This document shows positions 1 through 41,508 of a DNA stretch of 41,508 nt, piece after piece. The stretch covers positions 1 to 41,508 of the IMG/VR virus record IMGVR_UViG_3300036886_000032. One strand, written 5' to 3'. Both the position numbers and the translations under genes were made by a program. The notes beneath the pieces are model-generated. The model was given only the letters and a program-made list of their open reading frames with translations, searched no databases and was not told where the DNA came from. Numbering within the stretch: position 1 is the stretch's first letter; the number at the start of each line of letters is the position of its first letter. The DNA comes from a virus.

Positions 1-98
1 AACGCTCTGGTTTCTGGCAACGCTCTGGTTTCTGGCAACGCTCGGGTTTCTGGCGACGCTCTGGTTTCTGGCAACGCTCTGGTTTCTGGCAACGCTTG
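1..98. repeat. Terminal overlap, left copy
   Basis: Bases 1-98 (five full repeat units plus AACGCTTG) are identical to 41411-41508. The order of unit variants (NAL, NAL, NAR, DAL, NAL, NAW) matches only in this register. Joining 41508 to 99 preserves the reading frame. This is the signature of a circularly assembled or circularly permuted genome with a unit length of 41,410 bp. Confidence 0.85.
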
Positions 99-252
99 GG
101 TTTCTGGCGACGCTCGGGTTTCTGGCGACGCTCGGGTTTCTGGCAACGCTCGGGTTTCTGGCGACGCTCTGGTTTCTGGCAACGCTCTGGTTTCTGGCAA
201 CGCTCGGGTTTCTGGCGACGCTCTGGTTTCTGGCGACGCTCTGGTTTCTGGC
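1..252 (+). repeat. Tandem 18-bp repeat array, 14 units
   Basis: Fourteen consecutive 18-bp units vary only at the first base (A/G, giving Asn or Asp) and at codon 3 (CTG, CGG or TGG, giving Leu, Arg or Trp). The remaining bases are invariant, which points to recent unit duplication or gene conversion. The array continues from 41339-41508. Confidence 0.95.
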
Positions 253-483
253 GACGCTTGCTTAGAACTTAAAGCGTCTTTTACTCTCGGTTGGTTTATC
301 GGCGGTGATGACAGCGGAAAAATAACCGAAATAACAGATAAGACCGGCTCAACTTACTGGAAGAATCAGTATGTCTTGGGAGATTATAAGATTGAACCCA
401 TTGAAGATGAAAAGAAAAGTTTAAGTGGTAAAACTGTCAAAGTAGAATTAGATGGTGTTAGTTATGAAGCTGTAATTAAATAA
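1..483 (+). CDS. Hexapeptide-repeat (beta-helix-like) phage protein, 3' part
   Basis: This is the 3' part of the gene that starts at 41195; reading is in frame from base 1. It opens with 14 hexapeptides of the form (N/D)-A-(L/R/W)-V-S-G (bases 1-252), followed by a non-repetitive tail of about 76 residues ending in LDGVSYEAVIK. When the 98-base terminal overlap is collapsed, 41195-41508 plus 99-483 gives 699 nt, or 232 aa with 18 full repeats. Six-residue periodicity with a conserved small residue and Val suggests a left-handed beta-helix. Phage proteins with an LGGWIEKKENL-type N-terminus followed by such repeats are common, but I know of no established function. Confidence 0.8.
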   Translation, partial: NALVSGNALVSGNARVSGDALVSGNALVSGNAWVSGDARVSGDARVSGNARVSGDALVSGNALVSGNARVSGDALVSGDALVSGDACLELKASFTLGWFIGGDDSGKITEITDKTGSTYWKNQYVLGDYKIEPIEDEKKSLSGKTVKVELDGVSYEAVIK

Positions 484-536
484 CCTCCTCCCCTGCTCCT
501 GATAATTTATCGAGGTCGGGATAGGGGGACAATAAT

Positions 537-695
537 ATGATACCAATAACTTGTGAAACAATTTGTCAAAAGTGCGGTGGATACTTAATAGCCCCAACCG
601 CCTGGGGTGGAACCTGCCAACCGAAAATGTGTGATTGTCCAATAAATTTACATTATAAATATTGTCCTCATTGTGGACAAAAATTAAATAATTAG
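537..695 (+). CDS. Small cysteine-rich zinc-ribbon-like protein (52 aa)
   Basis: The ORF starts MIPITCETICQKCGG and ends YCPHCGQKLNN. Eight Cys lie in CxxxCxxC, CxxxxCxC and CxxC arrangements, typical of one or two small zinc ribbons. A G-rich stretch 8-13 nt upstream could act as a weak ribosome site. The preceding 50 nt contain a hairpin-prone segment (CCCCT pairing with AGGGG) after the stop of the repeat gene. The role is unknown; nucleic-acid binding or protein-partner adaptation is plausible. Confidence 0.6.
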   Translation: MIPITCETICQKCGGYLIAPTAWGGTCQPKMCDCPINLHYKYCPHCGQKLNN

Positions 696-704
696 TCCTT
701 TGTC

Positions 705-1080
705 TCCTGCGGTGAGGGCCCCGGCTCTCTTTCGGTCAGGCCATTGGCCGTCAATTTAAGAATCGCCGACACGCTTCTTGGTGTCTAAAATAAGCGTATG
801 CTGACAAGACTTATTACCATAGCGAACCAGAAGGCATTCGGACGAGCAAAACTGATGACCGCAGGCGACAGAGGATTAACTTACGAATATGTGAGGTTCG
901 GTCGCCTCCTTACTCGATATTAATCCTTGCTGGGTCAGACTTGCTACGAGTATCCAGTCGGGTTTCGCCATTATCCGTTAAATATCAAATGGCAATAAGA
1001 CCGCCCTCGCTTCTCACTTCTGGTCCGGGGTGTCCCCGGACGAGTTAAAACGATAGAGCAATATCGGGGAAGCGAGGTGA
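705..1080 (+). ncRNA. Candidate large structured RNA with possible pseudoknots
   Basis: This 410-base gene-free stretch (696-1105) has no credible ORF and many perfect inverted repeats. Helices seen: 714-719/724-729, 733-738/745-750, 768-772/781-785, 789-794/810-815, 863-869/901-907, 872-879/920-927, 911-916/947-952, 961-965/998-1002, 967-972/988-993, 1005-1013/1069-1077, 1023-1030/1034-1041 and 1051-1055/1062-1066. The 863/901 and 872/920 helices interleave and so would form a pseudoknot, with loop lengths of 2, 21 and 12 nt. The last three helices form a three-way junction. It is GC-richer than its flanks. I do not recognise a known class; its size and phage context recall large phage RNAs such as GOLLD and ROOL, but no motif match is claimed. 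Confidence 0.55.
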
Positions 1081-1105
1081 GATTATTTATTAAATATTAA
1101 TATAT

Positions 1106-1216
1106 ATGCGTGATGCTATGGCCGAAGCGAGAAAATATAAAAGATGGAAATACTACTCTTTTATCAGCAAGATAAGATTAGAGTGGGAAATCTTTATATA
1201 TAAATTAAAACATTAA
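1106..1216 (+). CDS. Small basic protein (36 aa), unknown
   Basis: The ORF reads MRDAMAEARKYKRWKYYS to IFIYKLKH. Its start has the local ATATG context, and its stop is one base before the next ATG. It is rich in Lys, Arg and aromatic residues. Function unknown. Reality is inferred from the tight spacing to the downstream variable-protein gene; it may serve for translational coupling. Confidence 0.4.
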   Translation: MRDAMAEARKYKRWKYYSFISKIRLEWEIFIYKLKH

Positions 1217-1217
1217 T

Positions 1218-1724
1218 ATGCGTATCAACAACACAAACAAACCAACGAGAGAAGAAATTGATAGAGTTATTGATTTTTTAATCAAGTCTGGAGAAGCGGT
1301 TAAAAAACAAAAGCCCGACAACTCTAATATTTTTAATTCGGACGACGAACCAATAATCCCTGAGGGATATAATTGGACTATTAAAAAACATAAAAAGAAC
1401 GGTGAGGTTAATTTGTCTAAAATTGTTCTTTATTTGGATATTGAACAAAAAAACGGTTATGTAAAAGGAAATAAATTAATAATAAAGTTAAAGGGAAAGA
1501 AAGTCCTAAATGCCAATGTTTTGGATTATTTATTGGCTCACCCCGAACTTATTCCGAAGAAATGGAAGGGTAAATACATTTTCTTCTGGGGCACGATTTA
1601 TCGCGGCTCCGGTGACAACCTCTACGTTCGTTGCCTCGGCTGGGATGGTTCCGGGTGGGGCTGGAACGACGGCTGGCTTGGTGGCGATTTCGGTTCCGAT
1701 GGTCCTGCCGCTCTCGCAAGTTGA
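1218..1724 (+). CDS. DGR-type variable protein with C-type-lectin-like C-terminus (168 aa)
   Basis: The N-terminal ~125 residues are AT-rich, Lys/Asn-rich sequence beginning MRINNTNKPTREEIDRVIDF. The C-terminus (from IFFWGTIYR, about residue 120) switches to GC-rich codons and follows the pattern of target proteins of diversity-generating retroelements: LYVR, then alternating W with Gly/Ser/Asp/Asn, ending PAALAS. Nearly all Gly/Ser/Asp/Asn/Cys codons in the tail end in C or T, as expected when AAC or AAT template codons are mutated at their adenines. No reverse transcriptase or template repeat was found in the window, so this would be an orphan target. Such domains display variable ligand-binding surfaces. 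Confidence 0.75.
   Translation: MRINNTNKPTREEIDRVIDFLIKSGEAVKKQKPDNSNIFNSDDEPIIPEGYNWTIKKHKKNGEVNLSKIVLYLDIEQKNGYVKGNKLIIKLKGKKVLNANVLDYLLAHPELIPKKWKGKYIFFWGTIYRGSGDNLYVRCLGWDGSGWGWNDGWLGGDFGSDGPAALAS
1605..1724 (+). other. Putative DGR variable region (VR)
   Basis: The VR spans residue ~130 to the stop. Candidate variable codons include GGC, TCC, GGT, GAC and AAC at 1605-1619 and TGC, GGC, GAT, GGT and TCC further on; fixed codons are Trp, Leu, Phe, Tyr, Pro and the terminal Ala-Ala-Leu-Ala-Ser. One GGG before Trp fits an AGG (Arg) template codon. The 3' end (GCTCTCGCAAGTTGA) is the expected place of an initiation-of-mutagenic-homing sequence. The region is markedly GC-richer than the first 350 nt of its own gene. 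Confidence 0.65.
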
Positions 1725-1794
1725 ACTTTGAATTTAGACCTTTTGTCCTTTGCCCTTAGTCTTTAGTTCTTAGAAACTTTGATAATTATTAACC

Positions 1795-1811
1795 CCCAAC
1801 CAATAGTTGGG
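1795..1811 (+). other. Hairpin downstream of the variable region
   Basis: CCCAAC-CAATA-GTTGGG forms a perfect 6-bp stem with a 5-nt loop, about 70 nt after the VR stop and 9 nt before the next start. Some DGRs use a small hairpin just 3' of the VR for homing; here the distance is longer than in the well-studied example, so the link is only suggestive. It could also influence initiation of the next gene. Confidence 0.35.
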
Positions 1812-1820
1812 AAGAAAAAT

Positions 1821-2159
1821 ATGCCCCAAGACAATTTAGAAACAATAATGGAGGAGTTTGATAAAAAGTTTTTATTCAAATTAAATCAAATTGCCCTAAA
1901 ACATCTATATGTAGAATTATACGCAGACCAAGAACAATTCCTCCGTTCCTCCCTCCAAAAGGTAATTAAGGCGGATAGGGAAAGATGTTTGGGGTGTGTG
2001 CCGGAACAAGTAAAAGAAAAAAAAGCAGGAAATGTTTATACCAAAACAACTCCCTTTGGCAACGGGCAAACAATAAGTAACACGATTTCTGATGATTATG
2101 TTAATGGATATAATTTTTGTTGCCAACAAACCATTGACGCTATTAATAATTCAAAATAG
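1821..2159 (+). CDS. Hypothetical protein (112 aa)
   Basis: I chose the internal ATG at 1821 (MPQDNLETIMEEFDKKF) over the longer frame because it has the ATATG context and a G-rich GGGAAG 6-11 nt upstream, and because the extra 14 residues would overlie the 1795-1811 hairpin. The protein has a charged N-terminal helix, RERCLGCVPEQ with a CxxC, and a C-terminal NFCCQQTIDAINNSK. A loose Cys set could bind metal. Function unknown. Confidence 0.6.
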   Translation: MPQDNLETIMEEFDKKFLFKLNQIALKHLYVELYADQEQFLRSSLQKVIKADRERCLGCVPEQVKEKKAGNVYTKTTPFGNGQTISNTISDDYVNGYNFCCQQTIDAINNSK

Positions 2160-2161
2160 AT

Positions 2162-2290
2162 ATGACGCAAGAACAAGAAGATAGAATAATAAAAGAGATA
2201 AAAAATAATAAAAGTGGCGATTGGGGTTGTATAAAATTTATAATAATCTGGATGGCGTTTGTGCTTTTTATTAATTTTTTAAATAACTAA
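2162..2290 (+). CDS. Small single-pass membrane protein (42 aa)
   Basis: The ORF has a charged N-terminus (MTQEQEDRIIKEIKNNK) followed by one hydrophobic segment (IKFIIIWMAFVLFINFL) and a very short tail. The ATATG-type start lies 2 nt after the preceding stop. It looks like a small inner-membrane anchored phage peptide; function unknown. Confidence 0.5.
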   Translation: MTQEQEDRIIKEIKNNKSGDWGCIKFIIIWMAFVLFINFLNN

Positions 2291-2360
2291 TATGCCAAAA
2301 GACACAACAGACCAACAACTAAGCGAGATTATTATTAAGGCTTGTCCTGAAAAGATATGA
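2291..2360 (+). repeat. 70-bp direct repeat, copy 1
   Basis: This copy matches 2941-3010 at 68 of 70 positions (differences at the 14th and 18th bases). Each copy spans a whole 22-codon ORF and ends on the ATGA overlap with the next gene. The two copies bracket the methyltransferase gene. Confidence 0.9.
2292..2360 (+). CDS. 22-aa micro-ORF overlapping the methyltransferase start, copy 1
   Basis: The peptide starts MPKDTTDQQLSE and ends EIIIKACPEKI. Its TGA stop (2358-2360) overlaps the ATG (2357-2359) of the methyltransferase as ATGA. A near-identical second copy lies before the 3007 gene. The arrangement is typical of translational coupling, in which ribosomes terminating here re-initiate on the next gene. 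This would suit a phage whose genes mostly lack Shine-Dalgarno sites. Confidence 0.5.
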   Translation: MPKDTTDQQLSEIIIKACPEKI

Positions 2361-2911
2361 ATAAAAAAATAGCACAACTTTATAAAGGAAAATTTGAAGA
2401 ATTGGATATTATATTCTCAAGGGTTTGGGCAATGCCATCGGCCTGGACATTTACTATTCATCCGATTAAAACTTTATTAGAGAAATATGTTGAAGACGGA
2501 GTTGGCTGGGTTGACCCGTTTGCTGGTGATAACAGCCCAGCGGAGATTACTAACGACCACAATCCAATAAGAAAAGCGAAATCTCATATAGAAGCAATCG
2601 CCTTTTGCCAAGGATTAAACGGCCGTTATAATGGTGTTTTGTTTGACCCTCCTTATTCCTTTACCCAAGTTAAAGAACATTATACTAATTTAGGACAGCC
2701 CGTCACGAAAGAAAATACTTCAATGAAGTTTTATGAAGGAGTGAAAACTGCTATGTGCGAAAAAATAAAGCCAGGTGGATATGCCATTTCTTTCGGTTGG
2801 AATACTAATGGCTTTGGGAAAGAAAGAGGATTTCAAATTGTAGAAATAATGGCCGTAGCTCACGGAGGTTCTAAAAATGATACCTTTGTGACGGTGGAGG
2901 TTAAACTCTAA
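2357..2911 (+). CDS. Small DNA methyltransferase (184 aa), probably adenine-specific
   Basis: A SAM-binding motif I-like segment DPFAGDNSPAEITNDHNP lies near residues 52-70. The catalytic motif IV is FDPPYS near residue 96, of the DPPY type found in N6-adenine (or N4-cytosine) methyltransferases. At 184 aa it is short and lacks an evident target-recognition domain, as is common for solitary phage methylases. It probably modifies phage DNA against restriction or acts in regulation. The start overlaps the upstream micro-ORF by ATGA. Confidence 0.75.
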   Translation: MNKKIAQLYKGKFEELDIIFSRVWAMPSAWTFTIHPIKTLLEKYVEDGVGWVDPFAGDNSPAEITNDHNPIRKAKSHIEAIAFCQGLNGRYNGVLFDPPYSFTQVKEHYTNLGQPVTKENTSMKFYEGVKTAMCEKIKPGGYAISFGWNTNGFGKERGFQIVEIMAVAHGGSKNDTFVTVEVKL

Positions 2912-2940
2912 TCCTCCCAATCCCAAAAAATCTTAAATAA

Positions 2941-3010
2941 TATGCCAAAAGACCCAATAGACCAACAACTAAGCGAGATTATTATTAAGGCTTGTCCTGA
3001 AAAGATATGA
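2941..3010 (+). repeat. 70-bp direct repeat, copy 2
   Basis: Second copy of the 2291-2360 repeat. The 650-bp period means that the unit [micro-ORF + following gene start] has been duplicated, or that a methyltransferase cassette was inserted beside an existing copy. Both substitutions change amino acids (Thr to Pro, Thr to Ile). Confidence 0.9.
2942..3010 (+). CDS. 22-aa micro-ORF overlapping the next gene start, copy 2
   Basis: The peptide starts MPKDPIDQQLSE and ends EIIIKACPEKI. Its TGA at 3008-3010 overlaps the ATG at 3007. The frame and the last 16 residues are kept relative to copy 1, so the peptide, or its role in coupling, seems to be under some constraint. Confidence 0.5.
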   Translation: MPKDPIDQQLSEIIIKACPEKI

Positions 3011-3273
3011 CTGAAATTACAAAAGCAAAAGAATATCTTGGTTCACACAAGGAAAGAGGAACTTGGGTTGCTTGGCAAAGGTTAGATTGGGATTGGTGGG
3101 TTGTAACCAAGAATGGGTTTAACCCTATACCTTTTTTTGAGGAGGGTTGCGGAGTAATAACAAAAAAGTTTTTGAAAACAAAATGGCTGTTAGGAAGAAA
3201 AAAGAAGATACAAGCTTATTCTGATTTTATTGAGTATAGAATTTATCCCAAGAAACAAAGGAGTGGTTATTAA
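3007..3273 (+). CDS. Hypothetical Trp-rich basic protein (88 aa)
   Basis: It starts MTEITKAKEYLGSHKERG and includes WVAWQRLDWDWWVVTKNG, followed by a Lys-rich C-terminal half. No family is recognised. It is the second gene preceded by the duplicated micro-ORF, so its translation is probably coupled in the same manner as that of the methyltransferase. Confidence 0.55.
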   Translation: MTEITKAKEYLGSHKERGTWVAWQRLDWDWWVVTKNGFNPIPFFEEGCGVITKKFLKTKWLLGRKKKIQAYSDFIEYRIYPKKQRSGY

Positions 3274-3288
3274 GTAAATTAAAGTGAT

Positions 3289-3567
3289 ATGAATTTAAAA
3301 CCAATGACTTATAAAAGGGTCTTAATAACTTGGATTGACAGCACAATGAGAAAGACTGTGTGGTGGACATATCAAGCGTTGGAACAAGATATTAACGAAT
3401 CAGAAAAAGGTGAGTATTTCTACTCCGTTGGTTATCTTTTTAAAGAAACTAAGTTAAATTATTATATAGCCAATTCAATTCACTTTGAAGATAAAAAGGC
3501 AGTTTCTTTCGGTTCAATATTCTCAATTCCTAAGGGGTGTGTCTTAAAAATAGAAAACTTAAAATAA
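3289..3567 (+). CDS. Hypothetical small phage protein (92 aa)
   Basis: It starts MNLKPMTYKRVLITWIDS and ends FSIPKGCVLKIENLK. The pattern (strand with W-x-D, 'GYLFKET' in the middle, closing IPKGCVxKIxxL) is that of small beta-rich phage proteins often seen in early clusters, of unknown role. ATATG start context. Confidence 0.55.
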   Translation: MNLKPMTYKRVLITWIDSTMRKTVWWTYQALEQDINESEKGEYFYSVGYLFKETKLNYYIANSIHFEDKKAVSFGSIFSIPKGCVLKIENLK

Positions 3568-3603
3568 CCCCCTCATCTTATTAGGGGATAATATAAAGGG
3601 ATA

Positions 3604-3735
3604 TGTCCAGTTTCGTTCGTCTTATTGGAAAAGGCTTATATTAAGAATGGCACGGGGTCTAATCTTGAACCCTGGATTAAAACCTCATCTATTGATATTG
3701 ACAAGCAATTGAATAACATTGACAAGCGTTTCTAA
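3604..3735 (+). pseudogene. Possible frameshifted small ORF
   Basis: An ATATG start at 3604 opens only 13 codons (MSSFVRLIGKGLY) before a stop. The +1 frame continues with protein-like sequence (EKAYIKNGTGSNLEPW, then KTSSIDIDKQLNNIDKRF) to a TAA at 3733-3735. One base inserted near 3625-3635 would explain this. A decayed gene, a sequencing indel or programmed +1 shifting are all possible; no clear shift site is seen. About 150 nt would otherwise be empty. Confidence 0.3.
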
Positions 3736-3746
3736 AATGATACAAA
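3719..3746 (+). promoter_or_regulatory. Weak sigma70-like promoter candidate
   Basis: TTGACA (3719-3724), a 16-nt spacer, then TACAAA (3741-3746), about 17 nt ahead of the ATG at 3764. The -35 is perfect and the -10 poor. Confidence 0.3.
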
Positions 3747-3763
3747 TAAGTAATAAAAAAGAT

Positions 3764-3997
3764 ATGAAAAAAATCACGCTACAAATTCCCTCGGATTGGC
3801 GTTATGGCCAAACCATCTTTAACTTCTTAGAGTTTATTAGACTTGAAAAGGGAATGGGCGAAGGTGCGGAGGGGCGTATGGCTGACCCATTTCATCTTCA
3901 AGACGATGAGTTTATAGAGTATTGGAATGAGGCCTACGACTTCTTTATGGGGGTAAGAGATAAAAAACGTAAGGCTACACCCTTAAAAAAGAGATAG
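3764..3997 (+). CDS. Hypothetical protein (77 aa)
   Basis: I chose the ATG at 3764 (MKKITLQIPSDWRYGQTIFN), which has the ATATG context; the longer frame from 3719 overlaps the preceding ORF remnant and looks non-coding. An acidic middle (FHLQDDEFIEYWNEAYDFF) precedes a basic tail. It looks like a compact helical protein. Function unknown. Confidence 0.6.
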   Translation: MKKITLQIPSDWRYGQTIFNFLEFIRLEKGMGEGAEGRMADPFHLQDDEFIEYWNEAYDFFMGVRDKKRKATPLKKR

Positions 3998-4017
3998 ATA
4001 ATTAAGGCTATAACCTT

Positions 4018-4506
4018 ATGAAATATTGGTTTATAAGCGACGAACACTACGGTCACGAAAATATTATAAAGTATTGCGACAGACCGTTCAAGGATGTACA
4101 AGAAATGGATAATGAAATTATAAAAAGATGTAATTCATTAGTAAAATCGGGAGATTTTCTTGTTCACGGGGGAGACTTTACTTTAAAGAAAGATGCGGAA
4201 CAATATATCAGGAGATTAAACGGTCAACATATATTCTTGCGTGGTTCCCACGATTATTGGATGGATGGTGCATATGGTGATGATTATTTCGACCAAATAT
4301 GGGAGAAAAAAATAGACAGTATTTACGTGGTGGTCTGCCATTACAATATGCGCACCTGGCCGAGAAGTTTTCACGGTTCAATCCAATTATTCGGACACTC
4401 CCACGGCAAACTCACTCCAAGAGAAAACCAATTTGATATTTCAGTAGAAGCCAATAACTATTATCCGGTTTGTATGGATGATATTAAGAAGAAATTAGAC
4501 TTATAA
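4018..4506 (+). CDS. Calcineurin-like metallophosphoesterase (162 aa), variant GSHD motif
   Basis: The metallophosphoesterase blocks are present in order: SDEHYGHEN (D8, H10), GGDF (51-54), RGSHD (75-79), a His in VVVCHYN, and LFGHSHGK near residue 127. The usual GNH(D/E) box is GSHD here: the Asn that normally coordinates metal and phosphate is Ser, which may alter activity. Single-domain phage members of this type hydrolyse phosphomono- or diesters such as nucleotides. A second, longer paralogue lies at 5926. Confidence 0.8.
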   Translation: MKYWFISDEHYGHENIIKYCDRPFKDVQEMDNEIIKRCNSLVKSGDFLVHGGDFTLKKDAEQYIRRLNGQHIFLRGSHDYWMDGAYGDDYFDQIWEKKIDSIYVVVCHYNMRTWPRSFHGSIQLFGHSHGKLTPRENQFDISVEANNYYPVCMDDIKKKLDL

Positions 4507-4520
4507 TTAGACTTGAAAAT

Positions 4521-4595
4521 ATGAACAAAATAGAAATTGAGCGAGTATCAAACGGAAGGAATATTAAAATTGAAATAGAAACATATGAAAATTAA
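4521..4595 (+). CDS. Micro-ORF (24 aa)
   Basis: It starts MNKIEIERVSNGRN and ends EIETYEN, with a start 14 nt after the phosphoesterase stop. Its last codons overlap the next ATG at 4585 by 11 nt, again suggesting coupling. Coding status uncertain. Confidence 0.35.
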   Translation: MNKIEIERVSNGRNIKIEIETYEN

Positions 4596-4743
4596 TAAAA
4601 GAATCGAAGAGATTTACAAAAAGAGAAACGACGCTCATCTGACGCTTTTGGAAACAGATGTTGCGATAGATGACTTATTACAAATCTTAACTAAGCAAAT
4701 ACAACAATATGAGAGTGTTCAAAAAAGGAGCCACAAGAGATAA
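4585..4743 (+). CDS. Small coiled-coil protein (52 aa)
   Basis: It begins MKINKRIEEIYKKRNDAH and continues as one amphipathic helix to a basic end (VQKRSHKR). It overlaps the previous micro-ORF and, by 35 nt, the following gene at 4709. Function unknown. Confidence 0.45.
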   Translation: MKINKRIEEIYKKRNDAHLTLLETDVAIDDLLQILTKQIQQYESVQKRSHKR

Positions 4744-5038
4744 CGACCAAGATAAGATAGACCCAGAGGGGTTTCTATCACCTATCGTTTTAGAGTCATT
4801 CTGCGAGTATATGATGAAGCATCGTAAAACCGCAGACGGCGTGCGTGATAGCGATAACTGGCAACACCTGTTCGGGGAGAAGCACTTAGATGTTTGTATG
4901 AAGTCTTTGAGCCGCCATTACCTTGACCTTTGGAAGTTCCATAGGGGCTACAAAGGCCGGGACACTATCCTTGACGCTTGTAATGGCATTCTATTCAACA
5001 CAATGGCTTATATGTTTAAGATATTAAAGGATAAATGA
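4709..5038 (+). CDS. dATP/dGTP diphosphohydrolase-like (DUF5664-type) protein (109 aa)
   Basis: The pattern DxxKIDPEGFLSP, then DNWQ, then LSRHYLDLWKFHRG, then DACNGILFNTMAYM resembles small helical phage proteins annotated as dATP/dGTP diphosphohydrolase N-terminal or DUF5664. These are all-alpha, with conserved Asn-Trp, Arg-His and Ala-Cys-Asn positions, and are thought to act in nucleotide metabolism. Neighbouring phosphoesterase and deoxyribosyltransferase-like genes fit. Family assignment is from memory of the pattern. Confidence 0.5.
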   Translation: MRVFKKGATRDNDQDKIDPEGFLSPIVLESFCEYMMKHRKTADGVRDSDNWQHLFGEKHLDVCMKSLSRHYLDLWKFHRGYKGRDTILDACNGILFNTMAYMFKILKDK

Positions 5039-5039
5039 T

Positions 5040-5288
5040 ATGAACAAAATTATTAGAAGGTTGATTAAATGGGCTTTTAGAAACAGAATACAACAATATT
5101 CTATCCAGCAATTTATTAGTAATGAAATGATGGAATATTCAGGAAGAACTAATAATGAAAATCTTTTTTTAGGGAATATGACAAATAAATTAGCGCAAGA
5201 AATGTTATTAAAAGATTTTGTGGAAATAAGAAGAGAAAGGGATAAACTTGGCAGTCGGATAACGATGACAATTTATTGTATAAAATAA
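5040..5288 (+). CDS. Hypothetical basic protein (82 aa)
   Basis: It starts MNKIIRRLIKWAFRNRIQ, then has QQFISNEMMEYSGRTNN and a Lys/Arg-rich helix. The upstream gene ends TGA one base before this ATG (TGATATG). No family recognised; the basic helical start suggests nucleic-acid or membrane contact. Confidence 0.55.
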   Translation: MNKIIRRLIKWAFRNRIQQYSIQQFISNEMMEYSGRTNNENLFLGNMTNKLAQEMLLKDFVEIRRERDKLGSRITMTIYCIK

Positions 5289-5289
5289 T

Positions 5290-5592
5290 ATGCTAGCCTA
5301 CATCTCCGGCCCGTATCGGGCTAAGACGCCTAACGAAGTCTATGACAACATAGAGCGTGCCAGACAGGTGGCTATTAAGTATTGGAAGAAAGGCTATACC
5401 GTAATCTGCCCTCACGCCAACTCCTTTATGATGGATGGAATTATTCCCACTAATGACTGGATAAAAAGAGATTGCGAGATAGTTTGTTGGATGGATGTCG
5501 TGGTTATGATGAAAGGGTGGAAGAACTCTGTCGGGGCTAAGAAAGAACACGCTGTCGCCTTAAAACAACGCATTAAGATAATTTATGAATAA
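5290..5592 (+). CDS. DUF4406 / nucleoside 2-deoxyribosyltransferase-like protein (100 aa)
   Basis: It opens MLAYISGPYRAKTPNEVYDN, followed by ARQVAIKYWKKGYTVICPHA, then DWIKRDCEIVCWMDVVVMM and SVGAKKEHAVA. This is the Rossmann-like layout of DUF4406 proteins, related to nucleoside 2-deoxyribosyltransferases (nucleotide-binding 'SGPY', a later Asp, and a Glu near the C-terminus). It probably acts in base or nucleotide exchange. The ATATG start follows the previous stop by 1 nt. Confidence 0.7.
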   Translation: MLAYISGPYRAKTPNEVYDNIERARQVAIKYWKKGYTVICPHANSFMMDGIIPTNDWIKRDCEIVCWMDVVVMMKGWKNSVGAKKEHAVALKQRIKIIYE

Positions 5593-5601
5593 ATAAATAA
5601 T

Positions 5602-5895
5602 ATGTTCAAAGACTTACCAGAAGGTCAAACTCATTACGACCCAATAGCAGAAGAAAAAGCAAGACACAAGAACTACATATCCAGCGTGCTTGAAAAGTTT
5701 GATAAATTGAATATTGAAGAATACGGTAAATGGAAAATAGGTAGGAGCGAGGCAAGAAAATTCCTCTTACAATCTCTCTCAAATTTAATAGAAGAATTAA
5801 TTTGTGATGTTAAAAATAACGATTGGAATACAAGAAATCATAAAGAAATGTTTAATCAAATATTGTCTTTGCTTAAAAATAAATTAAAACATTAA
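5602..5895 (+). CDS. Hypothetical helical protein (97 aa)
   Basis: It starts MFKDLPEGQTHYDPIAEE. It is charged and mostly helical, with SLSNLIEELICDVKNNDW, and ends LKNKLKH (compare YKLKH ending the 1106 ORF). No domain recognised. Confidence 0.55.
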   Translation: MFKDLPEGQTHYDPIAEEKARHKNYISSVLEKFDKLNIEEYGKWKIGRSEARKFLLQSLSNLIEELICDVKNNDWNTRNHKEMFNQILSLLKNKLKH

Positions 5896-5925
5896 ATAAA
5901 CGCCCAGCCAGCTTGTCGGCTATAT

Positions 5926-6660
5926 ATGGGTAAAACAGAAAAAGTGGTTTTTGTGGGCGACTTTCATTCTCCTTATGAAGACCCTGCGTGCTTAATGGCG
6001 TTTCTTTCTTTTACAAAGTGGTGGAAACCAAATGAGATATTTATAATCGGCGACCTGATAGACGCTTACGCTTTTGCTCGGTTCGTTAAGAACCCAGAAA
6101 CCGCCCTTAAAGCCCAAGACGAAATAGACGACTCTATTAGTGTTCTGAAACAGATTAAGAACGCCAACCCACAAGCTAAGATATGTTTAGTGAGGGGAAA
6201 CCATTGTTATCGCTTACAGAAATATCTTTGGACAAAAGCCCCTGAGCTGGCCGGGCTAAGAGACCTCACAATAGAAAGTCTTTTACAACTTAAAAATCTC
6301 GGTATCTCCTATTGCTCGCAAGGAAGACTTGAACATAGAGGGATAGTAATCAAGCACGGGTCGGTTGTTAGAAAGTTTTCATCATACACCGCTAAGGCGG
6401 AGTTTGAAAAAGAAGGTCAAAGCGGAGTTAGCGGACATACCCACAGATTTGGACTATTTAGAAAAGACAATGTTAATAAACCACATATTTGGATGGAGTG
6501 CGGTTGTATGTGTAAAAAGGATATGGAATATATGGAAGGCGAACCAGCAGACTGGCACCAGGGGTTTGGAATAGGACACTTTTATAAAAATGGATTATTC
6601 ACTTTTAATCAAGTCCCGATTTTTAACGGAAGAGCCTTGTATGATGGAAGAGAGTTTTAA
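5926..6660 (+). CDS. Calcineurin-like metallophosphoesterase (244 aa)
   Basis: The motifs are complete: VGDFHSP (D12, H14), IIGDLID (about 40-46), VRGNHCYR (about 89-95) with a canonical GNH, IKHGS (about 143) and SGHTHR (about 169-173). It is larger than the 4018 paralogue and keeps the Asn the latter lacks. Phage proteins of this size resemble protein phosphatases or nucleases of the Mre11/PP family, but specificity cannot be read from sequence. It is nearly the last gene before the convergent terminator. Confidence 0.8.
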   Translation: MGKTEKVVFVGDFHSPYEDPACLMAFLSFTKWWKPNEIFIIGDLIDAYAFARFVKNPETALKAQDEIDDSISVLKQIKNANPQAKICLVRGNHCYRLQKYLWTKAPELAGLRDLTIESLLQLKNLGISYCSQGRLEHRGIVIKHGSVVRKFSSYTAKAEFEKEGQSGVSGHTHRFGLFRKDNVNKPHIWMECGCMCKKDMEYMEGEPADWHQGFGIGHFYKNGLFTFNQVPIFNGRALYDGREF

Positions 6661-6742
6661 ACGGCTCGTGGAAGGCCATTTGTATCCCCTACGGCTTGAT
6701 TATAGCGATTTAACCCTCAAAAAGGATATAGTGGCTGTCTAA
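6641..6742 (+). CDS. Small ORF overlapping the phosphoesterase 3' end (33 aa)
   Basis: It starts MMEESFKRLVEGHLYPLR and ends KKDIVAV, overlapping the preceding gene by 20 nt in another frame and stopping 4 nt before the terminator stem. Its protein-like composition supports it weakly. Function unknown. Confidence 0.35.
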   Translation: MMEESFKRLVEGHLYPLRLDYSDLTLKKDIVAV

Positions 6743-6745
6743 CCA

Positions 6746-6771
6746 AAAAGACGCTTAAATCGGCGTCTTTT
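6746..6771. terminator. Bidirectional intrinsic terminator between convergent arms
   Basis: AAAAGACGC (6746-6754) pairs with GCGTCTTTT (6763-6771): a 9-bp stem with an 8-nt loop and A/T tracts on both sides, so it can end transcription from either strand. It lies exactly between the last rightward ORF and the last leftward gene. Confidence 0.8.
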
Positions 6772-6781
6772 GTGTTTTAAC

Positions 6782-7003
6782 CTATTTCTTCGTTATCCTA
6801 TCCTTTAAGCCTTTTATTCTATCCATTATAGAGGGCTTTTTAACTGGAGCTGGGGTTGGAACTGGTTTGAATAGATTGGGGTCAACTTGTAGTGGTTTGT
6901 CTACACTCAATACTTCTTTAAGCGGGTCTGGCATACCCAAAACTTCCTTTAAAGAAGGTTGGGGGATACCGAGGACAGATTTTAAGTTTGATAGAGAATC
7001 CAT
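6782..7003 (-). CDS. Pro-rich small protein with LKEVL repeats (73 aa)
   Basis: It contains near-repeats LKSVLGIP, LKEVLGMP and LKEVLSVD, then a Pro-rich linker and a basic end (MDRIKGLKDRITKK). This last gene of the leftward structural operon starts 1 nt after the preceding gene's stop. It could be a minor virion or ejected peptide; no family recognised. Confidence 0.6.
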   Translation of the reverse strand: MDSLSNLKSVLGIPQPSLKEVLGMPDPLKEVLSVDKPLQVDPNLFKPVPTPAPVKKPSIMDRIKGLKDRITKK

Positions 7004-7004
7004 A

Positions 7005-8753
7005 TTATTTTAATTTCTTTGATGGTTTAAGCGGTGTTTGAACATTATTTTGAAAACCCAAAGCATCAAGGATTAAATAAGGAAGATTTCCGGTTTTAGT
7101 ATCTTGAAAATCTTGGATACCCTGTTGAACGCCCATTGGAGTAATTAATCCAGCTCCAGCATTAAAAGGATTGACGGGTTTATTATTATAATTCTTTCCT
7201 TTCCAAATATCTCTCATTAAACCAGCGAGAGGGGATAGTTTTCCCTCCCAAAAACTTTCAAAAACATCCAAAGCATTTTGAGCTCCATATTTACCATCGG
7301 TTAGGTTTCTGTAAGTCCCGTCGGCTGATTTAGTCCAGAATCCTAATTGACCATTATGTAAAGTAGGAATAAGACGAGATACAACCGTAACAAGGGAAGC
7401 CATCTTACCCGTAACATCCACCGTCTTATTGCCTTGTTTTATTTTACCAAAGTTTGAGGAGCGAGGGTCAGTTTCCGCACTTCCTGGGTTTAGAATGTTA
7501 GCAATAGTCATAATACCAGCCACCCCACCGATAATCTTTAATAGATTTGTAGCCGCCACTTTTTTAACAAAGACCGGAGCCTTAGGGTCAAATAAATGAG
7601 CCGTCAAAGTATCTATATTTGATTTTAAGAAACGACCAGCAAAGAATAATTGATTTATTTCTTTACCAACCATATTAAGACGACCTAAATCTCCACGACC
7701 AGTCATTGAATTAGAAAGAGAACCAAGACCCTCTATGTTTTGTTTATCCTTTAAATCGGTTCCTATACTATCAGCCCATTTATACATTCTATCAAAATAA
7801 TCTGCCCTTAATCTCATTGCCGCTCCATTAAAAGCTGATTCTGCTCCTTTAAATACTCTACCCAACAATGGGATTCTTTCGGGGAGAGAAGACGGAAATT
7901 GCTCTTCTGAATCAATACCAATATCAAGTTTAGCTGTTTTATATGTTCCGTCAATGGCGTGTGGGCGAGAGAAGACATCCGCCTTAATAGGAAGCATAGC
8001 GTCTTGACCTTTTAATTCCTTTCCTATATTACTAAATGATTTTATAAGTTGTTTTCCCCATAGGTCGGGGTTGGTATACATCATTTTAATACCCTGTGTT
8101 CCAAAAAAGCTATCATCCAATGTAGATAGCATTGACTTTGTCGCTCCGCCCAAATTAGCAATTCCCTTCGCCCAATTAGCGGGGTTTAGGTATTCTTTCG
8201 GCTGTATCCGCTTACTATCAGCGATAAGGCCACCAACGAAATCGTTGCGTAAAACATAATTAATGCCATATTGTATTCTTTCCGGACTTCTTAATGGGGA
8301 GTCTGGTTTTATTAATTGTTTAGTTTCGTCTACTTTATTTGATAAATCTATTATTTTTTTGGTTTCTTCAAGACTTATATCAGCCCGATACCTTCTTGAA
8401 TATATATCTCCCGCTAATTCTGTCAATACCTTATCTCCTTCGCCAGGATTCCATAGTCTGGTATTTTTAGCTTCCAGATTTTGTTGAAGTTTTAATGCTC
8501 TATCGGATTTTTCTTTTTCTGATAAGCCGGCCAAGTCTTTAAATAGATTATAAACAGCTCGTTCCTGATTCTTTAGAAGGAGTTTTTTTTCATATAAAAT
8601 ATTAACCTGTTTGGCATTATCCTTGCTAAGTATTGTTTCTAAAAAAGACCTTGTTTCTTCAGAAGACATTTCGCTTAATTTTTCAGGATTAAGACGACCA
8701 TCAACGATGGCTTGTTTAAGTTTTACTACCTCTGATTTTATTAAGCAATACAT
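7005..8753 (-). CDS. Internal virion protein with LPD38-like polyvalent-associated region (582 aa)
   Basis: The N-terminal third is charged and helical. From about residue 185 come NPANWAKGIANLGG, IPLLGRVFKGAESAFNG with RLRADYFDRM, TGRGDLGRLN with INQLFFAGRFLKSNID, a hydrophobic segment (LLKIIGGVAGIMTIANIL), and DPRSSNFGKIKQGNKTVDVT. This order matches a domain often at the C-terminus of large phage polyvalent proteins (as I recall, large polyvalent protein-associated domain 38). Here it is a separate gene directly after the 818-aa ORF, with a start 2 nt beyond that stop in another frame. Likely packaged and injected with the DNA. Confidence 0.6.
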   Translation of the reverse strand: MYCLIKSEVVKLKQAIVDGRLNPEKLSEMSSEETRSFLETILSKDNAKQVNILYEKKLLLKNQERAVYNLFKDLAGLSEKEKSDRALKLQQNLEAKNTRLWNPGEGDKVLTELAGDIYSRRYRADISLEETKKIIDLSNKVDETKQLIKPDSPLRSPERIQYGINYVLRNDFVGGLIADSKRIQPKEYLNPANWAKGIANLGGATKSMLSTLDDSFFGTQGIKMMYTNPDLWGKQLIKSFSNIGKELKGQDAMLPIKADVFSRPHAIDGTYKTAKLDIGIDSEEQFPSSLPERIPLLGRVFKGAESAFNGAAMRLRADYFDRMYKWADSIGTDLKDKQNIEGLGSLSNSMTGRGDLGRLNMVGKEINQLFFAGRFLKSNIDTLTAHLFDPKAPVFVKKVAATNLLKIIGGVAGIMTIANILNPGSAETDPRSSNFGKIKQGNKTVDVTGKMASLVTVVSRLIPTLHNGQLGFWTKSADGTYRNLTDGKYGAQNALDVFESFWEGKLSPLAGLMRDIWKGKNYNNKPVNPFNAGAGLITPMGVQQGIQDFQDTKTGNLPYLILDALGFQNNVQTPLKPSKKLK

Positions 8754-8755
8754 AT

Positions 8756-11212
8756 TTATTTACAAGCTATTTCTTCTATTAGTTTATTCCAATCGTATTT
8801 ATTGGGCTTTTCTTTGGACACCTTTTCTTTGAGTTTATTCTTAATATCGGATTTGGTTTTTGTCGGGTTTTCATCCTTTAGGTTTTTGTCTTTAACTTTT
8901 TGTCTTTCTTTTACTACCTTATTAATCTGGCTAAAAGCATCTTCGGTTTTTTTTTCATCTAACATTTTAATCCTTTGACCAAGTATGGTGCTTTCTTTAG
9001 CGACCCCCCCTTCTTCCGTGGCGAGTCGTCTTAATAATTCAACATTACCATCTTTAAGGGCTTGATTTTTAACGGCTATAAAAACACTTTCCGGCAATGC
9101 TCCGTTTGTGGGAAGTTCTTTGCCAAGGGCTATATTAACTGCTTGGTCTGGATTATTTTCAATGATTTGATTAACCCTTTCTGCCTGGTCTTTAAAGTTT
9201 ACTTTATCGTATTCACTAATACCACTAAAATCGGCTTGTAATCCTTGTGCTAATGTTTCGGTTTTAATCCTTTCTGGGATAGACGCTTTGGCGGTCGTTG
9301 GTTCATAGGTAAGATTTTTAACATCAGCGGTTTCTACGGGTTGCTGTGCCTTATTCCAGATGTCTGTTAGTTGGGATTTGGTTTTAGTAGGACTTAATTT
9401 TATTTTATCATAATTAAAAATAACAGCCTGCTCTCCATCTGGGGAATATGAAGCAGAAGTCCCATCATATCCTTTTGCTTTTAGGTATTCTTGTTCAAGA
9501 CCAGACATTTTATTTCCAGTCATTGGGTCTTTATAGTCCATTAACTTTTCTGCTTTCGGTGTTTCTTGCCAAACTTTCATTGGTTTTCCGTCTTGACCTA
9601 AAACATATTCACCATTAGGCTTTTTAAGAAAATCATTTTTATAATATCCTTCTTTACTACCCCAATCAATTAATTCATTTCTTGTCGGGTAATTATCTGC
9701 TAATTTCAAATTATTTGTATTTACTTCATAAACATAAGGTCTTTTACCTATCTGTCCACCTTGCCATATTTCTGGGTCTTTAGTAACATAAAAACCTTTA
9801 CCAAGTTGACCTTGTTTGGGACTGTAATTTTTATCTATTTTTAAATTAGGATTATTAGAAACGTGGTATAGTTTATTTTCTCCCTGTGCCTTCACAAAAT
9901 CCTCCGCCGTCTTATACTTTTGGGCTTCAAGAGTAAGGGGGTCTGCTTCCTTTTTAACTCCAAAATTATAAACAGGTTCTGAGGGTGTTTCTGCTTTAGG
10001 CATCGCTTCGTCGGGGGTGTTTAGGGCTTTTTTAACGGCTACATCAACAACAGTCTTCGCCCCGTCTTCACCGAATTTAGGGGTGAGTTCCGCCACCTTT
10101 CCTTTTAGAAAATCCTGTCCGCCTTTTACTAATTCTCCGCCTAATAAAATCTGTCCAGCTAAAGAGCCAGCTTCTTTTATAGAGTCATTAAGATTATCTT
10201 TAGCTTCGGGAGAAATCGGAAGAGCATCGGTAATACTCACGGCTATGTTTCCGCCAATATCTCCCGTAACGGCAAAGGGGAGGGAAATAAGGTTGGCGAG
10301 TGTATTTATAATGGGTATATTTTTGGCCATTGCGAACAGACCCGATATAGGAGAAAAGGCGATACCCGCCAATCCAGTTGCTACGCCGATACCCCTAGAT
10401 ATTTCTTGACTTGTGGAAACTGGTTGCTTAGAAGTAAAGGAAGCAAAAGCGTCTTTAATTTTAGCACTTTCCGCCAAGATAGCATTTCTTATTGGAAGAC
10501 CGCCAGATTGTATTAGGGATTGTTTTCCCTGTAAAATATCAGTCGCTGTCTGGTGAGATACGGAGGGCAGGGTGGTAGCGGAAGTTTTTAAATCTTTTAA
10601 CGCCTGTGTGGTTTGGGGCAGGGCTTGCGCTAATTGTCCCTTGTTGGATTGCTGTAAAATAGCGGGCGTAGAGTTGGATGTGATGGAATTTTGAACGGTT
10701 TTAGCGGTAGGAAGAAAAATACTTTTAACCCCCTTTAAGATATTAGTAAGAGAATAAGGATTAGTGCTTACCCCTTGACTTTCGGCGGTCTGTTGCTGTT
10801 TGGCCGTAAGAACTTGTAAACGAGCTTCGGGAAGACTTAATTTTCCCGATTTAAAATCGTTAATAGCTTGTTGTTCCACTTTATCTGCTTGAGTAGCTTG
10901 TTTTAAAGGAGTAAGTTTAATATTTTCCACCTGAGTATTCGCACCCCCCAAGCCGACAGGGACAATATCATCTCTTTGTTTTCCTGCTTGTGTCTGTTCG
11001 CCTCCGTATGTTGAATGGCCAGTATTAACAAGAGTATTTGGTTGCCCGAAAACAGAATTATAAGCACCGCCTCCTAAAAAGTCTGGAAGAGTTTTAATAA
11101 CCGAGGGAGTAGTCGGTATGGTTGGTTGAGAACCCTTAATACCAAAACCATAACCGGTCTGCCCAGTCTGCTTGGGTTGAGTGTTATTTCCTATTCCAAA
11201 TCCGTAAGGCAT
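8756..11212 (-). CDS. Polyvalent internal virion protein: HNH-like segment, membrane region, ADP-ribosyltransferase-like domain (818 aa)
   Basis: The N-terminus has a doubled YGFGI motif. Residues ~65-130 (GHSTYGGEQ, QRDDIVPVGLGGANTQVENI, FKSGKLSLPEARLQVL) resemble an HNH fold, but the usual DH pair reads DD, so nuclease activity is doubtful. About 270-330 is a Gly/Ala/Ile-rich membrane-active stretch. About 445-605 fits the ART H-Y-E scheme: KLYHVSN, GKGFYVTKD, then YLKAKGYDG and GEQAVIFNYDKIKL. The C-terminus is a charged coiled coil. This combination is that of polyvalent proteins injected to modify host targets. It sits between the 514- and 582-aa internal-type proteins. Confidence 0.65.
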   Translation of the reverse strand: MPYGFGIGNNTQPKQTGQTGYGFGIKGSQPTIPTTPSVIKTLPDFLGGGAYNSVFGQPNTLVNTGHSTYGGEQTQAGKQRDDIVPVGLGGANTQVENIKLTPLKQATQADKVEQQAINDFKSGKLSLPEARLQVLTAKQQQTAESQGVSTNPYSLTNILKGVKSIFLPTAKTVQNSITSNSTPAILQQSNKGQLAQALPQTTQALKDLKTSATTLPSVSHQTATDILQGKQSLIQSGGLPIRNAILAESAKIKDAFASFTSKQPVSTSQEISRGIGVATGLAGIAFSPISGLFAMAKNIPIINTLANLISLPFAVTGDIGGNIAVSITDALPISPEAKDNLNDSIKEAGSLAGQILLGGELVKGGQDFLKGKVAELTPKFGEDGAKTVVDVAVKKALNTPDEAMPKAETPSEPVYNFGVKKEADPLTLEAQKYKTAEDFVKAQGENKLYHVSNNPNLKIDKNYSPKQGQLGKGFYVTKDPEIWQGGQIGKRPYVYEVNTNNLKLADNYPTRNELIDWGSKEGYYKNDFLKKPNGEYVLGQDGKPMKVWQETPKAEKLMDYKDPMTGNKMSGLEQEYLKAKGYDGTSASYSPDGEQAVIFNYDKIKLSPTKTKSQLTDIWNKAQQPVETADVKNLTYEPTTAKASIPERIKTETLAQGLQADFSGISEYDKVNFKDQAERVNQIIENNPDQAVNIALGKELPTNGALPESVFIAVKNQALKDGNVELLRRLATEEGGVAKESTILGQRIKMLDEKKTEDAFSQINKVVKERQKVKDKNLKDENPTKTKSDIKNKLKEKVSKEKPNKYDWNKLIEEIACK

Positions 11213-11213
11213 A

Positions 11214-12758
11214 TTACTTTGTTTTTTTAGCTATACCTTGATAATCGTATCCTAACGCTGGGTTAGCATAACCTTTAAAATTACTAACGAATGAAGAAGT
11301 TGAACCGCCCGCCGCATTCCATTGCTGTAAAAGAGTCGCCCAATCTTCTTTTGAGATAAAGCCTTCTCCACCGACTTGCGATTGAACCGCTTGGCTCATT
11401 TCAGGGATAGCGGTTGTTAAGACAAATTTAGTTGCCTTTGAAGTAGAAGAACTTACCTTAGAGGTTGTTTTTGCCACGGGGGTATTTGCCAATAAAGCTT
11501 GTGCCTGAACTGATTTTAAACCATCTAAAATTGTAGAAGCGGGAATACCGATAGCATTGGCCATATTGCTTAATTGAAGAGTATCGGCGGGAGTAAGTTT
11601 GGTTGTGTCAAAAGCACCGACTTTCGCCATATCCAAGATATTCGTAAAAGCCTGTTGCTGGTCGCTTCTCAAATCTTTAGCTTGATTGTAAATCTGTTCT
11701 CTTAGGGTATTGGCCGCACTCATCATAGACATTTGAAGTTGCCCCGAAGCCTGTAAATCTGATTTGGATTGATTGTCTATCCCCAATAAGTCGGTAAGGG
11801 TTTGAATGGTAATATCGTTTTGGGCTTTATAAGCCGCCGCCTCACCAGTTAGAAGCCCCTGCTCTACGCCCGTCTGTTGGTTAATCCCCTGAACGCCCTC
11901 GGCTTCTTGAGCTTTGGCATTGGTAAGATTAGTAGCATCGGCATTTGTCTTATCTACTATTGTTTGCCAGTCATTAAGATATTGTGTTTGGAACTTTTGT
12001 AAATCAATAAGTCCAGTAGTTAAATCGGTAATCGCTGGGTCGGGAGTATTTTGGCTATCAGGATTAGAAGTGTTAGCCCCCGGAAGTTGAGAAACCTGTT
12101 GGGCGGGAATATTATAACCAAGTTTTTTGGCCACATCTCCAACCGAAAGACCAACCAAGCTATATTGATTGCCAGGAGTAAGTTCATCTTTCGAAGCCGC
12201 TCTGCCTAAAGCACCCATAACCGCCCCCTGTATAAAGGCGGTGTTAGCTTGTTTGCCTAATTGAGTAGCGTCTTGAAGAGTTTGATTAACATTTTGTTTG
12301 GCGTTGGTTTGAGATTGAGCAGTATTAACAATCCCCTGGGCTTTGTCAGCGACAGTACTGGCCTTAGCAAGGGTAGTTCCGCTTATCGTGTTAGAAACCG
12401 AAACATCCGCATACTTGTTATTCGGATTGATAGAGAAGTCTTGATTAGCGGTTGGAATACCATTAACCGTGTTATTGGTCGCTGGGCCGTTAGCACCCAT
12501 TACCTGATTTCCGTTAGCGGGGTTTACATAATTGTTCTGGTTAGCGTAGGCGTTCTGGTTAGCGACATAGTTCTGAACCTGCGGACTATTAGAAGCCAGA
12601 GATGTCCCTCCACCAGAGTTTCCAGAACCTGGGCCAGTTTGATAAGATGATTGTCCCGAAGCGGCATTATAAGTTTCAACAACAGGCCCGACAACAGAAG
12701 TTGAGGGTAAATTGTAAGTTGAAGTTGTGCCGTTAGGGTTTGTGACTGTATAAGCCAT
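11214..12758 (-). CDS. Internal virion protein, Asn/Gln-rich (514 aa)
   Basis: The N-terminal 130 residues are Asn/Ser/Gly-rich and low-complexity (MAYTVTNPNGTTSTYNLP, QNAYANQNNYVNP). The centre is a long Ala/Gln-rich helical region and the end is globular (FISKEDWATLLQQWNAAGG). Composition, position upstream of the two polyvalent-type proteins and 1-nt spacing suggest an ejection or inner-core protein of a podovirus-like virion. No specific family recognised. Confidence 0.55.
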   Translation of the reverse strand: MAYTVTNPNGTTSTYNLPSTSVVGPVVETYNAASGQSSYQTGPGSGNSGGGTSLASNSPQVQNYVANQNAYANQNNYVNPANGNQVMGANGPATNNTVNGIPTANQDFSINPNNKYADVSVSNTISGTTLAKASTVADKAQGIVNTAQSQTNAKQNVNQTLQDATQLGKQANTAFIQGAVMGALGRAASKDELTPGNQYSLVGLSVGDVAKKLGYNIPAQQVSQLPGANTSNPDSQNTPDPAITDLTTGLIDLQKFQTQYLNDWQTIVDKTNADATNLTNAKAQEAEGVQGINQQTGVEQGLLTGEAAAYKAQNDITIQTLTDLLGIDNQSKSDLQASGQLQMSMMSAANTLREQIYNQAKDLRSDQQQAFTNILDMAKVGAFDTTKLTPADTLQLSNMANAIGIPASTILDGLKSVQAQALLANTPVAKTTSKVSSSTSKATKFVLTTAIPEMSQAVQSQVGGEGFISKEDWATLLQQWNAAGGSTSSFVSNFKGYANPALGYDYQGIAKKTK

Positions 12759-12783
12759 ATTGTTTCAATTATTTCCTTAATTA

Positions 12784-15700
12784 TTAACTTAATTTTAGTT
12801 TATATATTTTTCCAGCTATACCAGCGGTTCCGTCATCACCATTACCGCCATAAGTAGTTTTTACACCCTTAGTTCCGCCATTCCCAGCAGTTGCAGTTAC
12901 TGTTACGCCAACGGCAAGTGATTCATAAATAAGAAATACAGTTCCTCCTGCTCCACCTCCGCCACCACCAGAACCACCCGCTCCTTGAGAACTGCTACCG
13001 GCATATTCTGCTGAATTTCCACCATTACCACCCTTACCACCGTTAGCCGATATAGTTAAAGTCCCACTAATTGTTTTACATTGGATAAGAATTACACCGC
13101 CAGAACCACCCGAACCGCCAGAACCACCACTAGACGCTCTTCCACCAGTATTTGAAGAAACACCGCCTGAACCACCGCTTCCTGAGCCAGCCGAGGATGA
13201 TAGTGTTGCTACGCTTGTGCTACCGATAGGAGAAACATAATAAACTCCAGTAGCTTCGCTTCCAGCCGTTAGTGAGGTATTTTCAAATGGCGTTTTAACT
13301 AAAACAGTTTCTGCTGTAGCCGTTCCTCCTGTGCTAGCGGTTCCGCCGACACCAGTTGCAGCAGCATTACCTCCCTTACCGCCGGCGGAGCCATTAGAAC
13401 CGAGCGAAGGATTTAAATTATCGCCAACTATTCCATTGTGACCATTATCCCAACTACCATTGCCAGAACAAGTTACTCCGATTAACCCAACTTTTCCGAT
13501 AACTCCTGCCGCTAGTGTTCCGCCAGGAGCTATTGTCCCTGCCGTTCCAGCCGCTCCTCCGTTTCCAACCGCTAATGAGGTTGCCACACCATCTCCGCCA
13601 TTACCTCCATCACCGCCTGAATTATCAACCGTTCCTGCACCAGTTAGGGTATAGGCATAAACCTTGTAGCCATTTGTTTTTAAAGTATATCCGCTATCTA
13701 TTGTTAAAGTTTTAAAATATCCATTTCTAAGTAAGGTGAAAACGTTTCCTGCTTTGGAAAATAGACCTGTGACTGCTCCTTGCGAAGCGTTTAATTTATA
13801 ACTAGCGTCGGCAAAAGAGCCATAAATATTAGCACCATAAGAAGTAGAACTTTTTATAATTAAATCTGCCCCATCCCAAACCATATATTCGCCCGCTGAA
13901 TCTCCGACACTAAACTTATAGGCACTCGTATCATACCCCAAAAAGAAACCAGCCCCAGTATTGAAAGCAGTTTGCCCACCCTTAATATATCCCGAAGCGT
14001 TAAGAGTAATATTCCCAGCCGTAATCGTGCCTAAATCTGCTGATATGCCCGACAATTGAGATACGCTTAATTGAGAAGTAGTAATTGTATTCGCAGCAAT
14101 CTGGTTGGCTGTAATAGTGTTGGCCGCTATCTGCGCCGCTGTAATTGTATTAGCGGCTATTTGAGAAGCCGTGATGGTATTAGCCGCAATCTGCCCTGCC
14201 GTTATTGTGTTGGCCGCCAGTTGCGAGGCTGTTATAGTATTCGCCGCAATTTGATTAGCGGTTATGGTGTTAGCGGTAATTTGCCCTCCAGAAATAGTCG
14301 TGGCATTGGCATTAACATCAGCAGCGGCTCCGGCGACAGAAATTTTATTACCGTCAGGAACGGCCACCCAATGACCAGCGGCAATAGTAGTATCGCCGAC
14401 AGCGGTCGCCCTGTAGAGTTTGTTGTTATCATCAGTATCAATCCAGAAATCTCCAGCCGAAATAGAAGTCGGTATGCCAGGGGTAGTGTGTCCTTGATAA
14501 AAGGTTTTTATTTTACTATTTGCTACCGTGTCATCGGTATAGGAAGTAGCCAGCCCCCAATCGCCAGCCTGATAAGCACCAGTCAATCTTTGGGTAATAC
14601 ATTTTTTAAGAAACGAGCCGTCAGTCCATAAGTCCCCAACATTATAAGGCGTAGTCGGAGTTGCTGTAAAAACCTGAGGGGGGGCAAAAGAAAGATTACC
14701 AACCGTAATAGTTCCAGTCGCAATCTCGTTAGTAGTAATTGAACCAGCCACAATATTAGCAGCGTCTATGTTATAAGAATTATTATTTAAAAGAAAAAAT
14801 GTAGCCTCGGTGGTGTTATTTTGAGCTATCGCCACCATTACCTTTCCATCACCGACCGCCGTAGTTGCCGTGATGGTTGTTTGATAGGCGGTAACAGAAA
14901 CGGCTATATCTAAATAAATATATGTTTTAGCCGACATTGTTCCCGTATCACCAGCCGAGATAGAATAGGCCGTGCCATCAGAAGCAGTAAATGTTCCCGA
15001 CCCCCAACTAACTTTAGTAGAATTAGTAGGTGAAAAAGCACAGGTTTGCGTCCAACCCCTAAGAGCCAAATTGCTTTTAGCCGAGGTAATGGAGTAATCA
15101 GCTATTTGTGTTCCATTAACAAACAACCCCCCTGTTCCGCCGAATACCTGATAAATTGCCTTTGAGGTCGTGATAACATTCGGCGTAGCAACACAGATTA
15201 AAATCTTTCCTACTCCCACAGCATTTGAAGCGGTAGTGGAAGTTTGAAGAACGGTCTGAGAAGCGATATAAGAAAAATAAATATAGGTCGTGGCCGCAAT
15301 ATTCCCCGTGTTTCCAGAGGAGATTGCGTATGTAGTTCCGTCGGCCAGAGTTAGCGTTCCTGCGGTCCAAGCGACAACTCTATAATCGGTTGAAGAAAAA
15401 GTCCCAGTAAACTGCCAATTCTGTATTTCAATTGCCGAACCAGCCGCTATTGAAGCCAGAACCGCTTGCGAGAGATACATACCGTTCATCGTAAAGCCAG
15501 TCGTACCGTCAAACAAAATGTATTTCCCGTTAGGGTCGCCAACTCTAAACTCATAAACAGAACCATTTTTACCGATAAATACACCCGTTCCTGTTAAGGG
15601 GTCGGTGGCGTCACCGACTAAAATTCTTTCATTAGTGGATTGAAGTTTTATCTTACTATTGGCACTGGTAAGTTCACCCGTGTTAATAGTCCAGCCAGAT

Positions 15701-16134
15701 ACTGCCCCAGATGTAGCCGTTACTTTACCCGTAACATCAACCGAAGAAGCGTATAAAGCTCCGCCTTCCGTAAGTCTAAAGGGGGCGGTGGCGATATTAG
15801 CCAGAGTCGCACCAGCCCAAAAACGAATATCATCACCAGCCGTTATAGCTGAAGATAAACCAAAAGAATTGGCGTTATCTCTTAAATAGTTTGAGCCAAC
15901 ATCAAAGCCACCGATAACACCCCCCGCCGTGACGGTAAGTTTTCCCGTTGCCGTAAGGTTATTAAAAGTAGCATCACCATTAACGCCGAGTTGATAACCC
16001 GAAGCCGTGCCAGGCGAATAGTTAGCCGACTGGACATTTCCCTGAGCGATAAAAGCATCTCCGTTGCTTACTAAAGCGTCTTGCGGAGTTGGCAAGGGGT
16101 CAAGGTATGAATTTTCAAATACTTTTTCTGACAT
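12784..16134 (-). CDS. Tail fibre / receptor-binding protein with 10-aa repeats and Gly-rich tip (1116 aa)
   Basis: I chose the ATG at 16134, which overlaps the previous TGA (TGATG); the frame could extend one TTG codon upstream. It opens with MSEKVFENSYLDPLPTPQD and beta-rich fibre modules. Seven ANTITxxQ(I/L)A units follow, then a module with YKFSVGDSAGEYMVWDG. About the last 250 residues are Gly-rich (GGNGG, SGGSGG, GGGGGAGG), like polyglycine-II adhesin tips. The C-terminal Gly-rich part resembles that of the 20329 gene. It probably mediates host-surface binding. Confidence 0.8.
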   Translation of the reverse strand: MSEKVFENSYLDPLPTPQDALVSNGDAFIAQGNVQSANYSPGTASGYQLGVNGDATFNNLTATGKLTVTAGGVIGGFDVGSNYLRDNANSFGLSSAITAGDDIRFWAGATLANIATAPFRLTEGGALYASSVDVTGKVTATSGAVSGWTINTGELTSANSKIKLQSTNERILVGDATDPLTGTGVFIGKNGSVYEFRVGDPNGKYILFDGTTGFTMNGMYLSQAVLASIAAGSAIEIQNWQFTGTFSSTDYRVVAWTAGTLTLADGTTYAISSGNTGNIAATTYIYFSYIASQTVLQTSTTASNAVGVGKILICVATPNVITTSKAIYQVFGGTGGLFVNGTQIADYSITSAKSNLALRGWTQTCAFSPTNSTKVSWGSGTFTASDGTAYSISAGDTGTMSAKTYIYLDIAVSVTAYQTTITATTAVGDGKVMVAIAQNNTTEATFFLLNNNSYNIDAANIVAGSITTNEIATGTITVGNLSFAPPQVFTATPTTPYNVGDLWTDGSFLKKCITQRLTGAYQAGDWGLATSYTDDTVANSKIKTFYQGHTTPGIPTSISAGDFWIDTDDNNKLYRATAVGDTTIAAGHWVAVPDGNKISVAGAAADVNANATTISGGQITANTITANQIAANTITASQLAANTITAGQIAANTITASQIAANTITAAQIAANTITANQIAANTITTSQLSVSQLSGISADLGTITAGNITLNASGYIKGGQTAFNTGAGFFLGYDTSAYKFSVGDSAGEYMVWDGADLIIKSSTSYGANIYGSFADASYKLNASQGAVTGLFSKAGNVFTLLRNGYFKTLTIDSGYTLKTNGYKVYAYTLTGAGTVDNSGGDGGNGGDGVATSLAVGNGGAAGTAGTIAPGGTLAAGVIGKVGLIGVTCSGNGSWDNGHNGIVGDNLNPSLGSNGSAGGKGGNAAATGVGGTASTGGTATAETVLVKTPFENTSLTAGSEATGVYYVSPIGSTSVATLSSSAGSGSGGSGGVSSNTGGRASSGGSGGSGGSGGVILIQCKTISGTLTISANGGKGGNGGNSAEYAGSSSQGAGGSGGGGGGAGGTVFLIYESLAVGVTVTATAGNGGTKGVKTTYGGNGDDGTAGIAGKIYKLKLS
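14065..14274 (-). repeat. Seven 30-bp tandem repeats within the fibre gene
   Basis: Seven 10-codon units encode ANTIT-(A/T)-x-Q-(I/L)-(A/S), with x being N, S, G, S, A, N and S. DNA is less conserved than protein, so the array is old or under protein-level selection. Such repeats form the shaft of trimeric fibres and can vary in number. Confidence 0.85.
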
Positions 16135-17702
16135 CAATTTTGGATTTCAGTTTCTATTGTAATTATAATCGGAAGTCCAAGAACACACAGAGCCGTGCCT
16201 GTGTTTTTAAATTCAAGGAAGAAGTTATTATTACATCTCCAAGTAGGCAAAGGTTTTATGTCTATGTAATAAGCCCCAGGGTTGGTGGTGTTATTAACAG
16301 TCCACAGAGAAGATTGAGAAATACCATCATCTAAATAGGCTTGAACTGTGAAGGACTTATTGGCCGCCATACCGCCCACAATGGGAATACGGATACGAGT
16401 TATGTTCGTTCCTGTAGAGATACGGAATATCTCAGAACGGAAACAAGTCGTGCCGTAGGAAGTGCTTGGCTTATCAACTCCATAAACAGAAGCCGCAGAA
16501 ACGGTGCTTTTCCAAGCTACCACGGGTTGAGCGGCCGGAAGTTGTGAAATGTAATGAACCGCCGTAGCCATAGGAGCCGTTCCCACTGAAGTGCTGTTTA
16601 AAATGTTGTGAACGCCCATCGCCATCGCTCTTGATTTACCACCGTAGGCAAACACCGAAGCCGAGGTAATAGGCGTAGAGGTTTTTCCACCCCACACGAT
16701 ACGATTAACAAGATAATCCACCGCACCTTGAAACGGAGGAAAGGTGTCGTCTAAATAAGCTATCTCTTGAAAAGTTCTACCCCCAGTATAAATAGATATT
16801 CTCATCCCACCCGTAGCCGAACCAGAGAAAGCATAAAGGTTTCCATTAACGAATTTCAAAGCGGTAATAAGCGGGTCAGGAAGTTCCACGGCGAGATTGT
16901 AGCCCGTGTCGGAAGCAAGCGTAGACCAAAAGATAACTTGAGCGTTCTTTTGTTTAGAAGTCGTGCTGACACCGTCAATCACTCCGATAGCAATCATTGA
17001 GTTATAAGAGCAGATAGTGGTCGGGTACCAACCGTAGTAAAGGTCTAAGGCGTCATAAGCCGAGGGAACAACTGTTGAATTGGTATCGCCCTCTGCTGTA
17101 CCCTTTTTGGTATTAATCATATGAACGCACCCGATACCAGAAGCTAAAACATCACCGACATACAAACGGTTATTAGCGTTATGCCGACACATCGGATGAT
17201 TAGGGATTGCCACACCATTTATAGAAGGATAGGTAGTGTTTGATAAAGCCGTCTTAGAAAGAGGGGAAGAAGTCCACCAAGTCGCCGCTAAGGTTGGGGT
17301 TCCGTTTAACGGGCCGTAGCGAGCTATATCTGTATTCAAAGCATAGTACTGATAGTTATTGTAGTACTCAGCCCCATTACCAGCTCCCGATAGGGCGTTG
17401 CCAGAATTTAAGTAAGCAAGGGAATAAGCAGCGTCTATCGTTCCTATCTTGCCGTCAGAATTATAAAAGTAAGTCAGAGCATCTTTATTCGTTCCGTTCA
17501 TCCAAAGCATAGCCCCAGTCATATTGTTTGCTATGTTTGCGGTGGCTGTAGGGCGAATTAAACCAGAAGGACGAGTCTTGCTGTCCGTGGTTGGCATTTC
17601 TGGGTCAATCCCAACAGAGGACTGGAATTGTCCTTTAAGGGTGAAATATTCCGATGGACTCCATCCGCCCAAAATTTGGTCACAAGATATTTGTTTCAAC
17701 AT
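16134..17702 (-). CDS. Virion protein, possible beta-propeller tail component (522 aa)
   Basis: It starts MLKQISCDQILGGWSPSEYF and is rich in Tyr/Trp/Gly blade-like segments (RLYVGDVLASGIG, LYAFSGSATGGMRI, VNRIVWGGKTS). It ends with a beta-sandwich-like stretch (FRISTGTNITRIRIPIVGG) and ITIETEIQN. Its stop overlaps the start of the fibre gene. The layout suggests a beta-propeller tail or nozzle protein, but I cannot name a family. Confidence 0.5.
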   Translation of the reverse strand: MLKQISCDQILGGWSPSEYFTLKGQFQSSVGIDPEMPTTDSKTRPSGLIRPTATANIANNMTGAMLWMNGTNKDALTYFYNSDGKIGTIDAAYSLAYLNSGNALSGAGNGAEYYNNYQYYALNTDIARYGPLNGTPTLAATWWTSSPLSKTALSNTTYPSINGVAIPNHPMCRHNANNRLYVGDVLASGIGCVHMINTKKGTAEGDTNSTVVPSAYDALDLYYGWYPTTICSYNSMIAIGVIDGVSTTSKQKNAQVIFWSTLASDTGYNLAVELPDPLITALKFVNGNLYAFSGSATGGMRISIYTGGRTFQEIAYLDDTFPPFQGAVDYLVNRIVWGGKTSTPITSASVFAYGGKSRAMAMGVHNILNSTSVGTAPMATAVHYISQLPAAQPVVAWKSTVSAASVYGVDKPSTSYGTTCFRSEIFRISTGTNITRIRIPIVGGMAANKSFTVQAYLDDGISQSSLWTVNNTTNPGAYYIDIKPLPTWRCNNNFFLEFKNTGTALCVLGLPIIITIETEIQN

Positions 17703-17705
17703 ATT

Positions 17706-18266
17706 TTAATTATAAAGTGGAGCCACGGGCTTTCCTTGCCCTTGCCAAGCTTGTTTTCCCCCATTTTTAGTCTTATCCCAACGCACAAAGAGAGCGGCCT
17801 CAGTAATCGCTCCGTAAGTTTTATTTACCAGGCACGTTGCCCCAGTCATCGGGTCCATTGCTAAGAAATCATTATCATAAGCATTAAACCATAATCCCAA
17901 AACCCAATGCGTTCCATTGGCTACTTCCATAATACAAGCTCTGTCAAGATTAGGAGTTAACCACGCTTTGAGCATTTCTTTATCAACCGCATTTGGATTC
18001 TTAGTAAACTGATTTCCTTCTTCCCATCTAAATGAAAATGTCGGAAAATCCAGAGAAGTCCATTTAATATTACCACCTAAATCGTAATTCTTTTTATTTT
18101 GAGCTATTTGGGCGGGTGTCATTTTACATCCGAACGAATCAGTCACTACTGCTAAATCTGTCGTTAGGCAACCCCAACGACCAAGAGTCAGTTGGCTATC
18201 GCCCATTTTAATGTCTTTCCAACGGGCATCCCATTGTTTTAAATATTCTATTCCTATCTCTACCAT
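17706..18266 (-). CDS. C39-like cysteine peptidase, probable lysin (186 aa)
   Basis: The C39_2-type pattern is clear: YLKQWDARWKDIKMG, then TLGRWGCLTTD with the candidate nucleophile C33, then NGTHWVLGLW (His near 120) and AMDPMTG (Asp near 137). Such small phage proteins act as peptidoglycan endopeptidases or lysins. Adjacent membrane proteins (18268, 19794, 19996) fit a lysis cassette, although the placement next to tail genes also allows a virion-associated role. Confidence 0.65.
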   Translation of the reverse strand: MVEIGIEYLKQWDARWKDIKMGDSQLTLGRWGCLTTDLAVVTDSFGCKMTPAQIAQNKKNYDLGGNIKWTSLDFPTFSFRWEEGNQFTKNPNAVDKEMLKAWLTPNLDRACIMEVANGTHWVLGLWFNAYDNDFLAMDPMTGATCLVNKTYGAITEAALFVRWDKTKNGGKQAWQGQGKPVAPLYN

Positions 18267-18267
18267 A

Positions 18268-18465
18268 TTATTTATTCTTATTCCAACACCTACAAAAGTT
18301 ATATACTTTATAAATTAACCAAGATAGTAAACACCCATATAGTGCAGAACTAAAGATACCATCACCAATAAAGCGAGTAAAAATAATCCAAAAAACAAGA
18401 AACAATACAAACCAAATAAAACAGCTAAGTAAATGGTCTTCGTTAGGCGAAGAATTTTCATACAT
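18268..18465 (-). CDS. Small two-helix membrane protein, holin-like (65 aa)
   Basis: A polar N-terminus (MYENSSPNEDHLLS) is followed by two hydrophobic segments (FIWFVLFLVFWIIFTRFIG and ALYGCLLSWLIYKVYNF) and a charged end (CRCWNKNK). It sits 1 nt upstream of the C39-like lysin gene, as expected for a holin. Topology and gene order are the only evidence. Confidence 0.5.
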   Translation of the reverse strand: MYENSSPNEDHLLSCFIWFVLFLVFWIIFTRFIGDGIFSSALYGCLLSWLIYKVYNFCRCWNKNK

Positions 18466-18466
18466 A

Positions 18467-18604
18467 TTAATTTAACGCTTTATCTTGATTGAATACTACT
18501 CGGTCAGTCCACTCTGCGGCCTTTCCTGGATTCCATCTCTTAATTGGAGTCATCCACCCGACGACCCTACTATACACATCACATTCTTGACGTTGTTTTT
18601 CCAT
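18467..18604 (-). CDS. Mini-protein resembling the C-terminal tail of anaerobic NrdD (45 aa)
   Basis: It starts MEKQRQECDVYSRVVGWMTP and continues KRWNPGKAAEWTDRVVFN. This closely follows the C-terminal motif of anaerobic ribonucleotide reductase (E-V-Y-S-R-V-x-G-Y-x-x-P-V-x-x-W-N-x-G-K) without the catalytic body. Similar stand-alone fragments occur in phages; their role is not known to me. One Cys and the surrounding fold are kept, but no glycyl-radical site is visible. Confidence 0.5.
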   Translation of the reverse strand: MEKQRQECDVYSRVVGWMTPIKRWNPGKAAEWTDRVVFNQDKALN

Positions 18605-18654
18605 ATATTTCAATTCTTAATGAATTAATTAGCCGGTTTAACGAGTCGGCTGGC

Positions 18655-18864
18655 TCAGGTAATCCACTTGCGATTTCCGTTCCAAAACTCTTTAATGAGA
18701 TATTCTACTATCTCGGCGGGAGTTAGGTTGGAAAACAATTCGTGGTAAAGGCGGTGCTTCTTTTCGTCCACCATACAGATGTTATATTCTTCATCGCTAC
18801 CAAATCTGGAACGAGGAATTATATGGTGTTTTGTTTTGACATTCTGATGTTTTCGGTGTGTCAT
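18655..18864 (-). CDS. Small HNH-like protein (69 aa)
   Basis: KTKHHIIPRSRFGSDEEYN gives the HH-x-x-P-R-S-R first half of an HNH motif. A later KKHRLYHELF supplies the terminal His, and LTPAEIVEYLIKEFW is a closing helix. It is unusually short for a nuclease, but similar mini-HNH proteins exist. Its ATG overlaps the preceding gene's TGA (18861-18864). Confidence 0.55.
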   Translation of the reverse strand: MTHRKHQNVKTKHHIIPRSRFGSDEEYNICMVDEKKHRLYHELFSNLTPAEIVEYLIKEFWNGNRKWIT

Positions 18865-19073
18865 TCCTCTCCCATTTTAAATCCGATTTTAAATCCGATT
18901 ACTTTCTTTTCTTTCTTTGGTTCCTTGATTTTCAAGGCGAGTTCCTTATAGAGCTGGGTATTCTCAGCACTTAGGATAGAGATTACTTCCTCTAAATGGA
19001 GAAGTCTTTCGTTGGCTGTCTTGATTTCAAGTTCCTTAACAGCCAATAGGCAGATTAGAAGTTGAATTGTCAT
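18861..19073 (-). CDS. Coiled-coil protein with hydrophobic N-terminus (70 aa)
   Basis: It starts MTIQLLICLLAVKELEIK and forms one long coiled coil (LLHLEEVISILSAENTQLYKE) with a basic end that has a short internal duplication (IGFKIGFK). A perfect AGGAGG at 19079-19084, 5 nt before the ATG, makes this one of only two genes here with a canonical ribosome-binding site. Possibly a small spanin-like or scaffold peptide; unknown. Confidence 0.55.
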   Translation of the reverse strand: MTIQLLICLLAVKELEIKTANERLLHLEEVISILSAENTQLYKELALKIKEPKKEKKVIGFKIGFKMGEE

Positions 19074-19078
19074 TTTAG

Positions 19079-19084
19079 CCTCCT
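19079..19084 (-). promoter_or_regulatory. Canonical Shine-Dalgarno (AGGAGG)
   Basis: On the minus strand this reads AAAGGAGGCTAAAATG. It stands out because most genes in the window have no such site, and it shows that the phage does use standard anti-SD pairing somewhere. Confidence 0.75.
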
Positions 19085-19105
19085 TTCTAAATGAACTATT
19101 TATTC

Positions 19106-19123
19106 CCTTAAATCAGTAGTCAA
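19106..19123. repeat. Inverted repeat flanking a two-gene cassette, left arm
   Basis: CCTTAAATCAGTAGTCAA here is the reverse complement of TTGACTACTGATTTTAAGG at 19684-19702, apart from one extra A/T. The arms bracket the genes at 19144-19365 and 19367-19660. Confidence 0.7.
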
Positions 19124-19143
19124 CTTAATGTTTTAGTCTTTAA

Positions 19144-19365
19144 TTATTTTTTTAATCTTCTTACTCTAAACGATACTTTTATTTCTTTAGGAAGCTGTGT
19201 AAATATAGGTTCTTTCTTCCAATGGCTTTTTAATCCTGTCTGGAATTGTATTTCGTGAACTAACCCACAATCACAACATTTCATTAAGAAATTTTCCTCC
19301 ATTTTAGGGAAAACCCAATCACACCATCTTCCTCGATTATTCTCTCGTGCCTGATTAAACCTCAT
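19144..19365 (-). CDS. Zinc-binding phage protein, CCDCGLVH type (73 aa)
   Basis: I chose the ATG at 19365 (MRFNQARENNRGRWCDWV), in the ATATG context right after the preceding stop. It has the motif MKCCDCGLVHEIQF and ends KVSFRVRRLKK. Small proteins with this W-x-x-P-x...CCDCGLVH...RxRR pattern are frequent in phage genomes; the Cys pairs probably bind zinc. Role unknown. Confidence 0.65.
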   Translation of the reverse strand: MRFNQARENNRGRWCDWVFPKMEENFLMKCCDCGLVHEIQFQTGLKSHWKKEPIFTQLPKEIKVSFRVRRLKK

Positions 19366-19366
19366 A

Positions 19367-19660
19367 TTAATCAATTCTTATGATTTCTTCTAATTTAGGT
19401 TGCATTTCACAATTATCTCCCTCAATAACTTTAAAGTATTTGAGATAATCTTCTATTTTGCTCAACATTGGATAATAAGCTTCACCGCAAAAATCTTTTA
19501 TTAAACCTTTTACTGCTCGCCTGCGTTCGGCATCCTCGGTAATACTATCGGCAAGATTTAATAATCTCGCTCTTAATCTTGACATTTTTTCATTTACTAT
19601 CCACTGAAAAGCCATTTCATTATAATTGCTTCCAGGAATACTTAACTCTTTTTTTAACAT
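19367..19660 (-). CDS. Hypothetical helical protein (97 aa)
   Basis: It starts MLKKELSIPGSNYNEMAF and continues as charged helices (RLRARLLNLADSITEDAERR, LSKIEDYLKYF) to EEIIRID. Three ACTTGAC-like repeats lie just upstream on the other strand. No family recognised; with the following gene it forms the module between the inverted repeats. Confidence 0.55.
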   Translation of the reverse strand: MLKKELSIPGSNYNEMAFQWIVNEKMSRLRARLLNLADSITEDAERRRAVKGLIKDFCGEAYYPMLSKIEDYLKYFKVIEGDNCEMQPKLEEIIRID

Positions 19661-19683
19661 AACATTACTTGACTTGACATAAC

Positions 19684-19702
19684 TTGACTACTGATTTTAA
19701 GG
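19684..19702. repeat. Inverted repeat flanking a two-gene cassette, right arm
   Basis: Partner of 19106-19123, 19 bp. Adjacent bases carry further TTGAC repeats (19669-19689). No recombinase gene is present in the module. Confidence 0.7.
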
Positions 19703-19713
19703 AACAAGGGAAA

Positions 19714-19775
19714 AGCGAGGAGGAGACTCGCAGACTCAAAGTTAGATTTTTTAATCTGGTCTCCTCCCTTCCGCT
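19714..19775 (-). terminator. Probable leftward intrinsic terminator or stem-loop
   Basis: On the minus strand GGAGGAGAC (19767-19759) pairs with GTCTCCTCC (19727-19719), extended by AGCG/CGCT, with a smaller AGATT/AATCT hairpin inside. It is followed by TTTTCCC. It lies in a 133-nt gap after the holin/XhlA-like genes and before the 19660 gene. Confidence 0.45.
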
Positions 19776-19793
19776 TTACAATTTTATAATGTA

Positions 19794-19994
19794 CTATATT
19801 TTCGTTATAATAAATACCGATAAACCGACGCAAAGGCCAGTCAATAGGGTGATGATAACTGATACCGCCCAAGAAGGACGACGCATCAATTTGTCTTTTA
19901 TCTCCCTAATATCGCTACCCATTAAAGTAATAACTTTATCGTGTTCGCAAAATTGGGCTTCTAAGGTAGCTAAACGTTCGTCGTTGGTAGACAT
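19794..19994 (-). CDS. XhlA-like lysis-associated membrane protein (66 aa)
   Basis: A short coiled-coil N-terminus (MSTNDERLATLEAQFCEHD ... IREIKDKLMRR) is followed by one C-terminal transmembrane helix (VSVIITLLTGLCVGLSVFII). This is the architecture of hemolysin XhlA / holin-accessory proteins. It lies directly after the putative holin at 19996. The overlapping frame at 19654-19872 is considered a shadow. Confidence 0.65.
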   Translation of the reverse strand: MSTNDERLATLEAQFCEHDKVITLMGSDIREIKDKLMRRPSWAVSVIITLLTGLCVGLSVFIITKI

Positions 19995-19995
19995 A

Positions 19996-20193
19996 TTATT
20001 TCTTTAAAAATTCTCTTCCAGCATTAATTAAAACCGCTCCCACCGCCACGACAACTGGTGTCCATTGCCCGAAATCAGTATCTGAAATAAACTGGGCGAG
20101 ATAGGTAAGCAGTGCACCCCCAACGGCGATACCAGCCCCCTTAGCGATTTTTATTAAGTTTTCTTTTGTGAACGACATTGAGTGGTTTTCCAT
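19996..20193 (-). CDS. Putative holin (65 aa)
   Basis: It has a polar start (MENHSMSFTKENLIKIAKG), then GIAVGGALLTYLAQFI and TPVVVAVGAVLINAGREFLKK: two hydrophobic helices with a charged C-terminal tail, as in small phage holins. The adjacent XhlA-like gene supports a lysis role. Confidence 0.55.
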   Translation of the reverse strand: MENHSMSFTKENLIKIAKGAGIAVGGALLTYLAQFISDTDFGQWTPVVVAVGAVLINAGREFLKK

Positions 20194-20234
20194 ATATTTT
20201 ATTATTAATTAATTTTATTTAACTCTCCCCGTTA

Positions 20235-20312
20235 TCAAACAAGAAACAACAGAAACATTGCTACGAATGTAACTGCGAATGAAATAAGATGTTTTTTAAT
20301 TGTTTGTCTCAT
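20235..20312 (-). CDS. Membrane micro-peptide (25 aa)
   Basis: MRQTIKKHLISFAVTFVAMF is followed by LLFLV. A basic N-terminus precedes a single hydrophobic helix, with an ATATG start identical in context to the 20193 gene (AAAATATATG). It may modulate lysis; coding status inferred. Confidence 0.4.
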   Translation of the reverse strand: MRQTIKKHLISFAVTFVAMFLLFLV

Positions 20313-20328
20313 ATATTTTATTAGTTAA

Positions 20329-21198
20329 TTAAAAAAAGTTAAAGAAAGCTCCAGGGTTGCCTAGTGCTACAAAAGTCATATTTCCATTTACTATAAATGT
20401 AGCAATAGAGTCCGAACCAGAAGTTGTGATTGCGTTTCCTGTTCCTGTGATTGAACAAGTTCCGAAGTCAGCGGTAGTCCAACGAAGAATAACTACACCA
20501 GAACCGCCATTGGCACCAGCGTCATAAGTACTACCCGAACCGCCACCGCCACCTCCGCCACCTGTGTTGGCAGTCCCTGCAGTTGGCACTGTTCCGCCGT
20601 ATCTCGCACCGCCATTTCCGCCGCCCCCTGTTCCACCAGCGGCGATATTTCCAGAGAGAGAACTGCCGCCACCGCCTCCACCTCCGTAATAGATATTTGA
20701 ACCATTATAAATTGTGTTTATTGTGCCAATACCGCCAGGGCCTCCTTTAGTATATCCGCTACCCGTTGTTCCATCTTGTCCGACTGCGGCCGTTCCGCCG
20801 CCGCCACCTGAACCGTTATATGTGGCATTTGAACTTCCACCACCATTATATCCTTGTGAGCCAGTTCCGCCTATAAGTGTCGTGCCTTTATTATTAGTTG
20901 AACCGCCTCCGCATCCGCCATTCAACCCATTAACACCCGTGTTGCCATCGCCAGCACCTCCTCCGCCGCCATTTGCGTTTATGGTGCTGAAGACCGAATC
21001 TCCGCCGTTATAACCATTGTATTGAGGACTACCGTTTGCTGAACCACCGTTTCCGCCAAGGCCAACTGTCACGGTATAAGTTCCTCCAGATACAGCAAAA
21101 GAGGCGTTATATTGATAACCCCCTCCGCCGCCACCGCCGCCGATACCGGCCCCTCCGCCGCCACCGCCACCGACTACTAATGCTTTTATATTTGGCAT
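20329..21198 (-). CDS. Glycine-rich adhesin (289 aa)
   Basis: It starts MPNIKALVVGGGGGGGAGIG and is built of Gly runs interrupted by Asn/Ser/Tyr, with a VVILRWTTADFG strand and a short C-terminal beta part (ITTSGSDSIATFIVNG). This fits the glycine-rich domain of phage tail-tip adhesins that pack as polyglycine-II helices. The 12784 fibre ends with a similar segment, so the two may offer alternative host-binding tips. Confidence 0.75.
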   Translation of the reverse strand: MPNIKALVVGGGGGGGAGIGGGGGGGGYQYNASFAVSGGTYTVTVGLGGNGGSANGSPQYNGYNGGDSVFSTINANGGGGGAGDGNTGVNGLNGGCGGGSTNNKGTTLIGGTGSQGYNGGGSSNATYNGSGGGGGTAAVGQDGTTGSGYTKGGPGGIGTINTIYNGSNIYYGGGGGGGSSLSGNIAAGGTGGGGNGGARYGGTVPTAGTANTGGGGGGGGSGSTYDAGANGGSGVVILRWTTADFGTCSITGTGNAITTSGSDSIATFIVNGNMTFVALGNPGAFFNFF

Positions 21199-21202
21199 AA
21201 AA

Positions 21203-21376
21203 TTATAATTTAATTTCTTTCTCTACATTCTCAGTAGCGACTTTTAATAATTCTAAGAAGTCTTTCAAATCTCCCTTTATGTCGTTTCTTAAATTAAAAT
21301 TAAGAGAAACATTCCCCTTAGAAAAAAAGAAGTTTTTTGATGTAGTATTATTTGTGATAAGTTTTTTATTAAACAT
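21203..21376 (-). CDS. Small hypothetical protein (57 aa)
   Basis: It starts MFNKKLITNNTTSKNFFF and ends with an amphipathic helix (KDFLELLKVATENVEKEIKL). It lies between the long fibre and the Gly-rich adhesin with 4-nt gaps on both sides. Possibly a fibre accessory or chaperone; inferred from position only. Confidence 0.5.
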   Translation of the reverse strand: MFNKKLITNNTTSKNFFFSKGNVSLNFNLRNDIKGDLKDFLELLKVATENVEKEIKL

Positions 21377-21380
21377 AGGA

Positions 21381-24300
21381 TTAGGCTTCTAGTCCGACCG
21401 CAATAATTTCCCAGCGACTGGAGGCTGAATTATAAACACAACCGATATAACCCGTTTTACTTATTACCGTTGTGGTAGGTGCGGTTACTCCGATTACCTT
21501 AAAGGTATTAGCAGCGTAAGTAAGTGCTTTAGCTGTGCCAGCGTCTAAATATCTAATCAATAATTTCTGTCCGTTTACTGGTGTTCCCGTAACAGCAAAT
21601 TCTGTGGCATTAGCAATAGCTGTTAGTTGATATTGGTCAGTTATATCTACGTCTATCACAGCTGTAGCATCGTCTGTGGTAGTAACAACTCTTTGGGTTA
21701 TCCTTTTATTAGTTAAGGTGTTAGTTGAGCTAATAGTGGGTACCACAATGCTCTCTACTGAAATCTGTCCCGCCCCAACTCTCGCTATTGTGCAATCAGT
21801 AGCGTGACCCAATTCAATTGACCCAACCCCTAACGCCGTAGAGGTTGAAGCAACAAGTCCAGTAATAGGAAGACCCGTACAAGAGGTAAGAGTCCCCGAC
21901 GCCGGTGTTCCAAGAGCTGGAGTAGTGAAAGAGGGCGAGGTCATTGTCTGAACTCCTGTCCAAGTTTGAGCAGAGTCTATAAAAGCAATCGTTTTTCTGG
22001 TCGGGCCAGTCTTAATTGTGTAATAAAGTAAATCGCCGTCATTACATTCTATAGTTCCCGCTTCGGGTGTTGTAAGAACTACGGCTGAAGCTTGGGTAAG
22101 TTTAAGGGGAGCAGTAGAAGCAGTAGCTGTCCCGGCTTTTAAATGTAGTACAGCAGTTGGTGCCGTCGTTCCAATGCCGACGTTGCCGGCAGCGTCTATG
22201 CGCATTTTTTCTGCTTCACCAATTTTAAATCCTAAAATACTTCCGTTTAATTCCAACGGCACATTGGTATTTCCAGAATCATTAAAAGCATTAATTTTTA
22301 ATCCGGAAGGCAGGGTTGTGCTGGGTTGAATTCCTAAATTTTGATTTGTACTAACATTAATTTGAGCCTTGACTAATGGATTAGTCGTTCCAATGCCGAC
22401 GTTGCCGCTTCCTAATATCGTCATTGCAGTCGTCAAAGTCTGCAAAGTTGAGCCTGTGGTCAGCGTTCTCCCTGTCTGAAAGATGATTGAAGATGCTCCT
22501 GTACCTTTTCCAAGTCCAGAGTTTAGAGTTAAATCCCCTCCTGCCATATCAGCTGTGCCTGCCGTGACAGTTGAACCTGCCGAGATAGTCAAAGCTCTAC
22601 CGACAACTGTGTTAGCAGTAGCAGCGATACTTAAAGATGTAGCTGCGGAATTATTAAATTGAAGTGGTGCATTCATAGCCACACTTGCAAGGTTATCTAA
22701 AGCAGTTGTTGCTCCTCCACCTGCACCTCCAGCAACTCCTCTCCAAGTATTTGTTGTTACATCATAAGCCAAAACATACTCATCGGTCGTAGCGGTTAAA
22801 TTAACTATCATATCAGTATCGCCTGTGGTAATAGTCAAAGTTCTATCTGCAGTTATATCACTTCCTGGCTTAACTATTAAATCGTGAGAAGCGTTTGTAT
22901 CTAAAAGATGTAGTCCTGTATTTGGTACTGTCAGAACTGTTGGGATTAAAACATCCGCTGGTAAGGAAAGTGTCCAAGTTCGGTTAGCAGATAAATCTTG
23001 TGCTCCAACCGAAGAAGTTATTTGTCCAGCTGTGCCAGCGATAGTCATCGTAGTAGCCGTTGCCGCCTTTGTCCCGATTTGAGTTTGAATTGCCGAAGTC
23101 ACTCCTTTGACATAAGAGAGTTCTGTAAGGGAAGGATAAGAAGCAACAGCGAGAGAACCAATAGTTGAAGCACTAGCAAAGTATGCTATTTCGTTTATGG
23201 TACCAGATAATGGTGCGGCGTATGATAGTGCTGGAATATCAGAAGCGACTATGGCTCGGAAACTCGGTGTACCATCTCCAGCATTGGGAGCCGCTAAAAA
23301 GTATTTAGCTGTTTGAGAAGCATAAGTTGAAATTTTGCTAGCAAGTTGGTCATATAAAAGTTTAGCACTAGGGTATTGAACATCAGTAGAACTTCCACTT
23401 ATACTTGTGACTTTATTGGCTGCGTTTTCAGGCACATAAGATATATTTCCATTTAACACATTCCAATTAGCATCTGTCTGTCCCGGAGTATCTGTGTTAG
23501 CAATTACTGAGTCACCTATTTGAACAATGTTTGTTCCCATAGTCCCTGCTACTGAGATAATCCACATATCGCCTTTCAACACTGCTCCTGCTGTTCCTGA
23601 ACCTCCAGTGGAAGGATAGGCATTAGTTCCAGTAACATCATAAGCACCTCTATAATCAAGAAGACCTGCAACAAGTCCATCTGTATAGTCTTTGATAAGT
23701 TTTACTGAAGGATATTTTGTAGTAGAGGTAGCATCGGTTGTCATACTCGTTGATTTATTTGCGACATCTTCTGGAGTAAAGCCAAGACTTGCTTGTTTTC
23801 CATTCAACTGAGATTGAATACCTGAAGTCACTCCTTTCACATATGAAAGTTCAGTGAGAGAGGGATAGGTGGCAACGGCTAAAGAACCGATGCCCGTAGT
23901 GCTACTAAAATAAGCTATTTCATTTATAGTTCCTGAAAGTGCGGCGGCATAAGCAGTTGAGGCGGTATAAGCGGCTGACCCCAGGGCATTGGCACTCCAC
24001 TCTACATCCGTAGAACTGGCGATTAAAACTTTACCCGTCGGAGTGGCGGGGAAAGCCAATCTCGCCCACTTAGGGGTTGCCCCCTGACCAGTTATAATAT
24101 CTCCTCTCACCACATTATCAGCGGTCGTATCGCTGTGTGTAGTTGAAAGTAGGTTGTGGGCGGTGACAGAAGTTAAAAATCCACCATAGTTACCCAGGGC
24201 GGTGGCAAGAGTTCCACCATTTACTGTTGGTAAATTTGTAATTTCTAAATCAATAAACCAACCCTTTAAAAGTTTGCCAGCACCAGTCGCACCCAAAGAG

Positions 24301-25466
24301 CCAGTCATTGTTAAGCTCCCAGTATCAAGTGCCAGGGATAAGGCCGCACTCGCCCGATTAATTGCGACCTGGGTTGTACCTATATAAAATGTTTGAGCAG
24401 AATCAGCTTTACCACCTAACGCCGTCAGTCCGGCCAACCCGCCAGCGGGGACAGCAAGGCCATCTTTAAGAGTCTTGGAATTAGCTCCATCCCATTGAGG
24501 GATGTAAGAGTCGGTGTTGGCGGCAGGGGCAATAACATCTCCACCACCCGCCTGGACATCAGCACTTAAAACATCGCCTGTCATCGTTAAACGAGAACCG
24601 ATTTTAACTCCACCCAAAACGGAAGCCGAGGCGGTGGGGAGGGTATAAGAACCGCCTTGTGTTGCGGCGTTGATTGTAAAATTAGGATAGGTTCCGGTTA
24701 CTGATGTGATATTTGTCCCCGCCGTGATAGCAACCGTCTGGTCGGGAGCCGTATTAGTGATAATCGGATTAATTGGGTCGGTAGAATTAACAGAGATAGC
24801 TGTACCGGCCACCACGGTATTTACCTGTCCGCCAGTACCGCTTCCGGTAACAGTTAAATCCCATCTTTGAAGATTAGAATTATAAGCTGGAGTAACTGCC
24901 GTCCCTATAAAGTTCATCGTATTGCTTGTCTGGTCTTTTATGCTTACGCCATTATTTAAAACTTTAATACCACCCCCTGAACCGAAGAGTTGATTAATAA
25001 CACCACCCTTGCCGTCTTTACCCATCAATTCAACGCCATTATCCCAAGAGCCATCGGGATTTTCAAAATAAAGCTTGGTCTTAACCCATTTATGTTTGGG
25101 CATATCACCTTTATCGCCCTTAATGTTTTCTCCATCTTTTCCGTCTATACCATCAACGCCGTCTTTGCCGGGAGTTAGAGAGATATTTATAATAGACTTC
25201 TTTATATCAACCAGTTTCTTCTCTATCTCTTGTTTATGGCTATCAATGTAACCAGCATTCTCTTTAATCTTTTGTTCAAAATCAACGCTTAGATTATAAA
25301 TATCATCTTTACAGGAGTCTATCCGCTTACCAAGAGTTGTTTCTGTTTTATCAAGAGCATCAACCATTTGGCCTTTCTCTTCAATCAGGGTAACCAAAGA
25401 CTCCAACTCCTGTTGGATATTTCCTATATCGCCTATTCTAATGTCTTTTAAATCTTCGGCTTTCAT
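21381..25466 (-). CDS. Large tail fibre protein (1361 aa)
   Basis: The N-terminal ~95 residues are a coiled coil, followed at about 98-120 by a collagen-like stretch (GKDGVDGIDGKDG). A long Ser/Thr/Ala-rich beta region includes a duplicated YPSLTELSYVKGVTS block (near 532 and 780) and two NVGIGTT segments (near 1022 and 1091), typical of phage fibre shafts. The C-terminus has a compact beta domain ending SSRWEIIAVGLEA. No intramolecular chaperone (S74-type) tail is evident. Confidence 0.8.
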   Translation of the reverse strand: MKAEDLKDIRIGDIGNIQQELESLVTLIEEKGQMVDALDKTETTLGKRIDSCKDDIYNLSVDFEQKIKENAGYIDSHKQEIEKKLVDIKKSIINISLTPGKDGVDGIDGKDGENIKGDKGDMPKHKWVKTKLYFENPDGSWDNGVELMGKDGKGGVINQLFGSGGGIKVLNNGVSIKDQTSNTMNFIGTAVTPAYNSNLQRWDLTVTGSGTGGQVNTVVAGTAISVNSTDPINPIITNTAPDQTVAITAGTNITSVTGTYPNFTINAATQGGSYTLPTASASVLGGVKIGSRLTMTGDVLSADVQAGGGDVIAPAANTDSYIPQWDGANSKTLKDGLAVPAGGLAGLTALGGKADSAQTFYIGTTQVAINRASAALSLALDTGSLTMTGSLGATGAGKLLKGWFIDLEITNLPTVNGGTLATALGNYGGFLTSVTAHNLLSTTHSDTTADNVVRGDIITGQGATPKWARLAFPATPTGKVLIASSTDVEWSANALGSAAYTASTAYAAALSGTINEIAYFSSTTGIGSLAVATYPSLTELSYVKGVTSGIQSQLNGKQASLGFTPEDVANKSTSMTTDATSTTKYPSVKLIKDYTDGLVAGLLDYRGAYDVTGTNAYPSTGGSGTAGAVLKGDMWIISVAGTMGTNIVQIGDSVIANTDTPGQTDANWNVLNGNISYVPENAANKVTSISGSSTDVQYPSAKLLYDQLASKISTYASQTAKYFLAAPNAGDGTPSFRAIVASDIPALSYAAPLSGTINEIAYFASASTIGSLAVASYPSLTELSYVKGVTSAIQTQIGTKAATATTMTIAGTAGQITSSVGAQDLSANRTWTLSLPADVLIPTVLTVPNTGLHLLDTNASHDLIVKPGSDITADRTLTITTGDTDMIVNLTATTDEYVLAYDVTTNTWRGVAGGAGGGATTALDNLASVAMNAPLQFNNSAATSLSIAATANTVVGRALTISAGSTVTAGTADMAGGDLTLNSGLGKGTGASSIIFQTGRTLTTGSTLQTLTTAMTILGSGNVGIGTTNPLVKAQINVSTNQNLGIQPSTTLPSGLKINAFNDSGNTNVPLELNGSILGFKIGEAEKMRIDAAGNVGIGTTAPTAVLHLKAGTATASTAPLKLTQASAVVLTTPEAGTIECNDGDLLYYTIKTGPTRKTIAFIDSAQTWTGVQTMTSPSFTTPALGTPASGTLTSCTGLPITGLVASTSTALGVGSIELGHATDCTIARVGAGQISVESIVVPTISSTNTLTNKRITQRVVTTTDDATAVIDVDITDQYQLTAIANATEFAVTGTPVNGQKLLIRYLDAGTAKALTYAANTFKVIGVTAPTTTVISKTGYIGCVYNSASSRWEIIAVGLEA

Positions 25467-25468
25467 AG

Positions 25469-26179
25469 TTATTTAAAATTCACTATACGGGGGCGAAGAG
25501 AGTATTTTTTATCTTTAATACGATGGCTGTAGAAGTCAGCAATCATTGCTTTTTGTTTCTCCCAAAGCTGACCCAACACTCCAGCGTTATTCAAACTGCG
25601 GATAAAACAATAGTCATACGAAGTCTTAATAGCAATCGCATCGTGAAACTGTCTATTAAACCCAGGAACAGCCGTTCCAGTAGAATAATCAGAGGTAGTA
25701 AAAGCAACCGCCAATCTTCCAATAGTAACCTTAATACCCGCCGTTACATTCGCATCGGGGATAGGGTAGAGATAGATATTCTTACCAACCATCCTATATT
25801 TAGGTTCTACCTTAGTAAAGTAAGCGGCGATAGAGGTCGTGTCGTTGGCGTTGGTATATTCACTATCACCCATTTCAATCGCTTTCTGATATTTTGTGCC
25901 GTCATAAGAAACATCCACTCGTTTAATCTGAACCGTGTTAGCATCAGCCGTTAAAACGCTGTAAGCTTGCGTTCCCGCTACCGTATTAATAGACTTAATC
26001 GGGTCGGCGGCTTGATTGGTATCGTCAAAATCCCAATCGTCTTGCGTGCGAAGGATTAAAGACTCTATTTCGTCTTGTGCCTGATTAACACCAGCTAAAC
26101 GCTGGGCGGCGGTAAAGTTGTTTGTGTCGGCACCAGTATAGAAACTGATACGGGCATCTAATTCTGCGAGGGTTGCCAT
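25469..26179 (-). CDS. Head-tail connector / adaptor-like protein (236 aa)
   Basis: It starts MATLAELDARISFYTGAD. Motifs are NQAQDEIESLILRTQDDWDF, GTQAYSVLTADANTVQIKRV, YRMVGKNIYLYPIPDAN and PGFNRQFHDAIAIKTSYDYC. This matches the layout of podovirus-type adaptor or tail-completion proteins (helical N-terminus, 'LYPxP' strand, 'FHxxI' helix). It overlaps the upstream glycosyltransferase gene by 22 nt. Confidence 0.6.
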   Translation of the reverse strand: MATLAELDARISFYTGADTNNFTAAQRLAGVNQAQDEIESLILRTQDDWDFDDTNQAADPIKSINTVAGTQAYSVLTADANTVQIKRVDVSYDGTKYQKAIEMGDSEYTNANDTTSIAAYFTKVEPKYRMVGKNIYLYPIPDANVTAGIKVTIGRLAVAFTTSDYSTGTAVPGFNRQFHDAIAIKTSYDYCFIRSLNNAGVLGQLWEKQKAMIADFYSHRIKDKKYSLRPRIVNFK

Positions 26180-27315
26180 ATTTGTTTAATTATATTTTCT
26201 AATTTCTCTATATTTTTCTCCCACTGCCAGTTATCAATCACATATTGTCTGGCGTTTTCTCCTATTTTTTGGGCGACATCTGGATTATCAATCAAGAATT
26301 TCAGTTTCTTATAAAAATCCAAGCCATCTATGGCTAAAAGTCCCGTTTCTCCGTCCACAATAGTATGTATTCCGTCAATTTCTTTATAATAGGGGTATGT
26401 TTTAGAAGCCACACACGGTAATGACATCATTGCGTATTCCATCCACTTTATATGGGATTTTCCTTTATTGAACTCATTATTAACCAATGGGGCGATACCG
26501 ATATTCCACTTCTTCTTCATTAAAAGTTCGGGATATCCTTTCCAACAATTAGTTCCACCAGTAATAGCCACTCTATCAATCTGTTTTTCTTCAAAGTAAG
26601 CCATCACTTTCGGAGCGGTTTCGGGTGTAAGTCCGCCTGTTAATTCTAAATACACATTAGGATATTCTCCCATTAGACGATTAAGGGCGGGCATTACAAG
26701 TTTAAGGTCATCATCGTGCGTTGTAGAACCAGCCCAGCCGATTACAATCTTGTCAGTAGGTTTCTTGGCAAACTTCGGCCACTCTTCCACCCTGTTAAAA
26801 TTAGGAAAGCAATAAACAGGTAAATCTTTGTTCCAAACTTTCTTGGCGTGTTCTTGGTAGTAGTCGGCCAAGGGTTTTGTAGAAGTAATTACCGCATCGC
26901 ATTGAGAAAGAAAGGCGGCAAAGAACGCTCGTTTCTGACTGCCTGGGTAATAGTATTTATACGCAGGTTGTGTGGGGTCTACTTCAAAATAGTTATCATC
27001 TAAATCCATTACTATCTTAGTTCCGTTGCGTTGGGCAAAGAAGCAAAGCTGGGCGGCAGCGGTAGGATTATCAATCGCTTTCGTTATGATAATGTCATAC
27101 TTCTTAGTGAACCAATCCCAGAACTCTTCATAGGTTTTTCCTTTTGAAAGGTCGCTGAACTCTTTATTATAAATATCTATATCCCACCCTCGCTCCTTTA
27201 GGACTCCATAAGGAGCGAAGATGCGATAATATCCAACCCCTCCGTAGAGATTGTTCTTATTACGATAAGGATTCTGATTCCAGTCGGTAGAAATTACCGC
27301 TATCTTAGGACTCAT
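26158..27315 (-). CDS. Glycosyltransferase, GT-B fold (385 aa)
   Basis: The N-terminal half has IAVISTDWNQNPYRNKN and GGVGYYRIFAPYGVL. The C-terminal Rossmann half has KIVIGWAGSTTHDDD, then LELTGG, IGIAPLVNNEFNKGKSHIKW with MEYAMMSLPCVAS, and ENARQYVIDNW. This is a GT4-like enzyme using a nucleotide-sugar donor. It is the last of three consecutive glycosyltransferase genes embedded between capsid and connector genes. Confidence 0.8.
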   Translation of the reverse strand: MSPKIAVISTDWNQNPYRNKNNLYGGVGYYRIFAPYGVLKERGWDIDIYNKEFSDLSKGKTYEEFWDWFTKKYDIIITKAIDNPTAAAQLCFFAQRNGTKIVMDLDDNYFEVDPTQPAYKYYYPGSQKRAFFAAFLSQCDAVITSTKPLADYYQEHAKKVWNKDLPVYCFPNFNRVEEWPKFAKKPTDKIVIGWAGSTTHDDDLKLVMPALNRLMGEYPNVYLELTGGLTPETAPKVMAYFEEKQIDRVAITGGTNCWKGYPELLMKKKWNIGIAPLVNNEFNKGKSHIKWMEYAMMSLPCVASKTYPYYKEIDGIHTIVDGETGLLAIDGLDFYKKLKFLIDNPDVAQKIGENARQYVIDNWQWEKNIEKLENIIKQIWQPSQN

Positions 27316-27952
27316 AGTATCGTCTTATTACATCTTCTCTCGCTTTTAAAAACTTCTCACTTTTAAAATCGTTCATCTCATAACTCCAACTACCTGGTCT
27401 TAATCTGTAATGGTAAAAAACAACGGGGGAAGCGATAACCGTCTTGCCTTTCTTTATGGCTCTCGCCCAGAAATCCCAATCCTCCACTATCGGCGACTTA
27501 TATCCCCCTATATCAGTCCAAACATTCTTTTTAAACCAACTCGTGCCAACATACTGATTTATATCTAAGATGTTATCGGGGTTATGCCCCATCTTAATTA
27601 ACTGGTCTTTTAACTCTCCAAAAGCTATGTAATCGTGTGTAAAAATGTCCGCCTTATCGTAGTTCTTTTTTACAAAGTCTTTCATTTCCTGAACCTTGTT
27701 TAAAAACTCATCATCATCGTCTAAAAAACAAATAACATCACCCATTGCTTCCGATACACCAAGATTGCGAGCCACATACAGGCCTGAATGGGCTTGTCTT
27801 AAAAGAGTGAACTTCTCTGGACAAAGTATCGGCTCATCACTTCCGTCATCTACTAAAATGTATTCGTCAAATAATCCCTGGCAAGATTTAATCGCTTGTT
27901 CCAACCACTCCTTATTAGGATTATAGCTACAAATTATTAAACTGAATTTCAT
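27305..27952 (-). CDS. GT2 family glycosyltransferase (215 aa)
   Basis: I chose the ATG at 27952 because it overlaps the preceding TGA as ATGA; a six-codon-longer frame exists. GT-A motifs: SLIICSYNPNKEWLEQAI, YILVDDGSDEP (about 33-43), GDVICFLDDDDEF (the metal-binding DxD near 79-82) and IVEDWDFWARAIKKG as the catalytic-base region. It probably transfers a sugar from a nucleotide donor to virion or host glycans. It overlaps the next gene by 11 nt. Confidence 0.85.
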   Translation of the reverse strand: MKFSLIICSYNPNKEWLEQAIKSCQGLFDEYILVDDGSDEPILCPEKFTLLRQAHSGLYVARNLGVSEAMGDVICFLDDDDEFLNKVQEMKDFVKKNYDKADIFTHDYIAFGELKDQLIKMGHNPDNILDINQYVGTSWFKKNVWTDIGGYKSPIVEDWDFWARAIKKGKTVIASPVVFYHYRLRPGSWSYEMNDFKSEKFLKAREDVIRRYYES

Positions 27953-29493
27953 AGTTTTGGTGTTATCCATTCATAATCAATCTCTTTTAAAAAGGGTTGT
28001 ACTATTTGGCAAATTCCGTCATAACCATTGTCATCAATCAATGTTATGTCTTTTCCTGGAATATAGGTTCTATGGTCGCCCTGAAAAGCGTCAAAAGAAA
28101 CGAAATGGAACTTCTTACAGCCCATTAAAGAGCCTATCATAATCGCACTTAACATTGAAGGATTCTGTGGATTAAGACCTAATTCTTCGTTATCAAAGAT
28201 ATATCTTGGTGTATAGTCGGGCATACAATTAAGCGACTCCCATTTGTGAACTAAAAGTGCCGACTTCTTTGGCATTATAGAATGTATGGAACAATCGTGC
28301 GTGTCAAAACAGGGTTTATTGTCCTTATAGTAGCCGTCTTTTTCCATTGCGTAGACATCATTCGGTATATCCAGTTCTTCTATCTTGGCGATGGCGTCAT
28401 TCAGCGTGATAACCACGCCCTCGCCTATCATTTCTTTCGTAAGGTATTTAAGGCTCGGCCCTTTACCTATAATATAAATATCCTGTCCGGCGTGTCGCCC
28501 TCGCATCGTTTCCATAAAAGAAACATTTTCTCCCACTTTCCAAGTAAAGGCGGGCTGGTCTTTATGTTTTAAAATCGCCTTGTTATAAACTTCTATTAAC
28601 TGGTCGGCTACATTATCCCAAGTTTGTGTTTTAAGCCAATCCCTTAGCTCAGTATTGGGCTTCTCAACTATCGCCTGTTTAATAGCGTCTTTAATCTGTT
28701 TTATATCGTCACACTCTACCCAGTAAGCATTTGGAACTTTCCATAAACAACCGGTAGAAACTACGATGTTCTTAGCTCTTGCTCCCACTTCCATTATCGT
28801 CAAAGGTTGAATCTCGGCCTTGCTATTAAGAACGAAACAAGAACAAGCATCATAAATCTTAATTAACTCTTCCCGTGTCTTGCTCGGCTCGTGGATAGCC
28901 CCTTCCTCTAAGCAGAGGTTAAGGTATAACTCGTCTTTGGCTTCCCCAACCATCAAATAACGTATTCCAAGCTCCCTACACGCCTTAGCGACCCCTAACT
29001 GCCCCTTATGGCTCTCTACACGGCCTACCGTCAAAACATAGGGTCTGACATCTTGCTTCTTTAGCTTCTTGAACCAGAACTCGTCTATCCCGTTAGGAAC
29101 GACATTTATCTTGGCTTCATCTATCTTTACTTTGTCTTTAAGGCGTTCAACCTCTCCGTTATTTAGAAACACAGCCTCGTCAAGATGATTGGCCATATCC
29201 TGCTGATACTCCCATTTAACAAAGTCATCTCTGTTGTGGTAAATCATTGAACAGACAGTCGGCTTGCGATACATAAACGCCAATCCTAACTGATAAGGAG
29301 TCCAAGGCATTGAGAAGTTCCAGGTATGGATAAGGTCAAAGGAGCGATACTTAATGGCCGGAGTATAAATCGGCTGGTCGTTTATCTCAACCTCTATGCC
29401 TTTACTCCGCAGAGCCTTGGCAGTCGCTTCCATTTGGACATAATCTCCACCCTCTGACAAATTCTTGGGGCGATTAGAAAAAAGTATCTTCAT
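27949..29493 (-). CDS. GT4 glycosyltransferase fused to a DUF115-like domain (514 aa)
   Basis: Residues 1-320 form a GT-B enzyme: MKILFSNRPKNLSEGGDYVQ, INVVPNGIDEFWF, VLTVGRVESHKGQLGVAKAC, and the EIQPLTIME signature (E-x7-E). From about 345 a second domain, YIIGKGPSLKYLTKEM, TLNDAIAKIEELDIPNDVYA, then HFVSFDAFQGDHRTY, resembles DUF115/MptE-like proteins, which accompany glycosyltransferases in flagellin or surface glycosylation. The fusion suggests modification of a specific protein target, plausibly capsid or fibre. Confidence 0.75.
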   Translation of the reverse strand: MKILFSNRPKNLSEGGDYVQMEATAKALRSKGIEVEINDQPIYTPAIKYRSFDLIHTWNFSMPWTPYQLGLAFMYRKPTVCSMIYHNRDDFVKWEYQQDMANHLDEAVFLNNGEVERLKDKVKIDEAKINVVPNGIDEFWFKKLKKQDVRPYVLTVGRVESHKGQLGVAKACRELGIRYLMVGEAKDELYLNLCLEEGAIHEPSKTREELIKIYDACSCFVLNSKAEIQPLTIMEVGARAKNIVVSTGCLWKVPNAYWVECDDIKQIKDAIKQAIVEKPNTELRDWLKTQTWDNVADQLIEVYNKAILKHKDQPAFTWKVGENVSFMETMRGRHAGQDIYIIGKGPSLKYLTKEMIGEGVVITLNDAIAKIEELDIPNDVYAMEKDGYYKDNKPCFDTHDCSIHSIMPKKSALLVHKWESLNCMPDYTPRYIFDNEELGLNPQNPSMLSAIMIGSLMGCKKFHFVSFDAFQGDHRTYIPGKDITLIDDNGYDGICQIVQPFLKEIDYEWITPKL

Positions 29494-29494
29494 C

Positions 29495-29767
29495 TTATTC
29501 TTCTTTATCTAATTCTATGTTTTCTTCTTTATTAGCAAGCCACTCTTTCACTTGAGCAGTCGCCACCACACTTGTCTTGTGCGGTGTGCCAAAAGGGTTT
29601 TGATATTCCGGCTTTCTGTCCTCATAGATTTCTCCATTAGGAATAGACACCCCCGTAAAATGCTCATCGTAATACACCCCTAACATATCAGGTGCTTGTG
29701 GACTTTCTACAAAATGTAAATGTTCGTCTAATTTCTTAATCTCTTTCTCAAATAATTCTGTTCTCAT
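29495..29767 (-). CDS. Hypothetical protein between capsid and glycosyltransferases (90 aa)
   Basis: I chose the ATG at 29767 (MRTELFEKEIKKLDEHLHFV, ATATG context); the longer frame runs through the structured element upstream. It contains GVSIPNGEIYEDRKPEYQN and ends in an acidic tail (EENIELDKEE). Possibly a head decoration or completion protein given its place right after the capsid gene. No family recognised. Confidence 0.55.
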   Translation of the reverse strand: MRTELFEKEIKKLDEHLHFVESPQAPDMLGVYYDEHFTGVSIPNGEIYEDRKPEYQNPFGTPHKTSVVATAQVKEWLANKEENIELDKEE

Positions 29768-29770
29768 ATC

Positions 29771-29814
29771 GTTGCCAGACTTGGGGGAGAGAAGTCTGAC
29801 CAACTCCCCCCAAG
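29771..29814 (-). promoter_or_regulatory. Overlapping alternative hairpins upstream of the 29767 gene
   Basis: On the minus strand, helix A pairs CTTGGGGG (29814-29807) with CCCCCAAG (29787-29780). Helix B pairs GTTGgTCAGA (29804-29795) with TCTGgCAAC (29779-29771). Their arms interleave, with no linker between the two 3' arms, so forming both at once is sterically unlikely; they look mutually exclusive. The element ends 3 nt before the start codon, and no U-tract follows. Confidence 0.6.
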
Positions 29815-29836
29815 CGATATTAAATTAATAAAATCG

Positions 29837-30745
29837 TTACGCACTCACACCAGTTCTAATCGCAATTATCCAATTAGCGTTAAGAACTTTCGCCACAAAG
29901 TGGGCTTTCCAACCAATCGTGGAATACATATTCAACGGATTGGAGGTATCACCATCGGTCGGATTCTTCACGTAGATGAATTTATCGGGCTGGGAAGCCA
30001 GATTAATCATACCGTAAGCGTTCTTACCGAAGATATAGGTATCATAAACCTCAACAGTAGAGGTCTGATGAACTTCGTTGTTCGTTTCCACGAAATCAAC
30101 GCCGTGTAAAGCACCAATCTGACCGTTCTTGACCTTACTCGAATCCGTGTAGATTTGAGCAGACAGCCAAGTAGAATCTCCACGTAAATCATAGACAGCG
30201 GAGACCGGGACAATGCCACGGAACATACCGTTCTCAAATGTTTTAGCGAAATTCTTTTTCAGGGTTCTAACCGCTTTCTTAATCTCCGTAGAGTTAAGAG
30301 TAGTGGAAGCGGTTATCGCAGACAGTAAGGCACCACCAACATTTTGGGCAGTCGCACCAGCCGAGAGAGTGGCCGCCAATAGGCAGTCAATCGTGTAGCC
30401 AGCGTTATAACCCAAGACCTCGGTATGTTCTTTCAAATTCTCATCAATAGAGGTAAGAGAGAACAAGGAACCAACAGTCGTGTAGGTGCCGTAATCAGCG
30501 ATAGTCGCAGACACAATCGTAGCAGTCATATCAACCGCAGTCGGATTGGTCGCTTCAGTTAAAGCAGTCGTGGCAGCAGCCAGAGTAGAAAATCTATTGA
30601 AATACACGGTCTTGCCGGAATTCAACGGGATGTTTCTCTTCTGAGCCCCCCAGTCATACTTTAATTCAGCTTCTGCTCTGTCAAGGAAGACCTTGTCATA
30701 GTAGATGCTCATTAGGGTCGTTAGACCCGTAGTAATGGAACTCAT
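29837..30745 (-). CDS. Major capsid protein, N4-gp56 family (302 aa)
   Basis: It has the family's sequence layout: MSIYYDKVFLDRAEAELKYD at the N-terminus, NSGKTVYFNRFSTLAAATTA with LTEATNPTAVDMT, then ATIADYGTYTTVGSLFSLTS, LGYNAGYTIDCLLAATL, a central FENGMFRGIVPVSAVYDLR and a closing YSTIGWKAHFVAKVLN. Length is close to other small HK97-fold capsid proteins of this family. It sits downstream of the scaffold gene. Confidence 0.85.
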   Translation of the reverse strand: MSSITTGLTTLMSIYYDKVFLDRAEAELKYDWGAQKRNIPLNSGKTVYFNRFSTLAAATTALTEATNPTAVDMTATIVSATIADYGTYTTVGSLFSLTSIDENLKEHTEVLGYNAGYTIDCLLAATLSAGATAQNVGGALLSAITASTTLNSTEIKKAVRTLKKNFAKTFENGMFRGIVPVSAVYDLRGDSTWLSAQIYTDSSKVKNGQIGALHGVDFVETNNEVHQTSTVEVYDTYIFGKNAYGMINLASQPDKFIYVKNPTDGDTSNPLNMYSTIGWKAHFVAKVLNANWIIAIRTGVSA

Positions 30746-30806
30746 ACAAATTTTTAATGACCCACAATATCATCCAGGTACCCTCAGGTATCGACCCTTT
30801 CAGATA

Positions 30807-31292
30807 TTAAGCGTGGGGTAGAATCTTGGCCAATTCTTCAGGACTCATCTTACGAAGCTCATCATTAGAGTATTTCTTTTCAATGTCGGATTGACCGGAA
30901 GAGGTAATTGAAGCGGCTATTTCAGCTTCACGCTGAACCTTAACCGAAGCTAAGGCGTTTTTAACGTAAGGATTATTAACATCGCCGCCATTAGCATTGA
31001 TGAACTTAATGTCCTCATCGTTAAAGCCTTGAGCTTTTAGCTCCAACTTCTTTTCTAGTCGTTTTTCCATTCCTTCTAAATCAGTAGATTCTACAGTTGT
31101 TTTTAAGGGTTTGCTTTCTTTGACTCTGGCGTAAAGCTTTTTGTTGGTTTCTTCCAACTTCTTAGTTTTTTCCTCCAAAGCACGGTAATCATCAACCGTG
31201 GGAATATCTTCGGTATTCTCAGCCGCACCGTTATCGTTGGTGTTCTCCGTGACGTTTGAAGTGTCGTCATTCACAATAGCTTCTTCAGCCAT
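30807..31292 (-). CDS. Scaffolding protein (161 aa)
   Basis: I chose the ATG at 31292 (MAEEAIVNDDTSN, TATATG context). The nine-codon-longer frame would include a GCTGT/ACAGC hairpin at 31302-31316. An acidic disordered N-terminus, a central coiled coil (YRALEEKTKKLEETNKKLYA, MEKRLEKKLELKAQGF) and a C-terminal SNDELRKMSPEELAKILP helix are typical of phage scaffolds placed directly before the capsid gene. Confidence 0.75.
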   Translation of the reverse strand: MAEEAIVNDDTSNVTENTNDNGAAENTEDIPTVDDYRALEEKTKKLEETNKKLYARVKESKPLKTTVESTDLEGMEKRLEKKLELKAQGFNDEDIKFINANGGDVNNPYVKNALASVKVQREAEIAASITSSGQSDIEKKYSNDELRKMSPEELAKILPHA

Positions 31293-31347
31293 ATAATTAT
31301 GCTGTTTATGACAGCTCATAAAGCCCTGTTAAAAAGTGGGCTAAAAC

Positions 31348-31593
31348 TTATTTATATGAAACAGGCGTGTTGCCTGCTGCAATTTTAAGTAATTCCATTT
31401 CATCCATAAAGCGTCTGAGTCTTTCGTGAGTTTGTTTTCTAACAACTATCTCTGCCTTTATCATCGTAGCGGGTTGGGTAAGGTCTATTGAACTAACGCT
31501 AAGAATAGGTTTCAGGTAGTCTTCAAACATATCCCTGAACTCTTGAAAATCGGGGTCCTGAGTAAATTTAAGAATCTTATCCTTCGTCATCAT
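31348..31593 (-). CDS. Hypothetical structural-operon protein (81 aa)
   Basis: It starts MMTKDKILKFTQDPDFQEFR and is helical and charged (KAEIVVRKQTHERLRRFMDE). The start overlaps the previous gene's stop by 4 nt. It lies between portal and scaffold genes, so a head-assembly role is possible. Not recognised. Confidence 0.55.
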   Translation of the reverse strand: MMTKDKILKFTQDPDFQEFRDMFEDYLKPILSVSSIDLTQPATMIKAEIVVRKQTHERLRRFMDEMELLKIAAGNTPVSYK

Positions 31594-31844
31594 ATTCGTT
31601 TTCTTCTATTATTATTGGCGGCATATATGTGTGGATTTTTCTTTCTAAGCATTTCAAAATACTTATCATAATGCCTTTTCTCACACTCTTTTATTTTCCT
31701 TTCACATTCGTAAATCCAATAGCAGAAACTTTTATTATCTTTATCAAAAGCGATTTTAAACCAAACAATTAGGTTAGCCTTTCGTTTAATTGCCCAAATA
31801 ATTATTCTTACGAACTCTTTTGTCTTATACCAGGTATATGACAT
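31590..31844 (-). CDS. Hypothetical basic aromatic-rich protein (84 aa)
   Basis: It starts MSYTWYKTKEFVRIIIWAIK, includes SFCYWIYECERKIKECEKRH and ends ANNNRRKRI. It is strongly basic, with one hydrophobic stretch that could associate with membrane. The ATATG start lies 1 nt after the portal stop. Function unknown. Confidence 0.5.
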   Translation of the reverse strand: MSYTWYKTKEFVRIIIWAIKRKANLIVWFKIAFDKDNKSFCYWIYECERKIKECEKRHYDKYFEMLRKKNPHIYAANNNRRKRI

Positions 31845-31845
31845 A

Positions 31846-33735
31846 TTATCTTACTGGCATTGCTTGCATTGGTTTAGCCATCGGCTGACCCTGAGCCATA
31901 CCCCCCTGGGGTGTCTGACCTTGCCCCAACATAGGCTGAGTGGCCATATTAGCTTTCTGTGATTGTTCGGCATATTCTATTTCCATAGGATTAATACCCA
32001 TCATGGTGTTTATCTTCATAAAAATGGGTTTGACCATCGGGTTATCAAGTAAGGCGGGGTTCTGAGCGACACTTGATAAGAACTGGAATGACTGTTGCAT
32101 CAAAGCCAAGGTCTTGGTCTGTTCGTCTTTGGTTATGAACTCAAAGTCAAACTCAACATCCTTATACATTTGGTCTTTAATCTCTACCCAGCGTTCTTTA
32201 CCCATTCCTTTAAGTTTGGAAACAATAGTGGAAACCAAGAGCTTGTAATCGTCTTGACCCTCAACTTGAACCTCGCCATTAATAATCTTTTGATTGGCAA
32301 GTATCTTGGCGTATTCGTTATCAAAGTAATTCATATCATCAAGAGAACCGGAGAAGCGAAGCACGTGGGCGACACTTAAATCTTTAATCGCTTCAGGGAG
32401 TATCATATCCTTATAGTATTCTTTTAAAACCAAAAGTAATTCAGCTTTCTTTGACTCAAACTCAGATGAAGAGTTAGAATTCATTATCGCTGAAGTTGTA
32501 GCAGTCATTCTTCCGCCTCCACTCATTCCTTCTCCAAGTAATACTGAGTTAACAAACGACACCTCGGAAGCTAATTGAGAATATCTTGCTTCCTCCTGTT
32601 CAAATGCTCCAATGTTTCTTTCCTCATTAGCCAAAGCGGTAAGACCACCTTGCGCCCCAGAACGGATAACATCGCCACTCTGTAAGTCTGTTAGGATATT
32701 TTGAACGATAGTCGGGTCTTGCGTCTGAAAGATATGTAAAGCGGAAAGAGCCATCGCTATTCTCTTCTGATTAGCCATTTCATTCACTCTCTCTTGAGCC
32801 GGAAACAAATCCTCTATGACACCAACTCCCAATAAACGACCTTCAGTTGAATCATAATTATAGCCTTTAATCGGCCAGTCTTTCTTCCATTCGCTCTTGT
32901 ATAGAATAGTGCCTCCGTCTACATCGTTATTCTCTTGATTCTTGGTAAGGTCAAAAGGGTTGGCAACAATAAAGACAGACCGAACCATCTCATCTTCTTC
33001 ATAACCTCGTGCGTCATTTCCCTTCTCAAGCCAGCCTTTAGGAACTTCACCAAATCTACGCCACACCTCGTGATAGGTTGAGGAACGAATAATGTTAGAT
33101 ACATTCGTTTCTCTCATCGGATAAGACTTGGGAGCTTCTCCGTTCTTGTTTCTATCCTTTCTAATGACTTCTTCAACAGCGTCTTTATCCCAGCCGTTAC
33201 TCTTAGCCATTCGTCTTAACTGTGTATCGGTTAAATAGTATTTATAGGTAACAAAGCGTGATTCCTCTATTGATTCGGCGGTCGAGTCAAAAGCCATTCG
33301 TCTTAAATCTAAAACTCCTTTATCCCATTTCTCTTTCATCTTTTCAATAAAGACTGAACCATAGATAGGAGCCTTGCGGGTAATGGCGTCAAACATCTTC
33401 TGAACATTATGTTCTCTATTCCACTGCTTCAACTCTTCTTGTAATAAAAAAGCGGCCATCACACTATGAGGATTAGTCGCTGTTAAAACAATATCTTTAG
33501 CATCAAACTTAAGGAGCTTAGAAGCAACCTTAGCTCTTAGCTTTGAGATGTTATAAAAGATTTTCTCTAAGCCCGATATTTTCGTCTTATCTTGAAACTG
33601 GGAGTTATAGTAAGAATGACAACGTTTGATTGTCTCGTAAGAATTAAATAGATACCCGTATACTATTTCTATGAAGTTATTGGTATAGTCTTGAACTTCA
33701 TTTCTTATCTGACTATAAATACTTGTGTAGGCCAT
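31846..33735 (-). CDS. Portal protein (629 aa)
   Basis: It starts MAYTSIYSQIRNEVQDYTNN. It has a clip/stem-like organisation: NISKLRAKVASKLLKF, APIYGSVFIEKMKEKW, SRFVTYKYYLTDTQLRRMA, a core GRLLGVGVIEDLFPAQERVN followed by a long helix (NEMANQKRIAMALSALHIF), and a Gln/Met/Pro-rich C-terminal tail (GQGQTPQGGMAQGQPMAK). Gene position directly after the terminase and a size of 629 aa support a podovirus-type portal. Confidence 0.75.
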   Translation of the reverse strand: MAYTSIYSQIRNEVQDYTNNFIEIVYGYLFNSYETIKRCHSYYNSQFQDKTKISGLEKIFYNISKLRAKVASKLLKFDAKDIVLTATNPHSVMAAFLLQEELKQWNREHNVQKMFDAITRKAPIYGSVFIEKMKEKWDKGVLDLRRMAFDSTAESIEESRFVTYKYYLTDTQLRRMAKSNGWDKDAVEEVIRKDRNKNGEAPKSYPMRETNVSNIIRSSTYHEVWRRFGEVPKGWLEKGNDARGYEEDEMVRSVFIVANPFDLTKNQENNDVDGGTILYKSEWKKDWPIKGYNYDSTEGRLLGVGVIEDLFPAQERVNEMANQKRIAMALSALHIFQTQDPTIVQNILTDLQSGDVIRSGAQGGLTALANEERNIGAFEQEEARYSQLASEVSFVNSVLLGEGMSGGGRMTATTSAIMNSNSSSEFESKKAELLLVLKEYYKDMILPEAIKDLSVAHVLRFSGSLDDMNYFDNEYAKILANQKIINGEVQVEGQDDYKLLVSTIVSKLKGMGKERWVEIKDQMYKDVEFDFEFITKDEQTKTLALMQQSFQFLSSVAQNPALLDNPMVKPIFMKINTMMGINPMEIEYAEQSQKANMATQPMLGQGQTPQGGMAQGQPMAKPMQAMPVR

Positions 33736-33736
33736 A

Positions 33737-34954
33737 TTATCTAAAATTATTCTGCGTTTCTCTATTACGCTCTATTCTATTTTGTAAATTAAAGTCTTGA
33801 ATAACAGGCTGATTGTTCATCATCAGAACATAACGCAAAGCATCCATAGCATCATCATTCTCCTTTAGCGGAACTTCCTTTAATGGGTCATCGGGGTCAT
33901 AGCAGTAGCTTTCCAACTCAGCGATTGTGTTAATACAAGAGTTATGGATAAATAAGCGGTTCTGCTTAAACATCTCTCTTACAATGTTAATTCCGTTAAT
34001 GATTGAGTCCTTGCCTTTATTAACCTCTAAGCAGTTTATTCCGTGTTGCTGTAAGACAGCAATTCTATCAGGAGAAGCAGGGTCGGGATAAAGTTTAGCC
34101 AGTTTAAGGCTCTGTATCTTCTCAATCAGCTGGTCATTTGTCTGAGATGATTTATACCATTCATTCGTCACCCAATATCTGTTAGCGTAATCAACCTTTA
34201 TAGTAAGAAGTGCCATTGGATGATTAAAGCCAAAGTCCAAGCCACCCATCGTTTCAATGATTCCTTCCGGTGCTTTATCAAACAGATGTAGATTACGTTT
34301 AAACTCTTGATAAACAAGCCCTTCGCTCTTCTTAAAGTCAGCCAGATACTCCTGAGCAAAACGAGTATCAGTCATCTGAGCCTTCAAGCTGTCTATTTCT
34401 TCTTTTGAAATGTGAGGATTATCGTAGGTTGTAAAGTGAAATGCTCCCCAATTCTCATCTGTTAAATGCTTATTGTAAAGGTCGTAGAAATGATTAAACC
34501 CTCTGGGGGTTGAGATGAAATCAGCTCCGCCCCTTCTGTCCGTCAAGGTCGGAATCAGAACCTCCTGCCATAAAGCCCAAAAGTTTTTATATTTAGCGAC
34601 TTCGTCAAGAATAATCTTATCAAAGTATTGTCCTCTAAGATTCTCAACGCTCTCCCAACCTTTTAAAATGATAAATGATTCTGTTCCCTGTAAATTGCGA
34701 ACAGTAATCTCTAATCTGGTTTCGTTTATGTTTGTAGCGATTCCGACTAATTCCTTTTTTAAAATATTCCAAGCAATTTCCCTCGCTTCGCCTAATGTGG
34801 GAGCAAGATAACATTGTCTTGATTCTCTTGCGATTGCCAAACCCTTTATAGATTCTGTTTCAAATACGGTCTTGCCAAAACGCCGACCACAGTTAATTAC
34901 TTTGAATCGGTGTCTGTCCCTCGCTATTATCTTTTGGCTCGGTGTCAATAACAC
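33737..34954 (-). CDS. terL: Terminase large subunit (405 aa), GTG start
   Basis: Walker A CGRRFGKT (22-29), Walker B FDKIILDEVAKY (about 111-122) and coupling motif FISTPRGFNHF form the ATPase. MGGLDFGFNHP, a mid-domain YPDPASPDRI and a closing NDDAMDALRY form the RNase H-like nuclease. The frame has no upstream ATG, only a GTG at 34954 preceded closely by a stop, so GTG initiation is proposed. It overlaps the upstream gene by 62 nt, so translation is probably coupled. Confidence 0.92.
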   Translation of the reverse strand: MLLTPSQKIIARDRHRFKVINCGRRFGKTVFETESIKGLAIARESRQCYLAPTLGEAREIAWNILKKELVGIATNINETRLEITVRNLQGTESFIILKGWESVENLRGQYFDKIILDEVAKYKNFWALWQEVLIPTLTDRRGGADFISTPRGFNHFYDLYNKHLTDENWGAFHFTTYDNPHISKEEIDSLKAQMTDTRFAQEYLADFKKSEGLVYQEFKRNLHLFDKAPEGIIETMGGLDFGFNHPMALLTIKVDYANRYWVTNEWYKSSQTNDQLIEKIQSLKLAKLYPDPASPDRIAVLQQHGINCLEVNKGKDSIINGINIVREMFKQNRLFIHNSCINTIAELESYCYDPDDPLKEVPLKENDDAMDALRYVLMMNNQPVIQDFNLQNRIERNRETQNNFR

Positions 34955-35225
34955 AATCGTTTATATTAAAAGTGTCAGCTATGTCTTTATCTATATTAAC
35001 TGTCATTGAAACATTAGCGTTTATATCTTTCTTTTCGGTCATTCCTTTTAGAACAATTGGCATAACAATTACAGACATATCTTTAGTTTCAATCTTTTCC
35101 TGTTCTTTAATTCTTTGTAGTTCACGATTAGCAATACTATTGGCTAAATCTTCATCTATCCATTTCTTAACTATTTCTCTATCGGTGTGTCTTCCACCTC
35201 CCTTATTGCCAAATTGTCCACCCAT
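34893..35225 (-). CDS. Possible terminase small subunit (110 aa)
   Basis: It starts MGGQFGNKGGGRHTDREIVK, with a Gly-rich basic head, a helical REIVKKWIDEDLANSIANRE and an Asn/Asp-rich tail. Position immediately upstream of and overlapping terL is where the small subunit usually lies. No helix-turn-helix is obvious, so the assignment rests on context. Confidence 0.45.
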   Translation of the reverse strand: MGGQFGNKGGGRHTDREIVKKWIDEDLANSIANRELQRIKEQEKIETKDMSVIVMPIVLKGMTEKKDINANVSMTVNIDKDIADTFNINDCVIDTEPKDNSEGQTPIQSN

Positions 35226-35252
35226 CTGTTTAAACTATTATTTTATTTACCC

Positions 35253-35474
35253 TTAGATTCTTTTTTCTCGTGGAGTTTTGATTCTAATTTGCTTAAAGGC
35301 ATCTTCTTGGCCATTTTTAAAGTCATTTTCATATTAGTCTTTTAATACATCGTCAATCGGAACCTCCTCCTTATAATTGGCAATGTTCTGATTAACCTGA
35401 TTAAGCTCTCTTTGAATCTGCTCCAAGGCGGCTAAAAGGTCATAAGCTCTTACTTTCAATGATTCTTTAGTCAT
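35253..35474 (-). CDS. Small coiled-coil protein (73 aa)
   Basis: It starts MTKESLKVRAYDLLAALEQI, then QRELNQVNQNIANYKEEVP, and has a basic Met-rich end (TNMKMTLKMAKKMPLSKLES). Its ATG overlaps the preceding TGA (ATGA at 35471-35474). The first 40 residues strongly predict a coiled coil. Role unknown; possible terminase or head-assembly partner. Confidence 0.5.
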
Positions 35475-35725
35475 AACTTTTTTAAATTATTATCTTTTAA
35501 AACTTGATATAAACCTTGTGCTAAAAATTCAATTGTATTTTCGCTTAACTGATTATTTAGGCAATGAAGAATTTCGTGAACCAAAGTAACATTTTTCTGT
35601 TCTTCATTCAGCCCCTCGTCTATCTCAATGGTGCTGGTTGAAAAATCCGTGTGTCCGCAATCATCTCCTAAATCCTTATAGACAATAGAGTAGATGATAC
35701 CGCCAATTTTAAGCTTAGTTTTCAT
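35471..35725 (-). CDS. Small HEILH metallopeptidase-like protein (84 aa)
   Basis: HEILH (50-54) is a zincin HExxH motif, preceded by TIEIDEGLNEEQKNVTLV and followed by a helical EFLAQGLYQVLKDN. Compact phage proteins of this form resemble ImmA/IrrE- or SprT-like peptidases. A third zinc ligand (Glu in ENTIEF) is plausible. A perfect AGGAGG lies at 35733-35738, 7 nt before the start. Confidence 0.65.
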   Translation of the reverse strand: MKTKLKIGGIIYSIVYKDLGDDCGHTDFSTSTIEIDEGLNEEQKNVTLVHEILHCLNNQLSENTIEFLAQGLYQVLKDNNLKKL

Positions 35726-35732
35726 ATTTCCG

Positions 35733-35738
35733 CCTCCT
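35733..35738 (-). promoter_or_regulatory. Canonical Shine-Dalgarno (AGGAGG)
   Basis: On the minus strand AGGAGGCGGAAATATG gives AGGAGG with a 7-nt gap to the ATG of the 84-aa metallopeptidase gene. This is the second of only two such sites noticed. Confidence 0.7.
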
Positions 35739-35819
35739 ATGAGAAGTAATTAATTTCCCCCAAGTTTACTAAGCTCGGTAATGTAGAATTCATCAACCGT
35801 ATTCTGTGCTTAAGAACTC

Positions 35820-35966
35820 TTAAGAAGCGGATGTATGTAAATTACGCATTTTCTTTTGTTTTATATCTTGCTCAATTTTACGTCTAAGTTTGGCAGATAA
35901 ATCTACCGTGGTATCTTCATTTTCCATTTCTGGATAACCAATATGATAAACGATTTGTTCTGCCAT
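35820..35966 (-). CDS. Small hypothetical protein, first leftward ORF (48 aa)
   Basis: It starts MAEQIVYHIGYPEMENEDTT, then has a basic helix (LSAKLRRKIEQDIKQKKMRN). It is the most upstream leftward ORF, adjacent to the control region. The basic helix suggests nucleic-acid contact; no family recognised. Confidence 0.45.
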   Translation of the reverse strand: MAEQIVYHIGYPEMENEDTTVDLSAKLRRKIEQDIKQKKMRNLHTSAS

Positions 35967-36260
35967 ACCTATATACGCCAAAAAATCCCAACTTGTTATT
36001 GTGGGGTTACACTTTGGCGTTCTCTGATTATGTCTAAATTAGCCATTGAATCAGTCTTATAGAAATAGCTATTATTCTACAAATGAACACCAAATAAATT
36101 GTTTCCAGACCGTCTCATTATCCATTCACTATTTTGGCGACCCGTTGTCGGGGTCAAGCGAACTTCAATTGGGATGGGTACAGAAATAATTTACATATTC
36201 ATAATAGCATATAAAACCTTATTCTACTAATCTTGTATGCTTAGCCAAAATATAGACCAC
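35967..36260. promoter_or_regulatory. Divergent control region with repeated TTTGGCG boxes
   Basis: ACGCCAAA (35975-35982) and TTTGGCGT (36013-36020) form an 8-bp inverted repeat around a 30-nt spacer. A third TTTGGCG is at 36133-36139. A GACCC/GGGTC hairpin (36139-36155) follows. The boxes lie between the leftward and rightward arms and could be operators. No clear minus-strand sigma70 promoter was found; a weak plus-strand one (TTCAAT, 17 nt, TAATTT) is possible near 36.16-36.19 kb. Confidence 0.4.
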
Positions 36261-36289
36261 TTGACATTGTTTCTATATGGGTATAAAAT
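36261..36289 (+). promoter_or_regulatory. Strong sigma70-like promoter for the rightward arm
   Basis: TTGACA (36261-36266), 17-nt spacer, TAAAAT (36284-36289). Start of transcription is expected near 36296, only about 7 nt before the ATG at 36303, so the mRNA would be nearly leaderless. This decides the start of the following gene. Confidence 0.75.
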
Positions 36290-36302
36290 AATAGTGCTTG
36301 TT

Positions 36303-36731
36303 ATGAACATATCAAAAGAGTGGTTAGAACCAGAGGAAAGAGTGGATAGTGCTACCGTGGAAAATACTCCATTGGAGGAGGGTTTTTATAACTCTCCTTT
36401 TTTTAAATCATATTTACCGCACGAGCGGTTCCATTCCCGTGATAAGGGTTGTGATATTGAAATGGTAGTTATGATAGGAGATAGCATACACTCTTATTAT
36501 AAATCTCCGGTTGTTAGTAGAATTTGCCACACCCACAATGTAAGGTGTTCCAAGACGGGCTGGGAATGGGGCTGGTATCTCGGCACAAGTTCAAAGTTTA
36601 AATATAAGTCTTGCGAAAAATGCGGACACCCGTTTAACTATCAACACGAGTCTGCTAGATATTGTTCAAAATGTCGGATTATAATTCAAAATGAAAAAGA
36701 TGCTAAAAGAAGGGCTGTGGAAAAGCCTTAA
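36303..36731 (+). CDS. Early protein with C-terminal zinc finger (142 aa)
   Basis: The start MNISKEWLEPEERVD at 36303 is preferred over the longer frame because a near-consensus promoter overlaps the 22 extra codons. Towards the C-terminus are HTHNVRCSKTGWEWGWYLG and two CxxC pairs (KSCEKCGHPF, RYCSKCRII) 15 residues apart, a zinc-ribbon layout, ending in a basic tail. As the first rightward gene behind the strongest promoter it may be an early regulator or host-takeover protein; inference only. Confidence 0.65.
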   Translation: MNISKEWLEPEERVDSATVENTPLEEGFYNSPFFKSYLPHERFHSRDKGCDIEMVVMIGDSIHSYYKSPVVSRICHTHNVRCSKTGWEWGWYLGTSSKFKYKSCEKCGHPFNYQHESARYCSKCRIIIQNEKDAKRRAVEKP

Positions 36732-36752
36732 TCTTATTTAATATTAGCTGAT

Positions 36753-36781
36753 TTGAAGTAGACCGTTTAAAGTGCTATTAT
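36753..36781 (+). promoter_or_regulatory. Sigma70-like promoter
   Basis: TTGAAG (36753-36758), 17-nt spacer, TATTAT (36776-36781). Transcription would start near 36788, leaving a leader of about 227 nt before the ATG at 37015. Confidence 0.55.
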
Positions 36782-36787
36782 AAAGAT

Positions 36788-37014
36788 ATAAATAACTCGT
36801 GACCCATAGAGAGTGAGCGAGCCAAAATAATTAGACTCTATCCCACGCATACGGACACCTCAACTCAAAGCAGAATAACTTCTTTAACAACCACAGCCAC
36901 GCCCCCTAAGATAACAAGTTTTGATAAACCCTATACTACATACCGATATGATAGATACTGCTTAAGATTAGGCAAATGGCTGCGGTGGGGGTTTAGGGTA
37001 ATATATAATCATAT
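36788..37014 (+). promoter_or_regulatory. Long untranslated leader
   Basis: There is no convincing ORF here. ATAGAG at about 36808-36813 can pair with CTCTAT at about 36836-36841, forming one clear hairpin. The rest is unstructured by eye, with a G-rich run (GGTGGGGGTTTAGGG) near 36984-36999. It could carry an RNA regulator; I see no known riboswitch. Confidence 0.3.
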
Positions 37015-37185
37015 ATGGTAAGTAAACTAAGACAGCCAGAAATTGTGGTCTGGCAAAAGGTGGGCATAGATAAACAATGCTACGCTATTCTTCGTAAACA
37101 GAAGAAAGAACAAGAGAAGTCTATGATGAGAATAATTAGAGATTTAATAATTGAAAAATATGTTAGACAGAACCAACTATCTTAA
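37015..37185 (+). CDS. Small basic protein, ribbon-helix-helix-like (56 aa)
   Basis: It starts MVSKLRQPEIVVWQKVGIDK, then CYAILRKQKKEQEKSMMRII, and ends KYVRQNQLS. A short strand followed by two helices with Ser at a turn matches the ribbon-helix-helix transcription-factor layout. Location after the long leader fits an early regulator. Confidence 0.45.
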   Translation: MVSKLRQPEIVVWQKVGIDKQCYAILRKQKKEQEKSMMRIIRDLIIEKYVRQNQLS

Positions 37186-37330
37186 ACAACTAAGAGAGGG
37201 TCTTGTCGCTCATCTTTCTTATCATCCAACTCATTCAAAGGCCGAGCTTCACCTTGTAGAGATAACAGAAAGAATTAATAAAGCCGAGGGGGAGGAGAAG
37301 TTAAAAGATGCCCCGGAGTTTCTTAAATGA
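37160..37330 (+). CDS. Small hypothetical protein (56 aa)
   Basis: It starts MLDRTNYLKQLREGLVAHLS, includes HSKAELHLVEITERINKAEG and ends APEFLK. It overlaps the preceding ORF by 26 nt in another frame, with an ATATG start. Helical, His-rich centre; unknown. Confidence 0.5.
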   Translation: MLDRTNYLKQLREGLVAHLSYHPTHSKAELHLVEITERINKAEGEEKLKDAPEFLK

Positions 37331-37331
37331 T

Positions 37332-37628
37332 ATGGTAAATAAGGTTAATGGTTTTGCCTCATATTACTACGATGACCAAAAGAAAATCCTTTTCCGAACA
37401 GGGCTTGAAAGCAAGCATATAATATGGACTGGAGATTGTAAGGGGTCGTGTGCTTTCAACAAGGCTATCTATGAGAAATTCCCCGAAGCCTTATTGCTTG
37501 GCTTTCACTATAACGGAGTGCGGTATTCAACCACAAGAGAACTTTTTAATCATTATAAGGTTAGTCTGGCGTGGCAGGAGCCACAAGTTGCTTGTCCATT
37601 GGCTTGTTATCACGAAGAAAAAATATGA
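37332..37628 (+). CDS. Hypothetical protein (98 aa)
   Basis: I chose the ATG at 37332, 1 nt after the previous stop (TGATATGG); an eight-codon-longer frame exists. It contains FASYYYDDQKKILFRTGLES, IIWTGDCKGSCAFNKAIYEK and CPLACYHEEKI. Four Cys in two groups could bind metal. Its TGA overlaps the methyltransferase ATG. Confidence 0.55.
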   Translation: MVNKVNGFASYYYDDQKKILFRTGLESKHIIWTGDCKGSCAFNKAIYEKFPEALLLGFHYNGVRYSTTRELFNHYKVSLAWQEPQVACPLACYHEEKI

Positions 37629-38527
37629 ATAAACTATATCAAGGAGATTGTTTAGAAGTAATGAAAGATATTGACGATAAGTCTATTGATATGATTTTAT
37701 GCGATTTACCCTACGGAACAACAGCTTGTAAGTGGGATACCATCATTCCTTTTGAGCCACTCTGGGAACAGTATAAGAGAATAATTAAGGATAACGGGGC
37801 AATAGTTTTAACTTCCTCACAACCATTTACAACAGATTTAATAAATTCAGCTAGAGATATTTTTAAATATGAGTGGATTTGGGATAAGGTTTCAGGAAAA
37901 GATTTTTATCAGGCTAAAAAAAGACCATTAAAACAACACGAAAACATACTAATTTTTTCTAAGGGTAATACTATTTATAACCCACAGATGTATGAAGCTG
38001 ATAAAAAAAATATTAGAGATAGAATCAAAAATAATACAAAAGCACAACAAGATACTATCTATGGAGATTTAAAGGAATATACTTCACAAAAGGATGAAAG
38101 AAAAAGATACCCAGGAAGCATATTTATTCATAGCTATCAGGAAAATGAATTACATTACTCAAAAAGATTACATAATACACAAAAACCAGTAGCCCTATTT
38201 GAATACTTAATCAAAACATACACTAATGAAGGCGACTTAGTATTAGATAATTGTGCGGGAAGTGGAACTACTGGAGTAGCCTGTAAAAATACCAATCGAA
38301 ACTTTATCTTAATAGAACAAGACGAAAAGTATTGTGAGGTTATAAAAGAAAGAGTTGGTTGTGAAATAATTAAAGGAGAAAAAGGAATTGAATTAGAATG
38401 TATAGAATGTAATAAAATATATAATAGTAATACCAGCAAACACTTAGCACTCTGCCCCGAGTGTGGTGGTAAAATAAAAGGCCGTTATTGTGAAGATTGT
38501 TTAGAGGAACTAAATAAAAACTTTTAG
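37625..38527 (+). CDS. DNA methyltransferase with C-terminal zinc ribbon (300 aa)
   Basis: I chose the ATG at 37625, which overlaps the previous TGA as ATGA. Motif IV is CDLPYG (26-31, the DLPY variant of DPPY) and motif I is DNCAGSGTTGVACKNTNR (near 205-222): the order IV then I is that of the beta class (N6-adenine or N4-cytosine). A region around 80-120 (KDFYQAKKRPLKQHENILIF) matches DNA-methylase N4/N6 proteins. The last 45 residues add Cys pairs (CIEC, CPECGG, CEDC), an unusual zinc-ribbon extension that could aid target recognition. Confidence 0.85.
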   Translation: MNKLYQGDCLEVMKDIDDKSIDMILCDLPYGTTACKWDTIIPFEPLWEQYKRIIKDNGAIVLTSSQPFTTDLINSARDIFKYEWIWDKVSGKDFYQAKKRPLKQHENILIFSKGNTIYNPQMYEADKKNIRDRIKNNTKAQQDTIYGDLKEYTSQKDERKRYPGSIFIHSYQENELHYSKRLHNTQKPVALFEYLIKTYTNEGDLVLDNCAGSGTTGVACKNTNRNFILIEQDEKYCEVIKERVGCEIIKGEKGIELECIECNKIYNSNTSKHLALCPECGGKIKGRYCEDCLEELNKNF

Positions 38528-38554
38528 AAAAAATAATTATTTGGTCGTAGGGGG

Positions 38555-38563
38555 TGTGGAAAA
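38555..38563 (-). promoter_or_regulatory. DnaA-box-like 9-mer
   Basis: TGTGGAAAA here is TTTTCCACA on the other strand, matching TTWTNCACA. It lies in an A/T-rich 244-nt gene-free gap just upstream of the SSB operon, so it could mark an origin. A single box is weak evidence. Confidence 0.25.
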
Positions 38564-38621
38564 CTCTGAAAAGTAGTCAAAAAAGCCCCATTTTTCAACA
38601 TTTTATTAGTTGCCTTGTGTA

Positions 38622-38650
38622 TTGACCTTTATATTTACCTATGCTAAACT
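38622..38650 (+). promoter_or_regulatory. Sigma70-like promoter of the SSB operon
   Basis: TTGACC (38622-38627), 17-nt spacer, TAAACT (38645-38650). Expected start near 38657, which places the 38679-38746 stem-loop inside the leader. Confidence 0.6.
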
Positions 38651-38678
38651 GTTAGTAGGTTTAACAAAAGAATATTAA

Positions 38679-38746
38679 GACTGAGGCACTTGCCGAAAGG
38701 ATAAAACGCTGAAAGGCCATAGCTCCAATTTGCTTGTGCCTCAGTC
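38679..38746 (+). promoter_or_regulatory. Leader stem-loop with 11-bp perfect stem
   Basis: GACTGAGGCAC (38679-38689) pairs perfectly with GTGCCTCAGTC (38736-38746). The 46-nt interior contains CCGAAAGG (a GNRA-closed mini-hairpin) and GCTGAAAGGCC. No U-tract follows, so it is not a simple terminator. It ends 25 nt before the first gene of the operon, suggesting a regulatory or processing RNA element of unrecognised class. Confidence 0.6.
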
Positions 38747-38771
38747 AATATAATAATTAAATAATAACTAT

Positions 38772-38942
38772 ATGTCAAATAAATTTACAGAAGCGTTTGA
38801 AGAGCATCAGTTAGAGATTAAGATAGAAAAACAATTCCCTGACTATCTGTTTTCTGCCGACAACGCCCTTTCTTGGGTCGGTCAATCATTAAGAGATTGT
38901 GTGGAAGTAAGTGATGTTAATGGACAATTAATCTTATCCTAA
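38772..38942 (+). CDS. Small hypothetical protein (56 aa)
   Basis: It starts MSNKFTEAFEEHQLEIKIEK, includes FPDYLFSADNALSWVGQSLR and ends GQLILS. First gene after the structured leader; acidic; unknown. ATATG start. Confidence 0.55.
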   Translation: MSNKFTEAFEEHQLEIKIEKQFPDYLFSADNALSWVGQSLRDCVEVSDVNGQLILS

Positions 38943-38943
38943 T

Positions 38944-39180
38944 ATGAACATAACCGAACCAAGACAAATGATAAGTCTAAATCAGCGTGAGGTATTAAGA
39001 AATATATTCACAGACAAAGTCTACTCAGAACACACCGACAGTCTTGATATGAGTAATCTAGAAGAAGTAATGGCACGACTAACCGAAAAGCAATACAAGT
39101 ATATTCTTTATCTCCTGGGGTTCAAGCGTTGGGTAAGTGTGAAACAGGTTCTTAATTCAAGGGGTTTAATTAATAAATAA
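38944..39180 (+). CDS. Hypothetical helical protein (78 aa)
   Basis: It starts MNITEPRQMISLNQREVLRN, then EEVMARLTEKQYKYILYLLG and ends NSRGLINK. The ATATG start lies 1 nt after the previous stop. No family recognised; it may act with the SSB-like protein two genes on. Confidence 0.5.
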   Translation: MNITEPRQMISLNQREVLRNIFTDKVYSEHTDSLDMSNLEEVMARLTEKQYKYILYLLGFKRWVSVKQVLNSRGLINK

Positions 39181-39181
39181 T

Positions 39182-39352
39182 ATGATAGACCAAAACATTC
39201 TAATTCTAAGTCAAGTCATTTTTAAGGGGTTTATTGAATGCGAACATAGACTCCCCACGACCGACCTTGATACGGAATTAATGGAAACCTCAATCTTAAA
39301 GACTTATAAATCAGCTCTTTTGGCTCAAAACCAAATTAGCAAACTAAAATAA
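39182..39352 (+). CDS. Small hypothetical protein (56 aa)
   Basis: It starts MIDQNILILSQVIFKGFIEC, includes DLDTELMETSILKTYKSALL and ends NQISKLK. It is spaced 1 nt from both neighbours, so it belongs to the same tightly packed operon. Unknown. Confidence 0.5.
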   Translation: MIDQNILILSQVIFKGFIECEHRLPTTDLDTELMETSILKTYKSALLAQNQISKLK

Positions 39353-39353
39353 T

Positions 39354-39785
39354 ATGAACGACGAAATCAAGAAGAAGATTATCAACATTGAGTCCGTTAG
39401 CACAATCAAGAAGAAGGGCACGGAAACTATTATCGGCTACAACTTGTTTGAGAACGAGAAGACTAAGTATGCCTTATTTCTCACTAAACAGGATGGCGGC
39501 GAAACCAAAGCCTATTCTCAATTCAAATCACAAGGATTAATGGCTGGCTCATCTGTTGGTATTGCCTTTAAGGAAACCCCTAATGACTACGAATACAAAG
39601 ACAAGAAGACCGGAGAGATGAAGACCGCCCACGGCATTAACAGAACGATAGCGTGGCTAAGCGAGCCAAACTCCATTGAGGAATATAGTGGGAAGCCAGA
39701 AAATGTTGCGGCGGATGGGGTATTTTTTGGAACACCAAATAAGCCAGAAGAAGAAACTATTGACGTTGCGAAAATTCCCTTTTAG
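39354..39785 (+). CDS. Single-stranded DNA-binding protein-like (143 aa)
   Basis: The N-terminal ~100 residues are beta-rich (VSTIKKKGTETIIGYNLFEN, KYALFLTKQDGGETKAYSQF, VGIAFKETPNDYEYKDKK), consistent with an OB fold. The C-terminus is a flexible acidic tail ending EETIDVAKIPF, like the SSB tip (acidic run plus IPF) that recruits host repair and replication proteins. With no polymerase in the window, such a tip would suit recruitment of host machinery. Confidence 0.6.
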   Translation: MNDEIKKKIINIESVSTIKKKGTETIIGYNLFENEKTKYALFLTKQDGGETKAYSQFKSQGLMAGSSVGIAFKETPNDYEYKDKKTGEMKTAHGINRTIAWLSEPNSIEEYSGKPENVAADGVFFGTPNKPEEETIDVAKIPF

Positions 39786-39882
39786 ACTGCGTAATTTTCA
39801 GATAAACCCTATTTCAAAACCAAACTACGGGTTAGGCCTCAGAGAAATTGGAATAGGGAAACTTGGAAATTAACTAATAAAT

Positions 39883-40089
39883 ATGTCAAAGAACGAAACA
39901 CTAAGAGCCGAAGTAGTCCGGGGAGTCCAAAACTATGAAACCTACGAGTCAATAGGAGATAAAAATGGATGTTCTAAACAGAATATCGGTCGTCTTGTAA
40001 AAGACTTGTTCCGACCTGAAACCTTAAAAAAATTAAAGGCGGAGAAGAAGGAACTTTGCGATAAAAAGAAGGAATTAAATCGTATATGA
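39883..40089 (+). CDS. Helix-turn-helix-like small protein (68 aa)
   Basis: It starts MSKNETLRAEVVRGVQNYET, then YESIGDKNGCSKQNIGRLVK, an HTH-like helix-turn-helix (IGDKNGCSKQNIGRLV), and ends with a very basic helix (KKLKAEKKELCDKKKELNRI). Probably DNA-binding; a candidate regulator. A 97-nt gene-free gap precedes it. Confidence 0.55.
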   Translation: MSKNETLRAEVVRGVQNYETYESIGDKNGCSKQNIGRLVKDLFRPETLKKLKAEKKELCDKKKELNRI

Positions 40090-40472
40090 AAATGAAGCCC
40101 AAAAAAGTCTGGCCAGTATCGCATTATAGCCACTCCGCCGACAAACTTTTACAGCAACTTTTCAAATTAAACTATACCAAGTGTATCGTCTGTGGAAATA
40201 CGATGAGTTGCGCCCACCATTACTATCCTAAGTCCTCGGCCGGAAACTTACGCTATAATTTTCTTAATCTTATTCCTTTGTGTGCTGGGTGCCACTTTAA
40301 GCACCATAACGGTAATCCTGATATACATAACTTTGTTAATTTCTCTTACGGCGAATCGTGGCTTAAACAATTACAGGAAGCCAAGAAAGTGCCTAATCCG
40401 ATATGTAATACCAAGCGATATTACGAAGCAAAGATTTTAGAGCTACAAGACTTAATAGATAACTTTATATGA
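40086..40472 (+). CDS. HNH-type nuclease, NinG/recombination-like (128 aa)
   Basis: The zinc-binding pair KCIVCGN, then SCAHHYYPKSSAGNLRYNF, NLIPLCAGCHFKHHNGNPDI form a treble-clef HNH core with four Cys and several His, close in layout to lambda NinG/Rap-type or other small phage HNH proteins. The C-terminus is helical. It overlaps the HTH gene by 4 nt and the next ORF by 4 nt. Likely role: recombination or structure-specific DNA cleavage. Confidence 0.65.
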   Translation: MKMKPKKVWPVSHYSHSADKLLQQLFKLNYTKCIVCGNTMSCAHHYYPKSSAGNLRYNFLNLIPLCAGCHFKHHNGNPDIHNFVNFSYGESWLKQLQEAKKVPNPICNTKRYYEAKILELQDLIDNFI

Positions 40473-40819
40473 CCATTAACGAAAACCAATTAAAGATTAC
40501 TGGTCGTTCCAATATAATGTCTGGCCTTACTATCGGTAAGTCTTATGACCTTACTATCGGCGATTGCGAGTGCCGCAAGTCCGAGGAAATCCCGAACGAT
40601 AACGAAACCCTTAATAAGATTTTCACCTTGCGATTAAGCGAGATGTCCGAAGTTAGCATTATCAGCGAGAAAGAAATAATAAAGAGCAAGCCTAAGGTTA
40701 AAACCCAAAGCCAAACCCTTAGATGGAAGATAGAACAAAGATGGCAAGATACTGGAAGCGACTTAGAAAAAGAAGATTTTTACATAAAGGAAATGAGCCG
40801 AATAATTAGTGAGTATTGA
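40469..40819 (+). CDS. Hypothetical beta-rich protein (116 aa)
   Basis: It starts MTINENQLKITGRSNIMSGL, has LTIGKSYDLTIGDCECRKSE and a C-terminal charged helix (EKEDFYIKEMSRIISEY). Possibly a DNA-binding or SSB-associated protein by context. Not recognised. The start overlaps the previous stop (ATGA). Confidence 0.55.
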   Translation: MTINENQLKITGRSNIMSGLTIGKSYDLTIGDCECRKSEEIPNDNETLNKIFTLRLSEMSEVSIISEKEIIKSKPKVKTQSQTLRWKIEQRWQDTGSDLEKEDFYIKEMSRIISEY

Positions 40820-40820
40820 T

Positions 40821-41141
40821 ATGTTAGTATGCTCATTCTTAATGGCCGCCTGGATATGTGCCGTTCCTATACCTGTCTGCCCCACTATCACTGAAACGAT
40901 AACCAGAATAGCCATAGAAGAAAACTTTGACCCGATAGTGGCGATAAGGATAGCGAAGTGCGAGTCACAATTAGGAAAATATCGCAAGAACTTTGAAGGA
41001 AGTAGTGCCACCGGACTTTATATGTTTATGCCTCTGACTTTTTCTCATTACTGCGAGGGGAATATAGAAAGCGACATTGACCAAATTAAGTGCTTTATGC
41101 GACAATACAAGAAACACCCCGGCTGGTGGGAATGTGCCTAA
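40821..41141 (+). CDS. Secreted lytic transglycosylase-like protein (106 aa)
   Basis: I chose the ATG at 40821 (TGATATG context) over 40809. A signal-like N-terminus (MLVCSFLMAAWICAVPIPVC) is followed by an SLT-type core: IAIEENFDPIVAIRIAKCES with the probable catalytic Glu48, SSATGLYMFMPLTFSHYC, and ECA at the stop. Being in the early arm, it may be an exported or SAR-type endolysin, or modify the wall early. An in-frame 15-codon continuation follows the TAA. Confidence 0.65.
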   Translation: MLVCSFLMAAWICAVPIPVCPTITETITRIAIEENFDPIVAIRIAKCESQLGKYRKNFEGSSATGLYMFMPLTFSHYCEGNIESDIDQIKCFMRQYKKHPGWWECA

Positions 41142-41189
41142 TGGGTCTCCGAAGAAAAGAAAGAGAATTTTTATAAGAAATTAAAATAA
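41142..41189 (+). other. In-frame continuation after the lytic transglycosylase stop
   Basis: After TAA (41139-41141) the same frame reads WVSEEKKENFYKKLK to another TAA (41187-41189), 5 nt before the next ATG. Most neighbouring genes are spaced 1-5 nt apart, so the 53-nt gap left by the first stop is atypical. The stop may be a recent nonsense change, a sequence error, or read through. Confidence 0.4.
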
Positions 41190-41194
41190 ACAAT

Positions 41195-41508
41195 ATGAAA
41201 TTTAGTCTAACAAAAAACACAAAGATTTGGTGCGGAATTACCCTGTTCCAAATCAAAGCAGAAATGAGTTTCGGGGGTGTGGTTAAAGGAGAATTAGGCG
41301 GTTGGATTGAAAAGAAAGAAAACCTTAGCGACGGGGACAACGCTTGGGTTTCTGGCAACGCTCTGGTTTCTGGCAACGCTCGGGTTTCTGGCGACGCTCT
41401 GGTTTCTGGCAACGCTCTGGTTTCTGGCAACGCTCTGGTTTCTGGCAACGCTCGGGTTTCTGGCGACGCTCTGGTTTCTGGCAACGCTCTGGTTTCTGGC
41501 AACGCTTG
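41195..41508 (+). CDS. Hexapeptide-repeat phage protein, 5' part
   Basis: It starts MKFSLTKNTKIWCGITLFQI, then MSFGGVVKGELGGWIEKKEN and LSDGDNAWVSG, and enters the hexapeptide array at 41339. The frame continues through the contig join to the stop at 483 when the 98-base overlap is removed. The head matches the common phage module in which an LGGWIEK(E/K)ENL element caps a run of six-residue repeats. ATATG start. Function unknown; the fold suggests a rigid beta-helical rod. Confidence 0.8.
   Translation, partial: MKFSLTKNTKIWCGITLFQIKAEMSFGGVVKGELGGWIEKKENLSDGDNAWVSGNALVSGNARVSGDALVSGNALVSGNALVSGNARVSGDALVSGNALVSGNA
41339..41508 (+). repeat. Tandem 18-bp repeat array, start of array
   Basis: Nine full units (41339-41500) plus eight bases, with the same consensus as 1-252. 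Collapsing the overlap gives 18 full units in the joined gene. Confidence 0.95.
41411..41508. repeat. Terminal overlap, right copy
   Basis: Identical to bases 1-98; see the left copy. Its length is compatible with an assembler k-mer overlap rather than a biological terminal repeat. Confidence 0.85.

Follow-up and report, generated by a model that had tools for sequence, protein, structure and literature searches.

A phage gene of a Patescibacteria retroelement target family that may be rewritten in trans by the host

Introduction

To our knowledge, the known phage targets of diversity-generating retroelements (DGRs) are accompanied by a reverse transcriptase (RT) of their own and are mostly tail proteins; a literature search returned no paper on phage-borne orphan variable repeats (VRs). 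The Patescibacteria, which enter the comparison below, are tiny parasitic bacteria. Two described systems lie closest to the locus presented here. The DGR of Bordetella phage BPP-1 requires a hairpin/cruciform just 3' of its VR (PMC3240598), and the members of DGR clade 2 are nearly all cellular, with a distribution confined to Patescibacteria (Roux et al, 2021, PMC8144416). We describe a VR gene on a tailed phage that carries neither an RT nor a template repeat (TR), and weigh the ways by which its VR could have been written.

Results

The stretch of DNA analysed in full, hereafter the window, is an IMG/VR virus record of 41,508 bp that represents a tailed-phage genome, with terminase, head and adaptor genes present:

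33737-34954, minus strand: terminase large subunit, marking the record as a tailed phage.
29837-30745, minus strand: major head protein.
31846-33735, minus strand: head-tail adaptor or portal-like protein.
1-98, with the other copy at 41411-41508, no strand: exact 98-bp terminal repeat, as in a closed or terminally redundant genome.
2357-2911, plus strand: DPPY methylase-like gene; phage contig L025 has a homologue (49% identity) downstream of its own VR genes.

One repeat-protein ORF runs continuously across the record ends when these are joined by the 98-bp repeat; its protein (41138-41508 plus 1-483) consists of repeated 6-aa units (GNALVS-like, 18 nt each). A gap of ~400 nt at 694-1107 has a higher GC content, lacks an ORF of 80 aa and any Rfam match, and may be a structured RNA, while an 83-nt direct repeat (2284-2366 vs 2934-3016, 94%) places the same short leader ahead of two genes. 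The Rfam search gave no match, and no tRNA was found.

The gene of interest was singled out by a sequence-only reading as an orphan DGR target on a phage devoid of both RT and TR, and that claim held. Its components are as follows:

1218-1724, plus strand: gene for a variable protein of 168 aa, a homologue of Patescibacteria DGR targets of the clade 2 type (36-56% identity to 63 relatives).
1218-1349, plus strand: N-terminal 44 residues, comprising a single helix predicted at residues 11-23, plus a linker, in place of the cellular three-helix module.
1350-1601, plus strand: conserved constant domain (..VLNANVLDYLLAHPELIP..WKGK..FFWGTIY), with an AlphaFold pLDDT of about 95-98.
1602-1719, plus strand: VR, 118 nt, with 21 changes at adenines of the closest TR, all A>G.
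1713-1721, plus strand: CTCGCAAGT, at which TR/VR homology stops, the presumed IMH core.

The 168-aa ORF ends in PAALAS, as had been read, and the GC-rich tail reported within an AT-rich gene is evident (0.64 at 1602-1724 vs 0.32 at 1218-1601, and 0.40 overall). The VR placed by that reading at 1605-1724 is real; its limits are better set at 1602-1719, starting with the Arg codon CGC and closing with CTCGCAA, since this is the stretch in common with real TRs, most of which have CGCAACT at the position of the CGCAAGT end of the phage VR. Searches of the window for the missing machinery all came back empty: RVT_1 gave no match, no RT-type YxDD motif occurs in open frames of 60 aa or more, and scanning with the VR for a TR found as its best non-self site an A-rich chance site with 29 non-adenine mismatches.

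Sequence searches of Pfam, NCBIfam, PHROGs and PDB retrieved no relative, and exact VR DNA patterns in IMG/VR gave either no match or chance matches. A search anchored on the VR first yielded relatives in three viral contigs, the alignment of which was then used against bacterial genomes (one early alignment, steering a single search, had made-up rows; the conclusions use real sequences, A2-A4). This recovered 133 family loci in bacterial genomes, nearly all from Patescibacteria; two of the 80 listed matches, L056 and L079, belong to MAGs that carry the labels Micavibrio and Methylocapsa, by transfer or mis-binning. The family conserves a constant part (VLNANVLDYLLAHPELIP..WKGK..FFWGTIYR) and VR anchors (LYVRxLxW..W.W...WL...PAA), and the homology of the window protein to it covers both constant domain and VR. 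RVT_1 was found in 23 of 28 family-bearing genomes. A scan for sites whose differences from a VR are concentrated where the site has A located TRs a few hundred bases downstream of many cellular VR genes, and in 13 of 22 cellular TR/VR pairs every mismatch falls on a TR adenine. By sequence, these cellular relatives fit the Patescibacteria-restricted DGR clade 2 (PMC8144416), and the phage gene almost certainly belongs to the same target family. A low-complexity Gly/Trp-rich tail bearing no relation to DGRs would share the Gly-rich composition; homology to TR/VR cassettes rules this out, and we assign it a negligible probability.

The AlphaFold model of the window protein has a pLDDT of 90. 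The sequence-only reading presupposed a C-type-lectin-like fold, and C-type lectins do top the Foldseek PDB list for the phage protein, but not significantly (best E 0.5, TM 0.36-0.46); they are likewise prominent, below significance, among PDB matches of the cellular protein. On these models a C-type-lectin fold around the VR is favoured, though short of a significant E-value. A fold search of BFVD returned no relative. In most cellular proteins the N-terminus bears a module that is predicted to form three helices, some cellular members being short too; this module is absent from all phage copies, that of the window retaining one helix and the others starting shorter.

Our search for the TR expected from the window VR covered 111 Falkowbacteria-order genomes and 381 from the class that includes this order. 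The best TR, L140, shares 88 of 118 bases with the window VR; 21 of the 30 mismatches sit on TR adenines, and seven of the nine elsewhere are at third codon positions. Mismatches to L141 and L142 fall on template A in 20 of 34 and 18 of 33 cases, with 10 and 9 of the remainder, respectively, at third codon positions. This adenine-centred pattern argues that the window VR was written by a DGR—a conclusion we regard as very probable—from a TR related but not identical to L140-L142. The sequence-only reading had named a host-encoded or co-infecting DGR among its options, recognisable by a TR that differs from the VR solely at adenines and lies beside an RT. Patescibacteria do hold related TRs next to RTs, whereas the cognate TR was not found in the 111 order and 381 class genomes, the closest still having nine non-adenine mismatches. 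The host is probably Falkowbacteria-like, to judge from these repeats. The RTs beside TRs L140 and L142 look decayed, truncated or frameshifted (L165, about 2400-4400; L167, about 8400-9700), and the TRs persist; L165 and L169, both of the Falkowbacteria order, each have an Avd-like ORF situated between the TR and the RT and encoded on the other strand from the RT.

With L140 as a proxy TR, all 21 departures of the window VR from TR adenines are to G, vs 201 G, 102 T and 51 C at TR adenines of cellular TR/VR pairs (mean 57% G), a difference with a beta-binomial P of about 4e-4 in what is a post hoc test on a proxy TR. We count this uniform A>G spectrum, and the decayed-looking RTs beside L140 and L142, against rewriting of the phage VR in trans, together with the lack of any match in a TerL search over the 381 genomes of the Falkowbacteria class. 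Relatives of the terminase (L174-L184) carry neither the variable-protein family nor RVT_1. An ancestor of the phage might instead have captured a patescibacterial VR gene already diversified, such that the VR was written long ago in a cell and rewriting has since ceased. A cognate TR absent from the genomes searched and a spectrum odd for a random DGR both suit this account, which we nonetheless consider fairly unlikely given what related phages display.

Two such relatives, L026 (in a 40,263-bp record) and L027, come from different IMG samples and share 11,738 bp that are identical save for 11 bases. All 11 differences lie inside the VR, in a 59-bp part of it, altering eight codons, and 10 of them are opposite an A in the nearest cellular TRs (binomial P about 3e-6). 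RVT_1 searches gave no match in L025, L026 or L027, which besides the window are all the viral records found to carry the family, nor was a TR found in the 40.3-kb L026 record; having no terminal repeat, this record may lack part of the genome, and an RT could sit on the missing piece. Read from the sequences, the VR-only differences between L026 and L027 would represent recent DGR-type rewriting, with no phage RT detected. The 5-kb viral contig L025 bears three tandem VR genes that differ mostly at A-type codon positions. A VR that ceased to change after capture fits poorly with a phage (L026/L027) that varies in the VR only, or with three diverged L025 VRs varying mostly at A-type codon positions. 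By eye, the phage with this second orphan VR also has a GroEL-like chaperonin gene (L026 10950-12515, 521 aa).

The same relatives bear on two further sources of VR change. VR changes might reach the phage through homologous recombination with VR genes of the host and not through retrohoming, given the homology between phage and host VRs; we judge this very improbable, because L026 and L027 change almost exclusively at A-type positions with their synonymous skeleton and flanks identical, and because cellular VRs and TRs depart from the phage VR at many positions besides these. Supply of RT and TR in trans by another phage or a plasmid, co-infecting or resident, in place of the host chromosome, would accord with the spread of DGRs on mobile elements discussed in PMC8144416. 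It is improbable, if slightly less so than recombination, in view of the cellular, Patescibacteria-restricted nature of clade 2 (PMC8144416) and the lack of RVT_1 in L025-L027.

The VR gene is followed by a further feature:

1726-1781, plus strand: eight [CT]TT[AGT]G units at a spacing of 7-8 nt, a 3' flank tract common to cellular DGR targets and a presumed cis element.

Cellular VR 3' flanks contain a mean of 3.3 CTT[AGT]G units per 110 nt, vs 0.5 when shuffled, with unit-pair spacings peaking at 7-8, 14-15 and 21-23 nt. Among 634,679 110-nt window starts, 1,198 contain five or more units; 1,153 of these are next to a VR, and the opposite strand contributes none. The eight-unit chain at 1726-1781 is the sole such chain on either strand of the phage window, and in 60 Markov shuffles no chain exceeded four units; cellular tracts are less regular, four units being reached under the strict chain test in 9 of 52 flanks. 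A CTTNG tract of 7-8-nt periodicity is near-exclusive to the 3' flanks of Patescibacteria DGR targets (L028-L107; window 1726-1781), and is possibly a retrohoming element undescribed so far. No regular CTTNG chain is present in L025, L026 or L027, a sign that the tract may be dispensable. The tract and the CGCAAGT end of the window VR are both intact, whereas in a dead target, its VR long since frozen, both would be expected to decay. No hairpin with a stem of 6 bp or more follows the window VR within 75 nt, and hairpins at this position are rare in the family (11/58).

In a tree of the constant part, which has few columns, the window copy falls into a single clade with the three L025 copies (98/96), separate from every cellular row, and L026/L027 group with Paceibacterota/Vogelbacteria sequences (99/83). 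This separate branching suggests at least two transfers into phages. The sequence-only reading had offered recent acquisition of the gene as an option; the joint window/L025 clade and the homologous methylase-like gene nearby in both make this unlikely, a point in favour of the early-capture account set out above.

Discussion

We consider it reasonably probable that the DGR target borne by the window phage is rewritten in trans, the agent being a DGR of the patescibacterial host. The gene would be a copy from the Patescibacteria target family, its 118-nt VR having been made by mutagenic retrohoming (adenine-specific reverse transcription of TR RNA). During infection the host DGR would transcribe the TR, host RT would copy the transcript, introducing errors at adenines, and the resulting cDNA would replace the phage VR, steered by the CGCAAGT end and perhaps also by the CTTNG tract; the VR would thus retain the signals needed by the host DGR, namely a TR-like skeleton, the CGCAAGT end and the 3' tract. 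Rewriting is placed in trans since the phage has neither RT nor TR, and we infer that the host DGR is the agent and that its activity on the window phage continues. Judged on sequence, the balance tips modestly towards the window VR being still rewritable in trans on its phage.

The gene sits in a plus-strand accessory block, outside the minus-strand virion block, which argues against a tail fibre, and the product would be a small soluble variable binder. More tentatively, and rather doubtfully as a general scheme, phages may have repeatedly taken the host target gene, cut its N-terminal module and used the host retroelement to diversify it. The missing module suggests, as a guess, that the phage protein could serve as a variable decoy, or as a blocker, against whatever the cellular proteins recognise.

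An RT-less target outside the virion genes, with VR-only variation in a relative, would mean that DGR machinery is shareable between cell and virus—a phage borrowing its host's hypermutation machine, if true. The phage gene also offers a handle on the role of the abundant, function-unknown Patescibacteria DGR proteins, and the periodic CTTNG tract is a testable candidate cis element.

Relative to described systems, the window gene has in common with BPP-1 (mtd/brt/avd) its phage location, C-terminal VR, adenine-directed diversification and IMH-like end. BPP-1 has its own RT, TR and Avd and targets the tail-fibre tip, whereas the window phage lacks RT and TR and its gene lies outside the virion gene block with no hairpin after the VR. 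The cassettes of the Falkowbacteria order (L030, L141, L142, L140) have TRs that equal the window VR save at adenines and a few mostly synonymous sites; with nine or more non-adenine mismatches, they are relatives of the donor and not the donor itself. With DGR clade 2 targets (PMC8144416) the phage gene shares protein family, C-terminal VR, TR skeleton and 3' flank tract, and neither has a recognisable transmembrane or known domain; it differs from them in lacking RT, TR and the N-terminal three-helix module, and in VR substitutions that are all A>G.
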